Origin: a virus
Length of the DNA: 64,000 bases
Virus record (IMG/VR): IMGVR_UViG_3300030060_002738
Coordinates: 1-64,000 of that record
Direction: 5' to 3' (one strand)
In this document: in pieces, positions 1-64,000 of the stretch
How the letters are laid out: each line of letters begins with the position of its first letter
How positions within the stretch are numbered: position 1 is the stretch's first letter
Notes under the pieces: generated by a model
Told to the model about the DNA's origin: nothing
The model's input: only the letters and a program-made list of their open reading frames with translations
The model's database searches: none
Made by a program: the position numbers and the translations under genes

Positions 1-2262
1 GGAACACTAACACTTGCCTCCACAGATACCAACACTCAACTCAGCACGGAAGAGGTGCAGGACATCGTTGGGGCAATGGTGTCTAGCAACACGGAAACGA
101 ATATTGCTGTCACATACGATGACACAGGTGGCAAGTTGAATTTTGTTTCAACTAACACGCAACTGACTCTTCTCGATGAGGATGACTTTACATCTAATAG
201 TGCTACTGCCGCCGCCTCTCAGCAATCCATTAAGGCATATGTAGATGGCAAAACCGCATCCATAGTCGATTCTGCCCCTGCCGCCTTAGATACTCTGAAT
301 GAGTTGGCCGCAGCTCTCAACGATGATGCTAGTTTCTCGACCACTACTGCAACCTCGCTTGGCAACAGGTTGAGAATTGACGACAACCAATCCCTTACTA
401 GCACACAACAAGCACAAGGTCTAACTAACCTGGGTTTTACTGCATCCTTAGCAGAAATCAATATTCTTGATGGCGGGTTATCCGCATCCGACATTCCTAG
501 TTTGGCTACTTCAAAAATCACAAGTGGAACTTTCGCTGATGCTAGGATAGCACAGAGCAACGTCACTCAACACCAAGCCGCCCTTTCCATAACAGAATCA
601 CAAATTAGTGATCTTGGCTCATACATTACTGCACCTAGAACAGTCACCGCAGGTGGCAATACATTAGCCAATGGTGAAACGCTTGCATTTACCGCAGGTA
701 GCAATGTCACAATTACAGAAAGCGCAGGTGCGGTGACAATTGCCGCTACTAACACTACATACGGAGTGGGTAATGGTATTGGATTATCTTCAACAACTTT
801 CTTTGTAAATGCAGGTAATGGACTAGCACAAACAAGTAATGGGTTGCAGATAGCAGACCCTGATAATTTAGACCAACTAACCGAATCAACAGATGCCACC
901 GATGACAAGATTCTGCTTTGGGATGAGTCTGCGAGCTTGTGGAAATACATGACGCTCGATGATCTTCAGGATTCAATCGACACCACTGGTGGTGGTAGTA
1001 GCGGTATCTCTGACATAGTAGATGATACATCACCACAGTTAGGTGCTAATTTAGATGTCAATGGAAATAAAATTGTATCTGCTTCAAATACAGATATCAC
1101 AATAGAACCTCATGGTACTGGTGATATTCTACTCTATGCTGACACGGTAATCGCAGGTGATGCTTCTACTGACTTCAAGATGCAGCACAGGACAAAAACA
1201 AACTCGTTCATTAAGTTCTTAAATTCAGGTAATAATCAATTTACTGCTGATGCGAATATATATCTTAATGCAGATGAAGCGGGCAATGGTGGTAGTTTAA
1301 TTAGATTGAACGCCATTACAAGCCAACTTGGAAAGTCCAATACAAATGCTGTTCTAACTACACAGGGAACGGGCGACTTAACCCTAAGCACGAATGGAGG
1401 TACAAACTCTGGAACGATTGTTATTGCTGATGGTGCAAATAACGATATATCAATTACACCAAATGGTTCAGGTAATATTGTATTGGATGGTTTAACCTTC
1501 CCAAATTCAGATGGAAGCAATGGTCAAGTATTACAGACGAATGGTAGCGGTACACTTTCTTTCGTAACAGTAAGCAGTGGTAGCGGAGATATTACAGGCG
1601 TTACTGCTGGAACTGGTCTTTCAGGCGGTGGTTCTAGCGGTGGAGTTACACTTGCTGTTGATTTATCAGAATTAACAGACATGACTGCTGATGTTAATTC
1701 AAGTCAAGATGAGTTAATTATATTAGATAATGGTGCAGATAGAAGGAAATTAATCTCAGAGATACCATTATCAGCGTTTAACAATGATAGTGGATTTACT
1801 ACTTCAGATACCAATACCTTCGTTATTGTCGGTGAAGAATCAGACCAATATGTATCTTCTGAAGCGGGTGCGGGCAATGCAAATGGATTCTTTATCTCAT
1901 ATGGTAATGGTGGAAGAAACATCAGCAACAGTTCTTCTGGACTAGACCACGGCGTAGTGTTGCCTGTTGGTTGCACATTATCAAGAGTAGACTTTAATTT
2001 TGGTAATGTAGGTAGTGAGACTAATAGCAGTAATCAAACAATAACCGTCTTCAAGAATGAATCTGCAAGCACTACAACTATGGTCTACAATGCTAGTGGT
2101 AGTGGTGGAAATGTGTTCCAAAAGTCATTTACATCATTAAGTGGCAATGGTACATCATATTCAGCAGGTGACAGATTTAACGTAAGAGCAACAGGGTTAG
2201 CAGGGTATGGCGATACACAGGTTGGCCCTGTAAGAATGACAGCATACTTTACGGTAGCATGA
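1..2262 (+). CDS. Tail fibre-like protein (5' truncated by window edge)
   Basis: The reading frame is already open at base 1, so the true N-terminus lies upstream; 753 residues are visible. The sequence is rich in Ser, Thr, Asn and Gly, with imperfect repeats of the type seen in long phage tail fibres (NTQL..., AAASQQSIKAYVD, then ITPNGSGNIVLDG and related beta-helix-like units), and ends in a compact C-terminal domain of about 150 residues that may be the receptor-binding tip. It would act outside the virion in host attachment. The following gene is a tail-assembly-like protein, which supports a tail module. No enzymatic motif is visible. The class is clear; the receptor is unknown. Confidence 0.8.
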   Translation, partial: GTLTLASTDTNTQLSTEEVQDIVGAMVSSNTETNIAVTYDDTGGKLNFVSTNTQLTLLDEDDFTSNSATAAASQQSIKAYVDGKTASIVDSAPAALDTLNELAAALNDDASFSTTTATSLGNRLRIDDNQSLTSTQQAQGLTNLGFTASLAEINILDGGLSASDIPSLATSKITSGTFADARIAQSNVTQHQAALSITESQISDLGSYITAPRTVTAGGNTLANGETLAFTAGSNVTITESAGAVTIAATNTTYGVGNGIGLSSTTFFVNAGNGLAQTSNGLQIADPDNLDQLTESTDATDDKILLWDESASLWKYMTLDDLQDSIDTTGGGSSGISDIVDDTSPQLGANLDVNGNKIVSASNTDITIEPHGTGDILLYADTVIAGDASTDFKMQHRTKTNSFIKFLNSGNNQFTADANIYLNADEAGNGGSLIRLNAITSQLGKSNTNAVLTTQGTGDLTLSTNGGTNSGTIVIADGANNDISITPNGSGNIVLDGLTFPNSDGSNGQVLQTNGSGTLSFVTVSSGSGDITGVTAGTGLSGGGSSGGVTLAVDLSELTDMTADVNSSQDELIILDNGADRRKLISEIPLSAFNNDSGFTTSDTNTFVIVGEESDQYVSSEAGAGNANGFFISYGNGGRNISNSSSGLDHGVVLPVGCTLSRVDFNFGNVGSETNSSNQTITVFKNESASTTTMVYNASGSGGNVFQKSFTSLSGNGTSYSAGDRFNVRATGLAGYGDTQVGPVRMTAYFTVA

Positions 2263-2272
2263 GGTGAATGAA

Positions 2273-2617
2273 ATGGCAATAGGAGAACACGGAGAAGAAA
2301 TAACAATCAGCATGGAAGAAGCAATGGCGAAGGTTAGAGCGTCTAGGAACTGGATGCTAGAGACCTATGTAGACTACTATCAAACTAAACCTATGCTTTG
2401 GAACTCATTGACAGATAATGAAAAACAACAGTTAACTGATTATAGACAAGCACTTCTTGATTGGCCTGAAGAGATACAACAGATATACGGTGATACACCG
2501 CCTAACTCATACTCTAGGTATCAGCCATACCAACCTGATTTCTTTCAGAATCATCCAAGAGGTATAATGTTCATAGACCCACAATCACCCTTGGGTAGAA
2601 CACTAAATGGAAACTAA
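2273..2617 (+). CDS. Small tail-assembly (chaperone-like) protein
   Basis: 114 residues. Residues about 15-70 contain a pattern common to phage tail-fibre assembly chaperones: a RxxRNWML segment, then a helix ending in YRQALLDWPEEI. The gene follows the fibre gene directly, as such chaperones usually do. I chose the ATG at 2273 because AGGTGA lies five bases upstream; an ATG at 2264 overlapping the fibre stop region is possible. The C-terminal 40 residues are Pro- and Tyr-rich and not recognised. Confidence 0.6.
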   Translation: MAIGEHGEEITISMEEAMAKVRASRNWMLETYVDYYQTKPMLWNSLTDNEKQQLTDYRQALLDWPEEIQQIYGDTPPNSYSRYQPYQPDFFQNHPRGIMFIDPQSPLGRTLNGN

Positions 2618-2718
2618 ATCAAACCGAAGGTCTTGATAAGAAGATAAGTAAAGTAAGCAGTTCCTGTCAGATAGAAACTCAGCCTAGCAAGGAACAGAAA
2701 ATCCTCTGCATCTAACAT
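2614..2718 (-). CDS. 34-residue single-pass membrane peptide
   Basis: The ATG overlaps the stop of the upstream 92-residue gene as TAATG, and the stop overlaps the end of the convergent tail gene. The translation begins MLDAEDFLFLARLSFYLTG and is one hydrophobic helix with an acidic N-terminus. It is one of several tiny membrane ORFs on this strand. Tight coupling is the main support; function unknown. Confidence 0.45.
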   Translation of the reverse strand: MLDAEDFLFLARLSFYLTGTAYFTYLLIKTFGLI

Positions 2719-2996
2719 TACTTCTTTCTTCCTTTCTTCTTAGGTGTCAGGATGTTCCTAGCAGTCTGCGAACAGAAACGAATCTTCTGAGTTGATTCCA
2801 ATGTCCAAAAGGAATCTCTCTCTAATCCAAACTTATCTTCGATGTGACAACACAACTCATACCTGCTCATCTTAGCGAAGTCATCGTCAATTTTCAACCC
2901 TAGAACTGGCCCTTCGGGATGGTCTAGTTTCTTATCCAACCAAACATAGGTATTCCCCATGAAGGAAATCAACTTTCTAATCATCCACTGTTTCAT
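2718..2996 (-). CDS. Hypothetical protein, basic C-terminus
   Basis: 92 residues, not recognised. The N-terminal third is hydrophobic and Trp-rich (MKQWMIRKLISFMGN), the middle has a Cys pair (ELCCHIEDKF), and the C-terminus is strongly basic (PKKKGRKK). It lies six bases downstream of the tagged 235-residue protein and is probably co-transcribed with it. Confidence 0.6.
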   Translation of the reverse strand: MKQWMIRKLISFMGNTYVWLDKKLDHPEGPVLGLKIDDDFAKMSRYELCCHIEDKFGLERDSFWTLESTQKIRFCSQTARNILTPKKKGRKK

Positions 2997-3002
2997 ACTA
3001 AA

Positions 3003-3710
3003 TCACTTTCCCGACTCTTCCCAATCTCTTATCCAATCAAAAGCCTCACCATCAATTTCACTACCTATATTTTTAAAGAAACTAGTCATTCGACTATTAT
3101 AACCACCTAAATCTCTAACAGATTGTAAGAGTATACTGTTACCGGGATTAGTATTAGTTGAACCAGTATTAGTTCCCGATAGTAGGGATTGATTCAATGC
3201 GTTGACTTCTTCATCTATGAATCTGTTTAGTGCAGACGCAATTTTTGTGGCTGCGCTTTTACGCAGAGAATTAAGTTCTTGGGATGGATAATAAGAAACG
3301 GCTACAATAGGCAAAATGTTATCCCTAAACTCCTTAGTTTGCATGAACTCGTATACTATGGGTTGTGAATGCCCATATAGATTAAGTGGCTTTTCTCTAG
3401 TAGAACCATAATTTGCATATTGCGTTTTGTAGTCTTTATTTGCATTCCAATATGTAGCAGTGCTTCTAAAATTATCATCACCAAAATCTGCAAGAGTCAC
3501 ATATCCATGTTTAGTTATCTCTTCACCTATCACGGTGTATAACTTATCAGTTTTTCCATGTGCCATTCGATGTTTTGCTCCGTAGTCTCCCATCATTCCT
3601 CGCATTCCATTAACAGGAAACTCAGGGTTATTCTCATCTCTTACATTGTATACATCAAGTATGAAATCAGCAGTTATTGTTGAAATTTTCAGTATAGAAA
3701 ACCAACTCAT
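3003..3710 (-). CDS. WxxILK-tagged protein outside the head block, unknown function
   Basis: 235 residues starting MSWFSILKIS, the same N-terminal tag found on many proteins of the structural block more than 37 kb away. I chose this ATG rather than one ten codons upstream because it overlaps the preceding stop as ATGA and places the tag at the N-terminus. The rest is not recognised; it holds Asn/Thr-rich stretches (SGTNTGSTNTNPGN) and a predicted helical middle. The tag suggests a virion or procapsid protein rather than an early protein (inference). Confidence 0.7.
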   Translation of the reverse strand: MSWFSILKISTITADFILDVYNVRDENNPEFPVNGMRGMMGDYGAKHRMAHGKTDKLYTVIGEEITKHGYVTLADFGDDNFRSTATYWNANKDYKTQYANYGSTREKPLNLYGHSQPIVYEFMQTKEFRDNILPIVAVSYYPSQELNSLRKSAATKIASALNRFIDEEVNALNQSLLSGTNTGSTNTNPGNSILLQSVRDLGGYNSRMTSFFKNIGSEIDGEAFDWIRDWEESGK

Positions 3711-3814
3711 ACATACTCCCCACAGTATGTGCAGAAACATCCTTGCTTTGAAAATACAATTGGTCTAATCCATTCGCAGGTGATACATACACCCAAGTCG
3801 AACTCACTTTTCAT
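3707..3814 (-). CDS. 35-residue zinc-knuckle peptide
   Basis: Translation MKSEFDLGVCITCEWIRPIV plus a second half with CFCTYC. The CxxC...CxCxxC spacing suggests one zinc site. Its stop overlaps the start of the tagged protein by ATGA, which supports both starts. Confidence 0.6.
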   Translation of the reverse strand: MKSEFDLGVCITCEWIRPIVFSKQGCFCTYCGEYV

Positions 3815-4260
3815 AGTCTCAGTCTACTCCAACACCATAGACCGTGAAGCAGTTCCCAAATAATCATTCCTTAAATCAACATTCCTATCTTCTTTGCAAC
3901 CCAATGCCAAAAGCGAGATAGTTCTACACCACCTATGTCATCATCTATCAATCAAATCATCCTCCACATCAAAAATTGAATTTATCCCACCAAGACCTTG
4001 CAGCCAATAATACTCTCTCATAACTTGAGAGACAAAGAGACTTACTACACCAATCAAAACAGCAATTAAGATTAACTCAATCACTACTCATCCCAATCCT
4101 CAAACATTTCTGCTAAACAATTGATGAACATCTTACATGTGGAAAACGGCCTACTCATATGGTGTAGAATGCACACTAGAAGGTAAAAATAAATTCCGTC
4201 TTTAAGTGCGCTGCTGTTGCATGAAAAAAATTGCAAAAATAAAAAGCCGAAAAAAACGAA
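3815..4260 (-). other. Sparse region with possible micro-ORFs and a promoter
   Basis: Besides the 47-residue ORF listed separately, this stretch holds only very short frames on the minus strand: 24 codons at 4084-4158 (MSRPFSTCKMFINC...), 26 codons with a TTG start at 3871-3951, and 18 codons just upstream of the 35-residue zinc peptide. On the minus strand, an A/T run near 4180-4195 (reads ATTTATTTTTACC) is a plausible archaeal TATA box for a unit starting after the terminator at 4261-4290. I see no plus-strand gene. Confidence 0.35.
3941..4084 (-). CDS. 47-residue single-pass membrane protein
   Basis: GTG start. The translation begins MIELILIAVLIGVVSLFVSQ, a clear membrane helix, followed by an acidic tail (VEDDLIDR). 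It is not recognised. The GTG start lacks a strong ribosome-binding site, so the call is tentative. Confidence 0.4.
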   Translation of the reverse strand: MIELILIAVLIGVVSLFVSQVMREYYWLQGLGGINSIFDVEDDLIDR

Positions 4261-4290
4261 GTGGCCTAGTAAAATTAATTACTAGACCAC
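4261..4290 (-). terminator. Hairpin with T-rich tail ending the replication operon
   Basis: On the minus strand GTGGTCTAGTAA and TTACTAGGCCAC form a 12-bp stem (one G.U pair) around TTAATT. It is followed by a T-rich stretch (TTCGTTTTTTTCGG and further T runs to about 4205). The stem overlaps the end of the 45-residue zinc protein gene. Confidence 0.65.
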
Positions 4291-4412
4291 AACGCTTTAC
4301 ATTCTCTGCACTGCCATATGTGCAAAGTCTCAGAAGAACCAACGACTCTACCTTCTATTCTTCTAGGGATAGTCTCCCTAGAACATTGAAAGCATATCTT
4401 AGCCAGTGCCAC
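4275..4412 (-). CDS. 45-residue zinc-ribbon protein
   Basis: GTG start at 4412 (an in-frame GTG nine bases upstream is possible). Pattern ICFQCSRE ... QCRECKALW: two CxxC knuckles about 25 residues apart, a typical small zinc ribbon. It overlaps the 3' end of the upstream membrane-protein gene. Function unknown. Confidence 0.55.
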   Translation of the reverse strand: MALAKICFQCSRETIPRRIEGRVVGSSETLHIWQCRECKALWSSN

Positions 4413-4557
4413 TGCGACCACGTTCGTCTTCAATCAGATTCTCCATATACTCTTCGATGCTGGATTCAGTGTACTTACTGTTACCAAATGCAGCGAAGAA
4501 CAATAGAGAGATTATGATGACAAAGACAAACCATCCGAACCATTCCCAAGGACTCAT
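4399..4557 (-). CDS. 52-residue single-pass membrane protein
   Basis: The ATG directly follows the stop of the exonuclease gene. The translation starts MSPWEWFGWFVFVIIISLLF, a Trp-rich N-terminus running into one membrane helix, with an acidic cytoplasmic-type tail. It belongs to the set of tiny membrane proteins scattered among replication genes. Confidence 0.55.
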   Translation of the reverse strand: MSPWEWFGWFVFVIIISLLFFAAFGNSKYTESSIEEYMENLIEDERGRSGTG

Positions 4558-5151
4558 CTACCACTTCACCTCCAACTCTTTTGCTTCTTCATCTTTTATG
4601 GAAAATCCCTTTACTAGATTGTTCTCCTTGCCGTATACCCACAGGTCATAGACTATCTCGCAATCCTTGAGACAGTAATCTGCTACTTCAGTGTATCTGC
4701 CGTCTTTCCAAACCATAGGAGCATCAGCACTAGCCATTAGTTTCTCTGTGCCTAGAGTATGATGTGCTAGATTGTCAAGTGGGTATCTCTCTCCATACTC
4801 TTTGCTTAGAACTGCACTTGTATCGATATAGGCTCTCTTATCCAAGTATTCCTTAATGCAATAGATGTCCATAGCATTCTTCAACACCGCTAAATCAAAG
4901 GCAACGATATTATGTCCTAAAAGAATCCCATCATTCTGTCGATGTTTATCCAAGTCAAACTTCAACTCAGATAGCGGTTTGACAACAGTATTTGACTTTC
5001 TTAAAGAGCCAATTGGCTTGTCAATATACACTGTTCCAACGTTTCCATCATATGTGCATACAGTGGACACTTGAAACAAATGTGTGTTGTTCCACCCACC
5101 TATTTCGTGTGAGTAGTTCTTTGTTTCAATGTCAAGGGCTAAGACGTTCAC
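4558..5151 (-). CDS. DEDD-type 3'-5' exonuclease (RNase H fold)
   Basis: 197 residues, about the size of a single exonuclease domain. The three motifs are visible: Exo I ALDIETK near residue 5, Exo II GHNIVAFDL near 80, and Exo III YCLKDCEIV near 160, which gives the four acidic residues that bind two metals; the Tyr-x3-Asp spacing makes it DEDDy type. It is separate from the exonuclease domain of the PolB N-terminal half and could act in repair or nucleotide recycling. It overlaps the next gene by four bases. Confidence 0.8.
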   Translation of the reverse strand: MNVLALDIETKNYSHEIGGWNNTHLFQVSTVCTYDGNVGTVYIDKPIGSLRKSNTVVKPLSELKFDLDKHRQNDGILLGHNIVAFDLAVLKNAMDIYCIKEYLDKRAYIDTSAVLSKEYGERYPLDNLAHHTLGTEKLMASADAPMVWKDGRYTEVADYCLKDCEIVYDLWVYGKENNLVKGFSIKDEEAKELEVKW

Positions 5152-5399
5152 TCGTCACCACTTTCCCCTGTCCAAAGATTTGCCAGTTTCTTAGCCTGAG
5201 CCTCTGCTGGATTGGGTGCTTGGATTAAATTTGGTTTACACATCCATGCTACTAGGTGTTCTCCACCGCCAACTGTTATCATTGTCGATAGATACCATCC
5301 ATCCTTCCCATATGTATTCAGGGATTCATTTATCACTTTCGGGCCATCACTAACGTTAAACACCAAGAACTGATGTTCGTATGTATCTTTTTTTGTCAT
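5148..5399 (-). CDS. DUF4177-like small protein
   Basis: 83 residues. YEHQFLVF near the start and LNTYGKDGWYLSTMI in the middle match the usual shape of DUF4177 proteins (a beta strand, then a Leu-Asn-x-xGxxGWE/Y turn). The role of the family is not known. ATGA overlaps on both sides tie it to the helicase and exonuclease genes. Confidence 0.5.
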   Translation of the reverse strand: MTKKDTYEHQFLVFNVSDGPKVINESLNTYGKDGWYLSTMITVGGGEHLVAWMCKPNLIQAPNPAEAQAKKLANLWTGESGDE

Positions 5400-6874
5400 T
5401 CTTTTTCCTCCTTATTTTTCATTCTCACATATGCCCGTATACCTATCTTCTTGTTATCAAACATATCTGAAATTTCCTTAAACTGCCTGTATATGGTTGC
5501 TTGTCCTTTTTTCGTATCTTTCCTTACTTTTTCTAACAGTAATGCTTTATTCACCCAACCATCATCGTCTTCTCTTAGCAACTTAGTGTACGCTATTCTA
5601 AAAGCATTAACATTCACTTTCTCATGTAAAGCAGTTGCCTTCACCTTCAAGGCTACATCAAGCCACGTTACCAGCGATTTATAGCATTGTCGAATCACTG
5701 AAGAGGCTTGACGTACATGCCTTTCAGTTACAATGAACCTTTTGTCCTTGTCTTTTATGTTAGGTGCTTCAGCGATACAACATAGCACTGCAAGCCTAGT
5801 CATAGTCTGATTCAGTCTTGTGATGAAGTTACCAGCAATCTCAAACACTTCAGGTCTACTGCTTGATACATAATTCCTCATCTTATTGGATTCGTTCTTC
5901 AAAGAATCAGTGAATCCCCTACCAAACCTGATAGTGTGAAGTGGGTCATTACCTGCATCTTCATACCTCTCTCTAAGAGCATCATAAATCAGAGCAATGT
6001 TGTTCGCATGTTTCTGAATAGGAGCATTCTTTGGTTTGATTGTCCCTATCTCATCTAGAATCATCTCTCTCAATTCATCCTGTATTTCCTGTGGAACTTC
6101 AGAGATGAAAATCAGTGTTCTCTGAATAACTCCCTTCTCTGCTATGATGCTTGTTAGCATCTTAGGAATATAGGTAGTAGCATACAGACTCCTCTGACTC
6201 CTGCACTCAATCATGTCACCCTGTCGTAGTTTCTTTTGTATAATCCAGTTCTCACCATAGATGGTGTTCATCATCTTGTTAAGATACATGATTACATTCT
6301 CTTTGTGCTGTGAAGCCTTGAATACACCTGAGTATTCAAACTCGTCATAAGCGACTAATCCACTGCCTTCAAAGCCACCATCAATCTGAACTAGTTGTTC
6401 TTCCCAAGTGGTGTTTCCATTCTCATCCTCTACTGCTACACGTTCCTTCTCAATAGAACCAATCAGCGCGGCATCAGTGGCATCATCAACCGAGAACACA
6501 TCAAAGTTAGTACCAAACTTAGCATTGATTAAACGCATTGTTTCCTTAGCAACAGGGCCAAAGAAATCATACAGAACAGTCTTTCCAGTTCCTGATGTTT
6601 GCATCCACAAGAAATGTATCCTTGTGTCATCTCTTCTTGTCCCACTCGGTATGGAAACCATGTCCTTGCATATTTGTCCTAAAATAACAAAGAAACCAAT
6701 CGTTGCTGGTATCTCATTGTACTTCGACATATCTGCTGCGTCTTTCACATACTGTTCTACTACCTTCGGTAAACTGTTCTTCTTTTGAACAGGAACTACA
6801 TTGCTATCACTCAGTCCCTCGTAGTATAGGCGGTCATCGTTATATTCATCATTTTCATTTGTATTTGTGTCCAT
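5396..6874 (-). CDS. P-loop ATPase, probable replicative helicase
   Basis: 492 residues. A Walker A-like loop QTSGTGKT lies at residues 92-99 and a Walker B LVAYDEF at 173-179; an Arg-rich segment (ECRSQRSLYATTYIP) follows, and the C-terminus resembles a winged helix (about 425-480). The overall plan resembles DUF3987/D5-like phage helicases rather than MCM. No other helicase is visible in the window, and it sits with primase, nuclease and polymerase genes, so replicative helicase is the best inference. Confidence 0.6.
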   Translation of the reverse strand: MDTNTNENDEYNDDRLYYEGLSDSNVVPVQKKNSLPKVVEQYVKDAADMSKYNEIPATIGFFVILGQICKDMVSIPSGTRRDDTRIHFLWMQTSGTGKTVLYDFFGPVAKETMRLINAKFGTNFDVFSVDDATDAALIGSIEKERVAVEDENGNTTWEEQLVQIDGGFEGSGLVAYDEFEYSGVFKASQHKENVIMYLNKMMNTIYGENWIIQKKLRQGDMIECRSQRSLYATTYIPKMLTSIIAEKGVIQRTLIFISEVPQEIQDELREMILDEIGTIKPKNAPIQKHANNIALIYDALRERYEDAGNDPLHTIRFGRGFTDSLKNESNKMRNYVSSSRPEVFEIAGNFITRLNQTMTRLAVLCCIAEAPNIKDKDKRFIVTERHVRQASSVIRQCYKSLVTWLDVALKVKATALHEKVNVNAFRIAYTKLLREDDDGWVNKALLLEKVRKDTKKGQATIYRQFKEISDMFDNKKIGIRAYVRMKNKEEKE

Positions 6875-7564
6875 TCATATCACCATTTTGTCCTCTTTGT
6901 TCAGCACATCGATTACCCTCTTGGCAATCACCTTTCCAAATCCATCTAATTCACATATCTCCTCGATGGATGCTTCTCCTATCTCCATGATAGAGCCGAA
7001 CTTTTCTATCAGGAGTTTTGCTTTCTTCGGGCTTATGCCCTTTACTGTGCATAGCACATCTATTCTCAAATCAGTAGTCGCTATACGCTTTCTGATTATA
7101 CTAGGAGTGTGTATCTCTCTATCTATCGGATGCATCTTACAGACAACAGCGATTAGTCTCGCTGCTTGTCTAGCAGATGATACCCAAATGATGTTAGCGT
7201 CAGTATCTAGTATTATCTTACCAAACGCACCGTCAAACTTGTTTCTCAACATCCTCGCTTGTCCTGCCTTGTTGTTGACATAATGCAAGTGATTCTCCAA
7301 CGCATCATTGAAACTGCCATATACAATTACAATGTTATTGACGAACTTCGCATCCATGTTATCTAATTGATTCCAAAGCCTCTTGTTTATTACAGAGGAT
7401 AAGAAATCAAAGGTTGACTTCGCTTCAAAGCAGACATCAGCAAAGGTATAATCCCCAATATCTAACCATTCTTTCTCATATGGTATGGTCATCTCTTTAC
7501 AGTAGGTTTCCACTAAGTCGGAGAGTTCTGAAGACTCTCTACTGTCAATCTTCAGTTTATCCAT
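6875..7564 (-). CDS. XPF/ERCC4-type structure-specific nuclease
   Basis: 229 residues with two parts. The nuclease domain (1-130) has IDSRE at 6-10, GDY at 37-39 and FEAKSTFDF around 46-54, matching the ERCC4 GDY...ERK...D signature with Glu-Ala-Lys in place of Glu-Arg-Lys. The C-terminal 80 residues contain two helix-hairpin-helix units (VKGISPKKAKLLIEKFG and LDGFGKVIAKRVI). This is the layout of archaeal XPF without the helicase. It would cut branched or flap DNA during replication or recombination. Confidence 0.85.
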   Translation of the reverse strand: MDKLKIDSRESSELSDLVETYCKEMTIPYEKEWLDIGDYTFADVCFEAKSTFDFLSSVINKRLWNQLDNMDAKFVNNIVIVYGSFNDALENHLHYVNNKAGQARMLRNKFDGAFGKIILDTDANIIWVSSARQAARLIAVVCKMHPIDREIHTPSIIRKRIATTDLRIDVLCTVKGISPKKAKLLIEKFGSIMEIGEASIEEICELDGFGKVIAKRVIDVLNKEDKMVI

Positions 7565-8567
7565 CGTGATACCTCCAACACTTTCCTACACAGTAGCCTT
7601 GTGGAATCAAAACGCTGTTACAGCCCGGAGCGTTGTATCCTTTGTCTACGATTCCCCTAACATACCTCTCAGTAGTAGGTGCATTCCAATCGAGCCATAC
7701 GTCAGTCTTTGATGCTATTGCTTCAAGTTCATTCATTATACTAGTAGTAATTTGCTTGTTCTGCTCAGGAGTAGGGTTTCTATTTCCCATGCTCAGTAAA
7801 TCACGATACCATTGAACAAGATAGACTCTAGCATAGTGACTAGGGTTCTCGACCATTATCGCATTATGTAGACATGGAAGAATAGGTATTTTACCTACTG
7901 GTGTTGGTATTTCTACCTCTATGTCACTCATCTCTATTGGTTTCATCTCAGGGAATACAACGAGTTTAGTACCTACATCGGATACTACCTTCCTTGGTTT
8001 CTTAGCCATTTCCAAGACAGAACTTAACTTTCCTTGCAGGTCTTCTGCTAACAAAGGAATGCAGTAGTAGGGGTTGCCGTTCTCATCTGAACTACTAAGG
8101 TTCATTGAATTAGGCACTCTTCTTAGCCTATTCGTTTGTATGCCCGTTCTATCCAGTGTATCAATACCATCGCTGATTTCGGAATAATACTGTTGAATGC
8201 TTCGGATATCATCAACGGGTTCTCCATAAACAAAAACATGGAAACCCTTGCCACTAAAATACATTTTGAAACGAATGTCGTCTTTCAGTAGTTTATCTGT
8301 GACAACTAGCAGGTCTCGCCATGCATCTTCCAATGGTTCATCGTGAGCATCAAAATCCAAGAAAGCCCTATCTAAGATAACGGAGTCTTCCATCTTCACC
8401 TCATTCTTGAAGTTAGCAAAGTCATAGACTGTCGTATAGCAGTTCATCTTCCCGTTGAAGGAATTGAACCAGTTAACAAATTCACTCTTCGTCTTGACTA
8501 CTCTTCTTTTCATCTGTGGTGCGTTTCTTAGATGACTTCCCGCCCACACTTCTCTTGGCATTTCCAT
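7557..8567 (-). CDS. Archaeo-eukaryotic primase fused to PriL-like Fe-S domain
   Basis: 336 residues with the start at 8567, chosen because GGAGGA lies eight bases upstream; an ATG at 8603 is weaker. The primase small-subunit motifs are clear: catalytic DFD at 71-73, SGKGFH at 105-110 and RRVPNS at 149-154. The C-terminal third resembles the PriL Fe-S domain: Cys232 in LPCLHNAI, a HYARVYLVQWY helix, then Cys316, Cys326 and Cys330. The four cysteines would hold a 4Fe-4S cluster. A one-chain PriS-PriL enzyme is known from the plasmid pTN2 primase. It overlaps the upstream gene by 86 bases. Confidence 0.8.
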   Translation of the reverse strand: MEMPREVWAGSHLRNAPQMKRRVVKTKSEFVNWFNSFNGKMNCYTTVYDFANFKNEVKMEDSVILDRAFLDFDAHDEPLEDAWRDLLVVTDKLLKDDIRFKMYFSGKGFHVFVYGEPVDDIRSIQQYYSEISDGIDTLDRTGIQTNRLRRVPNSMNLSSSDENGNPYYCIPLLAEDLQGKLSSVLEMAKKPRKVVSDVGTKLVVFPEMKPIEMSDIEVEIPTPVGKIPILPCLHNAIMVENPSHYARVYLVQWYRDLLSMGNRNPTPEQNKQITTSIMNELEAIASKTDVWLDWNAPTTERYVRGIVDKGYNAPGCNSVLIPQGYCVGKCWRYHDG

Positions 8568-8856
8568 TTTTATTATCCTCCTTAAACGAGACTTTCGCTT
8601 CAAGCAATTCTGCTCTGACGACTTCTGCTATTTTTATTCTTAATTCTGTCATCACTGTGTTCATGTATATTTGACCAAAGGGAGTTCTTTCTTCTGCAAA
8701 AATATCAGTCTCCCAAATCATTTTCAGTTTATCAGTTGTGGGCATTTTCTCATACAATGTCTCTGCTAGATTGTTTACCGTATCAGATACGTTTGCAATC
8801 TCCGAGAAACTCCACACCTTTTGATTCAATTCTTCTTTTACCATTTTATCTATCAT
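8482..8856 (-). CDS. Hypothetical protein with charged C-terminal tail
   Basis: 124 residues, not recognised. Residues 1-90 are predicted helical; the last 33 (about 92-124) are low-complexity Lys/Ser/Glu and are encoded largely in the 86-base overlap with the primase gene. The start is supported by GAGG seven bases upstream. The position next to primase suggests a replication accessory role, but nothing in the sequence proves it. Confidence 0.6.
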   Translation of the reverse strand: MIDKMVKEELNQKVWSFSEIANVSDTVNNLAETLYEKMPTTDKLKMIWETDIFAEERTPFGQIYMNTVMTELRIKIAEVVRAELLEAKVSFKEDNKNGNAKRSVGGKSSKKRTTDEKKSSQDEE

Positions 8857-8956
8857 TTTTCTTCCTCTTTACTTTATTCTTGTTTTCGTGATACTGCTCC
8901 CAAGTCATTCCATTACTTTCTGTTATGAAAGCCCATAGTCTGCTTAGAAGTTTCAT
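8846..8956 (-). CDS. 36-residue basic peptide
   Basis: MKLLSRLWAFITESNGMTW followed by a Lys/Asn/Arg-rich end. The ATG overlaps the stop of the DUF7694-like gene as ATGA and the 3' end overlaps the next gene. Coupling supports translation; function unknown. Confidence 0.5.
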   Translation of the reverse strand: MKLLSRLWAFITESNGMTWEQYHENKNKVKRKKNDR

Positions 8957-9672
8957 TCATTATTCTCTCCTTGTAGTCTCTGTTGTTGCATTCTTATGTA
9001 CTTCGCTGATACGAAGCCCTCTTCCATATCTCGTTGTCTGATGAAGTTCTTGCCTCCATGTGGCACTACTAGGTCATTCGCTGCTGCTACATGTTCTGCC
9101 TCTTGTTGAGACTGAAGTATAGCACCATTCTTCCATCCTATTTTCATAGGGTTATCTTCCATGAAGACCCACAGGTGATACTGATTGCTTGTATCTACCA
9201 TTCTTGACATGGCAGGATACAGTTCTATCGCTTCCTTCTCTTCACCACATATCTCGTTCTTTATCCTTTGAAGGTCTCTCCAATCGTGAGCCATGTGATT
9301 GTTATCGTTGTTCTTGATTGACAAATGCTTCATTGGTATTCCCAATTGGTCTGAAGCGTCATACACCTGAACAACGTATCTACTGTTAGCATACACTGCT
9401 TCAGGTATCTTGAGAGCCTTTTGTGATAAAGGAGAGACGTTGGTATGTTCATTCATCTTTGTAGTATTCTCCATCTGCATCTTGAGTATATGTTCATCCT
9501 TCTCTAGTGTAGTCCAAGCAGGGCGATGCTTCAGATATATGTCTATCACATCATCAAGGTTTGATGCATGTATGATTTTCTCTTTGGGTTTACTAGGAGG
9601 CATACGATTACCTTTGGAAGTCTTACTTCTCAGATATCTCAACCTTCTGTTTCTTGCATCATTTCTAGGCAT
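8953..9672 (-). CDS. DUF7694-like protein
   Basis: 239 residues from the ATG at 9672, which overlaps the preceding stop as TAATG and has GGAGAG nine bases upstream. The core near residues 118-172 carries the recognisable phage segment DWRDLQRIKNEICG ... AIELYPAMSRMVDTSNQYHLWV, followed by a His-containing stretch (VVPHGGKNFIRQRD). This segment is widespread in phage genomes without known function. The N-terminus is very basic. Confidence 0.6.
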   Translation of the reverse strand: MPRNDARNRRLRYLRSKTSKGNRMPPSKPKEKIIHASNLDDVIDIYLKHRPAWTTLEKDEHILKMQMENTTKMNEHTNVSPLSQKALKIPEAVYANSRYVVQVYDASDQLGIPMKHLSIKNNDNNHMAHDWRDLQRIKNEICGEEKEAIELYPAMSRMVDTSNQYHLWVFMEDNPMKIGWKNGAILQSQQEAEHVAAANDLVVPHGGKNFIRQRDMEEGFVSAKYIRMQQQRLQGENNE

Positions 9673-10553
9673 TAGAACCAACTCTCCGTATTAGCAGCAT
9701 CACATATTCCAAAGAAACTACAATTAGAGCAGGTCTTTGCAAAATACTTTGTTGGGAATATTCCCGTCTCATAGGAATGAATCATCTCTGCTATTCCTTT
9801 CTTAACAGCAGTCATACTACTCTTCTTTGCATCTTCAACGTAGATGTAGTTAGCAGCAGGATAATACCAACCCCAATGGGATATAGGAATCTCAGGGTCT
9901 AGACCCATCTCCTCTAACTCTGCGTTTGGTGTATTCTCAAAGAGAATCTTGTAGAAGGCCATCTCCTTACGCATCATAGTCTTCTTCCAATCTTTCCATC
10001 CACCAGTCTTCAACTCCATAGGAATGTATCTATCTCCTTCCCTGAACATCCTGTCAATGATTCCTTGTAGATGAACATTGTAATCCTGAGATAATTCATA
10101 CTTAGGATTCTCATCACTCCTGATGGTTATACGAGCATCTAGCATTGCCTCATTCACAACAGGAACAAAATTCTCAGTTGTTCCTTCTGCTAATGATTCC
10201 TTGAATCTGTTAGCCTCAAAGATGGACATTGCCTCATACATCTCGGTATAGTCATCGATAGGATGAAGACTCAAGCAGTAGTTTACTAGTTCCTCATGGG
10301 ATAGATTCTCTGCTTTCTTTACATCGAAGGCATTGAAGAACGCCTCTCTAGCATTGTGTATGATACTTCCCTTAATCATAACTTCAGTGGTTTCTATCGG
10401 TCTCTTCTCGACATATTGAAACTCATATCTCTTAGGACACCATTGATAAGAACCGAGAGAAGACTTCGATATCTTCAGTATTGGTTCTCCTTCTTGTCCA
10501 TAATTTTCAGGCTTCCATTGGTATGTGTATTCATTTGTATTACTTTGTCTCAT
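9672..10553 (-). CDS. Cas4/RecB-like PD-(D/E)XK nuclease with Fe-S cysteines
   Basis: 293 residues. The N-terminal ISKSSLGSYQWCPKRYEF holds the first cysteine; GSIIHNAREAFF has the conserved His; LQGIIDRMF ... YIPMELKTG is the D...ExK core; and CSNCSFFGIC at the C-terminus gives three more cysteines, as in Cas4/AddB iron-sulphur nucleases. It probably resects DNA ends with the nearby RecA-like ATPase and SSB. The start has GGTGA upstream. Confidence 0.85.
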   Translation of the reverse strand: MRQSNTNEYTYQWKPENYGQEGEPILKISKSSLGSYQWCPKRYEFQYVEKRPIETTEVMIKGSIIHNAREAFFNAFDVKKAENLSHEELVNYCLSLHPIDDYTEMYEAMSIFEANRFKESLAEGTTENFVPVVNEAMLDARITIRSDENPKYELSQDYNVHLQGIIDRMFREGDRYIPMELKTGGWKDWKKTMMRKEMAFYKILFENTPNAELEEMGLDPEIPISHWGWYYPAANYIYVEDAKKSSMTAVKKGIAEMIHSYETGIFPTKYFAKTCSNCSFFGICDAANTESWF

Positions 10554-10911
10554 GTGTCTTCACCTTTCTTCTACTCATGATTTCATCCCCTAATTTATCC
10601 ATGCATTCTCTGCATGTGCATTCTGTCGGGTGTGGGGGTTCTTGTATCATGACAATCTTATCACCCTTAGAATGTTTTTCTATTCTATATCCGATGAACG
10701 TGTGGTCATCAGGAAATATTTCTGTTACTACCTCTACTTCCTTTTCCTTTGTTAGTTTAGGAATCTCTATCTTTGGTATCTCCACTTCTGATACTATCTT
10801 CTTTGCTTTAGGAGTGAACCATTTTTTGAATTTATTCCATCTAACTAGAATGGAATCTATTCTTCTCTTGTTAGTCCAAGAGAGACTGTTATAGAAACTT
10901 CTCAAAACCAT
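10540..10911 (-). CDS. Hypothetical protein with CxCxxC motif
   Basis: 123 residues if the ATG at 10911 is used; a TTG at 10905 overlapping the PolB stop as TTGA, with GGAGG seven bases upstream, is an alternative. The N-terminus is basic (RRIDSILVRWNKFKKWF), the middle has a repeated pattern of EIPKIEIPKL, and the end holds ECTCREC. Not recognised. It is encoded directly after the C-terminal half of PolB. Confidence 0.55.
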   Translation of the reverse strand: MVLRSFYNSLSWTNKRRIDSILVRWNKFKKWFTPKAKKIVSEVEIPKIEIPKLTKEKEVEVVTEIFPDDHTFIGYRIEKHSKGDKIVMIQEPPHPTECTCRECMDKLGDEIMSRRKVKTHETK

Positions 10912-11840
10912 TCCTCCAAGGATGATTGCTTCGTGTCTTTCTTTATCTGCATTACATCCCAATCCATCGCTCGGAATATTGGCTCTGCTTTCTTCACGAC
11001 TGACTCTGCATAATGAGACCAATCAGGTGTAAACTCGTCAAACTCGTCAGCAGTCAATCTAGACACATAGTTTGGTTTGACGAATGTTCGTGTTAACGGA
11101 TGTCTGTATGTTTGTGTGCAATCCTTAATTCTAAGATACAGATAGGTATCATCTATCGTTTGATATCCCTGAGAATAACTAAACAATACACCCTCGACTC
11201 CTGCACCAAAGGTTGGTCTCTTACCACCCATTGTGACAAAGTTGTTGCAAACCATCAACTCACCACTGTCATCTAGACAACCCCCATTATCCATGAGGTC
11301 AAATACACTTATTCCTTTGACATTAGACCATGCTTTATCGAATCTAGCATGTGGATTACATCTCTTACATACTACCTTGAATCGTTCTTCACGATATCTG
11401 CTTCTTTGTAGGATATCTGTAAGTGATATTTGACCGTTCATCACATCATTGTACTTCTTATTCAGAAAAGATACTATCTTTTGCTCAGATTTTCCTTCTA
11501 TCCACATCCTTAGCACAGTAAGTTGAACATCTTTTGCTAGTTTAGTTAAAGAAACCCTCTTTGCAGTGAATCCAGTCATCACGAACTCCTCTTCATCTAG
11601 AAATTCACCGTCTTTCCAAGTAATTAGACCTGCATTTCTGTTCTTCGTTGCCCCAACACCTAAAGTTCTGAAGTATTTCTCAAACTCTAGTGTTACAGGA
11701 TGTTCTTTCAGTCCCATAACGTTAGGAAACGCTTCTCTGACATGCTCATTCAGTATTTTTAACGTCTTTTCAGCAGTTTCGATGCTATTATCCTCAATAT
11801 CAACATAAATTGAGTCAGTATGACCGTAAACTACCTTCAT
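10902..11840 (-). CDS. polB: Family B DNA polymerase, C-terminal half (motif C, thumb)
   Basis: 312 residues. Motif C appears at the very start (YGHTDS, residues 5-10; Asp9 is the catalytic acid), so this polypeptide supplies the last part of the palm and the thumb. GFTAKRVSLTKLAKD matches the conserved thumb-side lysine region. Residues about 140-190 form an insertion with four cysteines (VVCKRC, GGCLDD, MVCNNF) that may bind zinc. The last eight residues, QSSLEEWF, are a consensus PIP box that should bind PCNA. It must pair with the N-terminal half to be active. Confidence 0.9.
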   Translation of the reverse strand: MKVVYGHTDSIYVDIEDNSIETAEKTLKILNEHVREAFPNVMGLKEHPVTLEFEKYFRTLGVGATKNRNAGLITWKDGEFLDEEEFVMTGFTAKRVSLTKLAKDVQLTVLRMWIEGKSEQKIVSFLNKKYNDVMNGQISLTDILQRSRYREERFKVVCKRCNPHARFDKAWSNVKGISVFDLMDNGGCLDDSGELMVCNNFVTMGGKRPTFGAGVEGVLFSYSQGYQTIDDTYLYLRIKDCTQTYRHPLTRTFVKPNYVSRLTADEFDEFTPDWSHYAESVVKKAEPIFRAMDWDVMQIKKDTKQSSLEEWF

Positions 11841-11953
11841 GTTAACAACTCCACTGCTATAATCATAGCAATAATGACCTTTATGAGACTAAACACTGTT
11901 CTTAGCAGTGCTAGTGTTGCAAATCGGTCTTGTGACCACTGTTCTAAGTTCAT
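11837..11953 (-). CDS. 38-residue membrane peptide between the PolB halves
   Basis: MNLEQWSQDRFATLALLRTV followed by a hydrophobic segment (IIAMIIAVELL). The ATG overlaps the stop of the upstream 68-residue gene by ATGA, and its stop overlaps the start of the PolB C-terminal half by ATGA. This exact double overlap makes translation likely. Function unknown. Confidence 0.65.
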   Translation of the reverse strand: MNLEQWSQDRFATLALLRTVFSLIKVIIAMIIAVELLT

Positions 11954-12156
11954 ATTAGATTCACATCCTGTAATATTGATATTATTCCATAAATGAACAC
12001 AATAGCGAATAAAACTCGACCTGCTACTCTAATGGCAAGCCTACTGTCCTTGAGAATCTGACTTATCGCCTGTTTTCTCAATTCAGTCTCTGATTTAGGC
12101 TCTTCCTTTATCTTTACCTTTGTAAAATCTACATCTGCACTCTTGATTGGCATCAT
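11950..12156 (-). CDS. 68-residue membrane protein between the PolB halves
   Basis: The first half is charged (DFTKVKIKEEPKSETELRKQ) and the second half is one membrane helix (VLFAIVFIYGIISIL). It overlaps the PolB N-terminal gene and the 38-residue gene by four bases each, so all four genes would be translated in a coupled chain. Not recognised. Confidence 0.75.
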   Translation of the reverse strand: MMPIKSADVDFTKVKIKEEPKSETELRKQAISQILKDSRLAIRVAGRVLFAIVFIYGIISILQDVNLI

Positions 12157-13850
12157 AACTCCCTCACTTTGAATGCTGCAATACGAATTGCTTCTCTAGC
12201 ACTAGCAGTAATGCTTGCTGCTAAATCAACATCAGCCCAACCAAATCCCTGATACGCAATGATACCATAGAAGGATGCCATCAATCTCTTGACCGCTAGT
12301 TGGTTGTTGTTCCACTTTACATATTCACTTTCACTTTCACTTTCTTTCATTTTCACTTTGTATTCATTTCTCAACTGCTTCAGTTCTAGAACTGCTTTTG
12401 GTAGCAATCCTAGTTCCTTAGTCTTGTAGTATCTCATATCATAGTTGATAATCTTAGAGAAGTCTTTAGGTGTTGCTAGATTTACACCAAATTGTGTTGG
12501 TAGTTTTGACTTGGTTTCCCAAGAGATATTTCTAGCAATCATCATGCTTGGATACAGACCTGCAAAGTCAAAGGCTGCAACACCCAAATGAAGACCATTT
12601 GTAGCCTCACTGAGCGGGTCATAGACCATCGCCCCATCATACTCTACCCTGTCTCCTTTGCGCCCCGTAGGAGCCTTCCATGAGGCATTTCGCATGAAGT
12701 ATATTCCACCCATGTTTGATGCATAGAAACATGCATCGAATGGTGCAATCAGTAAACGCTGTAACGAGAGTATCGCTTCAGTTGTGAAGTTCTCTTCGTC
12801 TATCCTCTTGATTAACTCAACGTCTTTCTTAGCATACTCTAGATAGGTTTCAGTGTCTTCCTGCCAACCTCTTCTGAAGAACTCGTTCTTATCAGGAAAC
12901 TTCTCGCTGACTAACTTCTTCTCTCCTAAGACATTCTCTGATACATAGTCTAGAGATAGAGAAGGTAGAGTTCCTCGTTGTGCATCATTCCATTGTCTCT
13001 CAAATGCCAAGTCAAGAGGGACACATATCCTACCCTTGATTGGCTGTGCTATTGGAGAGTAGTTCTCTATCTGCTTTGTCTTTAGAATATGCCTTCTCTC
13101 CTTGATGTTCCACTCTACTCCTGTAACCTCTTGAACAGGAGACAGTAAAGTAGGAGTAATGCCATTCACATACAGTCTCTCAATCAACTTAGGTAAGTCG
13201 AACTTCCATCCGAACCAAGAGATAAGCATGTCCGGGTCTTTCTCATCTAACATCAATAGGAATCTTTCTAGTATTGTCCTCTCGTTCTCATTGCCATCTT
13301 CAGTATAGCCTTCCTTCTTTGGTTGCCAAGTCAGTGTGTAGTATTCATCATCGTAGTTGTCATACACAACAATAGCAGTAATAGCACCATCATGTTCACC
13401 ACCTTGCATCCACTCCATGTCCCAATACCACTTTCTTAGATTGTACTCAGGAAGTTCATCTAACTCATCAACAGCATATCTGTAATGATGTTGAACATCT
13501 GCTTCATAGGTCTCAATATCTCTATCATGGTAGAACGTTCTTACTTTAGCAGTCATTCCACCTAAACTAGTCTTTCCAGTCTTACAAGGAGTCCAAGTCA
13601 CTTTGAGAAGTGATTCTCCTTCTAAGTTCACCCAATCGCCCTCTTCATAAGTCACAGTGACAACAAACTTCTCTTTGCCTCTGAACCCTTCAGACATCGC
13701 TATCCTTGCTGGCTCTGCTTGTGTAATATCATTAGCACGAATGAAGAAATATGGAGAGAACTCTCGGTAGGTCACAGTCTTCTCGACTCTCTCGTTGTTC
13801 TCATCCCTCCATCTTAGAAGAACGCCTTCTGTTGTATTTGCTATTATCAT
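12153..13850 (-). CDS. polB: Family B DNA polymerase, N-terminal half (exonuclease, motifs A and B)
   Basis: 565 residues. Exonuclease motifs: DME at 144-146, FGWKFD ending at Asp218, and YAKKD at 339-343. Polymerase motif A is DFAGLYPS at 428-435 and motif B is KRLMASFYG at 521-529. The protein stops about 36 residues after motif B, exactly where an intact enzyme would run into motif C, which is carried by the gene at 10902-11840. All catalytic residues on this half are present, including the proofreading acids. A Ser-Glu repeat (ESESESE, about 503-509) lies between motifs A and B. Confidence 0.92.
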   Translation of the reverse strand: MIIANTTEGVLLRWRDENNERVEKTVTYREFSPYFFIRANDITQAEPARIAMSEGFRGKEKFVVTVTYEEGDWVNLEGESLLKVTWTPCKTGKTSLGGMTAKVRTFYHDRDIETYEADVQHHYRYAVDELDELPEYNLRKWYWDMEWMQGGEHDGAITAIVVYDNYDDEYYTLTWQPKKEGYTEDGNENERTILERFLLMLDEKDPDMLISWFGWKFDLPKLIERLYVNGITPTLLSPVQEVTGVEWNIKERRHILKTKQIENYSPIAQPIKGRICVPLDLAFERQWNDAQRGTLPSLSLDYVSENVLGEKKLVSEKFPDKNEFFRRGWQEDTETYLEYAKKDVELIKRIDEENFTTEAILSLQRLLIAPFDACFYASNMGGIYFMRNASWKAPTGRKGDRVEYDGAMVYDPLSEATNGLHLGVAAFDFAGLYPSMMIARNISWETKSKLPTQFGVNLATPKDFSKIINYDMRYYKTKELGLLPKAVLELKQLRNEYKVKMKESESESEYVKWNNNQLAVKRLMASFYGIIAYQGFGWADVDLAASITASAREAIRIAAFKVREL

Positions 13851-13857
13851 AATATAA

Positions 13858-14625
13858 TCACCTAGTTAGATATGGTGCTTTAATCAGTAATCTGTCCTCC
13901 CCTGCCCAAACAACAGGAGACTCGTCTTTCAGATAGATAGTCACAGGGACCGAACCACGAAAGAACTTGTGGAACTGACCTGTTACTTCTACTGTTGCTG
14001 ATTCACCATTTGTATAGACAGTAGGAACAACGACATCTACTTTATCGATATCAGTTCTCCTGCTTGATATGGTGAAGTTATCTTCATCCGTATTCAACAG
14101 ATACTTTGCATTGTTGATGACATCACAGGTCTTGATTGCATCTGTTAGAATAGTAGACCCTGTTGTGATGATTGACTCAAAGACGACACTGCTGAATACT
14201 GCATTCTCAGGTGTAATAGTGTATCCTTGAAGTCTAGCAATCATAGCCACGTTTGGGTGACTGACTACTAATGGAACACTAGCCCTCTTACCTCCTCCTT
14301 CATCTTGTAATAGGATAAAGTCGCCTACGTCAAGTAGAACGGTATCTCCTGTAAATGTCTTAAGATACTTCAGCATCTTATCTATCTCTACAACCGCCAT
14401 GTTGCTACCATCTTCATCTATCTGCCTAATGATAGGAACAGACACACGACAGATGGTTTGGTTGTCGGCATTGTATAGATTCAGTATATTGTCCTCAATG
14501 AGTTCTAGCATAGCATAGTCAGTAAGTTGACTATTCTTTGCTGAATCTCCATTGTGATACTTTCCTTTCATCCATACATCTTCTATTGCGTTTGTTAATA
14601 CTCTATTTGTTATTTCTATTTTCAT
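13858..14625 (-). CDS. pcn: PCNA-like sliding clamp
   Basis: 255 residues, the usual length for archaeal PCNA. The N-terminus (MKIEITNRVLTNAIEDV), the AVVEIDKMLKYLKTF segment and the C-terminal PVTIYLKDESPVVWAG ... YLTR follow the two-domain clamp pattern. It should form a ring that tethers PolB, whose C-terminal half ends in a PIP box. A GGAGGAATAG ribosome-binding site precedes the start. It sits seven bases upstream of polB. Confidence 0.85.
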   Translation of the reverse strand: MKIEITNRVLTNAIEDVWMKGKYHNGDSAKNSQLTDYAMLELIEDNILNLYNADNQTICRVSVPIIRQIDEDGSNMAVVEIDKMLKYLKTFTGDTVLLDVGDFILLQDEGGGKRASVPLVVSHPNVAMIARLQGYTITPENAVFSSVVFESIITTGSTILTDAIKTCDVINNAKYLLNTDEDNFTISSRRTDIDKVDVVVPTVYTNGESATVEVTGQFHKFFRGSVPVTIYLKDESPVVWAGEDRLLIKAPYLTR

Positions 14626-14645
14626 TTCTATTCCTCCTTCGTTGG

Positions 14646-14679
14646 GTAGATGGGATGGGTGTTACCCCACCCCACCTAC
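14646..14679 (-). other. Intercistronic RNA hairpin upstream of PCNA
   Basis: Read as minus-strand RNA, GUAGGUGGGGUGGG and CCCAUCCCAUCUAC pair along about 14 positions with two G.U pairs around a short loop. The same pairing in DNA has A.C mismatches, so the structure fits RNA of this strand. There is no T-run, so attenuation, processing or stability control is more likely than simple termination. Confidence 0.5.
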
Positions 14680-14697
14680 TTCTACGTCATTTCTTTC

Positions 14698-15561
14698 TCA
14701 AAGTTCTCCTGATTTTATCTCAGGGAAGCCCGACCAGTCTACCTTTCCATCATCGATGGATAAGACCTTTAGCCTCTTACCAATCAACTCAGGCTTTCTA
14801 GCACTTGCCTCAACGATAGCCGTAAAGGTAGCACCATTCTTCCTGATGTCTCTTGTCATCCTCACTGTCGAAGTAAAGATGTCCTCTGTTGAAGAATGCC
14901 AGTTAGCCTCAACCCCGATAGGGTTAGGGTTTCCAGCATACTTGTCTTTAGAGTGAGCAATCACTATTCGATGACAAGGCATCTCTAGTATCTGCTTGTG
15001 CAGGAAGTTCCTGTAAGGTGTATTCCTGTCACCCCAAACATAGGGTGCAGCCTTCATTACCGTATCAGCATCAAGACCATGCTTGTTTCTCATGTAGGTT
15101 TCACAGACATCTGTTAGTAGTTTATCTGCTCCATCTACTATTACTGCCTTCAACTTGCCATCTGCAAGATACTCTTTCGCCATTTCATAGAACGCTCTAG
15201 CGTTACTCATCGTTTCCTCAAAGTTCACAAGACTCTCATCATGTCTTACAATAGGATTGTAGACAATTAGATTCTCGATGTTACCGTAGTGGTTACGCTT
15301 TACATCTATCGCTCTGTTGTCAAAATCAAGCACAAGAACGTACATGTCATTCTTTACGTCTTCCTCAGTTAGCAAGTCTAGTGCGACTGCTGACTTCGCT
15401 GATTTGGGTTCTCCCCAAATACCAAGACACAGGAATGACTTATCATTCTCCTGTGATTCCTTAATCTGCTGAAGCATTGCCTCCTTTCGGAGAGCATACT
15501 GCCCCTTTGCAGACTCTTTCGTTGTTACTGCTTCTGTTTTCTTACCTGTTGTCCAACTCAT
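14698..15561 (-). CDS. RecA/RadA-superfamily ATPase (Sak4-like)
   Basis: 287 residues from the ATG at 15561, supported by GGTGAT four bases upstream; 22 further in-frame codons upstream look non-coding. Walker A-like GEPKSAKSAVA at about 35-45 (Ala replaces the usual Gly before Lys-Ser) and Walker B KAVIVDGADKL near 142. A short RecA-fold protein of this kind next to SSB and a Cas4-like nuclease suggests single-strand annealing or strand exchange during recombination-dependent replication. Confidence 0.75.
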   Translation of the reverse strand: MSWTTGKKTEAVTTKESAKGQYALRKEAMLQQIKESQENDKSFLCLGIWGEPKSAKSAVALDLLTEEDVKNDMYVLVLDFDNRAIDVKRNHYGNIENLIVYNPIVRHDESLVNFEETMSNARAFYEMAKEYLADGKLKAVIVDGADKLLTDVCETYMRNKHGLDADTVMKAAPYVWGDRNTPYRNFLHKQILEMPCHRIVIAHSKDKYAGNPNPIGVEANWHSSTEDIFTSTVRMTRDIRKNGATFTAIVEASARKPELIGKRLKVLSIDDGKVDWSGFPEIKSGEL

Positions 15562-15811
15562 GTTTATCACCATTTTTATATTCATTAGGGTCAAATGTAA
15601 TACCCTTCCATTGTTCCAATAATTCATTAAGTTCTGTGAGAGATAACTTAACCCTCACATCCTTTGATATGAAATGGAACTTAGTCCAATAGTCTCCCGT
15701 ATCGGGATTGTACTTCCATGTTAGGAAGTCTACGTCATCCATAAGAAAAGCGAAACTCCTCCCATGAACGACGAGACCTCCATTGGAATCAGCACTCATA
15801 CTGTATTCCAT
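15542..15811 (-). CDS. Hypothetical protein
   Basis: 89 residues, not recognised. Aromatic-rich beta-type sequence in the middle (DFLTWKYNPDTGDYWTKFHF) and an amphipathic helix (LTELNELLEQWKGI). It overlaps the RecA-like gene by 20 bases and follows the SSB-like gene by nine bases, so it is part of the recombination cluster. Confidence 0.6.
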   Translation of the reverse strand: MEYSMSADSNGGLVVHGRSFAFLMDDVDFLTWKYNPDTGDYWTKFHFISKDVRVKLSLTELNELLEQWKGITFDPNEYKNGDKHELDNR

Positions 15812-15820
15812 TTACATCAC

Positions 15821-17047
15821 CTACTCAAAGAACCAGTCTTCTGACTCCTCTACGAAGTCTACTTCTTCAGCACTGCCACCTCTACTGTTGATAACATACA
15901 ATCCAGTAACATTGATGCTAACTGGTCTGATATTGCCATCTTGGTCTGTTCCTTGTGAGGTTCTTCCTACCACCAGTATCTGAGAACCGATACCGAAGTC
16001 GATTGTCATACTAGGTGGTATCCAACATGTAGTTCCACTCCAACCATCATTATCAAAGTCGAAGTCGGTGTTCAGGTCATCAAGGTTGACTATCCTGTTA
16101 CCGTTTGCTGTTGGGGTTGCATTGATGCTGTTAACAGTCCCGTCTGTGAAGACGAACCTATCATCCCAATTCGCTTTGTTGTTAGATTGGCTATGATACT
16201 TGTCAAGAGCAATCAGTGGACTGTAATTACCTTCACAATGCCCCATCATTGTATCAGCAATGTCTATCTGACTAACATCTTGCTTTAGTTCCGAGTCATC
16301 AGCCAAATCAATATTGTATACTAACGACTCAACAGTGGCATTTGCTCCACCGTGTATCATATCATCCCTGTTAGAGTTAGGTATCACATCGAAGTGAATA
16401 AACTCAAACGTCTTGGGAGAGAAGTTTACACATCCATCTCCCTTGTAGGAGAAGAACCACTTCTTCATCTGTCCGTCTACTTCACCAACAAATACACCCT
16501 TCCTCTGAAACTCAGAGAACGGTTGTGGCTTTCCATAGTTCTTGTTCCAATCGCCCGGTCTAGTGTCTAGTGGTACAATGTATCTACCACTGTCTACTTC
16601 TACGTTGTTCTCAGGAAGTTTGCCCATTGTCTTGACAATCTCTTCACCGTCACGCATCATTCTTGCTTCATAGCCGTCACCATCTTCGGTGAAGACTGCT
16701 ACTCTACCTAGAGAGTAGGTCATGTCACTGTCACGCATGTACTCGTTAGTTAGTCTGTCACGGCTTCGTGCAGACATATCTATCGCATCGTTAAGAGATA
16801 CAAAGAAGCCGAAGGCTTTCTTGTATAGACTGTTGGACTGACTACTTGTTGTTTGTGTCTGTCTCTTCAGTGCGTTCCTTGCACTGCTAAAGTATTGTCT
16901 CCAAAGACTACGAGCCAGTAAAGGCTCTTCATCAGCGTCAACGTTGTTCTTGGAACAGATTTCCTCAAACCTCGCTGTCGCATCTTCTAGGGACATCCCT
17001 AGCAGTTCTGCTGCTTTCTCAATTTCATTTTTTATTTCATCATTCAT
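15821..17047 (-). CDS. Probable single-stranded DNA-binding protein (OB-fold)
   Basis: 408 residues. The C-terminal half has OB-fold-like strands (DFGIGSQILVVGRTSQG ... SINVTGLYVINS) and the protein ends in an acidic tip with aromatics (VEESEDWFFE), which parallels the acidic protein-binding tail of SSBs. The N-terminal 100 residues are helical and begin with acidic residues. Its place between RFC and the RecA-like gene supports an RPA/SSB role. The family assignment is an inference. Confidence 0.55.
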   Translation of the reverse strand: MNDEIKNEIEKAAELLGMSLEDATARFEEICSKNNVDADEEPLLARSLWRQYFSSARNALKRQTQTTSSQSNSLYKKAFGFFVSLNDAIDMSARSRDRLTNEYMRDSDMTYSLGRVAVFTEDGDGYEARMMRDGEEIVKTMGKLPENNVEVDSGRYIVPLDTRPGDWNKNYGKPQPFSEFQRKGVFVGEVDGQMKKWFFSYKGDGCVNFSPKTFEFIHFDVIPNSNRDDMIHGGANATVESLVYNIDLADDSELKQDVSQIDIADTMMGHCEGNYSPLIALDKYHSQSNNKANWDDRFVFTDGTVNSINATPTANGNRIVNLDDLNTDFDFDNDGWSGTTCWIPPSMTIDFGIGSQILVVGRTSQGTDQDGNIRPVSINVTGLYVINSRGGSAEEVDFVEESEDWFFE

Positions 17048-17300
17048 TTTTATTTTCCTCCTTTGTTTTCATTCTTTTTCTTTCATGTCTTATTTCCACT
17101 AGTCCTTCTGTCAGCATGACTATGCCACACAATATCCAAAAGAAATTGGAATCTACGCTGATGTAACCTAGCGTGTTTAGTATCGGCAGTACAATCAGCA
17201 ATGCACCGCCTATCGCTATTATCTCATACCGGAGTAGTAGATGTTTAACATCTTCAATATCTACTACACCGTCTTTGTTCAAATCCATTTTCATATTCAT
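17040..17300 (-). CDS. Two-helix membrane protein with EF-hand/dockerin-like loop
   Basis: 86 residues. The N-terminus carries DLNKDGVVDIED, a calcium-binding loop pattern (Asp-x-Asn-x-Asp-Gly-x-x-Asp), followed by two membrane helices (IAIGGALLIVLPIL and FFWILCGIVMLTEGLV) and a basic tail. An ATG at 17294 is an alternative start. Its gene overlaps the SSB-like gene by eight bases. Function unknown. Confidence 0.65.
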   Translation of the reverse strand: MNMKMDLNKDGVVDIEDVKHLLLRYEIIAIGGALLIVLPILNTLGYISVDSNFFWILCGIVMLTEGLVEIRHERKRMKTKEENKNE

Positions 17301-17308
17301 ACCTCATT

Positions 17309-17386
17309 CTAAAATCTCCTTCTAGGTGAATCTAACCATCTTATTATTTGTCTTAATATTACTATACCTATAAGGAACTCAATCAT
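17309..17386 (-). CDS. 25-residue membrane peptide
   Basis: Start overlaps the RFC stop as TGATG. MIEFLIGIVILRQIIRW followed by a basic end (SPRRRF): one short hydrophobic helix. It lies between RFC and the EF-hand membrane protein. Confidence 0.45.
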   Translation of the reverse strand: MIEFLIGIVILRQIIRWLDSPRRRF

Positions 17387-18297
17387 CAAATCATCTGTCC
17401 TATCATCCAAGATGCAAGTAACTTCGGAGTCATATTGCTACTCCTCCATTCTGCCTCTCCGACAACCCTTAACATTTTGAACTTCTTGGCTGCTGGCATA
17501 TCCGTTTTTATGATAACATCATGTAGATTAACACAAATAGTATTCATATCAACTGAATTATACAACAAATCATGCACCTTTCCTAAACAATTCTCATAGT
17601 TATTATCATCAATCATTTGCAATATTTCAGTATAGGGTTCAAGATTTTTGTCAATCTGATTCAATAGTGAGGACTTACCGTAGATAGCAGCCTGAAGTTC
17701 AGTAAGCCCTCTCCTCAAGTCTCCATGTAAGGAGTCTATGAAGGTTTCCAAGTCTTCACTCGATACGTGGGTAATATCCTCATTTTCCAAAACATTCGTC
17801 AATAGAGTGTGCATAGTACGGGGGTTCACTCGTTGAAACCCATAGTTGGCACATCTTGATTGCAACGGATGTATAATCCTGTGACGCTCGTTGCAAGTAA
17901 TAATGAATCTAACATTCTCAGCATACCTCTCCATAATTCTCTTCAAAGCATTCTGAGCATCCTTTGTCATCCCATCCATCTCATCAAGAAGTATAATCTT
18001 GAAAGGAGCATTACCTATCTTTCTAGTGGAAGCAATCTCCTTGATTTGATTTCTTACTGTCTCTAGTCTTCTATCATCAGATGCGTTAATTTCAAAGAAG
18101 TTATTGTCTTTGTCTTCCTTCAACATATCATTAGCAAGCGCAATTCCAGCAGCCGTCTTTCCAACACCTGCTACTCCATACAATAGAACATTGGGCATAT
18201 TGTTCTGCTCTACCCAACTCTCTGCATCTATCGTGAAGTTATACTGTCCTACCACATCAGCGATTCTCTTCGGTCTGTATTTTTCTGTCCATAACAT
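17386..18297 (-). CDS. rfcS: Clamp loader small subunit (RFC-S)
   Basis: 303 residues from the ATG at 18297, which has GGAGAG seven bases upstream; two upstream in-frame ATGs exist. Starts MLWTEKYRPK as RFC proteins do. Walker A GVAGVGKT at 41-48, Walker B LLDEMD at 103-108, and the RFC-box Ser-Arg-Cys arginine finger (QSRC) at 146-149. It loads PCNA onto DNA. A partner large subunit is not evident, except for the degenerate AAA-like protein two genes upstream. Confidence 0.92.
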   Translation of the reverse strand: MLWTEKYRPKRIADVVGQYNFTIDAESWVEQNNMPNVLLYGVAGVGKTAAGIALANDMLKEDKDNNFFEINASDDRRLETVRNQIKEIASTRKIGNAPFKIILLDEMDGMTKDAQNALKRIMERYAENVRFIITCNERHRIIHPLQSRCANYGFQRVNPRTMHTLLTNVLENEDITHVSSEDLETFIDSLHGDLRRGLTELQAAIYGKSSLLNQIDKNLEPYTEILQMIDDNNYENCLGKVHDLLYNSVDMNTICVNLHDVIIKTDMPAAKKFKMLRVVGEAEWRSSNMTPKLLASWMIGQMI

Positions 18298-18445
18298 TTT
18301 CATTCTCTCCATTTTTATTCCATATTTCTAAGATATCAATAACAGATATCCATTTGTTACAAGTTTTACATCTTCCATAGTGGAAGTCATGAATATTCCA
18401 TTCACTTTTATCACACTTGCAGTGATATTCACTCAGTCTAACCAC
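18257..18445 (-). CDS. 62-residue zinc-ribbon protein
   Basis: Pattern YHCKCDKS ... YGRCKTCNKWI: CxC and CxxC pairs spaced about 16 residues apart, typical of a small zinc ribbon. It overlaps both neighbours (13 bases upstream, 41 downstream), so it is coupled to RFC translation. Function unknown. Confidence 0.6.
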   Translation of the reverse strand: MVRLSEYHCKCDKSEWNIHDFHYGRCKTCNKWISVIDILEIWNKNGENENVMDRKIQTEENR

Positions 18446-19284
18446 CTCGATAATCCAACAGTTGGTGTGACTGGTGTTGTCTTCGTTCTTCTCTTTTTCT
18501 CTCCGAGACCTAACGTTCTAGTTTCGGAGGAAGATAACGTCTTTCTACAATGTTCTCTAAAATCAGCGTTTTTTAGTAAGTCTCTGAAAAGATAAACATC
18601 AGAATGTCGCATTTTTAACTTCCTCAAGATTTTCGGTATTGTAGAATATGCCTTTCTTTGTGGTGGTGTCATCTTCCTTTGCATTCTCCCGTCATGGGAA
18701 TAAGCAAGCATTTCGTAAAAGTAGTCTGTACTCCACCTTCTCTTCACCTTGGCATCGACAAACATCAACTTGTTAGGATGGATGTTCGGTGCTAACCAAG
18801 AAACAAACTGAGTGTCTGATGGTTTGCTAATCTTCAGGCTCTCCATGATTATATCTCTGTCAGGATTCCTTAGATAATCACCAACCAAAGTAAAGATGTC
18901 AGTGTCAAAGTTGTGAGGTTCATCAGAACGAGGTGCTAGTTGCTTTATCTCATCAATCTCTAGTTTCTTTCCACGCTTCAACTTACATAGATTAAACAAT
19001 TTCTTAGGTACATCTTTTTGATTCAGTGATGTTAGAACTACCTGTCCTCTATACTCTAGTATTGTCTTGCGTATCAACTCGACATTAGGCTTGTAGTTGC
19101 ACTCTCGGATAATGATGCCTACATCAGCAGGGATACTGTAATTATCCTCAATGTCAAACTCATTAGCATATTGAATAATAGGTTCATCAGATACAAGTTT
19201 CATTGCCTTTTGCATCTTGTCTGTTCCATCTTTGCCAACTATTATTATCGTTCTATTCTGATTCTGCATATTCAATAGGCTCAT
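18433..19284 (-). CDS. Degenerate AAA-like protein with PIP-like tail (clamp-loader partner candidate)
   Basis: 283 residues. The N-terminal part has the order of a clamp-loader ATPase but without its catalytic residues: TIIIVGKDGTDKMQKA in the Walker A place, GIIIRECNY in the Walker B place, and GQVVLTSLNQKDVPKKLFNLC in the sensor 1 place. The C-terminus ends TVGLSRWLD, similar to a PIP box lacking the Gln. It lies one gene upstream of RFC-S. I infer an inactive clamp-loader subunit analogous to delta-prime or RFC-L; this needs structural comparison. Confidence 0.5.
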   Translation of the reverse strand: MSLLNMQNQNRTIIIVGKDGTDKMQKAMKLVSDEPIIQYANEFDIEDNYSIPADVGIIIRECNYKPNVELIRKTILEYRGQVVLTSLNQKDVPKKLFNLCKLKRGKKLEIDEIKQLAPRSDEPHNFDTDIFTLVGDYLRNPDRDIIMESLKISKPSDTQFVSWLAPNIHPNKLMFVDAKVKRRWSTDYFYEMLAYSHDGRMQRKMTPPQRKAYSTIPKILRKLKMRHSDVYLFRDLLKNADFREHCRKTLSSSETRTLGLGEKKRRTKTTPVTPTVGLSRWLD

Positions 19285-19564
19285 CTACCCTCACTTCCAT
19301 TATTTCTTCGTAGGCTTTTCCACAAACCCCACAATCAACTAAAATGACATACCACTTTAGTTCGTTTTCTTCTTGTACTCCTGCTTCATAAGCAAAGGAG
19401 TGACTACCACATTCTCTGCAACCTTGCTTTATCCGTTGCATTACATGGTAATTTGTTATTTCATCATCTGTTGTATGTTCAGGTTTGTTCATTTGAACCT
19501 TTAACATACAAACAGAACACAGGGATGCCTCTGTTTCCCTGAGATTACATCTCGGACATAACAT
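19253..19564 (-). CDS. Zinc-binding protein with four CxxC motifs
   Basis: 103 residues. MLCPRCNL and SLCSVCML form one zinc site; GCRECGSH and DCGVCGKA form the second. An acidic C-terminus follows. Possibly a nucleic-acid or transcription accessory protein, but not recognised. It abuts the LAGLIDADG-like gene by one base and overlaps the degenerate AAA gene by 32. Confidence 0.65.
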   Translation of the reverse strand: MLCPRCNLRETEASLCSVCMLKVQMNKPEHTTDDEITNYHVMQRIKQGCRECGSHSFAYEAGVQEENELKWYVILVDCGVCGKAYEEIMEVRVDEPIEYAESE

Positions 19565-19959
19565 CAGACAAGCCCCTTCATCTTGAGTATCTTCTCAAGT
19601 CCTTCGGCTCTCAGATGTTCTTTCTCTGTTATCATATTGAGAGACTTGTTGAATGTCTCCCAATCATTGTTTGTGATTAGTTTACTGTCCATCATCTCTA
19701 CTAGTCTAGTTAGGTTATCCAACCCACTGATAACTAGTATTGGTTTTGGTCTTCCACTATGTTCCTTGTCTTTGTAGTTAGACTCGATTTCATGTTGTAG
19801 TAGTGAACGCTTGATACCCCAAAGGAAAGTACCTTCACCTCGTATGCAAACTCTTAGCCTAACACGATAGCCTAACTTTGACTTACTACTGTTAACTATG
19901 TTCACTTCAGGGTTGCCTATTGAGATAAGAATCCCATTCAACACATCCCTGCCATACAT
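19564..19959 (-). CDS. LAGLIDADG half-domain-like protein
   Basis: 131 residues. The last 70 residues (LVISGLDNLTRLVEMM ... WETFNKSLNMITEKEHLRAEGLEKIL) follow the pattern of the C-terminal part of a LAGLIDADG repeat, but no clear LAGLIDADG acidic motif is visible in the N-terminal part. It may be a remnant or a non-cutting domesticated form. Low certainty on family. Confidence 0.45.
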   Translation of the reverse strand: MYGRDVLNGILISIGNPEVNIVNSSKSKLGYRVRLRVCIRGEGTFLWGIKRSLLQHEIESNYKDKEHSGRPKPILVISGLDNLTRLVEMMDSKLITNNDWETFNKSLNMITEKEHLRAEGLEKILKMKGLV

Positions 19960-19980
19960 GGCACTGCGACATCACAAGAG

Positions 19981-21513
19981 TCAATATATGTTGCTACACA
20001 ATTCCTCTACGTCATCAAGAGTATTGCAGTCAGCAGGATACTTGTCATCTCTTATTCTGACTATCCTTGGAAATCTCATTCCATAAGTTCCATCTTGATT
20101 CTGACTAATTAAGTCACAAGTGACCTCAAGGACTATTCTAGGCAAGAAGTGGTATGTCCCTCCATTGAAACCATCAACTATTCTTTTCAACTGAGTATCT
20201 AGTGAGTACATCTCTTCCTCTGATATACCACTACCAACCTTACCGATGTTCACATAGTCTGAACCATCTCTAACACTAACACCGTATGTGCCTATCACAC
20301 CTGCTCTCTTTCCCTTTCCATATTCACCTGATGTTATAACAACATCAAGTTCTACTCTTGGTGGTTTGTACTTCAGTAGTGCAACTGTTCTCTTAGACTC
20401 GTACCGTGCATTCAAGTCCTTTATCATCACACCCTCAAAACCACTATTGATTGCTACATTGTAAGCAGCCTCAACATTCCCATGTGTAAACGCCTGAGCA
20501 ACATACTCGGATGGTACAATCGTTTCTAGATACTCTAGCCTGTCGCCATATGTGTCACTGAGTATTGATTGTCCCTGATATAGAAGACAGTCAAACACCA
20601 CTAGTTGAACAGGACACTTGGATATTGCTAGTTGCTTATCCTTTGAATGCACTCTAGTTGCTAATGTCTGATGCGGAGCAGGAGTTCCATCGTTTGTTAT
20701 TGGGTATATCTCAGTATCCAGTATGAAGTTGTTAGACTCCCACTGACTTATAATCGCTACAATATCAGCATACTGCTCTGTGACAATCTTTCCCTTGCGA
20801 TTGAAGATGATAACATCAGTATCCTTCTTGTGTATCTGATACCTATTACCATCATACTTGATATCCATAACGAACTGCTCAGGAAGTTTGCCTAAGTATT
20901 TCTTAGCAAGCATTGGCTTTACAAAGTTACCATGCACCAACTCAGGTGGTTCTAGGTCATTCTCTAGATAGTCAACTAGACTGGTTAGAGAGTGTCCTAC
21001 TGAATACCTCTTGATGTCTCTTTGATAATAGTCAGTCATGGCCTTCTCGACAGTGCTTTTGTTGACACCGTTTCTAGGAGTTCTCAACCAATAGCGGATA
21101 AACCACTTTACTTCTAAAGCAGACATTCTTCCTATTGCATCTCTAATCGTCTCATAACTACCACTGTTGCTCATCGATGAACAATCTAGTTCCAGTAGCC
21201 TTACCATGTCTGAAAGAGAGAAGGTTGAATCAGGTCTATTCGCACTCAGAAACTCTTTCATTCCTTCTCCTAAGTCCATCCAACTATGAGCAGCATCTGC
21301 TATCTCATCCTCAAACACACCTAGAATCTTAGCCATCCACTTGATAGCCTTCTTCTCGCCTATGTTATTCATCTCATACTCAAGTGACAGTATCTTAATC
21401 GCTGCCTTTCTATCCTCAAAGTGAGATAAGGTAGCACAAATCCTGTGTCTCTTTTCTGATGGTGTTCTGTCCTCTAAGGATTCACACATCCTGCTCATTC
21501 GTATCATTGTCAT
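19981..21513 (-). CDS. lig: ATP-dependent DNA ligase (replicative type)
   Basis: 510 residues from the ATG at 21513 (GAGAGGA upstream). An N-terminal helical DNA-binding domain is followed by motif I KYDGNR (Lys219 takes AMP), then motif III-like FILDTEIYP, EGVMIK (motif IV) and LLKYKP (motif V), and an OB domain ending in FPRIVRIRDDK. The architecture matches archaeal/eukaryotic Lig1-type enzymes. It would seal Okazaki fragments. This is one of two ATP ligases in the window; the other lies in the structural block. Confidence 0.92.
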   Translation of the reverse strand: MTMIRMSRMCESLEDRTPSEKRHRICATLSHFEDRKAAIKILSLEYEMNNIGEKKAIKWMAKILGVFEDEIADAAHSWMDLGEGMKEFLSANRPDSTFSLSDMVRLLELDCSSMSNSGSYETIRDAIGRMSALEVKWFIRYWLRTPRNGVNKSTVEKAMTDYYQRDIKRYSVGHSLTSLVDYLENDLEPPELVHGNFVKPMLAKKYLGKLPEQFVMDIKYDGNRYQIHKKDTDVIIFNRKGKIVTEQYADIVAIISQWESNNFILDTEIYPITNDGTPAPHQTLATRVHSKDKQLAISKCPVQLVVFDCLLYQGQSILSDTYGDRLEYLETIVPSEYVAQAFTHGNVEAAYNVAINSGFEGVMIKDLNARYESKRTVALLKYKPPRVELDVVITSGEYGKGKRAGVIGTYGVSVRDGSDYVNIGKVGSGISEEEMYSLDTQLKRIVDGFNGGTYHFLPRIVLEVTCDLISQNQDGTYGMRFPRIVRIRDDKYPADCNTLDDVEELCSNIY

Positions 21514-21718
21514 TTTTATTCCTCTCAATTATCTTATTCAGTGCCTTAGCGACATCTTTCATTTCTTCTATATTCATTCTAACGCCTTTCTTTGTTGGTG
21601 TTCCGTTAGCATACCAACGAATGTCAACGATGTCAACATTCCAATAATTACCTGTTCTCACTGTTAATTCTTCATTCCCGTTTCTTGGGACTCTTACTAT
21701 TATTTTTTCACCCTTCAA
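21482..21718 (-). CDS. PC4-like ssDNA-binding transcription coactivator
   Basis: 78 residues from a TTG at 21718 that has GGTGG five bases upstream; an ATG at 21784 would add 22 residues encoded within the upstream gene. The core VDIVDIRWYANGTPTKKGVR and the following helix match the PC4/Sub1 p15 domain (IDIRxW ... GxxxPTKKGI). PC4 proteins bind single-stranded DNA and promote transcription. With TFB in the same operon it may help transcribe viral genes or melt promoters. Confidence 0.7.
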   Translation of the reverse strand: MKGEKIIVRVPRNGNEELTVRTGNYWNVDIVDIRWYANGTPTKKGVRMNIEEMKDVAKALNKIIERNKNDNDTNEQDV

Positions 21719-22106
21719 GCCAACCACCCTTAAACTGCTGTAAGTTCTTCCACGACTTAAAGTATCGTGGAGACTCTTGTTCATCTATTCTGTGTGCTAC
21801 CCATACAACACCACCAAGACTGCTAATCTTAACCAACTCGTATGTTTTCCCTTCAACTTCAAACATGTCTTCTGTCTCTATATCAGGAACTAGACCAAAC
21901 TTTTGAGATAATTCATTTGCTATTTCATCCATGTGTTCAGCAATGTATTGAACGATTAGATGTCGTTGTATTGGCACTTTAGCATCAACTGTGACCTTTA
22001 TCTTACCTGACATCTCACATACTACACACTTGTTGCCTAAACAAATAGGACATTCTATCTCAGCAGGTAGCGGAGCAGGAAAGCGAATAGTCACTGCTTT
22101 CTTCAT
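21708..22106 (-). CDS. Hypothetical protein with N-terminal zinc knuckle
   Basis: 132 residues from an ATG overlapping the lipoprotein stop as ATGA. CPICLGNKCVVC near residue 19 is a compact CxxC-x4-CxxC zinc site. The rest (IVQYIAEHMDEIANEL and later a beta-rich part) is not recognised. Confidence 0.65.
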   Translation of the reverse strand: MKKAVTIRFPAPLPAEIECPICLGNKCVVCEMSGKIKVTVDAKVPIQRHLIVQYIAEHMDEIANELSQKFGLVPDIETEDMFEVEGKTYELVKISSLGGVVWVAHRIDEQESPRYFKSWKNLQQFKGGWLEG

Positions 22107-22576
22107 TGTCTGCCATCCCATACTCTGTATATCAGTTCATATTCAACTGTTACATCGAATGGGAACGATGCGAAGTGCAACGTTGCATTACCAAACTCAG
22201 GAGCAAAACCACTTGACCAATATTTATCCTCTTGAACCAAGTAGCCTTGCCAACCTACCCAACTGTAATTACTGAATATGACAGAGTTATTCACTACCTC
22301 AAAGGATAGGTGTGTTATATTGTATGTGAGGGATTGGAGTTCAATTGCTCCATAACTAGTGTTAACATCTACCCAAATTGTAGGGGCGTGTATGAATGAT
22401 TCATTACTAGTATTATCCATAACAAGAGTGAACTCTCCTGTCATAGACACCCAATCTGCTTGTGCTGTCTGTCCTTCAAACTCCTCTTCCGGTGGGCTAG
22501 GTAATCCATCTGTGCATCCTGCTAGGAGTGCTACTGCTATCATCAAAACTATTGCTTTACTGATGCTGGTCTTCAT
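22103..22576 (-). CDS. Secreted lipoprotein
   Basis: 157 residues from the ATG at 22576, chosen because GAGAGG lies nine bases upstream and it gives a clean signal peptide: MKTSISKAIVLMIAVALLAGC, with a lipobox LLAGC and the Cys at position 21. The mature part starts acidic and Pro-rich, then is beta-rich with several N-glycosylation-type Asn-x-Ser/Thr sites (DNTSNES, YNITHL, NYSW). It should be anchored outside the host membrane and could block superinfection or alter the surface. Confidence 0.7.
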   Translation of the reverse strand: MKTSISKAIVLMIAVALLAGCTDGLPSPPEEEFEGQTAQADWVSMTGEFTLVMDNTSNESFIHAPTIWVDVNTSYGAIELQSLTYNITHLSFEVVNNSVIFSNYSWVGWQGYLVQEDKYWSSGFAPEFGNATLHFASFPFDVTVEYELIYRVWDGRQ

Positions 22577-22620
22577 CGTCATCATCCTCTCGCAAACACA
22601 GGAAGGATAAATAAGTTGCT

Positions 22621-22710
22621 TCACTCAAAGGAAAACCCAAACTCTGTTAGTTTGGACTGTCTATGTCCGAATCCAGTAAAGCCAAACTCCGGTAATCTTG
22701 TCTGTCTCAT
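22621..22710 (-). CDS. 29-residue peptide with repeated EFGF element
   Basis: MRQTRLPEFGFTGFGHRQS continues with LTEFGFSFE, so PEFGFTGF and TEFGFSF form a short repeat. A strong GGAGG lies seven bases before the ATG, and the ATG overlaps the preceding stop by ATGA. Function unknown. Confidence 0.5.
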   Translation of the reverse strand: MRQTRLPEFGFTGFGHRQSKLTEFGFSFE

Positions 22711-22841
22711 TGTTCATCCTCCATCATTTCCATAACTGCTAAACCAGTTAACACCTTTGTCTGTATCGTAAGTAACTCGATTATCTCATCTAGTTTTCTT
22801 TCGACTGCTCTTGCATGTCTATCATATCTTCCATTCTTCAT
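22707..22841 (-). CDS. 44-residue helical peptide
   Basis: Starts MKNGRYDRHARAVERKLDE and forms one long amphipathic helix followed by a Met/Glu-rich end. It is linked by ATGA to the next 29-residue peptide and overlaps the previous gene by 20 bases. Not recognised. Confidence 0.5.
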   Translation of the reverse strand: MKNGRYDRHARAVERKLDEIIELLTIQTKVLTGLAVMEMMEDEQ

Positions 22842-23082
22842 TCTTATCCCCCGCTATTCCTAATTCATCTTTCAGTTGCTCTACATGGTCTTTCAGCCAT
22901 CTCAAAGCACCTTTTGCTTGCATTCCATCTGTCAGTGCATCCTCATCTTTCAACGCACTATCCATTATGGAAATGGCTAACTGTAAACCACTTAGTTTAC
23001 CAGCCATATGACCACCTTGGTAGCCATCCATAAATGAGTTACTGAAGTATTTCAGCGAATCTCCATTATATCTTCTCTTCAT
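22822..23082 (-). CDS. Hypothetical small protein
   Basis: 86 residues, helical; GYQGGHMAGKLSGLQLAI and ALRWLKDHVEQLKDEL stand out. ATGA overlap with the upstream gene. Not recognised. Confidence 0.55.
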   Translation of the reverse strand: MKRRYNGDSLKYFSNSFMDGYQGGHMAGKLSGLQLAISIMDSALKDEDALTDGMQAKGALRWLKDHVEQLKDELGIAGDKNEEWKI

Positions 23083-23468
23083 ACTTGTTGCCCCCTTACA
23101 ATTACAATTATCTCTTTATGTGGAAAGAGACTTTTCATTACACTCTTGGCGTTCTTGATTGCTCTTCTCATATCCTTGTTGAACAAAACAAGACCATGCC
23201 ATGTTCCTGCAATTGTAATACCGATGAAGTTAGGTCTTTCAATACCGTTAGATGACCAACCTGACCAACCTGCCTCGTATTTTTGCCATTCTTTACCTTG
23301 ACCTTCACCCCATGACTCAGGGTTTTCATAACCATGAGATATTCTCTCTATTGTACCCTCTGCTAATGCCTCTTGTATTGTTTCTTCAATCGCAAAATCT
23401 TTCACGGCATTTCTTACATTCCTGTCGGGGTATTCAACACCCACATACACCATTGTTGGGTCACTCAT
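23079..23468 (-). CDS. Hypothetical protein
   Basis: 129 residues, alpha/beta with a Trp/Gly-rich middle (YEAGWSGWSSNG) and a hydrophobic strand-turn-strand (IGITIAGTWHGLVLF). Not recognised. Four-base overlaps with both neighbours. Confidence 0.6.
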   Translation of the reverse strand: MSDPTMVYVGVEYPDRNVRNAVKDFAIEETIQEALAEGTIERISHGYENPESWGEGQGKEWQKYEAGWSGWSSNGIERPNFIGITIAGTWHGLVLFNKDMRRAIKNAKSVMKSLFPHKEIIVIVRGQQV

Positions 23469-23710
23469 TCTTTCACCACCGACTTAGGGAAGAATACATC
23501 TTCCCAAACTGTCATCTGTGCTTCTGTCATCTTGGTGGTGAGGGTAGTACCACTTCGTAGATGTATTTCCACTTCGTAGGTATTCTTCTTCAGCATACCT
23601 TCTTGTATCTCAACGACTGAATAGGCAGAAACCTCTGCCATATTCAATGTCGTTTGTGCTACTTCACCATCCACATATGTCGTTGTTATTTTGTAAAATC
23701 TTTCTTTCAT
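23465..23710 (-). CDS. Hypothetical small protein
   Basis: 81 residues, mostly beta strands with Thr-rich stretches (RSGTTLTTKMTEAQM). Not recognised. Four-base overlaps on both sides. Confidence 0.55.
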   Translation of the reverse strand: MKERFYKITTTYVDGEVAQTTLNMAEVSAYSVVEIQEGMLKKNTYEVEIHLRSGTTLTTKMTEAQMTVWEDVFFPKSVVKE

Positions 23711-24507
23711 TCGTTTTCCTCCTGTTCTCGTAATCTGCTAAGATGTACTTCCTTTGCTCTCTTTGTCCATGCCGTTGTTAACTCACCATGCTCATCGAAG
23801 ATTAGATTTGATTCAGGCCCACCATTCGCTATTCTCCTGTTAGTTCTCTGAGTAGGGTTGTCATCCTTACATGCTAGACAATACGGTTGATTCGCTAACC
23901 TTCTTCTGTTGATAGTGTGGCAACATGAAGAGCGATGTGGCCCTTTTGCGTTCTTGTTGCCCTTGGTCTTCCTCTCCTCTGCGTAGTTGTCACTCCACAT
24001 TTGCCAAAGGTCAGTCTTCATGTACCACTTAGCCCAATACTCGTTGTCTGTCTGCCACTCACGCAATAGGTACAACGAGCCATCGATGTGCCTGACGACT
24101 GAGAAACTGATTCCTATCATATCCTTGTCTTCTACTTCCACAACTCTTCCTATCGCTGTCTCTCTAGCGAGTTTGTTAGCATATCTTTGCTCCGCAGACA
24201 CTGGAACGTGAACTGGCTTTGTCAAGCCTCCTGCTCTTATCTCAGGTCTCACTGGAACAGCGTCTTTCTTCCTGCGTCTCTTAGTCTCCTTCTCATCACG
24301 ATGTTTTTTCACTTTCTCTTCAGTGTTCTTAACTTCCTCAATCTTAGCCTTCGGTAATGTCACGTTAGTCTGTGGTACTGCCGATACGCCTAATCCTGAA
24401 TACACATCGTATCTAAGATGCTCACCAAGTAGGTAAACACTCTCAATGTCCTTGCAATTTATTAGTATGTCTTTTCCTTCTTTTATCTCAAATGCCCAAT
24501 ATTTCAT
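23707..24507 (-). CDS. Hypothetical basic protein with Cys/His motifs
   Basis: 266 residues from the ATG at 24507 (GGTGA upstream). A Lys/Arg/Glu linker lies at about 65-90; the C-terminal half has RSSCCHTINRRR and PYCLACKD, a possible zinc site that might be HNH-like, but no full nuclease motif is visible. It starts the stretch downstream of a 47-base gap. Not recognised. Confidence 0.6.
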   Translation of the reverse strand: MKYWAFEIKEGKDILINCKDIESVYLLGEHLRYDVYSGLGVSAVPQTNVTLPKAKIEEVKNTEEKVKKHRDEKETKRRRKKDAVPVRPEIRAGGLTKPVHVPVSAEQRYANKLARETAIGRVVEVEDKDMIGISFSVVRHIDGSLYLLREWQTDNEYWAKWYMKTDLWQMWSDNYAEERKTKGNKNAKGPHRSSCCHTINRRRLANQPYCLACKDDNPTQRTNRRIANGGPESNLIFDEHGELTTAWTKRAKEVHLSRLREQEENE

Positions 24508-24554
24508 TGTCATCACCATTATTATAATTATGATAGTATTTATAGTAACAAATA

Positions 24555-24962
24555 CTACTCTTCTTCTCCATGCAGGTAAACACCTGCCTTTATTTTGTCT
24601 AACATTTGTTGAGCAGAAGTAGGCTCATGATAGGAACTTCCCCAATAGGGGTCTAGTCTATCATCAGGAATCATATCCCAACTATCCGACATTGAATCCT
24701 CAAACGAAACGCTATCCACAAAGTCAGGATTCTTCAAAAGGAGAAGAGGCTCATGCCAATCTCCATCTTCCTGTGCTTGTTTGATTGCTTCATGCATCTC
24801 TTCTGCTTTATCATCAGGTAGTTCGACCCAATAGACCATAGCATGTCTCTGCCTGTTCAAACCTGCTCTCATTGAGATAGTCGCAGGAGCAGCACCTATC
24901 TCTTCGCATTCCATGAACGATTCTAATCCATGAGCATCTACTATTCCACAATAAGTCTTCAT
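24555..24962 (-). CDS. Hypothetical acidic protein
   Basis: 135 residues, acidic, with a Ser/Asp-rich stretch (FEDSMSDSWDMIPDD). Its ATG overlaps the stop of the JAMM gene by four bases, so it may be a partner or substrate. Not recognised. Confidence 0.6.
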   Translation of the reverse strand: MKTYCGIVDAHGLESFMECEEIGAAPATISMRAGLNRQRHAMVYWVELPDDKAEEMHEAIKQAQEDGDWHEPLLLLKNPDFVDSVSFEDSMSDSWDMIPDDRLDPYWGSSYHEPTSAQQMLDKIKAGVYLHGEEE

Positions 24963-25507
24963 TCCTCTTCACCGCCCAATACACCTTCTGCTGCTTTGAC
25001 CCACTCAGGTTTAGAAGGCTCTTGTTGATATATCGCATACTGAACTCTCTTTGCTATCTCACTATTGCAATCGTAGCAGATAAACTGGTTATCTCCAAGA
25101 ACCGTTGCACTCTCCATCATTCCCTTCCATGAATGAATAGTCTTCCAATCAGTGCCACTGAAGAAAGCCTGTCCAAACGGATGTGTGTGTATCCAGCATT
25201 TCAGTGGTATCTTCATACCACCTAGTTGCTCCTCTTGGTCTTTGAAACTCACAAAGCCAAACGTTCCCACACTAACATACAAGTCATCCTTGGCATCAAC
25301 AATCACTTGTACCTCTCTAGGAGAATCGAATGCATTCAGAGACTTGTTCCATATCACTGTGTAGAACGCCTCTGTATGATTGTTTGGGAAAGGATACTCA
25401 AACGGTATCTTACTGAACACCGTCTTGATATCCTCAATCCAATTCTCATCTACTATCTCTAGTCCTTCTATTCCTTTATTTTCATATTCTGTTTCATCTG
25501 TTTTCAT
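24959..25507 (-). CDS. JAMM/MPN+ metalloprotease (desampylase-like)
   Basis: 182 residues. His107-Thr-His109-Pro110, then Ser117 and Asp120, exactly match the zinc motif HxHPx6Sx2D of JAB1/MPN+ enzymes; Glu46 is a candidate for the conserved upstream Glu. These proteases cut isopeptide bonds or trim C-terminal extensions of ubiquitin-like proteins. An E1-like gene lies five genes upstream and a Ubl candidate ending GGV lies at 31598-31804. It might also act on host SAMP conjugates. GGAGGA precedes the start. Confidence 0.8.
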   Translation of the reverse strand: MKTDETEYENKGIEGLEIVDENWIEDIKTVFSKIPFEYPFPNNHTEAFYTVIWNKSLNAFDSPREVQVIVDAKDDLYVSVGTFGFVSFKDQEEQLGGMKIPLKCWIHTHPFGQAFFSGTDWKTIHSWKGMMESATVLGDNQFICYDCNSEIAKRVQYAIYQQEPSKPEWVKAAEGVLGGEEE

Positions 25508-25509
25508 TT

Positions 25510-25752
25510 TTATATTCCTCCCATTTGTTCTACTCTCATGTCTTGTTCGTTCTCAAACTCATGGTATGCTCTGTGTCCTGCTATGAACCCACCAGCATGT
25601 CTTTTCGTTCCTAAGAACTCCTCACCACAAACTGGACAAACGACCTTTACAATCATCGCCTGTTTGTAGTATCCATCTGTCGATATTATCGTCAGCATAT
25701 TTCCTATGTCTTCTTCGCTTATGTCGTCTATGTTTGCATCTTCTTTACTCAT
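25510..25752 (-). CDS. 80-residue C2H2-type zinc-finger protein
   Basis: CPVCGEEFLGTKRHAGGFIAGH then YH: CxxC followed by His residues in zinc-finger spacing. The N-terminus is acidic. The terminal GGI is encoded by the GGAGGA ribosome-binding site of the JAMM gene, so I do not read it as a ubiquitin-like tail. Confidence 0.6.
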   Translation of the reverse strand: MSKEDANIDDISEEDIGNMLTIISTDGYYKQAMIVKVVCPVCGEEFLGTKRHAGGFIAGHRAYHEFENEQDMRVEQMGGI

Positions 25753-26033
25753 GTTTTCACCACCATGTAATGTCGAAGTGATTTGATTGGTCTTGGTGGG
25801 ACTAACCGAGGTTCTTCGACTACAACCTCTACTTCTTCTATTTCCTTCTGTACCTCTTTGATGTCCATTCCCTTTTGCATGGGAAGAAGTACACTCCTTC
25901 TATACTGTTCCTTCCACATCACTTGAATACAGTCATTGCATAACCTTCTGCTATCTGCCAAGTGTTCAGGAACAGGCTCATCCTCTTTACCACAAAGAGT
26001 CTTTCCTAAAATCGAGAAATGAATATACTTCAT
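25749..26033 (-). CDS. Hypothetical protein with zinc pair and Glu/Val-rich segment
   Basis: 94 residues; LCGKED and LCNDCIQ give three Cys with a nearby His (EHLADSRRLC). A repetitive stretch EIEEVEVVVEEPRLVPP follows. Not recognised. ATGA-coupled to both neighbours. Confidence 0.55.
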   Translation of the reverse strand: MKYIHFSILGKTLCGKEDEPVPEHLADSRRLCNDCIQVMWKEQYRRSVLLPMQKGMDIKEVQKEIEEVEVVVEEPRLVPPRPIKSLRHYMVVKT

Positions 26034-26275
26034 TCCCCTTTCTCCTTGTATGCAGGATGCTTCTTCGGCAACCTGTGCAGTCTCTTCTCTATCTTGTTGT
26101 TAACAAATGATGCAATCTCATTAACACCATTCTTCCAACGCTTCTCTAACTCGCTATAATACTGGTCGCCTTTGTGTTGTAGCACCATCTTTTCTTCTAA
26201 TTCTGTTAAGTCTATTTTATCCATTATATATTTCAATACTTCATATTCAACATGTACCTTTGAACTCGCTCTCAT
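26030..26275 (-). CDS. Hypothetical helical protein
   Basis: 81 residues, predicted all-helical and basic at the C-terminus (EKRLHRLPKKHPAYKEKG). Not recognised. ATGA overlaps with neighbours. Confidence 0.55.
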   Translation of the reverse strand: MRASSKVHVEYEVLKYIMDKIDLTELEEKMVLQHKGDQYYSELEKRWKNGVNEIASFVNNKIEKRLHRLPKKHPAYKEKGE

Positions 26276-26439
26276 TCATCTTCACCTCTACATTTTTTAC
26301 ATGATAGATTTGTTTTACATCTACCACAAATCACTAATGCATCCTTCAGTGGAAGAGCAGCACCTGCACTATTCATATGACCTAAGAAGGTCTCAATTGG
26401 ATAGTGACAGGAACACTCTTCACAATCGCATTCTTTCAT
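26272..26439 (-). CDS. 55-residue Cys-rich zinc protein
   Basis: Begins MKECDCEECSCHYPIE and ends with VICGRCKTNLSCKKC: nine Cys and two His, enough for two zinc sites. The ATG overlaps the E1-like stop by ATGA and the stop overlaps the next ATG by ATGA. It directly follows the E1-like gene, so it may be part of that system. Confidence 0.65.
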   Translation of the reverse strand: MKECDCEECSCHYPIETFLGHMNSAGAALPLKDALVICGRCKTNLSCKKCRGEDE

Positions 26440-27032
26440 ATGTTTAACACCATCTTATCGATGACATCATCATTGTCGTTGAACCACTTCTGTATCCACT
26501 GTGACGCTACACCTGCAATCACGATGTTCATACAGTCAATTCCCTTTGGACTTCCATCCCAATCAGTCGCCTGACATGAGAAAGAACCCTCTTGACCAGC
26601 AAGAAAGGCATCCATGAGATTAGGGTCTATCTTGTAGGAAATTAATGCTGCATTTCGCCCCTGCGCTCGCAAATCTAGCCACTTAATCTTGGCTTCTGAC
26701 CCAAACCCCTGCCGATACAACAAACGCCTCACAGCAAGGTTATCCGCACAGCAGATTACCAAATGATAACCCTGTAACTGCTTCTCGGTTAGAACCCTGA
26801 ATGGCTCATCTCTTACTGTTCCACGATTATTAGTGTCGTAAACTTTGACAGCAAGAGTGGTTGCCTTGTTCTCCCCAATATCAGAGACATTAAAGTTCTG
26901 ATATCCTATGTTCTTTCTCTCAACACCATCGTCATCCCATAGTGTTATCTTGTATCCTAGTCTTTGGAGAAACTGAGTTAGAAAACTCCCTATTCCTCCT
27001 GCTCCAATTATCATTACTCTTCTATTTATCAT
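26436..27032 (-). CDS. E1/ThiF-like adenylyltransferase
   Basis: 198 residues from the ATG at 27032 (GGTGAT upstream). The Rossmann loop GAGGIGS (10-16), the acidic strand end WDDD (32-35), NIGYQNFNVSDIGENKA (41-57) and YHLVICCADN match ThiF/MoeB/E1 proteins; Tyr replaces the usual Arg before Gln in N-x-x-R-Q. E1 enzymes adenylate the C-terminal Gly of a ubiquitin-like protein. Candidate catalytic Cys residues lie at FSCQATD and IDCMN. The protein is shorter than MoeB (about 250). Confidence 0.8.
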   Translation of the reverse strand: MINRRVMIIGAGGIGSFLTQFLQRLGYKITLWDDDGVERKNIGYQNFNVSDIGENKATTLAVKVYDTNNRGTVRDEPFRVLTEKQLQGYHLVICCADNLAVRRLLYRQGFGSEAKIKWLDLRAQGRNAALISYKIDPNLMDAFLAGQEGSFSCQATDWDGSPKGIDCMNIVIAGVASQWIQKWFNDNDDVIDKMVLNI

Positions 27033-27261
27033 TTTCATCACCTATATCTATTATCCCATCTATTTGTTGTTGTTGATACTCATGCCAAGCATCGACTATC
27101 TCATGTGTTATTCCATCCATTGTCGCTCCGACAACGGAGATTGCGTCTTCTAGCACAGTTCTTCTTACTATATTCTTCAACTGTGGTAGACTTTCATACT
27201 CTTCAATGAACTTACTGAAGTGGTATTGCATTTTCTTTAGTGTGTCAATTACATCTTCCAT
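27022..27261 (-). CDS. Hypothetical helical protein
   Basis: 79 residues, helical, acidic C-terminus (GIIDIGDENDK). Overlaps the E1-like start by 11 bases and lies one base from the TFB gene. Not recognised. Confidence 0.55.
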   Translation of the reverse strand: MEDVIDTLKKMQYHFSKFIEEYESLPQLKNIVRRTVLEDAISVVGATMDGITHEIVDAWHEYQQQQIDGIIDIGDENDK

Positions 27262-27262
27262 C

Positions 27263-28180
27263 TTAATACGCTCCTGCTACAAAATCACTCACCGATAGAC
27301 TACACATGTCTTCCTTAGTCAAACCGAAGACCTCACACAATGCATGAAGGCTTACTCTCACTCCACTCGTTGATGCTGAACTTCCTGATGCATCGACTAA
27401 CTCTGCCTGTGTGACTTTGATATTCTCCATCTTTCCTGCAACCCAAAGACTCGCTATGATTAGGTTAGGAGAGAGACGCATTTGCTTAACTTTGTAGCAC
27501 TGCTCTATATGTTTTATCAACCGCAGTGCTTTCATTCTATACTCAGGGTCAATTCTTCTGTGTGATTCCAGTCTATCTATGATAGATATTGCTTCAGCCA
27601 TGATATTTCTATGAGTAAAGACTGAAGCGTTTCTGAAATGCTTTGCAATCCTCTTTGCCCAACGTGAGACATACTTACTCTCAACATACGAGAATTTGCT
27701 GTGTGTCTTTAGATTGACAGGTATCTGACTCTCCTTTAGTATGTAATAAGTCAAGGATGCTGCTCTTTGCTCAACTGTGCATCCTCTTAACACATGCTCT
27801 TCTTTCAATGACTTCAGGTATGTCTCAACCTTGTCCATGATACTCTTACTTGCTTTGTAGTTTGACATAATCATCCTTGACCTCGTAATTGTCTCTCTAT
27901 CTGCTTCGGTAAGAGAAGATGCCCAAACGTGCTGTCTTTTCATACGGCTAAACTGTGAGTTAGTGGGAGAGTATTGCCGAGGATAGCCCATGTATGAACC
28001 AAGTCTGTTTGTCACCTCATGTGTCTGTTGACCATCTCTGATTATAGATGTGGTCTCTTCAAACGGCCTGTGGTATAGAACTAAACCGCAGTCTCGACAT
28101 ATCATCTCGCCTATTGCATCGTTGAAGTAACTACTTTCACACTCACATTCGGGACACTTCATGTGCGCTTCTACTTCCAT
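27263..28180 (-). CDS. tfb: Transcription initiation factor TFB
   Basis: 305 residues, near-normal TFB length. N-terminal zinc ribbon (Cys9, Cys12, Cys28, Cys31), a B-reader/linker region with NRLGSYMGYPRQYS, then two cyclin folds (about 95-190 and 195-290) with helices such as LSPNLIIASLWVAGKM and VTQAELVDASGSSASTSGVR. It would bind TBP-DNA and recruit host RNA polymerase, so a viral copy could change promoter choice. It is strong evidence for an archaeal host. An ATG at 28162 is an alternative start. Confidence 0.92.
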   Translation of the reverse strand: MEVEAHMKCPECECESSYFNDAIGEMICRDCGLVLYHRPFEETTSIIRDGQQTHEVTNRLGSYMGYPRQYSPTNSQFSRMKRQHVWASSLTEADRETITRSRMIMSNYKASKSIMDKVETYLKSLKEEHVLRGCTVEQRAASLTYYILKESQIPVNLKTHSKFSYVESKYVSRWAKRIAKHFRNASVFTHRNIMAEAISIIDRLESHRRIDPEYRMKALRLIKHIEQCYKVKQMRLSPNLIIASLWVAGKMENIKVTQAELVDASGSSASTSGVRVSLHALCEVFGLTKEDMCSLSVSDFVAGAY

Positions 28181-29391
28181 ACCATCTTCTCCGTAAACTT
28201 AGCATTCTTGATATCCTTCTTCGGTATTCGGAAGGATGTCTTCTTTACATTCCTCAAAGTAGAGACCATCTTGGAAGCGTGTTTGTCGTTCTTCACCAAC
28301 ATCGCCCTTGTTGCTATTTGGTCTCCTGTTACGTTCTTGCTGTTGATGTCATCTATGCAGAACGGGCCTTCAGTCTTATCCATTGAACCATTGAAGAACA
28401 ATACCTTGCATCTTTGAGTACCTGCACTATTGTTGTTAGGATAAACCAACCAATCTCCTAGTTCTCCACTAACATGCATAGCAAAGTGGTATTTTCTTGA
28501 CTTTTCTGATACACTTGTTGTAGAAAACGGTGGTTTTCTTAAGTCTACTAGTGTAAACTCATCATAATTCTTATCCATGTCTTGAAGCAACTCAAATGCT
28601 CGCTCTTCTACAATCACACTCGTTCTGTTCTGCATCAACCATGATTTCATCAGTGCCTCTTCAGCATCTGTGATATGAGTATTGAACATATTATACCAAA
28701 GGTTGGCAGGACTGATATCAGCCCACTTCTTTGACCTCTTTGCTCCGTTTCTATAACAGTCAATGAACGTGTTAGCATCATCAAGAGGCAAAGAACCCCA
28801 AACATGCTCTGAAACCTCAAACGCAACTTCATCTCTACCAATCAAGGTAGTGTTAATCTTAACTTCAGTCTTGACACCGCCCTTGAAGAACCAATAAGGA
28901 CAACGGTTCTCAATAGCATACAAAATGTTGCTTGAGTAAGTCACGTTCCTGTCAATGTAGTTCTCCATTGCTTCACAGTCACGGTTCTGTCCCCCGAATG
29001 CTATAATTTTAGCAAGGGCCATTGCGACATCCACTTGATTCTTCTTTACTCCGTTCATATACAATGAAGAGCCATCCTTCCGCAACATTACAGAAGCATC
29101 ACCATTCTTGTATCGAAACGTAATCCAAGTCATCTCATTAGAATGAGAAGTTGGTGTTGTCTGAACAAACAGACGATACATGTTGTTTGCAAACTTGTTC
29201 CAGTATCTATTCTCATGGAACTTCTTCTTTGTTTCTTCGTTTTTCATCGAGAATTCTCTTTCACCATATTGGTTCGGGCTTCTAGTTAGTCTCGTAATAG
29301 CCCTACGATTTGACTTACAAAGGAATGTACTGTGGTCTGCCTCTATTTCTCTATCACTTCTTACTGTTGGTAAGTTTACTTTCATTTTCAT
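28171..29391 (-). CDS. Large hypothetical protein
   Basis: 406 residues from the ATG at 29391 (GGTGAT upstream). Alpha/beta composition, basic N-terminus, and conserved-looking segments such as WITFRYKNGDASVMLRKDG and KVLFFNGSMDKTEGPFCIDD. No catalytic motif recognised. It overlaps TFB by 10 bases. Confidence 0.6.
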   Translation of the reverse strand: MKMKVNLPTVRSDREIEADHSTFLCKSNRRAITRLTRSPNQYGEREFSMKNEETKKKFHENRYWNKFANNMYRLFVQTTPTSHSNEMTWITFRYKNGDASVMLRKDGSSLYMNGVKKNQVDVAMALAKIIAFGGQNRDCEAMENYIDRNVTYSSNILYAIENRCPYWFFKGGVKTEVKINTTLIGRDEVAFEVSEHVWGSLPLDDANTFIDCYRNGAKRSKKWADISPANLWYNMFNTHITDAEEALMKSWLMQNRTSVIVEERAFELLQDMDKNYDEFTLVDLRKPPFSTTSVSEKSRKYHFAMHVSGELGDWLVYPNNNSAGTQRCKVLFFNGSMDKTEGPFCIDDINSKNVTGDQIATRAMLVKNDKHASKMVSTLRNVKKTSFRIPKKDIKNAKFTEKMVWK

Positions 29392-29632
29392 TTTTATCAC
29401 CATTTCTTTCTAAATATAGCCTGTAATCGTACAGGTCTTTCAATGTTGCATCAGTTTGGATATCCGAATAACCCAAACGAATGTAGTATCTTATGTGTTT
29501 GATGAGGGAGGGAGTTCTACGACTCCCATCCCTTACTTCACCAAACATTCTTTTTGTTGTTTCCTTTGCCCCACTGTTAATCATTGATTCAACAACTTCA
29601 TCCTCAATCTTCAACAGTTGCGCCTTGTTCAT
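29354..29632 (-). CDS. Hypothetical helical protein
   Basis: 92 residues. Contains DGSRRTPSLIKHIRYYIRLGYSD, which could be a small HTH-like segment, and a Lys/Asn/Glu-rich tail. Its ATG overlaps the RNR stop by four bases. Confidence 0.55.
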   Translation of the reverse strand: MNKAQLLKIEDEVVESMINSGAKETTKRMFGEVRDGSRRTPSLIKHIRYYIRLGYSDIQTDATLKDLYDYRLYLERNGDKNENESKLTNSKK

Positions 29633-31515
29633 ATTTCACATACTCCGCCAGCACAGGCAAGTTCGCCCTGCAAGTCAGTATTATCTTCTGTCTCGATAAC
29701 TTCTTCCAAGTTTATCTCGGTTAGAAGGTTCAGCATAGTTTCATAATGCTTCTTGCTTATCGGTTCGTGTGGTGCTTGTTCATATGCACCACCATCATAG
29801 GGCAATACGGATAGACCATTGTAGAAGTCTCTGTTCTTCCACATCCAGTTCCTTACGTCATTCCACTCATCATCACGAATGTTAACTGTCGCAGATACAT
29901 TGTGAGTGTTGACTCCTCTGTTATGTCCTGAGACAACCCAATCTACTGAGACTTTCTTCACTCTCTCAAGCATCTCCAATGCTGACTCGTCTCTTGTTAT
30001 TGAGTCACCAGCAGGTGTCTTCTGTGGTATTGAGATGACTGCCTGTGTAGGACTCATCTTATCATCCTCTACCAAATCAGGGAACTTCTCAATGAGGTAT
30101 CGATAGATAGCCTCAGTCTTGAGAACTCTTATTCTCCTGATGTAGTATTGAGACCACCAAGCATGAATGCCTGATGATGTTCCCATAACTAGACTGGTAG
30201 TTCCAGCAGGTTTGACACAAGTGATTCTCGCTGCCGTCTTGATACCTAATGCACTAGCAATAACCTCATTGGTCTTCCTTGCTTTCTCAGCAGCGAGTTC
30301 CATATCCAAGTCTAGAACTCCACCACTTGCTATGCCTGTCATTGACACACCAAGTAGAGCATCCTTCTCTGAAGTCTTCTTCCATACTTCCCTTAGATAG
30401 TGAAAGTCAGTGTAAGATGCTTGTAGTGTTCCTAAGAAGGCTGCTGCCTTCACTCTCTGATTAAGTTCCCTCTGTGTTCTAACATCGGAAACATTTACCT
30501 CTGTCAAGTTACAGAACTGATAGGGTCTAAGTGCTATCTCGCAGCAGGGGTTTGTTCCCCAATCCTTGTCATTCGTGAAGTAGAAACCGGGTTCTCCTGT
30601 TCCCGATTTCCGAACTCTCTTCCATAGATTGTTGAAGAAGTCCCTCTTAATTCTGTGTCGTAGTAGAACCACTGAGTTGTTTGCTCTTGACCTCTGAGCA
30701 TTTCTCTCCCAAAAGTGACCTGACTTGCAGGTTATCATCTCGTCATCATCTGCACTGAACAACGAAATCATCGCTGCTCTTCTTATTCCACCTGCTAATA
30801 CTGCATCAGCAATGTGACACAGAATGTCGTGGACTTCTATTGGTCGAAGTTTGTCACCATTATGCTTGTTAGATAGTATTCCCTCTACCTTCACCAAGCA
30901 TTCCTTCAATGGTTGAGGGCCGGGTGCTTTACCACCACTAGTCTTCAATGGTGTTCCCTTTGGTCTAATGTCTGAGTAGTCAAATCTGACTGTTGTTGCT
31001 CTCTTACCTATGTAGGACTCAAACAATACCTTGACTGCATCAGCCCATCCCTCAATAGAATCACCTATCAAATGTCGATAGGTTCTCTTTGGGTTTGGTA
31101 GTCTAATCTCAGGCAGTTGCTCAACGTGATGATACTGCACTGAGTATCCTACGCCTGTGCCTCCTAGCAATAGGAACATTGCCTCTGAGAATGATAGATA
31201 GTGATTGATTGGCATGTAAGCACAATTGTAAACACGGTTAGGTGATAGTTCAATCGGCTTACCTGCAAACTGCATAGACCTCATTGAAGGTAGTACCTTC
31301 TTCGGGATAACGAAGTTGTCATAGACATCATTGATTCTATCAACTAATACGGACTTGTCATACGACAGGTCAGACTTCTCAATAGTATTGAGATGCATCT
31401 GCCTGTTTCTCTCACAAATTTCTTCCCAAGTCTCTTTTCTTTGTTCTGCTTCTTTCCACTTTGCATACTTCATATGCACAGTGATATCTGATAATATCTC
31501 TTGTTGTATTTCCAT
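29629..31515 (-). CDS. nrdJ: Class II (B12-dependent) ribonucleotide reductase
   Basis: 628 residues. Cys98 in VYNCAYMP, the NPCCEI motif, NLTEVNVSD, and a C-terminal CAGGVC pair (621 and 626) that passes electrons; the layout matches the monomeric adenosylcobalamin-dependent RTPR family. No small subunit or glycyl-radical site is present. It makes deoxynucleotides for replication and needs cobalamin from the host. No thioredoxin-like gene is visible nearby. GGAGAT precedes the start. Confidence 0.9.
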   Translation of the reverse strand: MEIQQEILSDITVHMKYAKWKEAEQRKETWEEICERNRQMHLNTIEKSDLSYDKSVLVDRINDVYDNFVIPKKVLPSMRSMQFAGKPIELSPNRVYNCAYMPINHYLSFSEAMFLLLGGTGVGYSVQYHHVEQLPEIRLPNPKRTYRHLIGDSIEGWADAVKVLFESYIGKRATTVRFDYSDIRPKGTPLKTSGGKAPGPQPLKECLVKVEGILSNKHNGDKLRPIEVHDILCHIADAVLAGGIRRAAMISLFSADDDEMITCKSGHFWERNAQRSRANNSVVLLRHRIKRDFFNNLWKRVRKSGTGEPGFYFTNDKDWGTNPCCEIALRPYQFCNLTEVNVSDVRTQRELNQRVKAAAFLGTLQASYTDFHYLREVWKKTSEKDALLGVSMTGIASGGVLDLDMELAAEKARKTNEVIASALGIKTAARITCVKPAGTTSLVMGTSSGIHAWWSQYYIRRIRVLKTEAIYRYLIEKFPDLVEDDKMSPTQAVISIPQKTPAGDSITRDESALEMLERVKKVSVDWVVSGHNRGVNTHNVSATVNIRDDEWNDVRNWMWKNRDFYNGLSVLPYDGGAYEQAPHEPISKKHYETMLNLLTEINLEEVIETEDNTDLQGELACAGGVCEI

Positions 31516-31597
31516 AAATTCATCTCCTTACGAGTTAAACATGGGCATTGCACCCACTCGGCAGTCAATCTAACCACTGCTAAGACTATCTACGATT
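31516..31597 (-). other. Short gap between Ubl and RNR genes
   Basis: 82 bases. A 34-codon GTG-started frame (with a CPC motif) enters the RNR gene here, but it overlaps the RNR start heavily and lacks support. The gap shows that the Gly-Gly end of the Ubl candidate is not part of the next gene's ribosome-binding site. Confidence 0.4.
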
Positions 31598-31804
31598 TCA
31601 GACTCCGCCAACAACGGCTTCTTGCAATCGAACTTCGTTGACTGTATCCCAATCAACATCAGGGATGTTCTCCCTCATTACCATGTCGCCATCGATGAAC
31701 ACCCAATGTGTAGGGTGGTCAGTTATCTGCTCAATGACGCTGGCTGCGTTCACTTCCATTTCTGTGTGTCCTCTTTCATTTGCTATATACAATTTCATTT
31801 TCAT
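31598..31804 (-). CDS. Ubiquitin-like (ThiS/MoaD-type) protein candidate ending in GGV
   Basis: 68 residues from the ATG at 31804 (AAGGAGG four bases upstream). The order is beta hairpin (MKLYIANERGHTEMEV), helix (ASVIEQITDH), strand (HWVFIDGDMVM), then a last strand NEVRLQEAVVGGV. The length and the final AVVGG resemble ThiS/MoaD, whose C-terminal Gly-Gly is adenylated by E1-like enzymes. The extra Val after Gly-Gly would need trimming, as a JAMM enzyme could do. Both enzyme types are encoded downstream in the same operon. Fold is an inference. Confidence 0.6.
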   Translation of the reverse strand: MKMKLYIANERGHTEMEVNAASVIEQITDHPTHWVFIDGDMVMRENIPDVDWDTVNEVRLQEAVVGGV

Positions 31805-31828
31805 TTGCCTCCTTTTTTTCATTCATTC

Positions 31829-32038
31829 TTATTCGCTGTTCAATTCTTGGATTCTTCCAGAAAGAAGAGCGATTGTTCTTTCGTATTGCTTGGTTAGTCC
31901 AATGTGGTTATTAGCCAGTTGAACTACGGTTTGCAATTGACCGTTCAGGGTGACGATTTGCTGTTCTAGTTCAGCAATCCTCTCATCCTTCGGGTCTACT
32001 TTTTCTGTCTTCTTGGTTTCTTTCTTTTCTTTTGTCAT
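31829..32038 (-). CDS. Small coiled-coil protein
   Basis: 69 residues. A Lys/Glu-rich start, then heptads of a coiled coil (IAELEQQIVTLNGQLQTVVQLA). Four-base overlap with the upstream gene. Function unknown. Confidence 0.6.
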   Translation of the reverse strand: MTKEKKETKKTEKVDPKDERIAELEQQIVTLNGQLQTVVQLANNHIGLTKQYERTIALLSGRIQELNSE

Positions 32039-33162
32039 TCCTTTACCTCCTTTAATTCATCAATCAACGCCGAGATTTCTCCTTTTGTTAATGACTCTGT
32101 TTCTCCTTCGTAGCCGAGAACCCGCAGGTAATTCACCTGACGCTCAGTTGGCTTATCATTGTAACGATTCACTATATCTATGAGTTTAGATATTTGTCGT
32201 TCTGACAGTTCTCTCCGTCTTATGATACGACTCTCCATGTCAGTCAAGAATCTCTTCTCCCAACTGTTTATTCCCATGTCCGGTTTGAACACAGGGATGT
32301 CCATGTACTCACATGCTTCTCTGAACTCATGTTCTTTCTTCTCACGAAGAACACTATTCCTAAGTGCAATCTGCTTGCGATAGTTTTCGTTGTGGAGTCT
32401 GTCTTTCTCCATCTTCTCGTCTTCAAGCCTGACAGTTTCTTTGTGTCGTTCTATCAGCATATGAAAGATATCCAAATCAGTCATCAGTTTCTCATTCGGA
32501 TATCCCTTAGTGTGTATCTGAGCCTTCGGATTGTCAGGATGATTCCATCGCCAAACAATAGAAGCCATCTCATAATCCATAGTTCCGGGGTTGCCCTTTC
32601 CTTTCTTGCGAACCATCGTCTCAGGCACAGTAATGCCTAGTGTTCGGTCATAGATGTGCTTACCACTTCTACGAACATTGATTCTCAAATCAAGTTCCTT
32701 TATCTCATTGAATCTCTTTGTGAAGTCCTCGCCGTTATGTCTCCACCAAGCATCCTTGATTAGTGCGGAGACCCTGACATCAATCCATTCTTGAATCATG
32801 TCTTCGGTAATTGCTTCAGCGTTCATACCTGTTTCTTCAACAATAGCCCTGAGAATCATGTAGGAGTTAATGTGGTCTGAACCAACACACTCTCTAACAT
32901 CAGTCTCGGTATTGTGAATCTCAAAGTGGTAAACTATGTGATGCTCGCACAGGCACTTGTTAGGATGGTTCAATGCCCAATCAGGTCTTGGAGTTCCAAT
33001 CCCTTCCCACCAAACTTCTCCTGTCGCAATCCACTCATGCTTCGCATCATCGTAGTTGTCAGCAACTGAAAGAGTAACCATGTTCTCTCTCAGTTTCCTA
33101 TCCCATCTACCATTTCCTAGTTCTCTCTTTGCTCTAACTCTATCTTCTATTTCCATTGTCAT
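32035..33162 (-). CDS. Large hypothetical protein with Cys/His motif and C-terminal helical domain
   Basis: 375 residues from the ATG at 33162 (GGTGA five bases upstream). Near residue 70, CLCEHHIVYHFEIHNTETD ... RECVGSDHI looks like a zinc site of the type common in phage proteins. The middle is charged and helical. The C-terminus (PTERQVNYLRVLGYEG ... LTKGEISALIDEL) is a small domain found at the ends of many phage proteins. Function unknown. Confidence 0.6.
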   Translation of the reverse strand: MTMEIEDRVRAKRELGNGRWDRKLRENMVTLSVADNYDDAKHEWIATGEVWWEGIGTPRPDWALNHPNKCLCEHHIVYHFEIHNTETDVRECVGSDHINSYMILRAIVEETGMNAEAITEDMIQEWIDVRVSALIKDAWWRHNGEDFTKRFNEIKELDLRINVRRSGKHIYDRTLGITVPETMVRKKGKGNPGTMDYEMASIVWRWNHPDNPKAQIHTKGYPNEKLMTDLDIFHMLIERHKETVRLEDEKMEKDRLHNENYRKQIALRNSVLREKKEHEFREACEYMDIPVFKPDMGINSWEKRFLTDMESRIIRRRELSERQISKLIDIVNRYNDKPTERQVNYLRVLGYEGETESLTKGEISALIDELKEVKE

Positions 33163-33163
33163 T

Positions 33164-33283
33164 TTATTCACCTACATATTCTTTCTTGGAACATGCCTTG
33201 CAGAAGATTCCTCTTCCAGTGAAGGAACTCCACAATACTCCCATCCTTCCACATTTGGCACATCTTCCAACTTCTTTACTCAT
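33164..33283 (-). CDS. 39-residue zinc-ribbon peptide
   Basis: MSKEVGRCAKCGRMGVLWSS then CKACSKK: CxxC-x20-CxxC. Overlaps the previous gene by eight bases, and its end contains the ribosome-binding site of the next gene. Confidence 0.6.
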   Translation of the reverse strand: MSKEVGRCAKCGRMGVLWSSFTGRGIFCKACSKKEYVGE

Positions 33284-33575
33284 GCTCATCTTCGCCAATT
33301 ATTTCAACATCTGAAGCAGCCTGAAGGTCTCTTACCTCTTGCTGTTCCATTAACACATACGCTCTTTGTTCTGCTAAGAACTCGGTTAAGATTTCGTTAA
33401 TCTTACCAAACAGTGCTTCAGCACTACCGCCAATGGTCTTCCTGTGTAGGGATAGCCATATCCTGTGTGCTACATTTATCACAACTTTCGGTCTGTCAAA
33501 CTCATCCATCGTAATAATTATCGGTGGCATTGTTACGTCATTCACTTTCCTAAATTCTACTATTTCTTCTTTCAT
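33276..33575 (-). CDS. Hypothetical protein
   Basis: 99 residues, beta-rich start and long helix end (EILTEFLAEQRAYVLMEQQEV), acidic C-terminus. Not recognised. ATGA overlap upstream. Confidence 0.55.
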   Translation of the reverse strand: MKEEIVEFRKVNDVTMPPIIITMDEFDRPKVVINVAHRIWLSLHRKTIGGSAEALFGKINEILTEFLAEQRAYVLMEQQEVRDLQAASDVEIIGEDEHE

Positions 33576-33868
33576 TGTTTATACCTCCCATCAAATTCAT
33601 CTTTGGGAATTAATGTGTAATACACCTTCCATAGTGCATTCTTAATTTTAGTCAATCTTTCTTTTCTTTCTAACCATCTATCATATGCCTTCTCTTGCAT
33701 GTATAGATGTTCTATATTCAAATCAGTCATGTAATCTACAAGACCGTCAAACCCTGATTGTGAGTAGACTTCATTGTAGGATTTTTCCCATTTATTAGGG
33801 TAGTCACTGAAATCATTGAACATATCTAGTTCATGTTTCTTTGTTATCAATTTCATTACTATATTCAT
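33572..33868 (-). CDS. Hypothetical protein
   Basis: 98 residues from the ATG at 33868 (GGTGA five bases upstream). Aromatic and charged, helical. Not recognised. Confidence 0.5.
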   Translation of the reverse strand: MNIVMKLITKKHELDMFNDFSDYPNKWEKSYNEVYSQSGFDGLVDYMTDLNIEHLYMQEKAYDRWLERKERLTKIKNALWKVYYTLIPKDEFDGRYKQ

Positions 33869-34118
33869 ATCTTTCACCTTTATTCTTATTTTTGAATCTC
33901 TTAATCATATCATTCAAGTTATTCTTAGTTGTGGCAGTCATAAACTTCTGACCACCACGAAGGAAAATCAGGATGCTAAAGAACTTCTCAATGTGTTCGT
34001 GTTCTTTGTTCCTGAATCTATCCATCAAGGGGTCATCCTCATCTAACGGTCTCCAAGTAAATGCTTGCATCTCTTCAATAGATACAATACCGTTAGTAAA
34101 TCGGATGTAGCCTTTCAT
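33831..34118 (-). CDS. Hypothetical protein
   Basis: 95 residues; hydrophobic strand (FFSILIFLRGGQKFMTATT) in the middle, basic helical C-terminus. Not recognised. ATGA overlap with the upstream zinc protein. Confidence 0.55.
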   Translation of the reverse strand: MKGYIRFTNGIVSIEEMQAFTWRPLDEDDPLMDRFRNKEHEHIEKFFSILIFLRGGQKFMTATTKNNLNDMIKRFKNKNKGERYEYSNEIDNKET

Positions 34119-34285
34119 TCTTCTTCAATTCCATGCATTGCCAACCACTCACCATAGTCAGGCTCACACCTACATAGACAAGGGACAGGTTCTTTCTCCC
34201 CATCTGCGGTTTGTAAAACTGCCGTTCCAGTTCCGTGACACACACTGCATATCTCTTCTTCTCTAGTTATCTTTACAATTCTCAT
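34115..34285 (-). CDS. 56-residue DnaJ-type zinc protein
   Basis: CSVCHGTGTAVLQ is a CxxCxGxG element as in DnaJ zinc centres, followed by PCLCRC. One zinc site is likely. ATGA overlaps on both sides. Function unknown. Confidence 0.65.
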   Translation of the reverse strand: MRIVKITREEEICSVCHGTGTAVLQTADGEKEPVPCLCRCEPDYGEWLAMHGIEEE

Positions 34286-34854
34286 ATTAATCCCAACCTC
34301 GTTAGGAAAGCATTGCTTTCTTGTTTATATTCAAACGACTTTCTCAAGTAGTGGTCTTCAGGCCACCAACTCGGTTCTTCTCTTCTCTTCCAAGTAGCGA
34401 ATCTCCACTTGTCATCAAGATAGTATTGACGATACTTCTCGATAGTCGTCATGTCATCAAATCCATCTGCCTTTCTACACTCCATGTGAGGAGAGATAGC
34501 GATGGCGAATGTCGTCAACCCATCATCAGGAAGAAGCATCTCTGCCTCATCCATCTGAGCGGAATAACGATTCATCTGAACTTCGACTTGATGGATTCGG
34601 TCATACCTGAGTGTATACTCACGACACAAAGCGTAAGTGTGATTACGCAACCATCGGAAGTTCTGTCTTGTCTCCCTAGCCCAAATAGTGCAAGGGTGAT
34701 TCAACATCACAGGTCTCCAACCTGCTTCCAAACCAAGGTAGTCCACGATGGTAAACAGCATCTGCAAACTCTCAGTCGGCATCTTGACTACATGCTTATC
34801 CAACATCATCTCAGCACTCTTGGTAGGGCAATCATCTAAACAGAATATGTTCAT
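34282..34854 (-). CDS. Pyrimidine-dimer DNA glycosylase-like protein (Pyr_excise family)
   Basis: 190 residues. MNIFCLDDCPTKSAEMMLDKH with KHVVKMPTESLQML, NHPCTIWARETRQNFRWLRNH, LCREYTLRYDRIHQ and YRQYYLDDKW match a phage family annotated as Pyr_excise. Members are thought to cut DNA at UV dimers, which would suit a surface-ocean virus. The assignment is from memory of the family pattern; activity is not proven. Confidence 0.6.
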   Translation of the reverse strand: MNIFCLDDCPTKSAEMMLDKHVVKMPTESLQMLFTIVDYLGLEAGWRPVMLNHPCTIWARETRQNFRWLRNHTYALCREYTLRYDRIHQVEVQMNRYSAQMDEAEMLLPDDGLTTFAIAISPHMECRKADGFDDMTTIEKYRQYYLDDKWRFATWKRREEPSWWPEDHYLRKSFEYKQESNAFLTRLGLI

Positions 34855-35132
34855 TGTTCTCTCCTTCCTGCATGTGGTAGGTCAACCTCGTTAATCTCCC
34901 AAACCTTCCAACCCAATGAGTCAAGTTCGACTTGTGAGAAAGTTCCCCATTCATCATACATGCCCTGTACGAAACCATACCAAAGTGGCGCACCACCGTA
35001 GTCTCTTCTTTCCATCTTGGTTGCAAACCAATACCAACCACTGTAAGATTCCCAACCTCTGAGAACTTCTCTCTTCGTTCCATCTGTCATTTCTATCATT
35101 AACTTGTTTTCTTCAGTTACCAGTTTTGTCAT
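34851..35132 (-). CDS. Hypothetical Trp-rich protein
   Basis: 93 residues from the ATG at 35132 (GGTGA upstream). Several Trp (GWESYSGWYWFATKM, GWKVWEIN) and beta-type sequence. Not recognised. Four-base overlap with the next gene. Confidence 0.55.
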   Translation of the reverse strand: MTKLVTEENKLMIEMTDGTKREVLRGWESYSGWYWFATKMERRDYGGAPLWYGFVQGMYDEWGTFSQVELDSLGWKVWEINEVDLPHAGRREQ

Positions 35133-35138
35133 TTTCAA

Positions 35139-35582
35139 TCACCTATTATTATTGTAGGAATGTAAACGCAGAGAAAGACATAGACTGCGAAATCTATACT
35201 ACTAGAGTGTGAAGCATACGATACCGAACAATTCCAGCATGTTTCGGATATCGCTTCTGTCTTTTTTATTTCATAGTAAAACTCTGCTCTTTGTGAGTGT
35301 GATTAGTAAGGTGAAAACTTTGTACCGCAACTGGTTTTCTCTTCATTAAGTTCTTATTGCCTCGTCAGGACTTACACAATTGAACGCCTTACTCTTGCGA
35401 GTGTGATATCGGATAAAAGCATGGGGGAGATGAGTCCCATCACTGCTATTGATTTGCTTTTTTTACCGCAGTAAACCGATGTTTGAATAGAAAGGGGAAA
35501 CGAGTAAGTGCTGTGCCTATACCAACGGGTAGGGAACAGCAACGTGGTAGAACACATTGCCAATATTAATTACTAGACCGGA
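35139..35582. other. Intergenic region without a confident gene
   Basis: About 440 bases. The sequence GAGTGTGA recurs three times (near 35206, 35296 and 35398) in partly similar surroundings, and the 15-mer ATTAATTACTAGACC near 35565 is shared with the terminator at 4274-4288. I see no convincing coding frame; a leader, an RNA gene or a promoter for the minus-strand genes is possible. Confidence 0.3.
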
Positions 35583-35810
35583 TTATCCTGCTTTATTTTT
35601 TATAGCGCAAAGCCACTCAATTGTTCCCCGGATGGAATTTGACACACCGCTTCCCAATGGGTACAGTGAACCATCCTTATCTGAGCGAACCCGTTTTCCA
35701 CAACTACTAATCTCATCGCTAGATTTGACGTTGGTTGCTTCTATCATAACCCTAGTATCTTTCTCGTTTTTTACTTCGGAAACCCCAAGTTTCTCCATGC
35801 TCGCCGTCAT
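35583..35810 (-). CDS. Doubtful 75-residue ORF
   Basis: Starts MTASMEKLGVSEVKNEKD; the second half is Gly/Ser-rich. Weak ribosome-binding site, composition unlike the neighbours, and an opposite frame of similar length overlaps it. It could be a real gene or a structured RNA. Reported only because the gap would otherwise be empty. Confidence 0.25.
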   Translation of the reverse strand: MTASMEKLGVSEVKNEKDTRVMIEATNVKSSDEISSCGKRVRSDKDGSLYPLGSGVSNSIRGTIEWLCAIKNKAG

Positions 35811-35856
35811 CCCGCTAAAGATTCATGGCTCTACGAGCATTGGTGGAGTGTTATGT

Positions 35857-36189
35857 TTACTCTTGACTCCTGTAAACAAGGAGCAGAGTCAGATATCCTA
35901 TCAAGTCCTTGATGATATCATCATCTGATTCAAGTGAGTCATTACCTTGAACAAGTCTATTCAACTTGTCATCGATTCTGACTTTGATTTGTTCTTCTTG
36001 GTCTGCATGAGAAAAGAACCTTGTTGGATTCAATACTGAATCTCCATACTGCCTGTTCTTCTGAAGTAGCATGTCCCTCATCTCTTCACACATTGATGAA
36101 ATCTGCAACTGTGATTCAGTCATCTCATCAACTAATTCTTCGTTATTGCTTGGTGTTTTTACACCCCATTTGTTCTTTTCTTCTGTCAT
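35857..36189 (-). CDS. DUF1599-like (nucleotide-modification-associated) protein
   Basis: 110 residues. MLLQKNRQYGDSVLNPTRFF and IKVRIDDKLNRLVQ ... DDIIKDLIGYLTLLL match the small domain found near nucleotide-modification and MazG-like genes in phages. It is the first gene of the long minus-strand block next to the presumed origin. Confidence 0.65.
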   Translation of the reverse strand: MTEEKNKWGVKTPSNNEELVDEMTESQLQISSMCEEMRDMLLQKNRQYGDSVLNPTRFFSHADQEEQIKVRIDDKLNRLVQGNDSLESDDDIIKDLIGYLTLLLVYRSQE

Positions 36190-36480
36190 GTTATTTCCAA
36201 CCTGTTTGTGCTTTTATCATTTATTATCATATATTATCAGTAGATGATAAAATACAACTTTAGAGCAGTGTTGCGTTTTTCGCATATTTTATCATTTTCT
36301 CAATTTTATCATGGTCTCCATAGGAGAGAGAGAGTAGTATATGTGACATATAGTAGTAGTATAGATGATGATAATAATGATAAAATGATAATATTCAATA
36401 AAATCAACAATTCTAGCAAGTATTCGCACATTTTAATTTTCTCACTCAATGATAAAATCAAGAAAATATGAGAATATCGG
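36190..36480. repeat. Iteron-like AT-rich region, candidate replication origin
   Basis: Five exact copies of ATGATAAAAT occur: + orientation at 36244-36253, 36377-36386 and 36449-36458; inverted at 36286-36295 and 36303-36312. A one-mismatch inverted copy lies at 36211-36220. A longer unit TTCGCA(T/C)ATTTTA...TTTTCTCA occurs twice (near 36279 and 36424). The region separates the leftward and rightward gene blocks. Repeats plus high A/T at a divergence point are typical of origins; promoter function is not excluded. Confidence 0.6.
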
Positions 36481-36869
36481 AATAGTTGTAAATGACACTA
36501 AGATATGCGATATGAATATACGTCATAAGATATCCATATGACATATATGATATAATATACATATAGGGAGTGTCATTCACACCCTATTGCTCGTTAGTAG
36601 ATTTAGGTATCAATAATTACGGACAACTAGCGATTGTCAACTAAAAGCGGATATGGAATCTACTGTGCAAAAGAGAAGTTTCTCTTGAAAGTCCTCAGAT
36701 GATTCTGAGCAACCTTCTACCCAAACATCACTACTTAAAGCGTCATCCACCCCACCTTACCACGCAAAAAAACTGCTGTTATGTGTAAAGTCAGACTTTA
36801 TCACAACCATATGGTTAGACAACTTTGCTCGCTCTAACCTCATAAAGCGATGATTTTTTGTAAGGCTAC
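36481..36869. promoter_or_regulatory. Divergent control region, right part
   Basis: AATGACACT (near 36492) and AGTGTCATT (near 36570) form a spaced inverted repeat around a very A/T-rich stretch with TATA-like runs (GATATAATATACATATA near 36551). Downstream, several C-rich and mixed segments hold no gene. An operator-like palindrome lies at 36805-36816. Confidence 0.4.
36805..36827 (+). promoter_or_regulatory. Operator copy 1 (AACCATATGGTT ... AACTTTG)
   Basis: Palindrome AACCATATGGTT at 36805-36816 followed by AACTTTG at 36821-36827, the same arrangement as the four copies further right. It lies 43 bases before the first small plus-strand gene. No clear CTATATAG box follows this copy. Confidence 0.5.
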
Positions 36870-36992
36870 ATGGAATATGATATGGAATGTGAAGGTTGTA
36901 AAGAGATAGTGACAATAACAGGTGCTTACCTCGGAGTTATCGAAGACGCATGGTGCGAGTGCTGTGGTTGGGAAGGTGAGAATCTTGAGTGA
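36870..36992 (+). CDS. 40-residue zinc-binding protein
   Basis: MEYDMECEGCKEIVTITGAY then WCECCGWEGE: CxxC and CxCC pairs, a small zinc ribbon. The end overlaps the TTG start of the next gene by eight bases. Confidence 0.6.
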   Translation: MEYDMECEGCKEIVTITGAYLGVIEDAWCECCGWEGENLE

Positions 36993-37242
36993 TGTTTACG
37001 AATATACAATAGATGAGTGGTCAGTAGATACGAGGAAGTGGTTAGTCACTTCACCAAAGAAACTGACTTACGAACAAGTTGTAGGCTTGGCCTGTGACTT
37101 ACCTGAACAGTCAATCGAGGTTCTTCTTGGTGATTCTGAGATGCCCGGTCTTGAGGGAGTTGTTGTAAACTTCCTTGGAACAGAATATGGTGATGACTCA
37201 CAACATGAGGTACTTGGAGATTTCAAGGGGGAAGAAGAATGA
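36985..37242 (+). CDS. Hypothetical acidic protein
   Basis: 85 residues from a TTG at 36985, chosen because GGTGA lies five bases upstream; upstream ATG-started extension would run through the zinc protein gene. Strands and helices around YTIDEWSVDTRKW and LTYEQVVGLACDLP; acidic end. Not recognised. Confidence 0.55.
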   Translation: MSDVYEYTIDEWSVDTRKWLVTSPKKLTYEQVVGLACDLPEQSIEVLLGDSEMPGLEGVVVNFLGTEYGDDSQHEVLGDFKGEEE

Positions 37243-37466
37243 TTCTTACAAACACAATGGATGAAGGTCAACAGGAGGATACAGATAAACTCAAGCAACG
37301 TGCCGTTCATCCAAGCGTTGCTGACTTTATTCAATCTCTTGCTGAATGGGGCTTCAACCATGTAGACCATACGATGCTATGGGAAGCCATGTGTGCAGTT
37401 ATTGAAGCGGGTGAGCGTGGCGACCTTGACGATATCATAGATTATTATGAAGGTGATGAAGAATGA
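37239..37466 (+). CDS. Hypothetical acidic protein
   Basis: 75 residues, helical, with VADFIQSLAEWGFNHVDHTM and an acidic end (DIIDYYEGDEE). ATGA overlaps with both neighbours. Not recognised. Confidence 0.55.
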   Translation: MILTNTMDEGQQEDTDKLKQRAVHPSVADFIQSLAEWGFNHVDHTMLWEAMCAVIEAGERGDLDDIIDYYEGDEE

Positions 37467-37576
37467 GATGTAAAGTATGTCAAGAAGAACACCACGACAC
37501 TTGCCCTTTGGTAGAGGGTTGTTCATGTTGTGAATGGACAATGAAACAAGCACAAGGAGGAGAACTAGATGTATGA
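37463..37576 (+). CDS. 37-residue Cys/His zinc peptide
   Basis: MRCKVCQEEHHDTCPLVEGC then SCCEW: six Cys and two His, likely one or two zinc sites. ATGA start overlap. GGAGG near its end serves the next gene. Confidence 0.55.
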   Translation: MRCKVCQEEHHDTCPLVEGCSCCEWTMKQAQGGELDV

Positions 37577-37745
37577 GATAATTAGATTTAGATTTGATGG
37601 AAATCATAGAGTAATCAAGAGAGGGTTAACTCTTGAAGAAGCACAAGAACACTGCCTAGACCCCGAATCAAGTGGGAAAACCTGTTCGGATTTGAGTAAG
37701 CGTGGTAAGTGGTTTGATAAATATACGAAGGAGGAAGGAGAATGA
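37569..37745 (+). CDS. Conserved small phage protein (GLTLEEAQ type)
   Basis: 58 residues. MYEIIRFRFDGNHRVIKRG, then GLTLEEAQEHCLDPESS and GKWFDKYTKE. This pattern (strand, GLTLEEAQxHCxDPE, GxWFDGYxE) is widespread in phages with unknown function. GGAGGAGAAC precedes the start. Confidence 0.7.
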   Translation: MYEIIRFRFDGNHRVIKRGLTLEEAQEHCLDPESSGKTCSDLSKRGKWFDKYTKEEGE

Positions 37746-37951
37746 GAGACATAGAGAATCACATGGTAGCCCTACCACAACCGGAGTTGGAGTACGAACC
37801 TGAGTGCGACCATTCAGACATTCAACATCTAAATGTTGAGTGCTTTGGTGATGGAACATATATTGACTTCAGAATCAGATGTTGTGACTGTGGAGCCGAG
37901 GGTTATCGACTCTACACTATCAAAGAATGGTCAGATGACTTTGACAACTGA
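37742..37951 (+). CDS. Zinc-site protein with CxxC
   Basis: 69 residues. CDHSD near 22 and CCDCGAEGYRLY near 47 give Cys/His residues for one zinc site. Start overlaps the previous stop by ATGA. Last gene of the first small plus-strand unit. Confidence 0.6.
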   Translation: MRDIENHMVALPQPELEYEPECDHSDIQHLNVECFGDGTYIDFRIRCCDCGAEGYRLYTIKEWSDDFDN

Positions 37952-37953
37952 AA

Positions 37954-37976
37954 GCCACCCTTCGGGGTGCGCCGTT
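37954..37976 (+). terminator. UUCG-loop hairpin terminator
   Basis: CACCC-TTCG-GGGTG (37956-37969) makes a 5-bp stem closed by the very stable C(UUCG)G loop, followed by GCGCCGTTTTAC. It lies directly after the gene. Confidence 0.55.
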
Positions 37977-37983
37977 TTACTCT

Positions 37984-38040
37984 ACAAAGTTCTTACCATA
38001 TGGTAGGGAAACTTTGTGGCGAAGCATCTACCCTATATAG
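37984..38040 (+). promoter_or_regulatory. Promoter/operator copy 2
   Basis: ACAAAGT (37984-37990), TACCATATGGTA (37994-38005) and ACTTTGT (38011-38017) form nested inverted repeats; CTATATAG (38033-38040) follows as a TATA box. A start site about 25 bases further would give a short leader with GGAG before the ATG at 38103. Confidence 0.7.
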
Positions 38041-38102
38041 TGATGGAAACGTGTATGGTTGTAGTCGTAGGGATGCGACACACTATAATGGAGATGAAAT
38101 GA

Positions 38103-38576
38103 ATGGCGATGGAAAATTGGAATGAATTTAGCGAAACCGTAGTCGCATACTGCGACTCACCGAACGCCCAAGTGGATGAGTTCACTGCTGGAATGGCGAA
38201 GAACTTCATCGTAAAGGGAACTGAAGAGCCGAGGTCACAAGTAAGGCTATCGAGGACAATCAAGGATATCCTCTCTGCGTTTACTGACTCCCCTCTGAAT
38301 GGTCGTGCATCCGGTAGCAGAAAGACCGGAGTACAGAGACTATCCGAGAAAGCACAGGCACTTTGGGCAGACACTGTAAGCATGGAGACCGTTGACGGTA
38401 TTACTACCATCACTCTCGATGCTGAAGCATATGAGTATCACACAACCTTCGCAGGAAGGAAAGACGAAAACGGCGACCCCCTAACATCATGGGGTAGCAA
38501 CGAAAATATGGTCGCTCACACCTTAATGAGCAAACTTGAGAGCGGATTCGTATCCGCCCACAAGGAGGACAACTGA
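38103..38576 (+). CDS. Hypothetical protein under the repeated promoter
   Basis: 157 residues; MAMENWNEFSETVVAYCDS and later RASGSRKTGVQRLSEKAQALWAD. Mixed alpha/beta, no known motif. GGAG lies nine bases upstream. It has its own promoter/operator and terminator, so it is expressed as a single-gene unit and may be made in quantity. Confidence 0.65.
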   Translation: MAMENWNEFSETVVAYCDSPNAQVDEFTAGMAKNFIVKGTEEPRSQVRLSRTIKDILSAFTDSPLNGRASGSRKTGVQRLSEKAQALWADTVSMETVDGITTITLDAEAYEYHTTFAGRKDENGDPLTSWGSNENMVAHTLMSKLESGFVSAHKEDN

Positions 38577-38602
38577 TTAGGTAGTCCTTGCATCCCTGCG
38601 AC

Positions 38603-38639
38603 TGCACTCTTAGGCCGATTTATCGGTCTTTGAGGTGCA
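38603..38639 (+). terminator. Double hairpin terminator
   Basis: Outer pair TGCACTC/GAGGTGCA encloses an inner stem GCCGAT/ATCGGT followed by CTTT. It lies 27 bases after the stop at 38576. Confidence 0.5.
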
Positions 38640-38650
38640 TCGTTCCGAAT

Positions 38651-38713
38651 ACAAAGTAATTACCACCATATGGTAGGGAAACTTTGTGCAATAAAATGGC
38701 GTACCCTATATAG
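38651..38713 (+). promoter_or_regulatory. Promoter/operator copy 3
   Basis: ACAAAGT (38651-38657), ACCATATGGT (38665-38674), ACTTTGT (38681-38687), then CTATATAG (38706-38713). The spacing to the TATA box is three bases longer than in copy 2, and the flanking GGTAGGGAAACTTTGTG is identical. Confidence 0.7.
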
Positions 38714-38733
38714 TGATGGGCAAAGTGAGGGGT

Positions 38734-38910
38734 ATGGAACCACAATTAATGCCCACTAAGGTATATCAATACGAGATTGAACTAGGTCATGCTAAATCAG
38801 GTTCTGACCATGTTCTAATCATCAAGAGTCTCAAGGTTCGTGGTGATGACTTATCACTAGTCATGGCTGAACTCAAGGCAGGATTACAAAACATGCAGGA
38901 GGTGCTTTGA
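38734..38910 (+). CDS. Hypothetical small protein
   Basis: 58 residues from the ATG at 38734; the ATG at 38749 is also possible, and the predicted transcription start lies near 38736, so starts further upstream are unlikely. KVYQYEIELGHAKSGSDHVL and a C-terminal helix. Not recognised. Confidence 0.5.
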   Translation: MEPQLMPTKVYQYEIELGHAKSGSDHVLIIKSLKVRGDDLSLVMAELKAGLQNMQEVL

Positions 38911-39167
38911 TGGGAGCAAAACATGAAGTTGAATATGGTGATTTCGTTTATTCTGATGGTACAATAGAAAGAAGCACAAAAGTCTACTTCGATACTGATA
39001 AAGAATGGAGAGACTTCATCGAGGGATTGAACGGCGAGTATCCTGAAGGATTCTGTGGAGGTACATCAACAACATTCACTAAATGTTGGGTTGTAATCGA
39101 AAGTAAGCGTGTGCCTGTCTCAGAGATGTTCGCTTATCAGCGAAGCCAAGAACAAGAAGAAGAGTAA
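38910..39167 (+). CDS. Hypothetical small protein
   Basis: 85 residues; GGAGG seven bases upstream and a TGATG overlap with the previous gene set the start. FVYSDGTIERSTKVYFDTD and CWVVIESKRVPVSEM; acidic end. Not recognised. Confidence 0.55.
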   Translation: MGAKHEVEYGDFVYSDGTIERSTKVYFDTDKEWRDFIEGLNGEYPEGFCGGTSTTFTKCWVVIESKRVPVSEMFAYQRSQEQEEE

Positions 39168-39471
39168 TACATAACAGGCATTCACAAGGCTACTTGGGAT
39201 GTAAGCCCTGACCACTCCACCCTTAAGGGGAAAGCGAGGTTTCACCAGCGAAGGTGATTCATGAGAATAGTTCGCAGTCTCAGCCTTGTTTGAACAATGG
39301 GGATGATGGACAAACAGTTCGTTCGACATGCAAATATGTGCAGCAGCGTAATTAGTCTTAGATGAAGCCGGAATACACTCTAAGCAATGAATCGGGTATG
39401 AATCCTTATCCATGCAACAACTGTCACTGTCCTGACTCCTCTCTGTTGATGAGGTAGCAGTCGTTTCACTC
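39168..39471 (+). other. Spacer of about 300 bases, possibly transcribed
   Basis: Contains CCCTTAAGGGG and CACC-AGCGAA-GGTG hairpins near 39218-39256. A 31-codon frame at 39362-39457 (MKPEYTLSNESGMNPYPC plus NNCHC) has a possible Cys cluster but weak start signals. A small RNA is possible; nothing here is certain. Confidence 0.3.
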
Positions 39472-39522
39472 ACAAAGTCCTACTACCATATGGTAACTAA
39501 CTTTGTATGTTCACCTCATAGT
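39472..39522 (+). promoter_or_regulatory. Promoter/operator copy 4
   Basis: ACAAAGT (39472-39478), TACCATATGGTA (39484-39495), ACTTTGT (39500-39506). The downstream box is degenerate (CTCATAGTG, then GTGATGG as in the other copies), so this may be a weaker promoter. Confidence 0.6.
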
Positions 39523-39543
39523 GTGATGGTTTTTCATAAGGTC

Positions 39544-39801
39544 ATGCGAGTACAGCACATGATAACCAAGAGCGGAAACCAAGCAATGAATCAATTTGAG
39601 GTATTTGATGAAAAGGGAAAGCACTTTCTTTCATATGGGGTTGAGGTAGCAACTATTAACGGCGATGAAGTCACCCTTAACGCTCCTTATTGGGACATGT
39701 ATTCAACGACAACTAATTATTATCTTCTTCAGTTCCTGAATGAACCCTCAATCAAGGACATAAGGCAAAAGGTCAACGATGGCCTTTATCAAACTCGATA
39801 G
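39544..39801 (+). CDS. Hypothetical protein
   Basis: 85 residues from the ATG at 39544; the frame extends upstream into the operator, but transcription should start near 39545-39550, so this ATG or the one at 39559 is preferred. FEVFDEKGKHFLSYGVEVAT and NAPYWDMYSTTTNYYLL suggest a beta-rich fold. Not recognised. Confidence 0.5.
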   Translation: MRVQHMITKSGNQAMNQFEVFDEKGKHFLSYGVEVATINGDEVTLNAPYWDMYSTTTNYYLLQFLNEPSIKDIRQKVNDGLYQTR

Positions 39802-39884
39802 GCTCAATAATCGAGTATAATGGGCAGGTTAAGAACGGCAGATTTGAAAGAAGCCTCTCATTATTGAGTTAATTGAATGAGGGG

Positions 39885-39910
39885 GCAGCCCCTACACCTT
39901 CAGGGGCTGT
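39885..39910 (+). terminator. Hairpin terminator
   Basis: GCAGCCCCT / AGGGGCTGT make a 9-bp stem with an 8-base loop, followed by CTTCTCT. Ends the small plus-strand gene region. Confidence 0.55.
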
Positions 39911-39938
39911 CTTCTCTACCCTCAAGGTGTTTGTTTAT

Positions 39939-40002
39939 ACAAAGTTCTACCACCATATGGTAATACAACAAACATGGATTGTAAAATATGAGACTATATA
40001 AA
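39939..40002 (+). promoter_or_regulatory. Promoter/operator copy 5 with strong TATA box
   Basis: ACAAAGT (39939-39945) and ACCATATGGT (39952-39961) are present, the right ACTTTGT is lost, and CTATATAAA (39994-40002) is a good archaeal TATA box. This is the first promoter candidate for the late structural block. Confidence 0.55.
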
Positions 40003-40350
40003 CTTCCGAACGTTTAATATTTTTACACCCTTAACAGAAACTCCAACCATATGCCAAAATTTTTTTCCTGTTGTTTTTTAATCTCGTTAGTTAAAATAAA
40101 CTACTAGGGTGTTATCCGCTCATACGTTATGTCCCGTAATAACCAACTTAAACGAAAATTTGTAAATTCGGGCGTTATACAAAAAGCGGCTTTTTATGCA
40201 TTAACAGATACAAGTAAAAATGCATTATTTTGTAACAACAGACGATTTACAATTCCTTATCTTGGGAATAGAAAGAAAAAGACGAAAATAAATTCGCTAG
40301 TAGCGAAAAAATTCCGGGCCATTTTTTGAAAAAAGAAGGGGATAAACATA
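40003..40350 (+). other. A/T-rich leader before the late block; weak 66-codon ORF
   Basis: Long A and T runs, a half-copy of the operator (AACCATATG near 40042) and a TTAAAATAAA box near 40097. The frame at 40129-40329 (MSRNNQLKRKFVNSG...) is Lys/Asn-rich, has no ribosome-binding site, and its codon use follows base composition, so it is probably not a gene. A long 5' leader or an RNA is possible. Confidence 0.35.
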
Positions 40351-40824
40351 TTGCTACCTGTAAGAACCAACGAGAAGGGTGAATGGTTCTCAGGTTTTTT
40401 GAGAGAGAACGAAATTCAGGTCCGGTGGGGAGATGACTTCCTGACTGCTTTGGAAAAGGGATATCCTGAGCATGTCTGTGAGCGGTTGTTCGTTATTGGA
40501 AAGTTCGTAGATGACGAAGTTGTGGCCCACACATCGTTTGCTGATATGGGAAACTGGTACTTTATCGGTAACAACTACGTCAAACCGGGCCACAGGAAGA
40601 AGGGAATCCTGAAGGAAATGGTTTATCGAAGAAATCAGCGTTTGGCTCACTATCCTAAGATTGCAATCTTGAGACCGATAGAAGAAACAGTCCTAACTGA
40701 GTTAATTGGCTTCCTGCTGACCCTTGGATATTCAGAAGTATTATCGTATGCCGATGTGTCGGATGTCATGCTAGAGTCCGAGTATGAGTTAATCTCAGAC
40801 GAAGAACTATGGAGATGCGACTGA
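40351..40824 (+). CDS. GNAT-like acetyltransferase fold protein
   Basis: 157 residues from a TTG (AGGGG nine bases upstream). FVDDEVVAHTSFADMGNWYF then NNYVKPGHRKKGILKEMVYRRN follow the GNAT core, including a basic loop in the acetyl-CoA position. The gene at 48550-49035 has a similar core (DGEVVAIAGYTDMGDYAIL), so the two may be duplicates. Substrate unknown. Confidence 0.55.
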   Translation: MLPVRTNEKGEWFSGFLRENEIQVRWGDDFLTALEKGYPEHVCERLFVIGKFVDDEVVAHTSFADMGNWYFIGNNYVKPGHRKKGILKEMVYRRNQRLAHYPKIAILRPIEETVLTELIGFLLTLGYSEVLSYADVSDVMLESEYELISDEELWRCD

Positions 40825-40889
40825 TGTATTACACGACTTCTTTTGATTTTGAGTTGCTATACAATCAGGGAGAGGTGTATCGAAAATGA
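40824..40889 (+). CDS. 21-residue linker ORF
   Basis: MYYTTSFDFELLYNQGEVYR plus Lys. It fills the whole gap between two genes, with TGATG overlap upstream and ATGA overlap downstream. It may only serve translational coupling. Confidence 0.4.
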   Translation: MYYTTSFDFELLYNQGEVYRK

Positions 40890-41164
40890 GTTGGGAAGAT
40901 GTATTGAAGAAACCACTTATTCCATCAGAAGAAGAGGTTGAAGAGATGCTCGATTTTATGAACGTCAGTCCTAGAATGAAGATGGCGAAGTTAGAACGTC
41001 AGATTCTAAGAGAGATTGAGAAGGAAGGAGGTGCTTTGGGAATGAAGAACCTGAAGCAGTTTGCTGATGAGGATAAGTTGAAAGAAGTTCTATCTAGCAT
41101 GGAGAAAGAAGGCAAGATATTCATGCACAAGGATGGAGACATCTACACACATGAACCGAAGTGA
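40886..41164 (+). CDS. WxxILK-tagged protein, winged-helix-like
   Basis: 92 residues. N-terminal tag MSWEDVLKKP. Residues 45-92 (EREIEKEGGALGMKNLKQFA ... SSMEKEGKIFMHKDGDIYTH) look like a small winged helix. It is the first of the tagged proteins of the late block. The function beyond a presumed virion location is unknown. Confidence 0.7.
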   Translation: MSWEDVLKKPLIPSEEEVEEMLDFMNVSPRMKMAKLERQILREIEKEGGALGMKNLKQFADEDKLKEVLSSMEKEGKIFMHKDGDIYTHEPK

Positions 41165-41169
41165 TTTAG

Positions 41170-41484
41170 ATGAGTTGGGAAAAGATATTGAAAGGAAATG
41201 GTAAAGACCCGCAAAACCATACGTTTGCATTTGTTGTTGAATGTGATGTTTACGATATGGATTCAGATGTTGTTGACTTTCATATGGAACAGGGCAGTGA
41301 TTTGATAGAAAATATAGAAGATGCGATTGTTAAAGCATTAGACAAGAAGATAGGTGATGCCATATTTGACCTTCCTGTGGATATCAGTGGAATCGAAAGT
41401 GACATGGAAGAGTTAGAGATGGAAGGGTTTGACACTCTAGAAAACAGGGTTACCGTTTCTATTAGGGCTGTCGCAAAGAAGTGA
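41170..41484 (+). CDS. WxxILK-tagged acidic protein
   Basis: 104 residues. Tag MSWEKILKGNG, then a beta-alpha pattern (FVVECDVYDMDSD ... IENIEDAIVKALDKKIGD) with many Asp/Glu. Not recognised. Confidence 0.7.
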   Translation: MSWEKILKGNGKDPQNHTFAFVVECDVYDMDSDVVDFHMEQGSDLIENIEDAIVKALDKKIGDAIFDLPVDISGIESDMEELEMEGFDTLENRVTVSIRAVAKK

Positions 41485-41489
41485 TTGAA

Positions 41490-41732
41490 ATGACATGGTT
41501 CGATGTTCTGAAACTCGACCCTTTGGAATACAACATGCGAATGCGAGACAGGTTGGCTACCAAGCCTCCTTCAAAGCCAACAGCAGAGCCTTCACAAACC
41601 ACTCCTACAAAACAACAGTGTGATGTCTGTGGGAGGATGAAACTAAACGTGAAGGAACGTGCTGATGGCTCTACTATCTGTTCAGTCTGTGAAGCAATGC
41701 AAAGGCGAAAAGATACTGAAGCAACAAGTTAA
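41490..41732 (+). CDS. WxxILK-tagged protein with zinc ribbon
   Basis: 80 residues from the ATG at 41490, which puts the tag MTWFDVLKLD at the N-terminus. A Pro/Thr/Lys linker (TKPPSKPTAEPSQTTPTK) leads to a C-terminal zinc ribbon (QCDVCGRMKLN ... ICSVCEAM). The layout tag-linker-small domain recurs in this block. Confidence 0.75.
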   Translation: MTWFDVLKLDPLEYNMRMRDRLATKPPSKPTAEPSQTTPTKQQCDVCGRMKLNVKERADGSTICSVCEAMQRRKDTEATS

Positions 41733-41778
41733 TTAGAACAATGTTTATTGTCCACAGTATATTCAGGAGGTTCAGGTT

Positions 41779-41973
41779 GTGTCATCAGCATACGATTCAT
41801 CTTGGTTTAATATCCTGCGAGCGGAGGGCGCAGTTACATCAACCTCCCCCGGAACACAGGCACTATTCAATATAAGATTCGGGGGAAAAAGGAAGCATGG
41901 GAAAAAGAAAAGAAAGAAATCTAAAACCCATAAAGAAGGCAGAGATAGCACCCGGCTTGCCCGTAGACTTTGA
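41779..41973 (+). CDS. WxxILK-tagged short protein with very basic end
   Basis: 64 residues from a GTG (AGGAGG eight bases upstream). SSWFNILRAEG at residues 7-17 is a variant of the tag. The C-terminus is highly basic (GGKRKHGKKKRKKSKTHK). The last 77 bases overlap the next gene in another frame; a G5A5 run at 41881-41890 makes an indel or sequencing error possible, in which case the tag would belong to the 362-residue protein. Confidence 0.5.
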   Translation: MSSAYDSSWFNILRAEGAVTSTSPGTQALFNIRFGGKRKHGKKKRKKSKTHKEGRDSTRLARRL

Positions 41974-42985
41974 AGGCGAGATTCCTAACTTCGCTGCTCT
42001 TTACAATCGATGGGAGAAAAAGGCGGAGCAGTTCAAGATTGACTACACTGGTAGAACGAACACCAACGTTTTAGATTGGATTGGAAATATCGGACAGAAG
42101 GGAAGGGCCAAGCCTGATGGTTCGACTGGCACAGCAGTAGCCCCTCCTCAAGAGTACATCGACAGAGCCAAAGATGCTGGAACGAAGGATGAGTATTCTT
42201 CTGAGCAGATATCAGCGATAAAGCAACTTCAACAGTACCTCATAGAGAACAAGAACTCAACGACATCAGAGGTTAATCCTGCCAATATCAAATTCAACGA
42301 CATTCGCTCTTTTGATAAGAGCGGGAAGATACTTTCTAGAAGGGATGTGTATGGTGATTTCAGAACCAAACAGTTTGTGAAGTATCAAGCAAGGCACAAG
42401 AAGAAGACCTTCGCACCTGCGGATACTCACTATCTTTCTAGACAGCCCGGTAAGGCAAGACCCCCTACTTGGCAAGCATTGTTTGGGAATACCAAAGATG
42501 TCGCTTTGGACTTCAATAGTCCTAGTCTTCTGATGATAGCCACTTTCACTCTCGATGCCTTTGCTAGTGGAAAGGCGAAGGGAAAAAACACCAAGGCAAG
42601 ACCATTCAACCTAACTAGGGTTAGGCCAAGCATCAGGGGAGAGGCAGCGAAGTGGGCTTACGAGAACATAAGCGATTTGAAAACTTGGTTCGATAGCAAG
42701 ATGAAGGACTCTTCATACCTTTACACGACTGGTAATCTGAATGACAGAAAATTACACAGAGACATCAAGGAGAGACCCTTCAAGTTGACAGATAATGAAT
42801 CCAAGAAATTGCTAGAGTGGGTAGGGGCAGATGTGAATGTCGATTTGGATAAGGTCTTCATCAATCTATCAAGAAGGCAACTTAGGAATATGGCAGAAAT
42901 TGCTGGTTTTGAGAATCAAAAAGAAAAAGAGGAAGTGAAAAAGCACGATTCCTCGGATTGGAGAGAAATTGTAAAGGCGGTATAG
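41897..42985 (+). CDS. Structural-block protein with C-terminal WxxIVK motif
   Basis: 362 residues, basic, not recognised. The N-terminus is Lys/Arg-rich. Segments such as FRTKQFVKYQARHKKKTF and FNLTRVRPSIRGEAAKWAYENI recall no known enzyme. It ends SDWREIVKAV, matching the tag at the C-terminus instead of the N-terminus. See the 64-residue gene for a possible frame fusion. Confidence 0.65.
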   Translation: MGKRKERNLKPIKKAEIAPGLPVDFEGEIPNFAALYNRWEKKAEQFKIDYTGRTNTNVLDWIGNIGQKGRAKPDGSTGTAVAPPQEYIDRAKDAGTKDEYSSEQISAIKQLQQYLIENKNSTTSEVNPANIKFNDIRSFDKSGKILSRRDVYGDFRTKQFVKYQARHKKKTFAPADTHYLSRQPGKARPPTWQALFGNTKDVALDFNSPSLLMIATFTLDAFASGKAKGKNTKARPFNLTRVRPSIRGEAAKWAYENISDLKTWFDSKMKDSSYLYTTGNLNDRKLHRDIKERPFKLTDNESKKLLEWVGADVNVDLDKVFINLSRRQLRNMAEIAGFENQKEKEEVKKHDSSDWREIVKAV

Positions 42986-42988
42986 AAA

Positions 42989-43081
42989 ATGAAGTGTAGA
43001 GGAATAAAGGAAGTACACCATGATAATATGGCAATAACGACATGTTGCCCGTATTGTTACACAAATTGTTGGGGTGGTTGA
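42989..43081 (+). CDS. 30-residue Cys-rich peptide
   Basis: MKCRGIKEVHHDNMAITTCC then PYCYTNCW: five Cys and two His, a likely zinc knuckle. It ends two bases before the next ATG and carries that gene's GGTGG site. Confidence 0.45.
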   Translation: MKCRGIKEVHHDNMAITTCCPYCYTNCWGG

Positions 43082-43082
43082 A

Positions 43083-43268
43083 ATGGATTGGAAAAAAATT
43101 CTGAAAGAAGAGATGACTGAGGAAGAGAGAAAGAAGTACATGAAGAGATTAGCAGAGTTGCAGCGATTGGAGGAAAACATGAAGCGAGACGTAGAAGGAA
43201 CTGCTGAAGCATTCAGAGAAGGAGAATCTCTTGAACAGTATAAGAAAAGAATGGGATACAACTTCTAG
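43083..43268 (+). CDS. WxxILK-tagged short helical protein
   Basis: 61 residues. Tag MDWKKILKEEM followed by one charged helix rich in Lys/Glu/Arg. Start set by GGTGG and the tag. Function unknown. Confidence 0.65.
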   Translation: MDWKKILKEEMTEEERKKYMKRLAELQRLEENMKRDVEGTAEAFREGESLEQYKKRMGYNF

Positions 43269-43276
43269 GTGATTGG

Positions 43277-43933
43277 ATGATTACGAGAAAGCGGTGTCCT
43301 CTCTGTATGCATGAGGATAGAGCCATGTTTGAGAGTGACTTAGAGGAGATGAGTTACACCGCAGATGCTCTTGACCAACAAATGGGTTGGAAAAGTGGCA
43401 CAACAGCAAAGCATCAGAGGAATCACATGGGAGGATATGTCGATTCTGCCAATCCAAGTTGTAATATCTGCACAAGTCCAATGAGAAACGAGTTAGAAGC
43501 CCAACTTCATGCCGGAGAACTTACTCCTTCGCAGGTTGGAGAGATGGTTGAGAGTTCAGAGGTGCAAGTAATGCGTCATATGGAGAAACATCTTAAGCCA
43601 ATCGTGCAACAATCTGCGGCAAATCTGATTGCAGCGAGAGAAGTCGATGAAATTCAGACCTTGAGCGTCAACGTTCAGCGATTGGAGCAAAAAATTGATA
43701 CACTTTTCTCTGAAGATTCGACAGACCCGAAATATATCGACTCATTGACTAAATTAGCGAAGGAAGTTCGTGAATCTCTGAAGTATTTGCTAGAGTTCAA
43801 GGGCAAACTAGTGCATAAGAGACAAGATACCATCATCGTTCATCAGATGCAGGTCATCAAAGAGGTTCTAGCACAGAATCATCCTGAAGTTTGGTTGGAT
43901 GTAAGAGACAAAATGCAGGAGAAGATGCAATGA
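43277..43933 (+). CDS. Probable small terminase subunit with zinc motifs
   Basis: 218 residues. RCPLCMHEDR and SCNICTSPMR give two CxxC pairs, each followed by HTH-like helices (YTADALDQQMGWKSGTTAKHQRNH and LTPSQVGEMVESSEVQVMRHME); a coiled coil follows. Duplicated DNA-binding modules upstream of TerL suggest the small terminase that recognises viral DNA. This is inference from position and layout. Confidence 0.5.
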   Translation: MITRKRCPLCMHEDRAMFESDLEEMSYTADALDQQMGWKSGTTAKHQRNHMGGYVDSANPSCNICTSPMRNELEAQLHAGELTPSQVGEMVESSEVQVMRHMEKHLKPIVQQSAANLIAAREVDEIQTLSVNVQRLEQKIDTLFSEDSTDPKYIDSLTKLAKEVRESLKYLLEFKGKLVHKRQDTIIVHQMQVIKEVLAQNHPEVWLDVRDKMQEKMQ

Positions 43934-45687
43934 GTTGGCAAGAGGTTCTCAAAGAAAAGAAGGTTGAAGCAAAACCTGTTGCTGAACCAATAAAGAAACA
44001 GGAAGTCAAGGACTTTCCAATAAAACCCGATTCAGCCACATTCAAGATTTGGCAAGCAGCGTCTAAGGATGATACATGGGCGGATTACACAAAAGACGGT
44101 TTGACTTCTTCCCAAGTCCAATCTGTTCAGAAGGCAAAGAGACTTCTTCAAGGGGAAGTTGTGAACATCGGAGGAACTGACTTTCAGTTAAAGGACAGAG
44201 ATGCGGTAGGTAATGTCAATGCGATTATTTCTAGATTGGATAACATAACACCAAAGAAAACTAGTCTTACTGCGAAGAGAAGAAAGGTTAATGCCGATGT
44301 AAAACACTTCATTCAGAATGAGAAGTATGATGAACTTCTCAATCTACTAGAAGGTAGAGGACAAGACAAGTATGCAGGGAAGTTATCGAATGTTGCTCAA
44401 AGGGCAAGAAAAATAATTCAAGAGTCTAAGATACTGAAGAACAAGATACTCAGTGGTGCTGAAGACAAGCATCCTGAGTTGGTTAGGATAAAGGAAATTC
44501 TAAAGATAGGAGGAGTTCCTCAGATTGAGATAAATCAGACAATTCCCGAACCCACTGTTGTTTCTTACATCAAGAAGATAATGGCACTTAACTTCAGTAA
44601 GAACTCAAGGAACAAGACGGACTTCATCTATGAGGATGCAAACGACCAACTTGCTAGGAATATATTCGGACACACCAAGATTCTTCCTTCATTGGAGTTC
44701 ATCTTGGATAACGAGGGACTGAATGAGAGCAACATACCAACAGCCTACAAGAAGAGAAACGTGATTGAGAACATCGCTTTGCAGAAGTTGATTGCTGGTG
44801 TTCTATCAGAGGAGAACAAGGATGCTCAGAAATCCATCAACAGTATCTACGACAAGTACAAGGAAGACATCGAGGCATTCTACGGGAGAGAGGGGGAGAC
44901 TCCTGAAGAGGCAGAGAAAAGGCAGAAACTTCGTAATGAGAGCAGGGGGAAGTGGGATGCCATATCAAGGAAGGGCAACAAAGCAAGAAGGGACTTCTTC
45001 GCAGAGATTAGGGAAGATGATGACACCAATGCTTACTTTGAGGACTTGATGGCCGAAGTGACAGAGGACAAGACAAACAAGATGACATCGGAGATTAGAG
45101 ATGAACTCGTAGAGGCGTTGCAGAACAGTGACCCCGATGACTTCACAGCCTCTCTCAAAAAACTAGGAATCCAAGACACGTTTGATGACATGGAAGAGAT
45201 TGATGAAAAGTTAGACGTTGACAAGACAATAGATGCTTTAGTGCAAATGAAGACATTGCCTAATGGTCTAGTAAGACCTGTTGCGGGAACAGAGGAGACT
45301 CTCAGATACTTTGACGAGCAGGAGATTGATGCTTGGTCTATCTTAGAGGATGTGATAGATGATGACATCACAACTTTCGATGCAGGACAGACTGGAACAC
45401 TAGACAAGATTGTTATCATACAGAAGAGACTTGGGGAACTGTATGATGTTGAGCCTGAGATAGATGAGGAGGATGTCGAGAACGGAGACATGACCAGCGA
45501 GGAGTTCAAGCAGTTGATTCTAGATACTTACAGCCCGATTCGTAAAGCGTTCCTTGAGGGCGTTGCAAAGAGGATGAAGGACATTAGTGCAGAAGGGAAG
45601 GTTCTAGGAAAGAAGATAAAGAGTTCACAAGGCGGTTTCGTTGAACCTGCCATTTGGATTCAGATACAATTAGGGGTGAGCGAGTGA
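43930..45687 (+). CDS. Large WxxILK-tagged protein, unknown function
   Basis: 585 residues from the ATG at 43930 (ATGA overlap with the previous stop). Tag MSWQEVLKEKK, then a Lys/Glu/Pro linker, then a long helical, charged protein with an Asp/Glu-rich C-terminal half (EPEIDEEDVENGDMTSEEF). No enzyme motif is visible. Candidate internal virion protein, possibly ejected with DNA. Confidence 0.7.
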   Translation: MSWQEVLKEKKVEAKPVAEPIKKQEVKDFPIKPDSATFKIWQAASKDDTWADYTKDGLTSSQVQSVQKAKRLLQGEVVNIGGTDFQLKDRDAVGNVNAIISRLDNITPKKTSLTAKRRKVNADVKHFIQNEKYDELLNLLEGRGQDKYAGKLSNVAQRARKIIQESKILKNKILSGAEDKHPELVRIKEILKIGGVPQIEINQTIPEPTVVSYIKKIMALNFSKNSRNKTDFIYEDANDQLARNIFGHTKILPSLEFILDNEGLNESNIPTAYKKRNVIENIALQKLIAGVLSEENKDAQKSINSIYDKYKEDIEAFYGREGETPEEAEKRQKLRNESRGKWDAISRKGNKARRDFFAEIREDDDTNAYFEDLMAEVTEDKTNKMTSEIRDELVEALQNSDPDDFTASLKKLGIQDTFDDMEEIDEKLDVDKTIDALVQMKTLPNGLVRPVAGTEETLRYFDEQEIDAWSILEDVIDDDITTFDAGQTGTLDKIVIIQKRLGELYDVEPEIDEEDVENGDMTSEEFKQLILDTYSPIRKAFLEGVAKRMKDISAEGKVLGKKIKSSQGGFVEPAIWIQIQLGVSE

Positions 45688-48545
45688 AACCAAGCGTAGA
45701 TTTGAACAGGGCATTTGAGATTTTTATCAAAGAGGGGAATGCTGGCCTGAAGGAATACATGAAGCGGTTGAACGACCAATACTTAGATGAAGAGGGCAAT
45801 CCTACGACTCCTGACTCCAAAGTTGCAGAGCAACTGAATCCTGATGAGATGACATATGAAGCACTCATAGCAGAACTGAAGAGAAGGGGAATAGACAAGT
45901 ATGTTCCAAAGAAAAAGAAAGTCAAGAGAAAGGACTACAACCCTGATACTGGAAAATTGCAAGAGAAAGAAGTCGAGATAGAAGAGCCAGTACCTGCTAA
46001 GTTCAACAAGGAGGAGGCGATTGCTAGGCTCAAACAGGAGATAGGAGAAGCCCCTGCACCAAAGGAGAGAGTGACTGAGAAACTGAAACTCATAGATATG
46101 AAAGAGTTCCCTGATGATGTTCTCTATACCTACTTGAGAAAGAACTTCAACTCAGAATCAGAGAACAAGACTGCAATCATGCAGGGAGAGACCTTCCAAG
46201 GAAGGCTTCTAGTCAACCCTGATGGCACTCCTAGAAGTGGAGCGGAAATCAGAAACAAGGTAGAAGACGAGTTGAGAGACAAGTTCCCAATCATCTTCAG
46301 ACAAGACAGACCAAAGCAGTACATAGACGAACTAGTTCGATTGGGATTGAGAAGTTTCACTAGCAGAGTCGCTGAAGATGCTTCTGCTCTAACTAGGATG
46401 TCGTCTACTCAAATCATAGATGAGGCCAAGGAAGACAGCGACGTAAATGATATTCTAGGCATGTTCACTGAGAAGGGAAGGAAACTGAACTACAAGGTGT
46501 TTGAGTTATACTTCAGGCAGTTTGCCCCGAAGAGGGAAACGAGAAGGAACATCAAATGGAACAACTACGTCAACAGGACATACAGGTTAGGCTTCACTAG
46601 AGAGAAAGTCGATGAGGCCATAGACATCTTGGAGAACAAGATACCTGACTACTTCGTTCCGATTCTGTTTCCTTTCAAGGCAATGCTCGTAAGTCTGAAG
46701 GATAAGAAGGAAACAGGACAGGGACAATATAGAGTGTCAAGATTGAGAGCATCTCAGATTATCGGAAGAGTGGATACTAAACAGATAAAGAAGAGAGCGG
46801 AGATATACGGGTATTGGAAGGAGAAGTCAAAGGAGTTTGAGGAGTTCAAGACTGCTCACAATAATTTCATGGATGCTATGGACAAGTTGGATGGCGAGTA
46901 TTCACCTGAGTTGGAGTCCACTTTCAAGGAATTCAAGGCTATCAAGATTGACAATCTGAATTACATCCAACGACATGACAGGGTTGACTTTGAGGATATA
47001 GACAACATAGAGCAGAAGTCAGTCGCACTTCTTCGCAGTTTCCTGAGTGATATCAGACAGATGCCACCTAACAGGGTAATCTTCACTGATGAGGAAACAG
47101 GCAAGGATGATGTCAGTAGATACGGAGAGTTGGAAACCGACAACGAACTAATCGATGAGGAGAGTGAGTTGAGGGCTAAGATTAATTCCCTATCGAACAA
47201 GAAGGTAGACCCTCTTTACGCATACGCATTGAAGGAGGGATTCACAAACGAACTGTCTGCTGGTGCAGTTGCCTCCAAGCAACTTGGTGAAATAAAGAGA
47301 AGATTGAAGACTGGTCTAGTATTGATAGAGATGGAGAATCTCATACCTAGAATAGACTCCTTCATCAAAAACTTAGAGAAGATGGAATCAGGAAACCTGA
47401 AGGATTTGTTTCTTCCAGTGTCAGATGCTATTGAAGGATATGAGGGTAGCAAGAAGATAAATGATGATGTTGCAGAGTACCTGAGTCTGTTTGCTGAGTT
47501 TATTGAATATGGTGATGACTTCGATAGACGTTCAAAGGATGCATCATCAGTCGTTGGACAAGGAGAGAGAAAGGTAGGTGGCAAGACCGTCAGGGAAGCA
47601 GCCTCCCCTAGAGTAGCATTAGGTAGAAGAGGAAAAAGAAAGACGCATCTAACTGAATTCAAGGAGTTGGATATCGCTACTAAGTTCAACAGCCTACTAG
47701 AGCAGATAGTCAACTTCTTCATCGAGCCGAGTAGAAGCAAGTACAAACCAACTGATGAAGCACTCCCCTACATCAAGAAGGTTGGTAGTCGTAAGATTGA
47801 GAACATCGTAAGAGAACCCAAGGCTGGTGACAGTCCATTCATACATCTCCTTAGAATGGAGAGCGATGATTGGAGACTATCGATGTCCGATTTGAAAAAC
47901 ATATCCAAGTTCATGCAACTTCTAACTTCGCTCAATGTCGGGTCAAAGCAGAAGGAACTAGTGAGCGAGACATTTGACTTGGCTGATATGATAGACGATT
48001 TGTTTGAGGGAGAAATGACAGAGATGGTCAATGTGGAATTTGGGAATTTCTTGAGTGGTCTCTTTGAGGATGCTAATCTAGGTGATGTGAAGTTCGGACT
48101 AGGAGGCAAGAAGAAAGATACGAAGGAGTGGGCAGAGGACTACAAGGCATCTAAACTGTATCCGTTTGAGTCCATCTTCAATCACTTGGTTATGAACAAG
48201 GAGAAGTATAAGGAAATGCAGGGAGCAACCCAACTCATCGATAGGATTCTAACAGCAGAGAATGACCTGAACATAACCAAGTCTGCTGAACAGCGACTCG
48301 TATTGAAGGCACATGATGAGATTAGAAAGATGATGGGCAAACCAACTTACTATGGTCTTTCCAAAGTCGAAGATTACAATGCAGTATCAGAGGCGATTAA
48401 CATAATGAATAGCAAATACAATGTTGATATTACTGCAATGGATGTAGAGAATATTGTCAAGGAGTTTGATTCGATGACTAGCATCGGAACAAAGTACGGC
48501 ATTCCACAAGAGGGGGTCTATTTCCTCAAAGCGAACTTCAGGTGA
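45684..48545 (+). CDS. Very large helical structural-block protein
   Basis: 953 residues from a GTG overlapping the previous stop as GTGA, with GGTGA upstream. Charged and mainly helical over its whole length; segments similar in style to the 585-residue neighbour suggest a related or partner protein. Repeated Pro/Lys segment VPKKKKVKRKDYNPDTGKLQ near 80. No known motif. Candidate internal or ejection protein. Confidence 0.7.
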   Translation: MKPSVDLNRAFEIFIKEGNAGLKEYMKRLNDQYLDEEGNPTTPDSKVAEQLNPDEMTYEALIAELKRRGIDKYVPKKKKVKRKDYNPDTGKLQEKEVEIEEPVPAKFNKEEAIARLKQEIGEAPAPKERVTEKLKLIDMKEFPDDVLYTYLRKNFNSESENKTAIMQGETFQGRLLVNPDGTPRSGAEIRNKVEDELRDKFPIIFRQDRPKQYIDELVRLGLRSFTSRVAEDASALTRMSSTQIIDEAKEDSDVNDILGMFTEKGRKLNYKVFELYFRQFAPKRETRRNIKWNNYVNRTYRLGFTREKVDEAIDILENKIPDYFVPILFPFKAMLVSLKDKKETGQGQYRVSRLRASQIIGRVDTKQIKKRAEIYGYWKEKSKEFEEFKTAHNNFMDAMDKLDGEYSPELESTFKEFKAIKIDNLNYIQRHDRVDFEDIDNIEQKSVALLRSFLSDIRQMPPNRVIFTDEETGKDDVSRYGELETDNELIDEESELRAKINSLSNKKVDPLYAYALKEGFTNELSAGAVASKQLGEIKRRLKTGLVLIEMENLIPRIDSFIKNLEKMESGNLKDLFLPVSDAIEGYEGSKKINDDVAEYLSLFAEFIEYGDDFDRRSKDASSVVGQGERKVGGKTVREAASPRVALGRRGKRKTHLTEFKELDIATKFNSLLEQIVNFFIEPSRSKYKPTDEALPYIKKVGSRKIENIVREPKAGDSPFIHLLRMESDDWRLSMSDLKNISKFMQLLTSLNVGSKQKELVSETFDLADMIDDLFEGEMTEMVNVEFGNFLSGLFEDANLGDVKFGLGGKKKDTKEWAEDYKASKLYPFESIFNHLVMNKEKYKEMQGATQLIDRILTAENDLNITKSAEQRLVLKAHDEIRKMMGKPTYYGLSKVEDYNAVSEAINIMNSKYNVDITAMDVENIVKEFDSMTSIGTKYGIPQEGVYFLKANFR

Positions 48546-48549
48546 GGAA

Positions 48550-49035
48550 ATGGCAGACATACAAATCAAGGAAGTTTCTGAAGCAGAAGCAATCCGCATG
48601 TGGAACAGGGATAACCCCGATGACCCATTCTCAAGACAAGCACCTTCATGGTATGACATACGCAATTGGATAGTGAGAACCAATGATGGAGAAGTAGTCG
48701 CAATAGCAGGTTATACTGACATGGGAGACTATGCCATACTTGGAGGCATGAAGGCTAGGAGTAAAGACAAACCAAAAGGCGGAGGAAACTGGAAGGCTTT
48801 GTTGAACTATCGAAAGAACATACTTGGCAACAAGCCGAAGATAGCAGGGTTTCGTGCAACGAAGATGCCACAGGCAAAATGGACTGCTATGAATGAGAGG
48901 GCAGGTTATCAGCGAAAGGACATGATGGGCATCCCACAGGAACTCACTGACAAGTTCACTGAACGCTATGGAGATGATTGGGGCATAATGAAGAACACAT
49001 CATGGTTCTTCCCAATGATGAGGGGGCTAATTTAG
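48550..49035 (+). CDS. GNAT-like protein adjacent to TerL
   Basis: 161 residues. EAIRMWNRDNPDDPF, DGEVVAIAGYTDMGDYAIL and a later YQRKDMMGIPQELTDKF follow a GNAT-like layout, although the acetyl-CoA loop is unclear (KPKGGGNWKALL). Related in pattern to the protein at 40351-40824. Confidence 0.5.
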   Translation: MADIQIKEVSEAEAIRMWNRDNPDDPFSRQAPSWYDIRNWIVRTNDGEVVAIAGYTDMGDYAILGGMKARSKDKPKGGGNWKALLNYRKNILGNKPKIAGFRATKMPQAKWTAMNERAGYQRKDMMGIPQELTDKFTERYGDDWGIMKNTSWFFPMMRGLI

Positions 49036-50471
49036 TGCCTGAAATAGACAACTTAGATTTTGTATCTAGTATGGATATGGAGTTATCTAGAAACTCATTC
49101 CCATATTTCTTTCAGAACGTATTGGGTATGATGTATCCTGAATATATGAAAGAGTGGCTAGAGTCTATGGAGAAGACAGACAGGACAGTTATCGTTTGTA
49201 GCAGAGACCACGGAAAGTCCGTCTTCATGCATTGTTGGGTTGTATGGAATCTAGTATTCCAAGAGCCTCCCTTTCAGATGCTATACATATCATCGAACCA
49301 AAAGCAGACACTTGTTCACATGAGGGAGATTGACAGATACTTCAATCTACCAGCGTTGAAACAATTCAAGCCTAGTCGTGGATGGGCAATTGGGAACATT
49401 CAACTTACCAACGGCAATGCGATTCTAGAGCGTTCCGTTGGTTCTCAGATTCGTGGTCTTCACCCACAGGAGATTATTATTGACGACCCCCTGAAGGAGT
49501 TCAGTCTCGCTGGTATTCAGAGAGTAACAGACTGGTTCTTCGGTGACATGATTCCGACTTTGCATCACACTTCCAAACTCAGGATGATTGGAACCCCGTT
49601 TACCTACACTGATATTTTTGCACAATTGGAAGAGAACGAGGCATATACTGTCACGAAATATCCATGTCTCAATGCATTGAATGAACCCCTTTGGGCTGAA
49701 CGTTGGGACTTCGATGCACTCATGCAGAGGAAGGCAGAGATAGGTTCTCTGAAGTTCACAAGAGAGTATCTGTGTGTTCCAATCTCCACCGGAACTGCTC
49801 TCTTCAATCCTGAGTTTATCGAGAAGTGTAAGAACAAGGACTACATTTTGAAACTAGGTAATAGAAAAGACAAGGGCTACAAATACTATGTTGGTGTTGA
49901 CCCTGCTATCTCAACTGATGGTGACTACAACGTAATCACGGTTTTAGAGGTGGATGAGAATAAGAACAAGGCAATCGTTCATGTTGATAGAGCGAAGAAC
50001 ATACAGTTCAGAGAGAACATAGAGAAGATACGTTTGATTGGTAAGGTGTTTGAGCCGGAGGAGATTCTGTTTGAGACCAACACCTTCGCAAAGGCATTCA
50101 CACAGGAACTCAAGAATATGACAGATTTGAATGTCAGAGACTTCAACACAACGAGAAAGAAGAAACAGGAGATAATTCTAAATCTTCAGATGAATATAGA
50201 GAATCAGAAGATAATTATGCCGTATGGTGATAATGCGAGTAGAAGGTTGACTGGTGCTTTGATTGAGGAACTGTCGATGTTCTCAATCACTACCAGTGGT
50301 AGGTTTGAGGGTGTCGGCGCACATGACGATTTAGTGATGAGTTTAGCATTGGCAAATGCTGCTGCACAGGGAACAGGAGAACAGTTCGTTTTACTTGATG
50401 ACTTGGACATCTTTGATGAACCTACCACTACTCGGCGTAGTGTGTCAGGCGTGATGGGTATCAATTTCTGA
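49035..50471 (+). CDS. terL: Terminase large subunit
   Basis: 478 residues from a GTG at 49035 that overlaps the previous stop and has GAGGGGG upstream; the frame is open further 5'. Walker A-type CSRDHGKS at 55-62, Walker B EIIIDDP at 146-152, nuclease YVGVDPA (Asp289) and a C-terminal GAHDDLVMSLALA acid motif. It pumps DNA into the procapsid and cuts it to length. Confidence 0.93.
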   Translation: MPEIDNLDFVSSMDMELSRNSFPYFFQNVLGMMYPEYMKEWLESMEKTDRTVIVCSRDHGKSVFMHCWVVWNLVFQEPPFQMLYISSNQKQTLVHMREIDRYFNLPALKQFKPSRGWAIGNIQLTNGNAILERSVGSQIRGLHPQEIIIDDPLKEFSLAGIQRVTDWFFGDMIPTLHHTSKLRMIGTPFTYTDIFAQLEENEAYTVTKYPCLNALNEPLWAERWDFDALMQRKAEIGSLKFTREYLCVPISTGTALFNPEFIEKCKNKDYILKLGNRKDKGYKYYVGVDPAISTDGDYNVITVLEVDENKNKAIVHVDRAKNIQFRENIEKIRLIGKVFEPEEILFETNTFAKAFTQELKNMTDLNVRDFNTTRKKKQEIILNLQMNIENQKIIMPYGDNASRRLTGALIEELSMFSITTSGRFEGVGAHDDLVMSLALANAAAQGTGEQFVLLDDLDIFDEPTTTRRSVSGVMGINF

Positions 50472-50480
50472 GGTGACGAT

Positions 50481-51848
50481 ATGAGCGAAAAAGGAGACAA
50501 ACTCAGGGAACAGGCGGCACTTTCTGAAGAAGCAGCAGAACTCGCTGACCGAGAAGAAGAAGTCCAAGGGAGACAGCAGACTCTTACTGCTGAACTTGAG
50601 GTAACAAAGTATCAATGGTTAGAGGAGCAACCAATCAGCAGTCACTTTGAGATAGAAAAGAAATTCGCAGAGGAACACAACATCGGACTCTCGGAGGCTC
50701 GTAAAGCCATAAGAAACGACTTGAAGAAATATGAGATAGAGGGGAAGGACATCCCACTTATGATTAAGGAACTCAAGATGTATCGAAGAACTCTGAAGGG
50801 AGACCCGAAAGTAGCAGTGACGAAATCCATAGACAATCTCATCAACGCATACTCATCACATTTGGATGAGAGCATCAACAAAATATACTGGATTAGAAAA
50901 TACAAACCCGCTCTGAAGGACATGACATTATCAGAGGAGAATATTATCAAACTCTCATTGATTCACGATGAGACAACACGCAGGGAAATTATAGATTCCC
51001 TGTGTAAGTATTGGGAGTGCAGATTGGATATTGACGGCATGGCCTATGGTCAGGAGTTTGCTAAGTTGTCAAAGGAGATGACTAGCAGCAAGAGAGCAGT
51101 CAATAGCAAAATAAGAAAATACATTGTAAACATAGGGCCGAAGGAACTCATCAAGAGGCACATAGTAAAACTAGTCAGTGAAGAACAGGGAATCTCTGCA
51201 AGACAGGTACATGAGAGACTACCTGAGAATCTATTCAAGAAATCTTCTCCTTCTATGATTTCAAAGATGGCACGTTCTGCAAACGTAACGATAGTCGATG
51301 GTGCATTATACAAGATGAGTGATGACATCAAGAAAGACATCTATGCTTACACTGCTGCATTCATTGATTCGGATGGATACATTACAATGGACAAGAATCA
51401 CAACCCAAGAGTAGGATTAGTTGCAACGGGAGAAAGAGGAAAGGCATTCATGTTGGAGATGCATAAGTCTCTTGGATGTGGCAGACTACACTTAGACCAA
51501 AAATCACCACAGGATACCAAACCAATAAACAGATTAAACTTCTACTCTCGTAATGATGTCTCTGAAATACTAAGCAAGTGTATGCCCTTCTTCAAACTCA
51601 AGAAGAAGAACGCAGAAATATTGGTGGAACTGCTTCGCATGAAGAAGAGTCACAAGAAAGCAACTTGGTATAATGCTCGTAAGGAAGAACTGTTCAAACT
51701 TATGAAGTACGAGAATCACAAAGATGACAAGAACTACGATTTTGGCAAGTATAACATTGACATAGATACTGTTGCTAAATACTATGAGAATGACAAGACA
51801 ACCGAGATGGATAAGTTAGAGGCCATCATTAAGAACGAGGTAGAATAA
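50481..51848 (+). CDS. LAGLIDADG-domain protein with winged-helix region
   Basis: 455 residues. The N-terminal 230 residues are helical and charged; 236-280 look like a winged helix (EEQGISARQVHERLPENLF); AFIDSDGYI at 293-301 is a LAGLIDADG motif, followed by one repeat with the usual Gly-rich and Phe-Phe-x-Leu-Lys-x-Lys-Lys-x-x-Ala parts. A single motif would need dimerisation to cut DNA. It sits between TerL and portal without disrupting either, so it may be a free-standing homing gene or a domesticated packaging factor. Confidence 0.65.
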   Translation: MSEKGDKLREQAALSEEAAELADREEEVQGRQQTLTAELEVTKYQWLEEQPISSHFEIEKKFAEEHNIGLSEARKAIRNDLKKYEIEGKDIPLMIKELKMYRRTLKGDPKVAVTKSIDNLINAYSSHLDESINKIYWIRKYKPALKDMTLSEENIIKLSLIHDETTRREIIDSLCKYWECRLDIDGMAYGQEFAKLSKEMTSSKRAVNSKIRKYIVNIGPKELIKRHIVKLVSEEQGISARQVHERLPENLFKKSSPSMISKMARSANVTIVDGALYKMSDDIKKDIYAYTAAFIDSDGYITMDKNHNPRVGLVATGERGKAFMLEMHKSLGCGRLHLDQKSPQDTKPINRLNFYSRNDVSEILSKCMPFFKLKKKNAEILVELLRMKKSHKKATWYNARKEELFKLMKYENHKDDKNYDFGKYNIDIDTVAKYYENDKTTEMDKLEAIIKNEVE

Positions 51849-51849
51849 A

Positions 51850-53484
51850 ATGGTAGAAGAAAAAAGACCCACCTTGTTTCAGCGTTTAACCCGCAGAACA
51901 ACCCCGAAGCCCCAAGACAGAACGATATACAATCCGGGTATACAAGAGAAGGACACATCCTATCTGATAACCGCCCCAATAATCTATCATGTCACATATC
52001 AATCTGTGATTGCTAGAACTTGTATCACCCAATTAAAGAATGAGATATTCAGAAGAGGATATACTTGGGAGGAGAAGTTTACCGCTAAATGTGGTGATTG
52101 TGGAAAGGAACACAAGCGAGCAGTAACAGAGTGTGTGGAATGTGAAAGTACAAATCTCATAAAACCTGATAGAGAACAACTAAAGTACATACAGAAATTA
52201 CTGGATGGCTATGTGAACAAAGGCGAGCAGATGTTCGTTGATGTTCTGAAAGAAATGGAAGACGACCTGAACATCATGGATGATGCATACATGGTCATGG
52301 TCAAGGAATACTTCGTTGATGGAAACGGAGATATCCGTATGCATCGAATCAAAGAGGTCTATCGTGGAGACCCTGTTAGTATGCACATATACGCTGATGA
52401 GAATGGTGAAAGAGGACATGAAGGATTCACCTGTCTAAATCATCGAAACTTCATCAGCAAGTCGATGACTGATTCATGCGAGATATGTGGTTCTGAGTTG
52501 CATCCTGTGCATTATGTCAACAGGGCAAATGGAAAGGAGCAGTATTTCATTGATGGAGAGGTTCTACATTTCAGCAAGTATGCACCATCGAGACTCTACG
52601 GCCAGTCTCCGATAATGACTCTATGGAATCACATCACCACGCTCATCGCTATGGAGAACTACGTCAACTCGTCATACACCAAGGCTAGAATGCCAAGGGG
52701 AATACTAGCAGTTCAAACTAGAAACATGGAATCAATGAAGTCCTTTTGGCGTGGTGTCAAAGAGAAGATGGAGCAAGACCCGCACTTCATTCCAGTAATG
52801 GGTATAGAGGGTGATGGAAAATCAGGAGCAGTCGAATGGGTCAAGTTCATGGACAGTCTCAAAGAGATGGACTACATACAAGTCAAGGAAGACTTGAGAG
52901 ATAGAATCGCTGCCTTCTATGGAGTTAGTAAAATCTTCATGGCAGATAACTCTGCCAGTGGCGGTCTCAACAACGAGGGTATGCAGATACTTGTAACCAA
53001 CAGAGCAGTTGAGATGGCACAGACGATTTGGAACGAGTATGTTTTCCCCTTTATGACGAAGGAGTTTGGGATAACGGATTGGCAGTTGAAACTACCGCCT
53101 TCTGAAGAAGAGGATGAGATTGCCAAACTACGAAAGAGAGAAATTGAAGTTAACGTAGCAGCATCAATCAAGAATCTAGGCTTTGAAGTTGACATGGATG
53201 ACGAGGGAAGATTCACTTTCAAGAAGCCTGAACCAAAGCCTGAGCAACAAGGGCCGAAAAAAGAGGGAGAGGAGAAAGTAGAAACTGACCCATACGCAGG
53301 AACAGATATCGATGCAAGTCAATTAGGTCAGTTGCAAGAACAGCAATTGATGGGAGGTCAAGGTGGTGGAGAGACTAGAAACAAACCATCTATGGAGACT
53401 GGCCCTGATAAGAGATTCACAGGATTACCTAGAGAAGCAGGTAATGAGAATGTTGATTCACGGACAGAGAGGAGAGTAGGTTGA
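51850..53484 (+). CDS. Portal protein with zinc-site insertions
   Basis: 544 residues, directly after the terminase region. The core (SKYAPSRLYGQSPIMTLWN, then YVNSSYTKARMPRGIL and AAFYGVSKIFMADNSASGG) fits the HK97/SPP1-type portal pattern. Two zinc-like sites interrupt the wing: Cys81, Cys84, Cys95, Cys98 and Cys195, His198, Cys210, Cys213. The C-terminal 90 residues are Gln/Glu/Gly-rich and probably flexible. It forms the ring for DNA entry and exit. Confidence 0.85.
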   Translation: MVEEKRPTLFQRLTRRTTPKPQDRTIYNPGIQEKDTSYLITAPIIYHVTYQSVIARTCITQLKNEIFRRGYTWEEKFTAKCGDCGKEHKRAVTECVECESTNLIKPDREQLKYIQKLLDGYVNKGEQMFVDVLKEMEDDLNIMDDAYMVMVKEYFVDGNGDIRMHRIKEVYRGDPVSMHIYADENGERGHEGFTCLNHRNFISKSMTDSCEICGSELHPVHYVNRANGKEQYFIDGEVLHFSKYAPSRLYGQSPIMTLWNHITTLIAMENYVNSSYTKARMPRGILAVQTRNMESMKSFWRGVKEKMEQDPHFIPVMGIEGDGKSGAVEWVKFMDSLKEMDYIQVKEDLRDRIAAFYGVSKIFMADNSASGGLNNEGMQILVTNRAVEMAQTIWNEYVFPFMTKEFGITDWQLKLPPSEEEDEIAKLRKREIEVNVAASIKNLGFEVDMDDEGRFTFKKPEPKPEQQGPKKEGEEKVETDPYAGTDIDASQLGQLQEQQLMGGQGGGETRNKPSMETGPDKRFTGLPREAGNENVDSRTERRVG

Positions 53485-53585
53485 GCGACATACTTGAGTT
53501 TGTCAGGAAGTGGAAAGAAGAGATAGACAGACTCAATGCAGAAACAGATGAGAGACTAAAGAAATACTTGGAGGGAGAGAAGTGA
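53481..53585 (+). CDS. 34-residue helical peptide
   Basis: TTG start overlapping the portal stop as TTGA; stop overlaps the next GTG. SDILEFVRKWKEEIDRLNAE: one amphipathic helix that partly resembles the tag helix. Coupling is the main evidence. Confidence 0.45.
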   Translation: MSDILEFVRKWKEEIDRLNAETDERLKKYLEGEK

Positions 53586-54382
53586 GTTGGTTTGACGCTA
53601 TCAAGGAAGAATCAAAGTTCACTCCTGAGAATCTATCCGAAGAGAAGAGAAGACTGTTTGAGTCTGAGCCATCCTTTGAGGTAGACTTCCCTGATTATGA
53701 GCATCCTGATAATGAAGAGGAACTGCCAAAAGTCATCGCCATGATGAAGAATAATGGTATTGACGAGGATGAGATGGAGGACTTAGACCAAAACAATATC
53801 GAGATGATGTTGGAGATTGTCGGTGAGGAGAAGGAAGACAGGGAGGATTTGATTGAAGATATTGATATTCACACAATCAAACTCAAAGTCAAGTATGGCA
53901 GACCAAGACCATACGAAATATCAGATGAGATAGAATCCACAACTGATACGGATGACAGTCCATCTTTTCCAAGCGGTCATGCGATGGAGGCTTATGCTTT
54001 AGCGAAGATTCTAGGAAAACAGTATCCTGATAAGGAAGAGGAGTTGATGAAACTTGCCGGAAAGATATCACTATCTAGAGTAAGAATGGGAAATCATTAT
54101 CCAAGTGACATAGAGGTTGGGAAGAAAGCAGGACTTCTAATTGCTGATGCGTATCTATCTGAGTCAAAGATTGAGAAGTGGCAAGATATCCTGCACAAGA
54201 AAAGGAAAAGCAAGTCCAAGGTAAATCAGGCAGGAAACTACACAAAGCCCGGTATGAGAAAGAGGATGTTTCAGAGAATCAAAGCGGGTAGCAAAGGTGG
54301 CCCTGCTGGTAAGTGGTCAGCGAGGAAGGCACAGTTGCTTGCTCAAAGATACAAGAAAGCAGGTGGTGGTTATCGTGGCTGA
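53582..54382 (+). CDS. WxxILK-tagged PAP2-like phosphatase with basic DNA-binding-like tail
   Basis: 266 residues. Tag MSWFDAIKEE. The centre has the three PAP2 motifs: Lys104...RPRP (107-110), PSFPSGH (127-133) and SRVRMGNHYPSD (165-176) with His133 and His172 as catalytic candidates, although membrane helices of lipid phosphatases are absent. A second tag-like unit (KWQDILHKKRK, Trp200) leads to a basic end with KWSARKAQLLAQRYKKAGGGY, a module also seen in phages and giant viruses. Virion location is inferred. Confidence 0.7.
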   Translation: MSWFDAIKEESKFTPENLSEEKRRLFESEPSFEVDFPDYEHPDNEEELPKVIAMMKNNGIDEDEMEDLDQNNIEMMLEIVGEEKEDREDLIEDIDIHTIKLKVKYGRPRPYEISDEIESTTDTDDSPSFPSGHAMEAYALAKILGKQYPDKEEELMKLAGKISLSRVRMGNHYPSDIEVGKKAGLLIADAYLSESKIEKWQDILHKKRKSKSKVNQAGNYTKPGMRKRMFQRIKAGSKGGPAGKWSARKAQLLAQRYKKAGGGYRG

Positions 54383-54647
54383 TTGGTTTGATTTTCTAAA
54401 GGCCAAGTCAAAGTCTCAGAGGTCTCTGTCAACTTGGACAGATGAGGAGTGGGGGAGTCAAGAACAGCATCGTGCAAAAGAGAAGGGAAAAAAAGCACCT
54501 TCCAAAACCAAAGGAAGATACATGCCAAAGGCCACATACAAAAGAACCCCAAAGAAGACATTGGACTATCAAGACAGAAAGAAAAGGAAGGGTCGTAAGA
54601 AAGGAAAGCAACATGTCCCAACAGGAAGGAAGTTCTCTCAGAAGTGA
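54375..54647 (+). CDS. WxxILK-tagged basic protein (TWTDEEWG module)
   Basis: 90 residues from a GTG that overlaps the previous stop. Tag MADWFDFLKAKS, then LSTWTDEEWGSQ ... GRYMPKATYKR and a Lys/Arg-rich end. The TWTDEEWG...RYxPK pattern is a small module shared with giant viruses and large phages. Candidate internal DNA-binding protein. Confidence 0.65.
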   Translation: MADWFDFLKAKSKSQRSLSTWTDEEWGSQEQHRAKEKGKKAPSKTKGRYMPKATYKRTPKKTLDYQDRKKRKGRKKGKQHVPTGRKFSQK

Positions 54648-54652
54648 TTATC

Positions 54653-55060
54653 ATGCCAATTCGTAAAGTCAAAGGAGGATACAAGTGGGGCAAGAAGGGC
54701 AAGGTCTATCGAAGTCGTAAAGGTGCTGAGAGACAAGCAGCCGCCGCTTATGCTTCAGGCTACAAGAAGTCAATGAATTGGTTTGATACTCTAAAGAGAG
54801 ACAAGAAAGACATGAGAGTTGGTACTGTTTATCCTTCAGATAGAGAAGGTAAGAAAATTATGATGCTAACCCATGAAGGAAAGAAGATTCATGCTGGTGC
54901 TAAAGGCTACGGTAATTACAAGAGAAAGGGTAAGAATCGTGGAGGTGGAACACACAAAGACCCTGCTAGGAGAAAGAATTTCAGAGCAAGGCATAACTGT
55001 GACCAATGTAAAGGTAGAATTACTACCCCTAAGTGCCTAGCATGTAAAAAACTGTGGTGA
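54653..55060 (+). CDS. Basic virion-type protein with internal WxxTLK tag
   Basis: 135 residues. GGYKWGKKGKVYRSRKGAER plus a YASGY end is a small module common at the C-termini of phage proteins. It is followed by MNWFDTLKRDK at Met41 (54773), which could be an internal start, and then KIHAGAKGYGNYKRKGKN ... HKDPARRKNFRARH, another module seen in giant viruses, and two CxxC pairs. Probably a fusion of two small basic proteins. Confidence 0.65.
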   Translation: MPIRKVKGGYKWGKKGKVYRSRKGAERQAAAAYASGYKKSMNWFDTLKRDKKDMRVGTVYPSDREGKKIMMLTHEGKKIHAGAKGYGNYKRKGKNRGGGTHKDPARRKNFRARHNCDQCKGRITTPKCLACKKLW

Positions 55061-55065
55061 GAGAG

Positions 55066-55242
55066 ATGAATTGGAAAGAGACATTGAAGAAACAAACAGA
55101 GAACGAACCTAAAATGGTTGACCCTGCTCAACAAGAGGAGATGGACAAGGCACTTGTTGGAGGTCAGAAGGAACTCGACAAAGACAAGGATGGAGACATT
55201 GATGCTAAAGATTTCAAACAACTAAGGGAGGAAAGGAAATGA
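55066..55242 (+). CDS. WxxILK-tagged EF-hand protein
   Basis: 58 residues. Tag MNWKETLKKQT. DKDKDGDIDAKDF is a consensus EF-hand calcium loop (Asp-x-Asp-x-Asp-Gly-x-Ile-x-x-x-Asp-Phe). Start at 55066 chosen because it puts the tag first. Calcium may affect assembly or ejection. Confidence 0.65.
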   Translation: MNWKETLKKQTENEPKMVDPAQQEEMDKALVGGQKELDKDKDGDIDAKDFKQLREERK

Positions 55243-55469
55243 CAGAGAAAAAGAAAGGAGTAAGAGAATTGGAAAGAGAACTAGCAGAAGCAAGAGCAGA
55301 GCAATACGCTCACCACAGTAGAAGTGTGACAAAGAACAGGGACTTCTCTGTTGGGGGTGTTGACCCTAATGCTGTGAAGAAGGAGAGACCTGATACAGCA
55401 GATGTTCCTGATGCAATCCTACTACCTAAGAAAAAGAGGTCAAGAACACCGAACAACCCTTGGGGATGA
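55239..55469 (+). CDS. Hypothetical charged protein
   Basis: 76 residues; Lys/Glu/Arg-rich helix then a Pro-rich disordered end (KKKRSRTPNNPWG). No tag. Four-base overlap with the EF-hand gene. Not recognised. Confidence 0.55.
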   Translation: MTEKKKGVRELERELAEARAEQYAHHSRSVTKNRDFSVGGVDPNAVKKERPDTADVPDAILLPKKKRSRTPNNPWG

Positions 55470-55474
55470 TTCAG

Positions 55475-56557
55475 ATGGCGCAGGATTTCATGGATATCTT
55501 GCGTAAGAAGAAGGATGAAGATTTCTTTACTGGCGAGGAGGATATCACTGATTTCCAAAGAGATGTCGAACAGGACACTGATGAGGGAACGACTGACACC
55601 ATGATGGGCAGGTTGGATAGAGATACTAGACAAGGGATAAGCGGTGCAGAGGCAGCAGACGAACTAGATGCGAAGAGAAAGAAGAAGTTGCAGGAAAAGG
55701 CAGTTAGTGCGAAGAACCTACAAATGTGGGGAAGGATACTAGAAACCTTCAGTAAAAACCCTGACATCACGGCTAATGAAATACGGGATGCAGTAAAGGA
55801 GTTCAGTAAATCTTTCTTGATTCCAAGAAATAGAAGCAAAGATAAGATAAACAGATTCTATCAGAGTATAATAACACAACAAGCAGACCCTAAACTCTTG
55901 AACTTGTTTTTTGCCAAGCCTGAAGATAAAGGCATACAAGTTTCAGGAGATGTAGAAGCACTTGGCTTCGACCTCTCAGAAGTAGAAAGGGAATATAATG
56001 GACAAGAATCGCTTGATATTCTAAGAGAGTTCTTTGAAGCAACTGCTGATATGCCTAGAGATTTGCTTACTGGTAAGAAGATGACGAGGAGTAAATTGGA
56101 CAGGTTAGAAGCCATGCTCATAAACACAGCAAAAATGGATACCGATAATCTCCCTAAAGACCCTAAGCAGATACTGAAACTTTTCAGAGAAATAGTATTG
56201 ACTCTTGATAGATACAAGGAAAATGAACAGTCTAAACTTAGCAAAGAAGACTCGACTATTGATAGTAAGGATAGAAATTGGGAAATGAAAGTCGAACCCG
56301 GTGAGTTTTCCTATCAAACAGAGACAGAAGTATTCGATATAAATCCCTCTGTTCTAGGTAGTGTAGAGGTTCTACTAGACAATCTTGAGAACATGATGAA
56401 CGATGTAACACAAAGAAAAACTAACTCTGATGATACAGATGAAGTAGATAGTTTGGATAAACTGCTGAAGCAGATGAAGAGTTTAATTAAAGTAACAATA
56501 GGAGATTACAAATTCAAACTCTCAGATGATGAAACAAGGGCAATTAAAATTAACTGA
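55475..56557 (+). CDS. Structural-block protein with degenerate tag
   Basis: 360 residues. MAQDFMDILRKKKDED is a tag variant with Phe for Trp. Acidic and helical, similar in composition to the 585- and 953-residue proteins. Not recognised; GGGG lies about ten bases before the start, and an ATG at 55466 is possible. Confidence 0.65.
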   Translation: MAQDFMDILRKKKDEDFFTGEEDITDFQRDVEQDTDEGTTDTMMGRLDRDTRQGISGAEAADELDAKRKKKLQEKAVSAKNLQMWGRILETFSKNPDITANEIRDAVKEFSKSFLIPRNRSKDKINRFYQSIITQQADPKLLNLFFAKPEDKGIQVSGDVEALGFDLSEVEREYNGQESLDILREFFEATADMPRDLLTGKKMTRSKLDRLEAMLINTAKMDTDNLPKDPKQILKLFREIVLTLDRYKENEQSKLSKEDSTIDSKDRNWEMKVEPGEFSYQTETEVFDINPSVLGSVEVLLDNLENMMNDVTQRKTNSDDTDEVDSLDKLLKQMKSLIKVTIGDYKFKLSDDETRAIKIN

Positions 56558-56578
56558 GCATACACAGGAGGCAACCAC

Positions 56579-56908
56579 ATGACATGGCAGGAGATACTGA
56601 AAGCCTCCGAGTTTCTAGAGAAACTAGAGCCAAAACAGAAGAAGAAGATAAAGAAACTTCTTCAGTCAACACAGCCAACTGAGTACATGGGACAAGAGAT
56701 GACGAAGTTAGAAGATGTCATTAAGGAGATGGAAGACCTCGATTTAGTAAAAACAGACAAACTACTCACAAAGAAGATGAAGTCCTTCCGTGAGAAGAAT
56801 CTAGACATACTCGCAAGTGCTGCTGAACTTCGCAAAGATTATCAAACGCTCTATGACCAAATCAGGAGCGTAGCATACCCAAAGGGTGACAAGGAGGAAA
56901 AGAAATGA
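56579..56908 (+). CDS. WxxILK-tagged helical protein
   Basis: 109 residues. Tag MTWQEILKASE, then a Lys-rich all-helical protein. AGGAGG upstream of the ATG. Not recognised. Confidence 0.7.
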   Translation: MTWQEILKASEFLEKLEPKQKKKIKKLLQSTQPTEYMGQEMTKLEDVIKEMEDLDLVKTDKLLTKKMKSFREKNLDILASAAELRKDYQTLYDQIRSVAYPKGDKEEKK

Positions 56909-57231
56909 ATTGGTTTGACATAATGAAAATATACGGCAATGAAGAGGAGAATAATCTACCTAGAGAAATACTTGACCTTCTTGAGAAGTTAGAAGAAATA
57001 GAAACAGACTACAATGCTAAGGTGGATGAATTTGATTACGAGTTAAGCGAAACATGTGAAAAGATACTTGACTTTGTACAGAATGATGCAAATTTGGAAG
57101 GTAAGAATAAAAATGTCCTAATAAACATAACTAGAGAACATCAGAGGAAGTCAGTTTCAGAAAGTGACTATGAAACAGTATATCACTATTTCACAGATAT
57201 CTATACCGAATTAAACGAGGTGGAAGAGTGA
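56905..57231 (+). CDS. WxxIMK-tagged acidic protein
   Basis: 108 residues. Tag MNWFDIMKIYG, then an acidic helical protein. ATGA overlap with the previous gene and GTGA with the next. Not recognised. Confidence 0.7.
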   Translation: MNWFDIMKIYGNEEENNLPREILDLLEKLEEIETDYNAKVDEFDYELSETCEKILDFVQNDANLEGKNKNVLINITREHQRKSVSESDYETVYHYFTDIYTELNEVEE

Positions 57232-57407
57232 GTTGGTTTGAAACACTAAAGGGAGATTGTGGCACAGAGAAGTCAGATGAGATGGCAAGAGTTACAACAA
57301 CAGCCTCCACCGGACAAGACAAAGAAGCGGCCAAGAGGACTGAGGATAAAGAAGCAGAACTATTGGCTATGATACGTGAGAGAAACAAGAAAGCGAGGGG
57401 AAATTAA
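57228..57407 (+). CDS. WxxTLK-tagged 59-residue protein
   Basis: GTG start overlapping the previous stop. Tag MSWFETLKGDC, followed by a Thr/Ala/Lys/Glu-rich tail ending KKARGN. The tag in this otherwise unremarkable frame is strong support that the gene is real. Confidence 0.65.
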   Translation: MSWFETLKGDCGTEKSDEMARVTTTASTGQDKEAAKRTEDKEAELLAMIRERNKKARGN

Positions 57408-57725
57408 ATGACATGGCATGACATACTAAAAGCACCTCCAATAAGAAACCCTAGAGAATCAGAGTTTGATGATAGAAGTAATGACAATCTATCATTGCCT
57501 GAGTATGTTGATTTGTTCAGAGAGAAAGTAGACCCAATAATAAGAGAAGCAGGTGAAAGGGAAGAAAAGTATGCAACCATTAAACTCACTGACTTGAAAA
57601 TGACACGGACAAAGGCACAAGAAATAGCAAGGGAACTATATAGGGACAAAGGCTACGCCGCAATATTTGCTGGTTCAGATGGTGAATTAACATTCAAACT
57701 AGAAGGGGAACAAAGGAAGTATTAA
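57408..57725 (+). CDS. WxxILK-tagged protein
   Basis: 105 residues, starting one base after the previous stop. Tag MTWHDILKAPP. The rest (LSLPEYVDLFREKVDPI, KAQEIARELYRDKGYAAIFA) is alpha/beta. Not recognised. Confidence 0.7.
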   Translation: MTWHDILKAPPIRNPRESEFDDRSNDNLSLPEYVDLFREKVDPIIREAGEREEKYATIKLTDLKMTRTKAQEIARELYRDKGYAAIFAGSDGELTFKLEGEQRKY

Positions 57726-57727
57726 AG

Positions 57728-57952
57728 ATGAGCAAAAAAGAAGAAAAAGACGAAATGTTACTATTAATGAAAGAACTTGTGAACAAGGTCAACGCCTTGG
57801 AGCAAGCAGTATACAACAAGGACAACCTACTGATGAAGTCAGGATATGTTGTTCGTGAGACTCCAACACCAGTTATGAACAATACACAAGTTCCTGATGG
57901 TGGTCAAATGTCTTGGGATGAGATTCGCAAGATGACGGAGAAAATGGGGTGA
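57728..57952 (+). CDS. Small coiled-coil protein with C-terminal SWDEIRK motif
   Basis: 74 residues. N-terminal coiled coil (LLLMKELVNKVNALEQAVY), a Thr/Pro linker, and the end QMSWDEIRKMTEKMG, which places a tag-like unit at the C-terminus. Not recognised. Confidence 0.65.
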   Translation: MSKKEEKDEMLLLMKELVNKVNALEQAVYNKDNLLMKSGYVVRETPTPVMNNTQVPDGGQMSWDEIRKMTEKMG

Positions 57953-57957
57953 GATGA

Positions 57958-58449
57958 ATGCCTGAGAGAGTTACGAAAGAAGAGAAAATAGTTGAATTAG
58001 CAATACTGAAAGCCAAAGAGATTCTACAAGAGGCAGGACATCTTGGAAGATTGAAACTCGATGAGGATGTCATGGGAGAGGAGATGAAAGTCAAGAAACC
58101 CAAGAAGAACCCATCAGAGGTTAAGATGGGAGATATGAGCAACATCGATGGCAAGGAGGATAAGACCAATGATGGAACTATGAAAAAGTTCGATGCTCTA
58201 TGTGATGAGATTAGAAAACAGTTTGCTGAAGGAAGTATAGAGCAACGGCAATCTGATGCATTATCAGGACATAAAAATATGCTAGAAGAACTACTTAATG
58301 AACTACAAGAAAAGTTCCGCCAAGCACCCCCTGACAAGAGAACTAAGATAGAAAATGATATGCGAGCAATGATTAGGGAAATGAAGACTGTTAGAGATGT
58401 TCAACCTGCTGACCTTGCAAAACCCCCTATGGCACGAAGGTTTGGATAA
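57958..58449 (+). CDS. Hypothetical charged protein
   Basis: 163 residues, Lys/Glu-rich, helical, with a flexible middle (VKKPKKNPSEVK). GGGGTGAG upstream of the ATG. No tag. Not recognised. Confidence 0.6.
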   Translation: MPERVTKEEKIVELAILKAKEILQEAGHLGRLKLDEDVMGEEMKVKKPKKNPSEVKMGDMSNIDGKEDKTNDGTMKKFDALCDEIRKQFAEGSIEQRQSDALSGHKNMLEELLNELQEKFRQAPPDKRTKIENDMRAMIREMKTVRDVQPADLAKPPMARRFG

Positions 58450-58452
58450 GGG

Positions 58453-61017
58453 ATGAAAACATCAGGCGTATCCTTTGAAAAGGAAACTAAGGCTCTATCA
58501 AAAAGAGTTCTAGATTTCTTTGAGAGGGTGCGTTACGCATACCTATCTGCAAAGGAGAACCCGAAGGAGTACGGTAAGAACTGGAAGGCAACCGTCAAAT
58601 CCATCCGTGAAGAGTATGATGGGCTAGGAGAGTTCGCTAGTGAACTGAAAGAGAACGTCAAGGAGAAGGAACTCTTTGACGACAAGGTGTATGATGCTGA
58701 GAGTCTACTTGCTAGAAGGGTGTATGAAGACATAAAGAGAATGCGATTTGAGTCAAAGGGAGCGGCAGACCCGTTTTCAGAACAACTAGGAAATAAGGTC
58801 TTAGAAGTCCTATTAGACGACAAGGCTACTTTCGCTGCATTCATTCACTATGCTTTGAGAAGTCACTCCAACCCACTGCCTAAGAAAGCATGGAAAGAGA
58901 GCAAACTAAAGCCTGACGAAATAACTCAGGGATACATGGGATTGGACTTAGAAGAGAGAGATATTCCTCTATACATCATTGAGCATTATGGTGATGATAA
59001 GGACTCTAGGAGAGTGCAAGGAAAGTTCAAAGAAGCACTTGGTATTTTAGAGGAAGTATACAACAGCAGTTATACAGAAGACAAGTGGGAAGCCTTGAGA
59101 GATATCGATATCGCAAAGTCCGAGGAAATGAAAGAGGACATTGATTTCATCATACCCAACAAACCGATGTATAGAATCTTTGAGTTAGATGACATGAAAG
59201 ACATCAAGGGGCTGAGTGGAGAGTATGTCGTACAAGAGAAGTATGATGGAATGAGAATACAAATCCAAAAGGTCAACAAGGACATCAAGATATACTCATA
59301 CAATGAAAAGGACATCACGGATAAATGTCCTGAGATTGTAGAGAAGATGCAGAAAAAGGGGATTGGTGACTGCGTTCTAGATGGCGAACTACTACTGTTT
59401 CAAGGAGACGATGCACTACACAGAGCGAGTGTGATAACTCACATCTTCAAGAAGAAGATACCCGATACAAGACTAAGAGCGCATGTCTTTGATGTTATGA
59501 AGCACGAAGGTAAGGACTTGATGGATGAACCTCTAAGAGAAAGGATAAACATTCTATTCTATCAATACTCGCAACACTCATCAGATGAATTGGCTTTCCC
59601 TTCCAAGAAGGATACAAGGATTGCTGACTCTATGGAGGAAGTCGGAGAGTATGCAGAGAAGATAATGGAGATGCCAACCTCGGAAGGTGTTGTCATCAAG
59701 GACATCGAATCTACATACTACATGGGTAGGAAGAAGAACCCTAAGTGGATTAAGTGGAAGAAGTTCGTGGATTTAGATGTCATAGTCCTAGAAGACAGGA
59801 AGACCAAAAGCGGTTTGCATTCATACACTATGGGAATAGGGCCATTGACTGCTGAACAGACTAGAGAGATGAAGACAATTGAACTCGATGATAAGAACTA
59901 CCTCCCTGTTGGTAAGGCATTGAATACCAAAGTAGAGGTTGATATTGGAGATATCATTCGTGTCAAGGTTGATGAGGTTACTAAGAAGGGCAAGGGATTC
60001 AGTCTCTACTCTGCTAAAGTCATAGAGTTGCCTGAAGTAGAAGAGTCAGACAAGTTGGAGACATTGGAGCAACTAGCCACTAAGACGAAGAAAGCCCTGA
60101 TACCGAAACATCCTTTCATCAGACCATCTGATTTGACTAGCCCTCTCACAGTCATATCAGAATTACAGAGAGAAAAGAAGAACAAGAGGAGGATAAAGAA
60201 ATATCTTGTTACCGATTATGTTCATGGTGAAGCAGAGATAATCTGTAAGCATGAACTAGAGGGGTTCACAATCTATGGGTTCGATGGTGATTCCCTAATG
60301 CAGAAGAATGCACTTTACAATATGGATGAATGGAGAGGACAACTAGAGAAACTAATGAAGTCTCGGAAGTCCAAACTCAGAGTTGCAATTAGAAAAATCA
60401 TAGAGGAGAATCAGAAACCCGTAGATTTCGATGAGTTAGATGAGAAACTGAGAATTACCGAGGAAGATGCATATGATGAAATCTTTGAGGGCAAACCAAA
60501 GAACCTCTTGGCATGGATGAAGAATCAAGATGCTTTCATCTTTATTTCTCCTGACAAGTTTGATGTTTCTCCTGAGAATATAGAGAAGGATGAGGATAAG
60601 GAATTAACAGGAGAGTTTGAAGTCAGACAGCGTGAGGATGGAAACTTAGATTTCATAATAGAGACTGATAACAAGAGAATGGCTTGGTTAATTGACCTAG
60701 AAAAGCCTGAAGATATCTTTGATTTATTTGGTAAGTCAGGAAAGTTCCCTGCTATGGTATCAGAGAAGATAGACAGCACAAAAGTCATTGATAGCGGAGA
60801 ACTGTTGTTTGGTGTTCAACGAGATGGTTATCATGAATATCGAATGGAAGGAGATAAGTTCCAAACTAGAATACACTTCAGAGTTGTTCCACTAGATGAG
60901 AAAAAGTCTTGGATAGTATTTACAGGCAAGAAACAGGACATGTTAGAAGATACTTCTGATGAAGGAATCATCGATATTAGAAAAGACAAGTTTAGTAATT
61001 TACAACTACCTGAATAA
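58453..61017 (+). CDS. Second ATP-dependent DNA ligase with degenerate phosphoesterase-like tail
   Basis: 854 residues. N-terminal 240 residues are helical and not recognised. The ligase core has motif I EKYDGMRI (Lys263), DGELLLF, SEGVVIKD and KWIKWKKF, then an OB domain. A helical/winged part follows (about 560-700). Residues 722-835 align in pattern with the 3'-phosphoesterase domain of LigD (FEVRQREDGNLDF, then MAWLIDL) but lack its catalytic His residues. Its place between head genes is unusual; it may be packaged. Confidence 0.75.
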   Translation: MKTSGVSFEKETKALSKRVLDFFERVRYAYLSAKENPKEYGKNWKATVKSIREEYDGLGEFASELKENVKEKELFDDKVYDAESLLARRVYEDIKRMRFESKGAADPFSEQLGNKVLEVLLDDKATFAAFIHYALRSHSNPLPKKAWKESKLKPDEITQGYMGLDLEERDIPLYIIEHYGDDKDSRRVQGKFKEALGILEEVYNSSYTEDKWEALRDIDIAKSEEMKEDIDFIIPNKPMYRIFELDDMKDIKGLSGEYVVQEKYDGMRIQIQKVNKDIKIYSYNEKDITDKCPEIVEKMQKKGIGDCVLDGELLLFQGDDALHRASVITHIFKKKIPDTRLRAHVFDVMKHEGKDLMDEPLRERINILFYQYSQHSSDELAFPSKKDTRIADSMEEVGEYAEKIMEMPTSEGVVIKDIESTYYMGRKKNPKWIKWKKFVDLDVIVLEDRKTKSGLHSYTMGIGPLTAEQTREMKTIELDDKNYLPVGKALNTKVEVDIGDIIRVKVDEVTKKGKGFSLYSAKVIELPEVEESDKLETLEQLATKTKKALIPKHPFIRPSDLTSPLTVISELQREKKNKRRIKKYLVTDYVHGEAEIICKHELEGFTIYGFDGDSLMQKNALYNMDEWRGQLEKLMKSRKSKLRVAIRKIIEENQKPVDFDELDEKLRITEEDAYDEIFEGKPKNLLAWMKNQDAFIFISPDKFDVSPENIEKDEDKELTGEFEVRQREDGNLDFIIETDNKRMAWLIDLEKPEDIFDLFGKSGKFPAMVSEKIDSTKVIDSGELLFGVQRDGYHEYRMEGDKFQTRIHFRVVPLDEKKSWIVFTGKKQDMLEDTSDEGIIDIRKDKFSNLQLPE

Positions 61018-61055
61018 CCACCTACTTCTTATAGTAAGAGAAATAGGTGCAGTGA

Positions 61056-62297
61056 GTGTTTGCTGAACAGGAGGTATTGATTAGACAAGAGAGTGCTAGT
61101 GATTTTACTATTCTCAAGTCAGATAATCTAGTAATTGGAGGATATGCTTCAATAGAAATAGTAGATAAACAGAATGACTTGATTACACTAGAAGCACTTG
61201 AAAAAGCCGTTAAAGATTTCATGAGTGAGAAGTCTTACAGAAACGTCATGTCAAATCATTCCAACGTTCAGGTAGGAGAGGTGATAGAGCAATACCGTGA
61301 TTCCAATGGTACATTACACAAGACAGGTGTAGATGGTGTCGGATTCTATGTGGTTATCAAAATGAGAGATGACATAGAAAAGGCAAAAGAGATTAACAGA
61401 GGAATCAGAAAAGGCTCACTACGCTCTTTCAGTATTGGTGGACAAGCGATATCAAAGAGAGAGAGAAAATCGGAGGAATACGGGGAATACAACGAGATTG
61501 ACAACTTAGAGTTGCATGAAGTTACTATATGTGAGAAAGGAATAAACCCTGAAGCGAAATTCGACATTTTAAAAGCGAAAGGAGGTAAAGAAATGACGGA
61601 AAAATTGACGAAAGCATTGGAAGAACTCAACGGTCTGCTAACACAGGTTCGTGAAGTTACTGGTGAAACAGTCGCAAAAGAAGATGAATTGGAGACAATG
61701 GAAATGAAAGAAGATGAAAAAATGATGACCGAAAAGGAAGAAGTTGAGAGTATGGACATGGATGAAGATAAAATGTCTATGAAGGAAGACGAAGTTGAGA
61801 GCATGGATATGGAAGAGAAGGCTCTTGATGAAGACTCGACTAGAGACTATGAGGCTGGCGAGAACGTTGTAGTAAACGGAAAGCCAGTGGCAGCACCTGC
61901 TGCACTATCAGTCTCTAAGGGTCTAGAAGGTACTGACTTCACGACTCTCGACCTAAGTGCCGAGAATGTAGAGAAGGCTTACGAGGCTTACAAAGCAGAG
62001 CAACTAGAGGCAATGGCTTACGATAACCTATCGAAGCAATTTGCTGACAGATTTGCTGCTGAACTTGAAGTCAAGAAATCAGCCGCAGAGAGAGCAGAAT
62101 ACGATGCTTCAACAGAAGTAGCCGCTCTCAAAGAGGAGTTTGCAGAACTACGCAAGTCTCTTACTGCAAAGGATGATGAGATAAGGAAAGCAACAGAAGT
62201 CGCTTTCTCTCTACCTGAAGGATTCCCAACCACTGCTGACGCAATGGCTGAGATGTCATGGGGAGACATACACAACCTCGCAAGGAAGGTGAACTAA
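61056..62297 (+). CDS. Prohead protease (XkdF-like) fused to scaffold
   Basis: 413 residues from a GTG. The protease part (1-175) has GGYASIEIVDKQND, NVMSNHSNVQVGEV with His68, and GSLRSFSIGGQ with Ser124/126, the His/Ser pair of phage prohead proteases. The rest is scaffold-like: an acidic repeat region (VESMDM twice), then coiled coil. It ends MSWGDIHNLARKVN, a tag-like unit at the position where scaffolds bind the capsid protein. GGAGGTATTG offers another start. The gene abuts the major capsid gene. Confidence 0.85.
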   Translation: MFAEQEVLIRQESASDFTILKSDNLVIGGYASIEIVDKQNDLITLEALEKAVKDFMSEKSYRNVMSNHSNVQVGEVIEQYRDSNGTLHKTGVDGVGFYVVIKMRDDIEKAKEINRGIRKGSLRSFSIGGQAISKRERKSEEYGEYNEIDNLELHEVTICEKGINPEAKFDILKAKGGKEMTEKLTKALEELNGLLTQVREVTGETVAKEDELETMEMKEDEKMMTEKEEVESMDMDEDKMSMKEDEVESMDMEEKALDEDSTRDYEAGENVVVNGKPVAAPAALSVSKGLEGTDFTTLDLSAENVEKAYEAYKAEQLEAMAYDNLSKQFADRFAAELEVKKSAAERAEYDASTEVAALKEEFAELRKSLTAKDDEIRKATEVAFSLPEGFPTTADAMAEMSWGDIHNLARKVN

Positions 62298-62298
62298 A

Positions 62299-63660
62299 AT
62301 GAGTGGATATATTAACACAGTAAAAGACTTAGAAGCAGCCACCTACGGCTATGCTGGCGCATCAGGTAACGCCCTGTTGAAAGCGGCTGGTGTCGTTGGT
62401 GGTTTCGGAACGCCCCACGATGCAGGAAGCAACCCGTTTTCTGCTGCTAGTGGGTTGGGAGACCTATACAATGTTCTCTATGGACAGAAAGTATGGTCTA
62501 TGCTAAACCAAGAGGTTAACCCTCTTGCTATGCTTGCAAAGAGACCCTACACATCCAGTGGATGGAGAGTCCTAAAGAGCAGAGCGCAGGGTGGCTCAGG
62601 TTCTGCATTCGGTATTGGAACTGGTTCAGAGGGTTCAGACACACCAAGAGCAGACAAGATTGGTGGTGTTGGTGAGAACGCAACTCTAGGAACTGGAAAC
62701 GATATCCCACCGATTGCACCTCAGTATGAGAAACTATACGTCAGTCCAAAGACGATTGCTCACTTGTTTGAGTTCTCGGAACTTGGTATGGAACTTGCTG
62801 CTATTGATGACGGTGTTGGTGACATTCGTGCAATCGTTAGAGAGGACATGGGTAAACTACACGCAGAGACTCAGAGCAAGATGCTAGTAATGCCTCTTGA
62901 GAGGTATGATGACGGAACTGCAACAACCATCGAGCGCAACTACACTTCTCTACTGAAGATAGTTTCCTCTGCTGGTGAGATTGCTGCTATGTATAACGCA
63001 AACCTATTGGACACTGGTGCTAACAACGGAGACAACTCCGCAGTTGTTGCAGATGTAGTAAGGCTATTCGGTACTTCCCGAACTGTCTCTGTATCGAGCA
63101 ACGCCGCAACTGGAACTGCTTCCTTCTTGGATGCAGAGGTTGACTTCGGTGCAGGATATGCTTCCGGTGATGCTAGGGTTCTAACCCTGACCATGCTTAA
63201 TGACATGATTAGGAGAATCAGGCAGAACGGCGGAAACCCCAAGGTTATCTTAACTGGCTACGACACTGTTCAGCACCTTGCTGACCTTCTACAAAGCCAA
63301 GAGAGATTCATGGACAGGAAGGAGATTGTGCCTACCCACAACGGAGTTCGTGGAGTTAAGGGACAGGAAGTTGGATTCAGAGTTGCAACATACTACGACA
63401 TCCCAATTATCCCAACCAAGGACATGCCATCCACTGGTGCAAACACAACCAACACTCTGAGTGACTTGCTCATCCTAGACACAGACCATCTGTGGCTATC
63501 AGTGATGAAGCCTACTCAATACTTTGAGGATGGTATCACTAGCGGAAACCCATTCGGTGTTGGCAAACTTGGAAACCAAGGGATGTACCGAACGATGGGT
63601 GAAACCGGATGTTCGTTCTTCAAGGGACAAGGAAAGATAACCAACATCAAGAGTGCTTGA
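62299..63660 (+). CDS. Major capsid protein (HK97-like)
   Basis: 453 residues, directly after protease/scaffold. The N-terminal region (to about 70) is Ala/Gly-rich as expected for a processed arm; EFSELGMELAAIDDGVGDI and later GYDTVQHLADLL, KGQEVGFRVATYYDIPIIP and LDTDHLWLSVMKPTQYFE fit the HK97-fold pattern (spine helix, P-domain). This would form the icosahedral shell and be the target of the tag-bearing proteins (inference). Confidence 0.85.
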   Translation: MSGYINTVKDLEAATYGYAGASGNALLKAAGVVGGFGTPHDAGSNPFSAASGLGDLYNVLYGQKVWSMLNQEVNPLAMLAKRPYTSSGWRVLKSRAQGGSGSAFGIGTGSEGSDTPRADKIGGVGENATLGTGNDIPPIAPQYEKLYVSPKTIAHLFEFSELGMELAAIDDGVGDIRAIVREDMGKLHAETQSKMLVMPLERYDDGTATTIERNYTSLLKIVSSAGEIAAMYNANLLDTGANNGDNSAVVADVVRLFGTSRTVSVSSNAATGTASFLDAEVDFGAGYASGDARVLTLTMLNDMIRRIRQNGGNPKVILTGYDTVQHLADLLQSQERFMDRKEIVPTHNGVRGVKGQEVGFRVATYYDIPIIPTKDMPSTGANTTNTLSDLLILDTDHLWLSVMKPTQYFEDGITSGNPFGVGKLGNQGMYRTMGETGCSFFKGQGKITNIKSA

Positions 63661-63671
63661 GGTGATTAGAG

Positions 63672-64000
63672 TTGACACACGCAGTTACTCTAGTTGCTGA
63701 CCATAAGGGCGTAACTGCCCCAAAGGTCGCAGGTGACGAGTATGTAGTTGATGCAATAGTCAACATAACTGCATACGTTCAGGGTGGAATAACCCTGACT
63801 GCTGCTGAATTGGGTCTGTCTTCCCTACACTGTGTTCTAATAACAGGTGTAGAGGAGATTGGACACAGTGCAAGGGCCGTCATCAGTACCGCAGGAGCAT
63901 ACGAGTCAGGAACAAGTGTCAAACTTATCCTGTCAACTGGCTCTGCACAACAATCAGGTACATCGGATGAAGGCATGGTGAGAGTCCGTGCCTACGGTAA
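63672..64000 (+). CDS. Head protein following the capsid gene (cut by window end)
   Basis: TTG start with GGTGA six bases upstream; 109 complete codons to the window end, where the last two bases (AA after GGT) may begin a stop. Beta-rich sequence with ITAYVQGGITLTAAELGLSS and a YESGTSVKLILSTGS strand pair, a pattern typical of small phage head/decoration proteins after the capsid gene. Whether it ends here cannot be seen. Confidence 0.6.
   Translation, partial: MTHAVTLVADHKGVTAPKVAGDEYVVDAIVNITAYVQGGITLTAAELGLSSLHCVLITGVEEIGHSARAVISTAGAYESGTSVKLILSTGSAQQSGTSDEGMVRVRAYG

Follow-up and report, generated by a model that had tools for sequence, protein, structure and literature searches.

Two-piece family B DNA polymerases (PolB) have been described in both viruses and cells. 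In the Aeromonas phages 25 and 44RR, gp43 is split, and the halves of the phage 25 protein co-purify and constitute an active polymerase (PMC2988022). A seg nuclease sits with the split gene 43 of phage 25, and homing nucleases are able to split essential phage genes (PMC2988022). In Methanobacteriales, the split of PolB has been ascribed to the erratic loss of inteins (PMC4104785). The ICTV profile of the Aoguangviridae lists PolB-NTD and PolB-CTD together with PCNA and RFC-S in the legend of its Figure 1, and describes a genome of 90-100 kb in which the replication and virion modules run in opposite directions (PMC10768690).

The DNA analyzed here, referred to as the window, comprises 64,000 nucleotides of a source record of 98,040 bp. 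Its plus strand encodes TerL, a portal protein, an S78 protease and a SU10-type MCP, and its minus strand an RFC-like ATPase, a DNA ligase, an ERCC4 nuclease, a PD-(D/E)XK nuclease and the split PolB. The virus is a tailed marine virus, and its hosts are probably archaea. Two properties of Magrovirales are found in it: the size of the record falls in the range of about 90-110 kb and its two modules, for replication and for the virion, are oppositely oriented, and the gene set includes N- and C-terminal parts of PolB, an RFC-like ATPase and a ligase, the clamp being represented by a weak match only. This layout matches the ICTV description of magroviruses, and the virus would be of magrovirus type. 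Because the two PolB parts are already listed by ICTV, a split PolB in this group is not new. The window also contains two ATP-dependent DNA ligase genes, one per module (19981-21528 and 58453-61017). Inspection by eye suggests that the replication-strand gene at 22103-22576 encodes a lipoprotein, with a signal peptide and a lipobox (LLAGC); judged by eye only, the protein encoded at 26436-27032, which begins MINRRVMIIGAGGIGSFLTQF, resembles a ThiF/E1-type enzyme.

A preceding sequence-only reading had described the polB locus as four minus-strand frames, in which the polymerase halves enclose genes of 68 and 38 codons (ORF68 and ORF38), and all four are present (Table 1). The chaining by ATGA that it reported is also seen, with 4-bp overlaps joining the consecutive frames at positions 12153-12156, 11950-11953 and 11837-11840. 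The real start of ORF68 is probably its second ATG, at 12153, which is favoured because TAATGCC occurs there in most close relatives; the protein would then have 67 aa and the overlap with the N-half would be 1 bp. Chaining is not special by itself, since this genome commonly uses 4-bp overlaps, which are found at 21 of its 65 called junctions. One strongly hydrophobic stretch is found in each of the small ORFs, with best 19-residue hydropathy values of 2.34 in ORF68 and 2.42 in ORF38, in agreement with the membrane helix that had been attributed to each.

Table 1. Features of the split polB locus and its immediate neighbours (window coordinates).
Feature	Position	Strand	Characteristics
PD-(D/E)XK nuclease, downstream of C-half	9672..10553	-	profile match
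polB C-half, 312 aa	10902..11840	-	motif C YGHTDS; thumb with Cys-rich insert; C-terminal PIP-like QSSLEEWF
ORF38 (family G7/F3), 38 aa	11837..11953	-	single-helix membrane peptide; passenger cassette
Shine-Dalgarno-like GTGGAG	11841..11860	-	within last ORF38 codons; serves C-half
ORF68 (family G4/F1), 68 codons	11950..12156	-	charged N-terminus; C-terminal hydrophobic helix
polB N-half, 565 aa	12153..13850	-	N-terminal and 3'-5' exonuclease domains; palm motif A DFAGLYPSM; fingers motif B KRLMASFYG
Shine-Dalgarno-like AGTGAGGGAG	12156..12175	-	within last N-half codons; serves next gene
Putative sliding clamp (PCNA position)	13858..14625	-	weak profile match to bacterial beta clamp, E 0.003; directly upstream of N-half
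AAA_24 ATPase, operon of polB	14698..15627	-	profile match

Both halves score above the cut-off of 23 bits for the Pfam DNA_pol_B profile (69.5 bits for the N-half and 37.5 bits for the C-half), the N-half covering it up to position 193 and the C-half from position 222. Alignment with the intact enzymes of the haloviruses HVTV-1 (913 aa), HRTV-27 (811 aa) and VOLN27B (860 aa), a comparison that the sequence-only reading had proposed, maps the break to the linker between the helix that follows motif B and the motif-C strand. The N-half ends 36 residues past motif B, and the C-half opens with MKVV directly followed by motif C. The earlier assertion that little is lost holds insofar as 0-2 linker residues are missing, but the C-half starts four residues ahead of motif C and not five.

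Related loci were pooled from scans of sequence collections with PolB queries and from scans for ORF68 and ORF38, which provided 163 distinct loci containing both halves (numbered L). The break is at the same place in all of them, and none encodes an intact polB. The window derives from a metagenomic virus record, and a local misassembly or a sequencing error in a normal polB might in principle have produced it. However, the 163 loci originate from many metagenomes and share the break, yet the DNA between the halves differs among them. An identical break in so many distinct loci, none of them intact, argues against misassembly, the probability of which is practically nil, and we consider the split to be real, beyond chance or misassembly. 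Of the observations that were said to speak against the arrangement, an intact polB with no intervening genes in related genomes is absent from the 163 loci, although split polB genes with nothing in between do occur. The expectation that related viruses share the arrangement was borne out for the split in 163/163 loci, but not for the gap genes, which vary from one locus to another. One of the loci (L202, contig NZMJ01000151.1) belongs to a metagenome-assembled genome labelled Maricaulis, and probably represents viral DNA that binning assigned to a bacterium.

The residues expected of the exonuclease (Exo I-III acidic residues) and of the palm, D144, E146, D218, Y339, D343 and D428, as well as K521, Y528 and G529 of motif B, are invariant in 20 relatives. 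Motif C reads YGHTDS in 159 loci and YAHTDS in the other four. A histidine thus replaces the first aspartate of YGDTDS and the second, metal-binding aspartate is retained; this catalytic residue is invariant in the alignments. Of 83 complete relatives, 74 have a C-half that ends in a PIP-like tail conforming to QxxLxxW[FW], and the remaining 9 have QxLxxWF, which is shorter by one residue. The dN/dS ratio is 0.04 for the N-half and 0.07 for the C-half. The conserved residues, the PIP-like tail and the low dN/dS values are marks of a working enzyme, for which polymerase activity is predicted. The thumb of the C-half (10902-11840) includes a Cys-rich, zinc-ribbon-like insert with an invariant CxxC plus CC or CxxC.

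The organization of the gap suggests how its genes are translated. Overlaps of 4 bp account for 368 of the 658 gap junctions and overlaps of 1 bp for a further 70. Ribosome-binding sites were predicted from pairing with the 16S tail. Every one of the 163 loci has such a site ahead of the C-half, and 466 of the 500 gap ORFs have one as well, compared with 28% of internal ATGs; the site is located within the last codons of whichever gene comes before, the N-half included. The site ahead of the C-half, together with this hand-over from gene to gene, points to separate translation of the C-half as a protein of its own. Because every gene passes translation on to the next, cassettes can enter and leave cleanly; a swap is harmless to both halves because each gene supplies the ribosome-binding site and the start codon of its successor.

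The length of the gap ranges from -4 to 1613 bp among the 163 loci. In five of them (L053, L071, L073, L079 and L155) the halves abut or overlap with no gene in between, and this state is found in four separate clades and corresponds to four separate changes on the PolB tree. The 158 filled gaps contain 500 small ORFs of 85 families (numbered G). Counting the empty gap, 92 arrangements are observed, and the PolB tree requires at least 197 gains and losses. Even in pairs of loci with a PolB identity of 95% or above, the gap genes differ in 48% of cases and are the same in 52%. The gap ORF at L043:5410-5754 codes for an HUH endonuclease domain of the Rep type (PF02407 Viral_Rep, E 4e-17) and is absent from the same place in the sister locus L031. 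The gaps of L141 and L362 contain an ORF that belongs to the membrane family DUF2061 (PF09834, E 3e-21).

These observations could also be read to mean that the gap is no more than a gene boundary of the usual kind in a compact, gene-swapping genome, and that the split is irrelevant to the capture of cassettes. Overlaps of 4 bp are indeed frequent across the window, neighbouring junctions also carry inserts, and three gap families have relatives elsewhere in the window genome (G10 at 26030-26275, G30 at 8846-8956 and G11 at 2617-2715). By contrast, inserts of more than 70 bp occupy 97% of the junctions between N- and C-half, compared with 13-38% of loci at the neighbouring junctions. The polymerase gap also holds far more families and hosts nuclease genes. 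We consider this explanation unlikely, albeit one to be kept in mind.

The sequence-only reading had proposed that the small membrane proteins anchor replication at the membrane or assist assembly of the halves. Several data are compatible with such a role. The ORF68 family (G4) is present in 35 of the 163 gaps with three changes on the PolB tree, and a pattern scan of IMG/VR with checked positions found no relative outside the polB gap; in another clade, a membrane family of 41-aa proteins that is unrelated to it, G1, is an equally stable resident. Both ORF68 and ORF38 are real genes, under purifying selection with median dN/dS values of 0.36 and 0.20, respectively. An enrichment of membrane families in the gap seems strong in comparison with three neighbouring junctions (17 of 85 against 0 of 42 families), but becomes marginal in comparison with all flanking small ORFs (13 of 65 against 3 of 55 families, p=0.03) and is not significant when only multi-member families are considered (p=0.29). 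On the other hand, a predicted membrane ORF is present in 101 of the 158 filled gaps and absent in 62 of all 163 loci, including those with no gene at all, and the C-half already carries a terminal clamp motif. Neither ORF68 nor ORF38 matches a Pfam family. ORF38, moreover, moves between sites. Its family (G7) is found in 23 gaps, and its distribution on the PolB tree requires at least 11 changes. In 10 other loci, relatives are located at a junction some 3 kb downstream, and no locus has them at both sites.

ORF68 is a long-term resident in the clade of the window virus, and ORF38 is a mobile passenger. Anchoring or assembly as a general function of the gap membrane proteins appears unlikely, and as an explanation of the locus it is improbable; ORF68 and ORF38 are probably dispensable for the polymerase. 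A polymerase-linked role of ORF68 may nevertheless exist within its own clade. The more specific proposal, that resident single-helix proteins such as the ORF68 family and G1 bind the split polymerase and either hold the viral replisome at the membrane or regulate how the halves assemble, is given little credence.

Nuclease genes in some gaps point to a possible origin of the break. GIY-YIG genes (MUG113/T5orf172) are present in the gaps of L209, L266, L267 and L278, HNH genes in those of L212 and L361, and a weak HNH-like gene in L222; in all seven loci the nuclease gene occupies the first position after the N-half. The gap of the window itself contains no homing nuclease, and the case for a homing origin therefore comes from these seven relatives. 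The probable cause of the break is either a homing nuclease or the loss of an intein, in the conserved region of motif C. In one relative (L013), the N-half is 99% identical to that of L014, whereas the C-half is 93-95% identical to those of L022 and L023 and about 71% identical to that of L014. This suggests a recombinant in which the halves were exchanged between lineages, or possibly an assembly chimera.

Joining of the two halves after translation, by trans-splicing of a split intein, was considered as an alternative. Archaeal PolB enzymes with inteins are known, and a split intein is used by N. equitans (PMC4104785). The inner ends of the halves, however, contradict this mechanism. The N-half stops at the linker without a C-terminal extension, the C-half begins just ahead of motif C, and neither has extra sequence that might represent an intein fragment. 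No Hint domain was seen in the gap ORFs scanned, and in several relatives the halves overlap by 4 bp. The split intein was rejected as exceedingly improbable, and a translational fusion of the halves was likewise rejected on sequence grounds.

We favour the interpretation that the locus encodes a two-cistron family B DNA polymerase of magrovirus-type marine tailed viruses, in which the gap is a gene-cassette site and ORF68 and ORF38 are passengers, with a probability of roughly 0.8. One mRNA would give rise to two separately translated halves. These would associate non-covalently, with motifs A and B contributed by one chain and motif C by the other, and the assembled polymerase would be held on the clamp via the PIP-like tail of the C-half. 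Reassembly and activity are anticipated from the sequence and by analogy. Cassettes in the format ATG, ribosome-binding site, ATGA would be inserted, lost or exchanged. Several points count against this interpretation: the first aspartate of motif C is a histidine, there is no reason given why the gap is filled so much more often than its neighbours, and the confinement and stability of ORF68 would also fit a polymerase-linked task.

In an abundant group of marine viruses, an essential replicase is thus split in all members sampled, and the break is a site of gene exchange. The stop-start overlap with the hand-over of the ribosome-binding site accounts for the gain and removal of genes beside an essential enzyme without damage. 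The more than 160 natural variants of split PolB are a resource for studying the assembly of two-chain polymerases, and the gap is a defined spot in which to seek accessory, perhaps anti-defence, genes.

A comparison with known systems places the locus among several partial counterparts. Poseidoniales virus YSH_150918, a magrovirus of the Aoguangviridae, has the same split PolB and module layout as the window (PMC10768690); the openly readable literature on the magrovirus enzyme gives neither the break point, nor the universality of the split, nor the gap genes, which are supplied here. The two-subunit PolB of Methanobacteriales is also archaeal, but is a cellular gene (PMC4104785). In phage Aeh1, nrdA is split by mobE, so that an essential enzyme is broken by a homing nuclease and still functions (PMC2988022); it differs from the present case in being another enzyme with a single known insertion. 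The T4-like Aeromonas genes 43A and 43B resemble the present locus in that PolB is encoded in two cistrons with material between them (PMC2988022). There, what separates the cistrons is a seg homing nuclease or an untranslated spacer, and this is restricted to a few phages, whereas in the group sampled here all members have the split, and small genes form a chain between the halves that keeps changing. No description of this combination of a universal split with a fast-changing cassette gap was found in the openly readable literature.

What the first reader, a model, noticed from the sequence alone, without database searches (positions are those of the whole stretch)
24959..31804. A dispersed ubiquitin-like set: Ubl ending GGV, E1-like enzyme and JAMM protease
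The protein at 31598-31804 has ThiS/MoaD-like size and strand order and ends AVVGGV; an E1/ThiF-like enzyme is at 26436-27032; a JAMM protease with exact HxHPx6Sx2D is at 24959-25507. All are on one strand in the same operon region. The Val after Gly-Gly would need removal by a protease. A complete conjugation or sulfur-transfer set in an archaeal virus could tag viral or host proteins, or counter a host SAMP system.
Basis: partly seen in the sequence, partly recalled or inferred. Interest (0 to 1): 0.85.

Follow-up and report, generated by a model that had tools for sequence, protein, structure and literature searches.

The report
Ubiquitin-like tagging set in archaeal virus
A virus of ocean archaea carries its own ubiquitin-like protein with the enzyme that activates it and a matching protease, and the viruses' likely hosts turn out to have a related system with ubiquitin-like proteins strung together like polyubiquitin, so both sides of the infection may be able to tag proteins.

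Summary
All three genes exist as described, on one strand. The 68-aa protein is predicted as a β-grasp Ubl (pLDDT 87.6). Its Gly-Gly is invariant in 81 distinct viral homologues, encoded by 12 synonymous codon pairs, and is followed by a variable 0-3 residue tail. The E1 (ThiF, 1e-18) and JAMM (HxHPx6SxxD plus a conserved Glu) are intact. Ubl, E1 and JAMM co-occur in fixed order in 91 of 91 non-redundant uncut viral loci and in 13 of 13 contigs over 80 kb chosen only by terminase. A fourth gene, 28171-29403, has one invariant Cys and is equally constant. Unexpectedly, Poseidoniales (Marine Group II) chromosomes carry the homologous system: Ubl with E1-JAMM, including genes with 2-3 head-to-tail Ubl repeats ending in Gly-Gly, E1-JAMM fusions and one Ubl-Ubl-E1 fusion. 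The viral E1s form one clade next to those E1s. Best reading: a virus-borne branch of a Marine Group II Ubl system. JAMM exposes Gly-Gly, E1 activates it, and the product is probably conjugation to proteins. Conjugation rather than sulfur transfer, and the targets, are untested.

The parts
31598..31804 (-). Ubl: 68-aa ubiquitin-like protein; Gly66-Gly67 codons at 31604-31609, one-residue tail (Val) at 31601-31603
   Evidence: ORF; predicted strand-strand-helix-strand-strand-helix-strand, pLDDT 87.6; top Foldseek hits ISG15, SUMO, ubiquitin, Mth1743, weak E 8e-3; Gly-Gly invariant
26436..27032 (-). E1-like ThiF-family adenylyltransferase; GxGGxG at 26988-27005, invariant Cys (SCQ) codon at 26574-26576
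   Evidence: Pfam ThiF 1e-18; full-length profile match to PRTRC ThiF, 99.7% probability; one viral clade next to Poseidoniales E1s
24959..25507 (-). JAMM/JAB metalloprotease; HxHPx6SxxD at 25148-25189, conserved upstream Glu65 codon at 25313-25315
   Evidence: Prok-JAB hit in 18/18 members; AMSH and Rpn11 by profile; Foldseek hits Caldiarchaeum Rpn11, STAMBP, RPN11, PfJAMM1 among cytidine deaminases; motif invariant in virus alignment
28171..29403 (-). candidate fourth component ('CID protein'), 410 aa, unknown fold; invariant Cys349 codon at 28357-28359 in a GPICIDN...GDQ...R...ND motif
   Evidence: present in 91/91 relatives; homologous C-terminal domain encoded directly upstream of Ubl-E1-JAMM in Poseidoniales contigs; no Pfam or PDB match
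27263..28180 (-). divergent TFIIB-like factor (TFB) always encoded between the CID protein and the E1; linked neighbour, membership in the system not shown
   Evidence: Zn_Ribbon_TF 3.6e-6 and TFIIB repeat; 91/91 relatives
29629..31515 (-). adenosylcobalamin ribonucleotide reductase between Ubl and the CID protein; judged not part of the system
   Evidence: phrog_367 2e-129; found in only 63/91 relatives that all have the Ubl set

Best explanation
The three genes encode one pathway: a virus-borne branch of a ubiquitin-like modification system native to Marine Group II archaea (Poseidoniales). Steps: (1) the Ubl is made as a precursor with 0-3 residues after Gly-Gly; (2) the JAMM protease removes the tail; (3) the E1 adenylates the exposed Gly-Gly and probably loads it onto its single invariant Cys; (4) the Ubl is passed, perhaps through the Cys-bearing protein at 28171-29403, to lysines of viral or host proteins; (5) the JAMM can also reverse this. 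Shown here: the components, their folds or motifs, invariance of the active residues, co-occurrence, and homology to a host system. Inferred: steps 2-5. Least certain are the last acceptor (protein rather than sulfur) and the targets. Confidence refers to steps 1-3 plus protein conjugation as the output.
For: Fold: beta-grasp prediction with a flexible C-terminal tail; Foldseek top hits are ISG15, SUMO, ubiquitin and Mth1743. Gly-Gly in 81/81 distinct sequences, 12 synonymous codon pairs in 96 distinct genes, 30 different tails of 0-3 residues: selection on Gly-Gly but not on the tail. E1: nucleotide loop, ATP-site Lys/Asp and Cys151 invariant. JAMM residues invariant. Co-occurrence 91/91 and 13/13 contigs over 80 kb chosen only by terminase. 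Host genomes: E1 and Ubl co-occur 34 both / 40 neither / 5 one only of 79, Fisher 3e-16 (not corrected for phylogeny); E1-JAMM fusions and a Ubl-Ubl-E1 fusion; poly-Ubl genes with Gly-Gly at the junctions, which is expected for a modifier precursor. Precedent: Caldiarchaeum Rpn11/JAMM trims pro-ubiquitin to Gly-Gly and the E1 works only on the trimmed form (PMC5654768). No TtuA/NcsA-type PP-loop enzyme in the 98-kb record.
Against: No recognisable E2 (PF00179 absent) and no E3 profile, so transfer to protein is unproven. The E1 is short (~196 aa). The usual Arg of NLxRQ is Tyr in the virus and His in the host. Foldseek E-values are modest (8e-3 for the Ubl, 7e-3 for the best JAMM-family hit) and TM-scores normalised to the query are below 0.5. 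Ubl and JAMM match no family above cut-off. A sulfur-carrier role is not excluded; host sulfurtransferases could supply that step.
Confidence: 0.68

Rival explanations
1. Sulfur relay: the Ubl is a ThiS/MoaD-like sulfur carrier. E1 adenylation is followed by thiocarboxylation, and the sulfur goes to a tRNA, a cofactor or a cysteine precursor; JAMM only matures the carrier or releases a product from it.
For: The fold and E1 are shared with ThiS/ThiF and MoaD/MoeB. Archaeal SAMPs are known to do both jobs. The B12-dependent RNR in the operon shows metabolic cargo.
Against: No PP-loop ATP_bind_3 enzyme in the record. The E1 lacks an invariant CxxC pair. Iyer et al. 2006 note that thiamine/Moco operons never contain a JAB gene (PMC1779556). 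Head-to-tail Ubl repeats in hosts suit a modifier better than a sulfur carrier. Rhodanese and IscS were not searched for.
Confidence: 0.17
2. Counter-defence (can overlap with the main reading): the host's homologous Ubl system is antiviral, as Bil and CBASS Cap2/Cap3 are in bacteria. The virus uses its own Ubl, E1 and JAMM as decoys or as a deconjugating enzyme to blunt it.
For: A homologous system is present in about half of sampled host-order genomes (36/79 Ubl, 37/79 specific E1), a patchy spread. Bacterial Ubl conjugation is anti-phage (PMC10097602). Borgs are proposed to use many JAMM de-SAMPylases this way (PMC12660748).
Against: A JAMM alone would suffice; keeping an intact Ubl and E1 points to active modification. 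The host cassette neighbours in the contigs checked are metabolic genes (enolase, RNR), not defence genes. PADLOC gives only generic E1-E2 hits to the E1.
Confidence: 0.25
3. Unlinked neighbours: three unrelated genes kept close in a compact genome.
For: Neighbouring genes such as DNA ligase are also syntenic.
Against: RNR, lying between them, was not found in 28/91 relatives while Ubl, E1 and JAMM are all present. E1-JAMM and Ubl-Ubl-E1 fusions in hosts. The E1 and Ubl co-occur across host genomes.
Confidence: 0.03

Closest known systems
Poseidoniales (Marine Group II) chromosomal Ubl/poly-Ubl, E1 and JAMM genes (found here; no description found in the library searched)
   Same: Homologous Ubl (Gly-Gly plus short tail), E1 (SCQ Cys, DLR...GR), JAMM, and in six contigs the CID protein directly upstream of the Ubl
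   Different: Host Ubl is often a 2-3 repeat precursor and may lie away from the E1-JAMM pair; some E1-JAMM fusions; viral E1s are a separate, well-supported clade
Archaeal SAMP system (SAMP1-3, UbaA, HvJAMM1/2)
   Same: Beta-grasp modifier with Gly-Gly, one E1, JAMM protease, no E2 needed
   Different: Ubl matches no SAMP/MoaD/ThiS profile; E1 far below the UbaA model cut-off (41.7 vs 450 bits)
PRTRC plasmid system (protein A = JAB, B, C = Ubl-sized protein, ThiF)
   Same: PRTRC ThiF is the best-scoring NCBIfam model for the E1 (8e-15, below cut-off); full-length profile match, Cys aligned; similar gene logic
   Different: Ubl and JAMM do not align with PRTRC C and A; the PRTRC C proteins read end in single-Gly tails such as GTKG; no PRTRC B found
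Caldiarchaeum ubiquitin operon (Ub, E1, E2, srfp, Rpn11)
   Same: Archaeal modifier with tail after Gly-Gly removed by a JAMM (PMC5654768); Rpn11 is a profile and fold match to the viral JAMM
   Different: No E2 or RING-like E3 recognised here; Ubl is not close to ubiquitin in sequence
Bil and CBASS Cap2/Cap3 anti-phage Ubl systems
   Same: E1 ATP-site similarity to Cap2 and to the 9egc ThiF-type protein; E1 plus JAB logic
   Different: Found in a virus, not a defence island; no E2 domain fused to the E1
Lambda-type phage tail genes (TAPI Ubl, TAPK JAB; PMC1779556)
   Same: Virus-coded Ubl and JAB
   Different: Those are tail-assembly genes without an E1; this set lies in the replication/transcription cluster

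Membership tests
Ubiquitin-like modifier system (Ubl + E1 + JAMM) | small beta-grasp protein with C-terminal Gly-Gly | tested here: met
Ubiquitin-like modifier system (Ubl + E1 + JAMM) | ThiF-fold E1 with nucleotide loop and conserved Cys | tested here: met
Ubiquitin-like modifier system (Ubl + E1 + JAMM) | JAMM protease with zinc ligands and Glu | tested here: met
   predicted structure, fold hits
Ubiquitin-like modifier system (Ubl + E1 + JAMM) | isopeptide attachment to protein lysines | not testable with these tools
   needs biochemistry or proteomics
Ubiquitin-like modifier system (Ubl + E1 + JAMM) | E2 enzyme (not needed in SAMP-type systems) | tested here: inconclusive
   UQ_con absent; the 28171 protein has an invariant Cys but no family or PDB match
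SAMP system | Ubl of the SAMP/MoaD/ThiS families | tested here: not met
   no such match in Pfam or NCBIfam in 16 members
SAMP system | E1 orthologous to UbaA | tested here: not met
   NF047750 41.7 bits against cut-off 450
PRTRC system | PRTRC ThiF (TIGR03736) above cut-off | tested here: not met
   54.8 bits against 144.75, though homologous over the full length
PRTRC system | PRTRC C and A homologues | tested here: not met
   hhalign probability 0.1% or less for both, with few reference sequences
Poseidoniales Ubl-E1-JAMM family (defined here) | homologous Ubl, E1, JAMM and CID protein; E1 next to the host clade | tested here: met
   support for the joint virus-host clade is moderate (96/58)
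Magroviruses (Magrovirales) | opposed replication and virion gene clusters with split PolB, RFC-S, ligase, TFB, as described for Aoguangviridae (PMC10768690) | tested here: met
   formal taxonomy not run, the reference genome ON649702 is not held

The most novel reading that the evidence does not exclude
A complete virus-borne ubiquitin-like conjugation and deconjugation cascade, in which the invariant-Cys protein at 28171-29403 is a new kind of transfer enzyme, used to re-tag host or viral proteins in conflict with a homologous poly-Ubl system of the host.
Probability: 0.22. Interest if true: 0.95.

Novelty: new variant of a known kind. Interest (0 to 1): 0.82.

Why it matters
No virus making its own ubiquitin-like modifier together with both its activating enzyme and its protease was found for archaea in the papers searched. 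Here the set is a core feature of a widespread marine virus lineage. The same search exposes a system in Poseidoniales, abundant surface-ocean archaea: repeat precursors like polyubiquitin genes, plus E1-JAMM and Ubl-Ubl-E1 fusions. That gives a compact, expressible set for asking how E2-less Ubl conjugation works, whether archaeal Ubl systems act in virus-host conflict, and how polyubiquitin-type genes arise.

Tried and rejected
UBL and JAMM in the phages collection by tblastn: no match. The UBL profile in genome contigs gave no relative, because the pattern was too specific; the E1 route then revealed the host system. PRTRC membership was tested and rejected for the Ubl and JAMM. PRTRC B was searched among conserved neighbours: none. 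E2 by PF00179: none. I considered the 28171 protein an E2 because its ICID resembles the ICLD of E2 active sites (from memory); A4 and A5 profiles against the PDB, and A5 members against Pfam, found nothing, so this stays a guess; a degenerate SWIM-like domain is another untested possibility. RNR as a partner rejected (63/91). Terminase-chosen contigs without the set: 15 of 36. Fourteen are shorter than 70 kb and probably fragments (13 of them also lack PolB; G009 has PolB and terminase at its two ends, so the missing stretch would lie beyond them). G008 (76.8 kb, divergent PolB) lacks the whole module, including the 28171 gene, in the stretch read. The L260 JAMM row in alignment A8 was taken in the wrong frame and is ignored.
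Full report
Setting. The window is part of a 98,040-bp IMG/VR virus record. It has a minus-strand replication and transcription cluster and a plus-strand virion cluster. It encodes a split family-B polymerase, an RFC-like clamp loader, an ATP-dependent DNA ligase, a TFIIB-like factor and a terminase. This matches the gene set published for Aoguangviridae and other magroviruses of Marine Group II archaea (PMC10768690), so I treat it as a magrovirus relative. Formal placement was not possible; the reference genome is not held.

Observation. The Ubl (31598-31804), E1 (26436-27032) and JAMM (24959-25507) genes are present as described, all on the minus strand. The E1 is a clear ThiF protein (Pfam 1e-18). 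The JAMM carries HxHPx6SxxD. Its single-sequence Pfam score is below cut-off, but all 18 members scanned hit Prok-JAB, and the family profile finds AMSH and Caldiarchaeum Rpn11 in the PDB. Its predicted structure (pLDDT 83.2) matches JAMM proteins and cytidine deaminases, with modest scores.

The Ubl. No sequence family recognises it. AlphaFold2 on 16 window and virus rows gives strand-strand-helix-strand-strand-helix-strand with a disordered last three residues (pLDDT 87.6). The top Foldseek matches are ISG15, SUMO, ubiquitin and the archaeal Mth1743 (best E 8e-3, TM-scores below 0.5, so fold class rather than close kin). In 81 distinct viral homologues the C-terminus always has Gly-Gly. Across 96 distinct gene sequences the two glycines use 12 codon combinations, while what follows is 0-3 residues in 30 different forms, with 12 genes ending at Gly-Gly itself. 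Strong selection on Gly-Gly with a free tail is what a modifier precursor should show.

Co-occurrence. From the E1, 22 virus loci were fetched. Of 160 fetched stretches, some from the same contig, 133 hold all three genes. In the rest the stretch or contig ends before the missing gene is expected (coordinates). In 91 non-redundant loci chosen for holding all three, TFB and the 28171 gene are also always found, whereas RNR is found in only 63. Gene order is fixed in the examples inspected, with small local shuffles of other genes. As an independent denominator, 36 long contigs were chosen by terminase alone: Ubl 21, E1 the same 21, JAMM 20 (the exception, G006, ends 423 bases after the E1). All 13 contigs longer than 80 kb have all three. 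One contig (G008) lacks the whole module in the stretch read.

Active residues. Invariant in the E1 family are the glycine-rich loop, Asp and Lys of the ATP site, Asp95, and Cys151 in SCQ. Profile alignment puts this Cys on the SC of PRTRC ThiF over a full-length match. Departures from the canon: the Arg of NLxRQ is Tyr (His in hosts), and there is no invariant CxxC zinc pair. In the JAMM family Glu65, both His, Ser and Asp are invariant in the virus alignment; Glu and the motif also hold in the correctly framed host proteins.

Unexpected host system. Scanning bacterial and archaeal genomes with the E1 profile returned Poseidoniales contigs with E1 followed by JAMM. In five of them (L268, L279, L281, L315, L318) the order is CID protein, Ubl ending VGG plus one residue, E1, and JAMM where the contig continues (in L318 a second CID-like gene lies between Ubl and E1). 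A sixth appears in G059 (L347/L367). In L268 and L315 the neighbours are enolase and ribonucleotide reductase, with an aminotransferase in L315, so these look like chromosomal loci rather than viral ones. Searching 79 genomes of the order, 36 have the Ubl and 37 a specific E1 at E below 1e-40; 34 have both, 40 neither (Fisher 3e-16, not phylogenetically corrected). In a sample of 145 genomes from the phylum, every Ubl hit falls in genomes already drawn from that order. Several hosts have two or three Ubl repeats head to tail in one ORF, with Gly-Gly at most junctions, as in polyubiquitin genes; three genomes have altered AG ends (L358, L361, L364). Two genomes have E1-JAMM fusions next to the Ubl, and one has Ubl-Ubl-E1 in one ORF. 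Such fusions are independent evidence that the three act together.

Origin. In a maximum-likelihood tree the viral E1s form one clade (100/99; one MAG contig labelled Altibacter, L259, sits inside and carries the viral gene order, so it is probably misbinned). Their nearest group is the archaeal E1s, with moderate support (96/58), apart from PRTRC and bacterial ThiF/MoeB E1s. One old exchange between host and virus lineages is the simplest reading; the direction is not resolved.

Mechanism. By analogy with Caldiarchaeum, where Rpn11 trims pro-ubiquitin and E1 activates only the trimmed form (PMC5654768), I infer JAMM maturation, E1 adenylation, transfer to protein lysines, and JAMM reversal. 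In Haloferax, E1 and a JAMM, with proteasomal ATPases, are needed for turnover of a SAMP2-tagged transcription factor, TBP2 (PMC4895103). The constant TFB neighbour makes host transcription factors a reasonable first place to look, but that is speculation. The 28171 protein, with one invariant Cys conserved from virus to host cassette, is the best candidate for a transfer or adaptor component; its fold is unknown.

Limits. No biochemical step is shown. Sulfur transfer is not excluded. The viral genomes and most of the host genomes are metagenomic. The literature library is partial: the original magrovirus paper is not held, so 'not described before' means not found in the papers searched.

Noticed in passing
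L343, L354, L356, L357, L359, L365 (Poseidoniales genomes): Genes with three head-to-tail Ubl repeats, each ending in Gly-Gly, a polyubiquitin-like arrangement in archaea; others have two repeats.
   Followed up: partly
L355:1369-2649; L348:1702-3012; L353:1809-3014: A Ubl-Ubl-E1 fusion and two E1-JAMM fusions in Poseidoniales genomes.
   Followed up: partly
L358, L361, L364: Poly-Ubl genes whose Gly-Gly is replaced by AG at both repeats, perhaps a decayed or altered modifier.
   Followed up: no
L259 (NZTP01000016.1): Contig assigned to an Altibacter MAG is magrovirus-like (viral E1 clade, viral gene order), so probably misbinned.
   Followed up: partly
window 27263-28180: The TFB is much more divergent between relatives (24-54% identity) than its neighbours, suggesting fast evolution.
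   Followed up: no
L265:5767-8486 (Methanoperedens contig): A protein with a CID-like C-terminus followed at once by an E1, with no recognisable Ubl; may be a Borg or another mobile element.
   Followed up: no
L260-L264, L266: A small (~80 aa) apparently helical protein is encoded right after JAMM in several Poseidoniales E1-JAMM pairs; possible extra component.
   Followed up: no
L244:6259-8657 (crAss001 gp77-gp76): A ThiF-like protein next to a predicted metalloprotease in crAss-like phages; may be another phage Ubl set.
   Followed up: no
window 34282-34854: Pyrimidine-dimer glycosylase-like DNA-binding protein (Pyr_excise, phrog_624).
   Followed up: no
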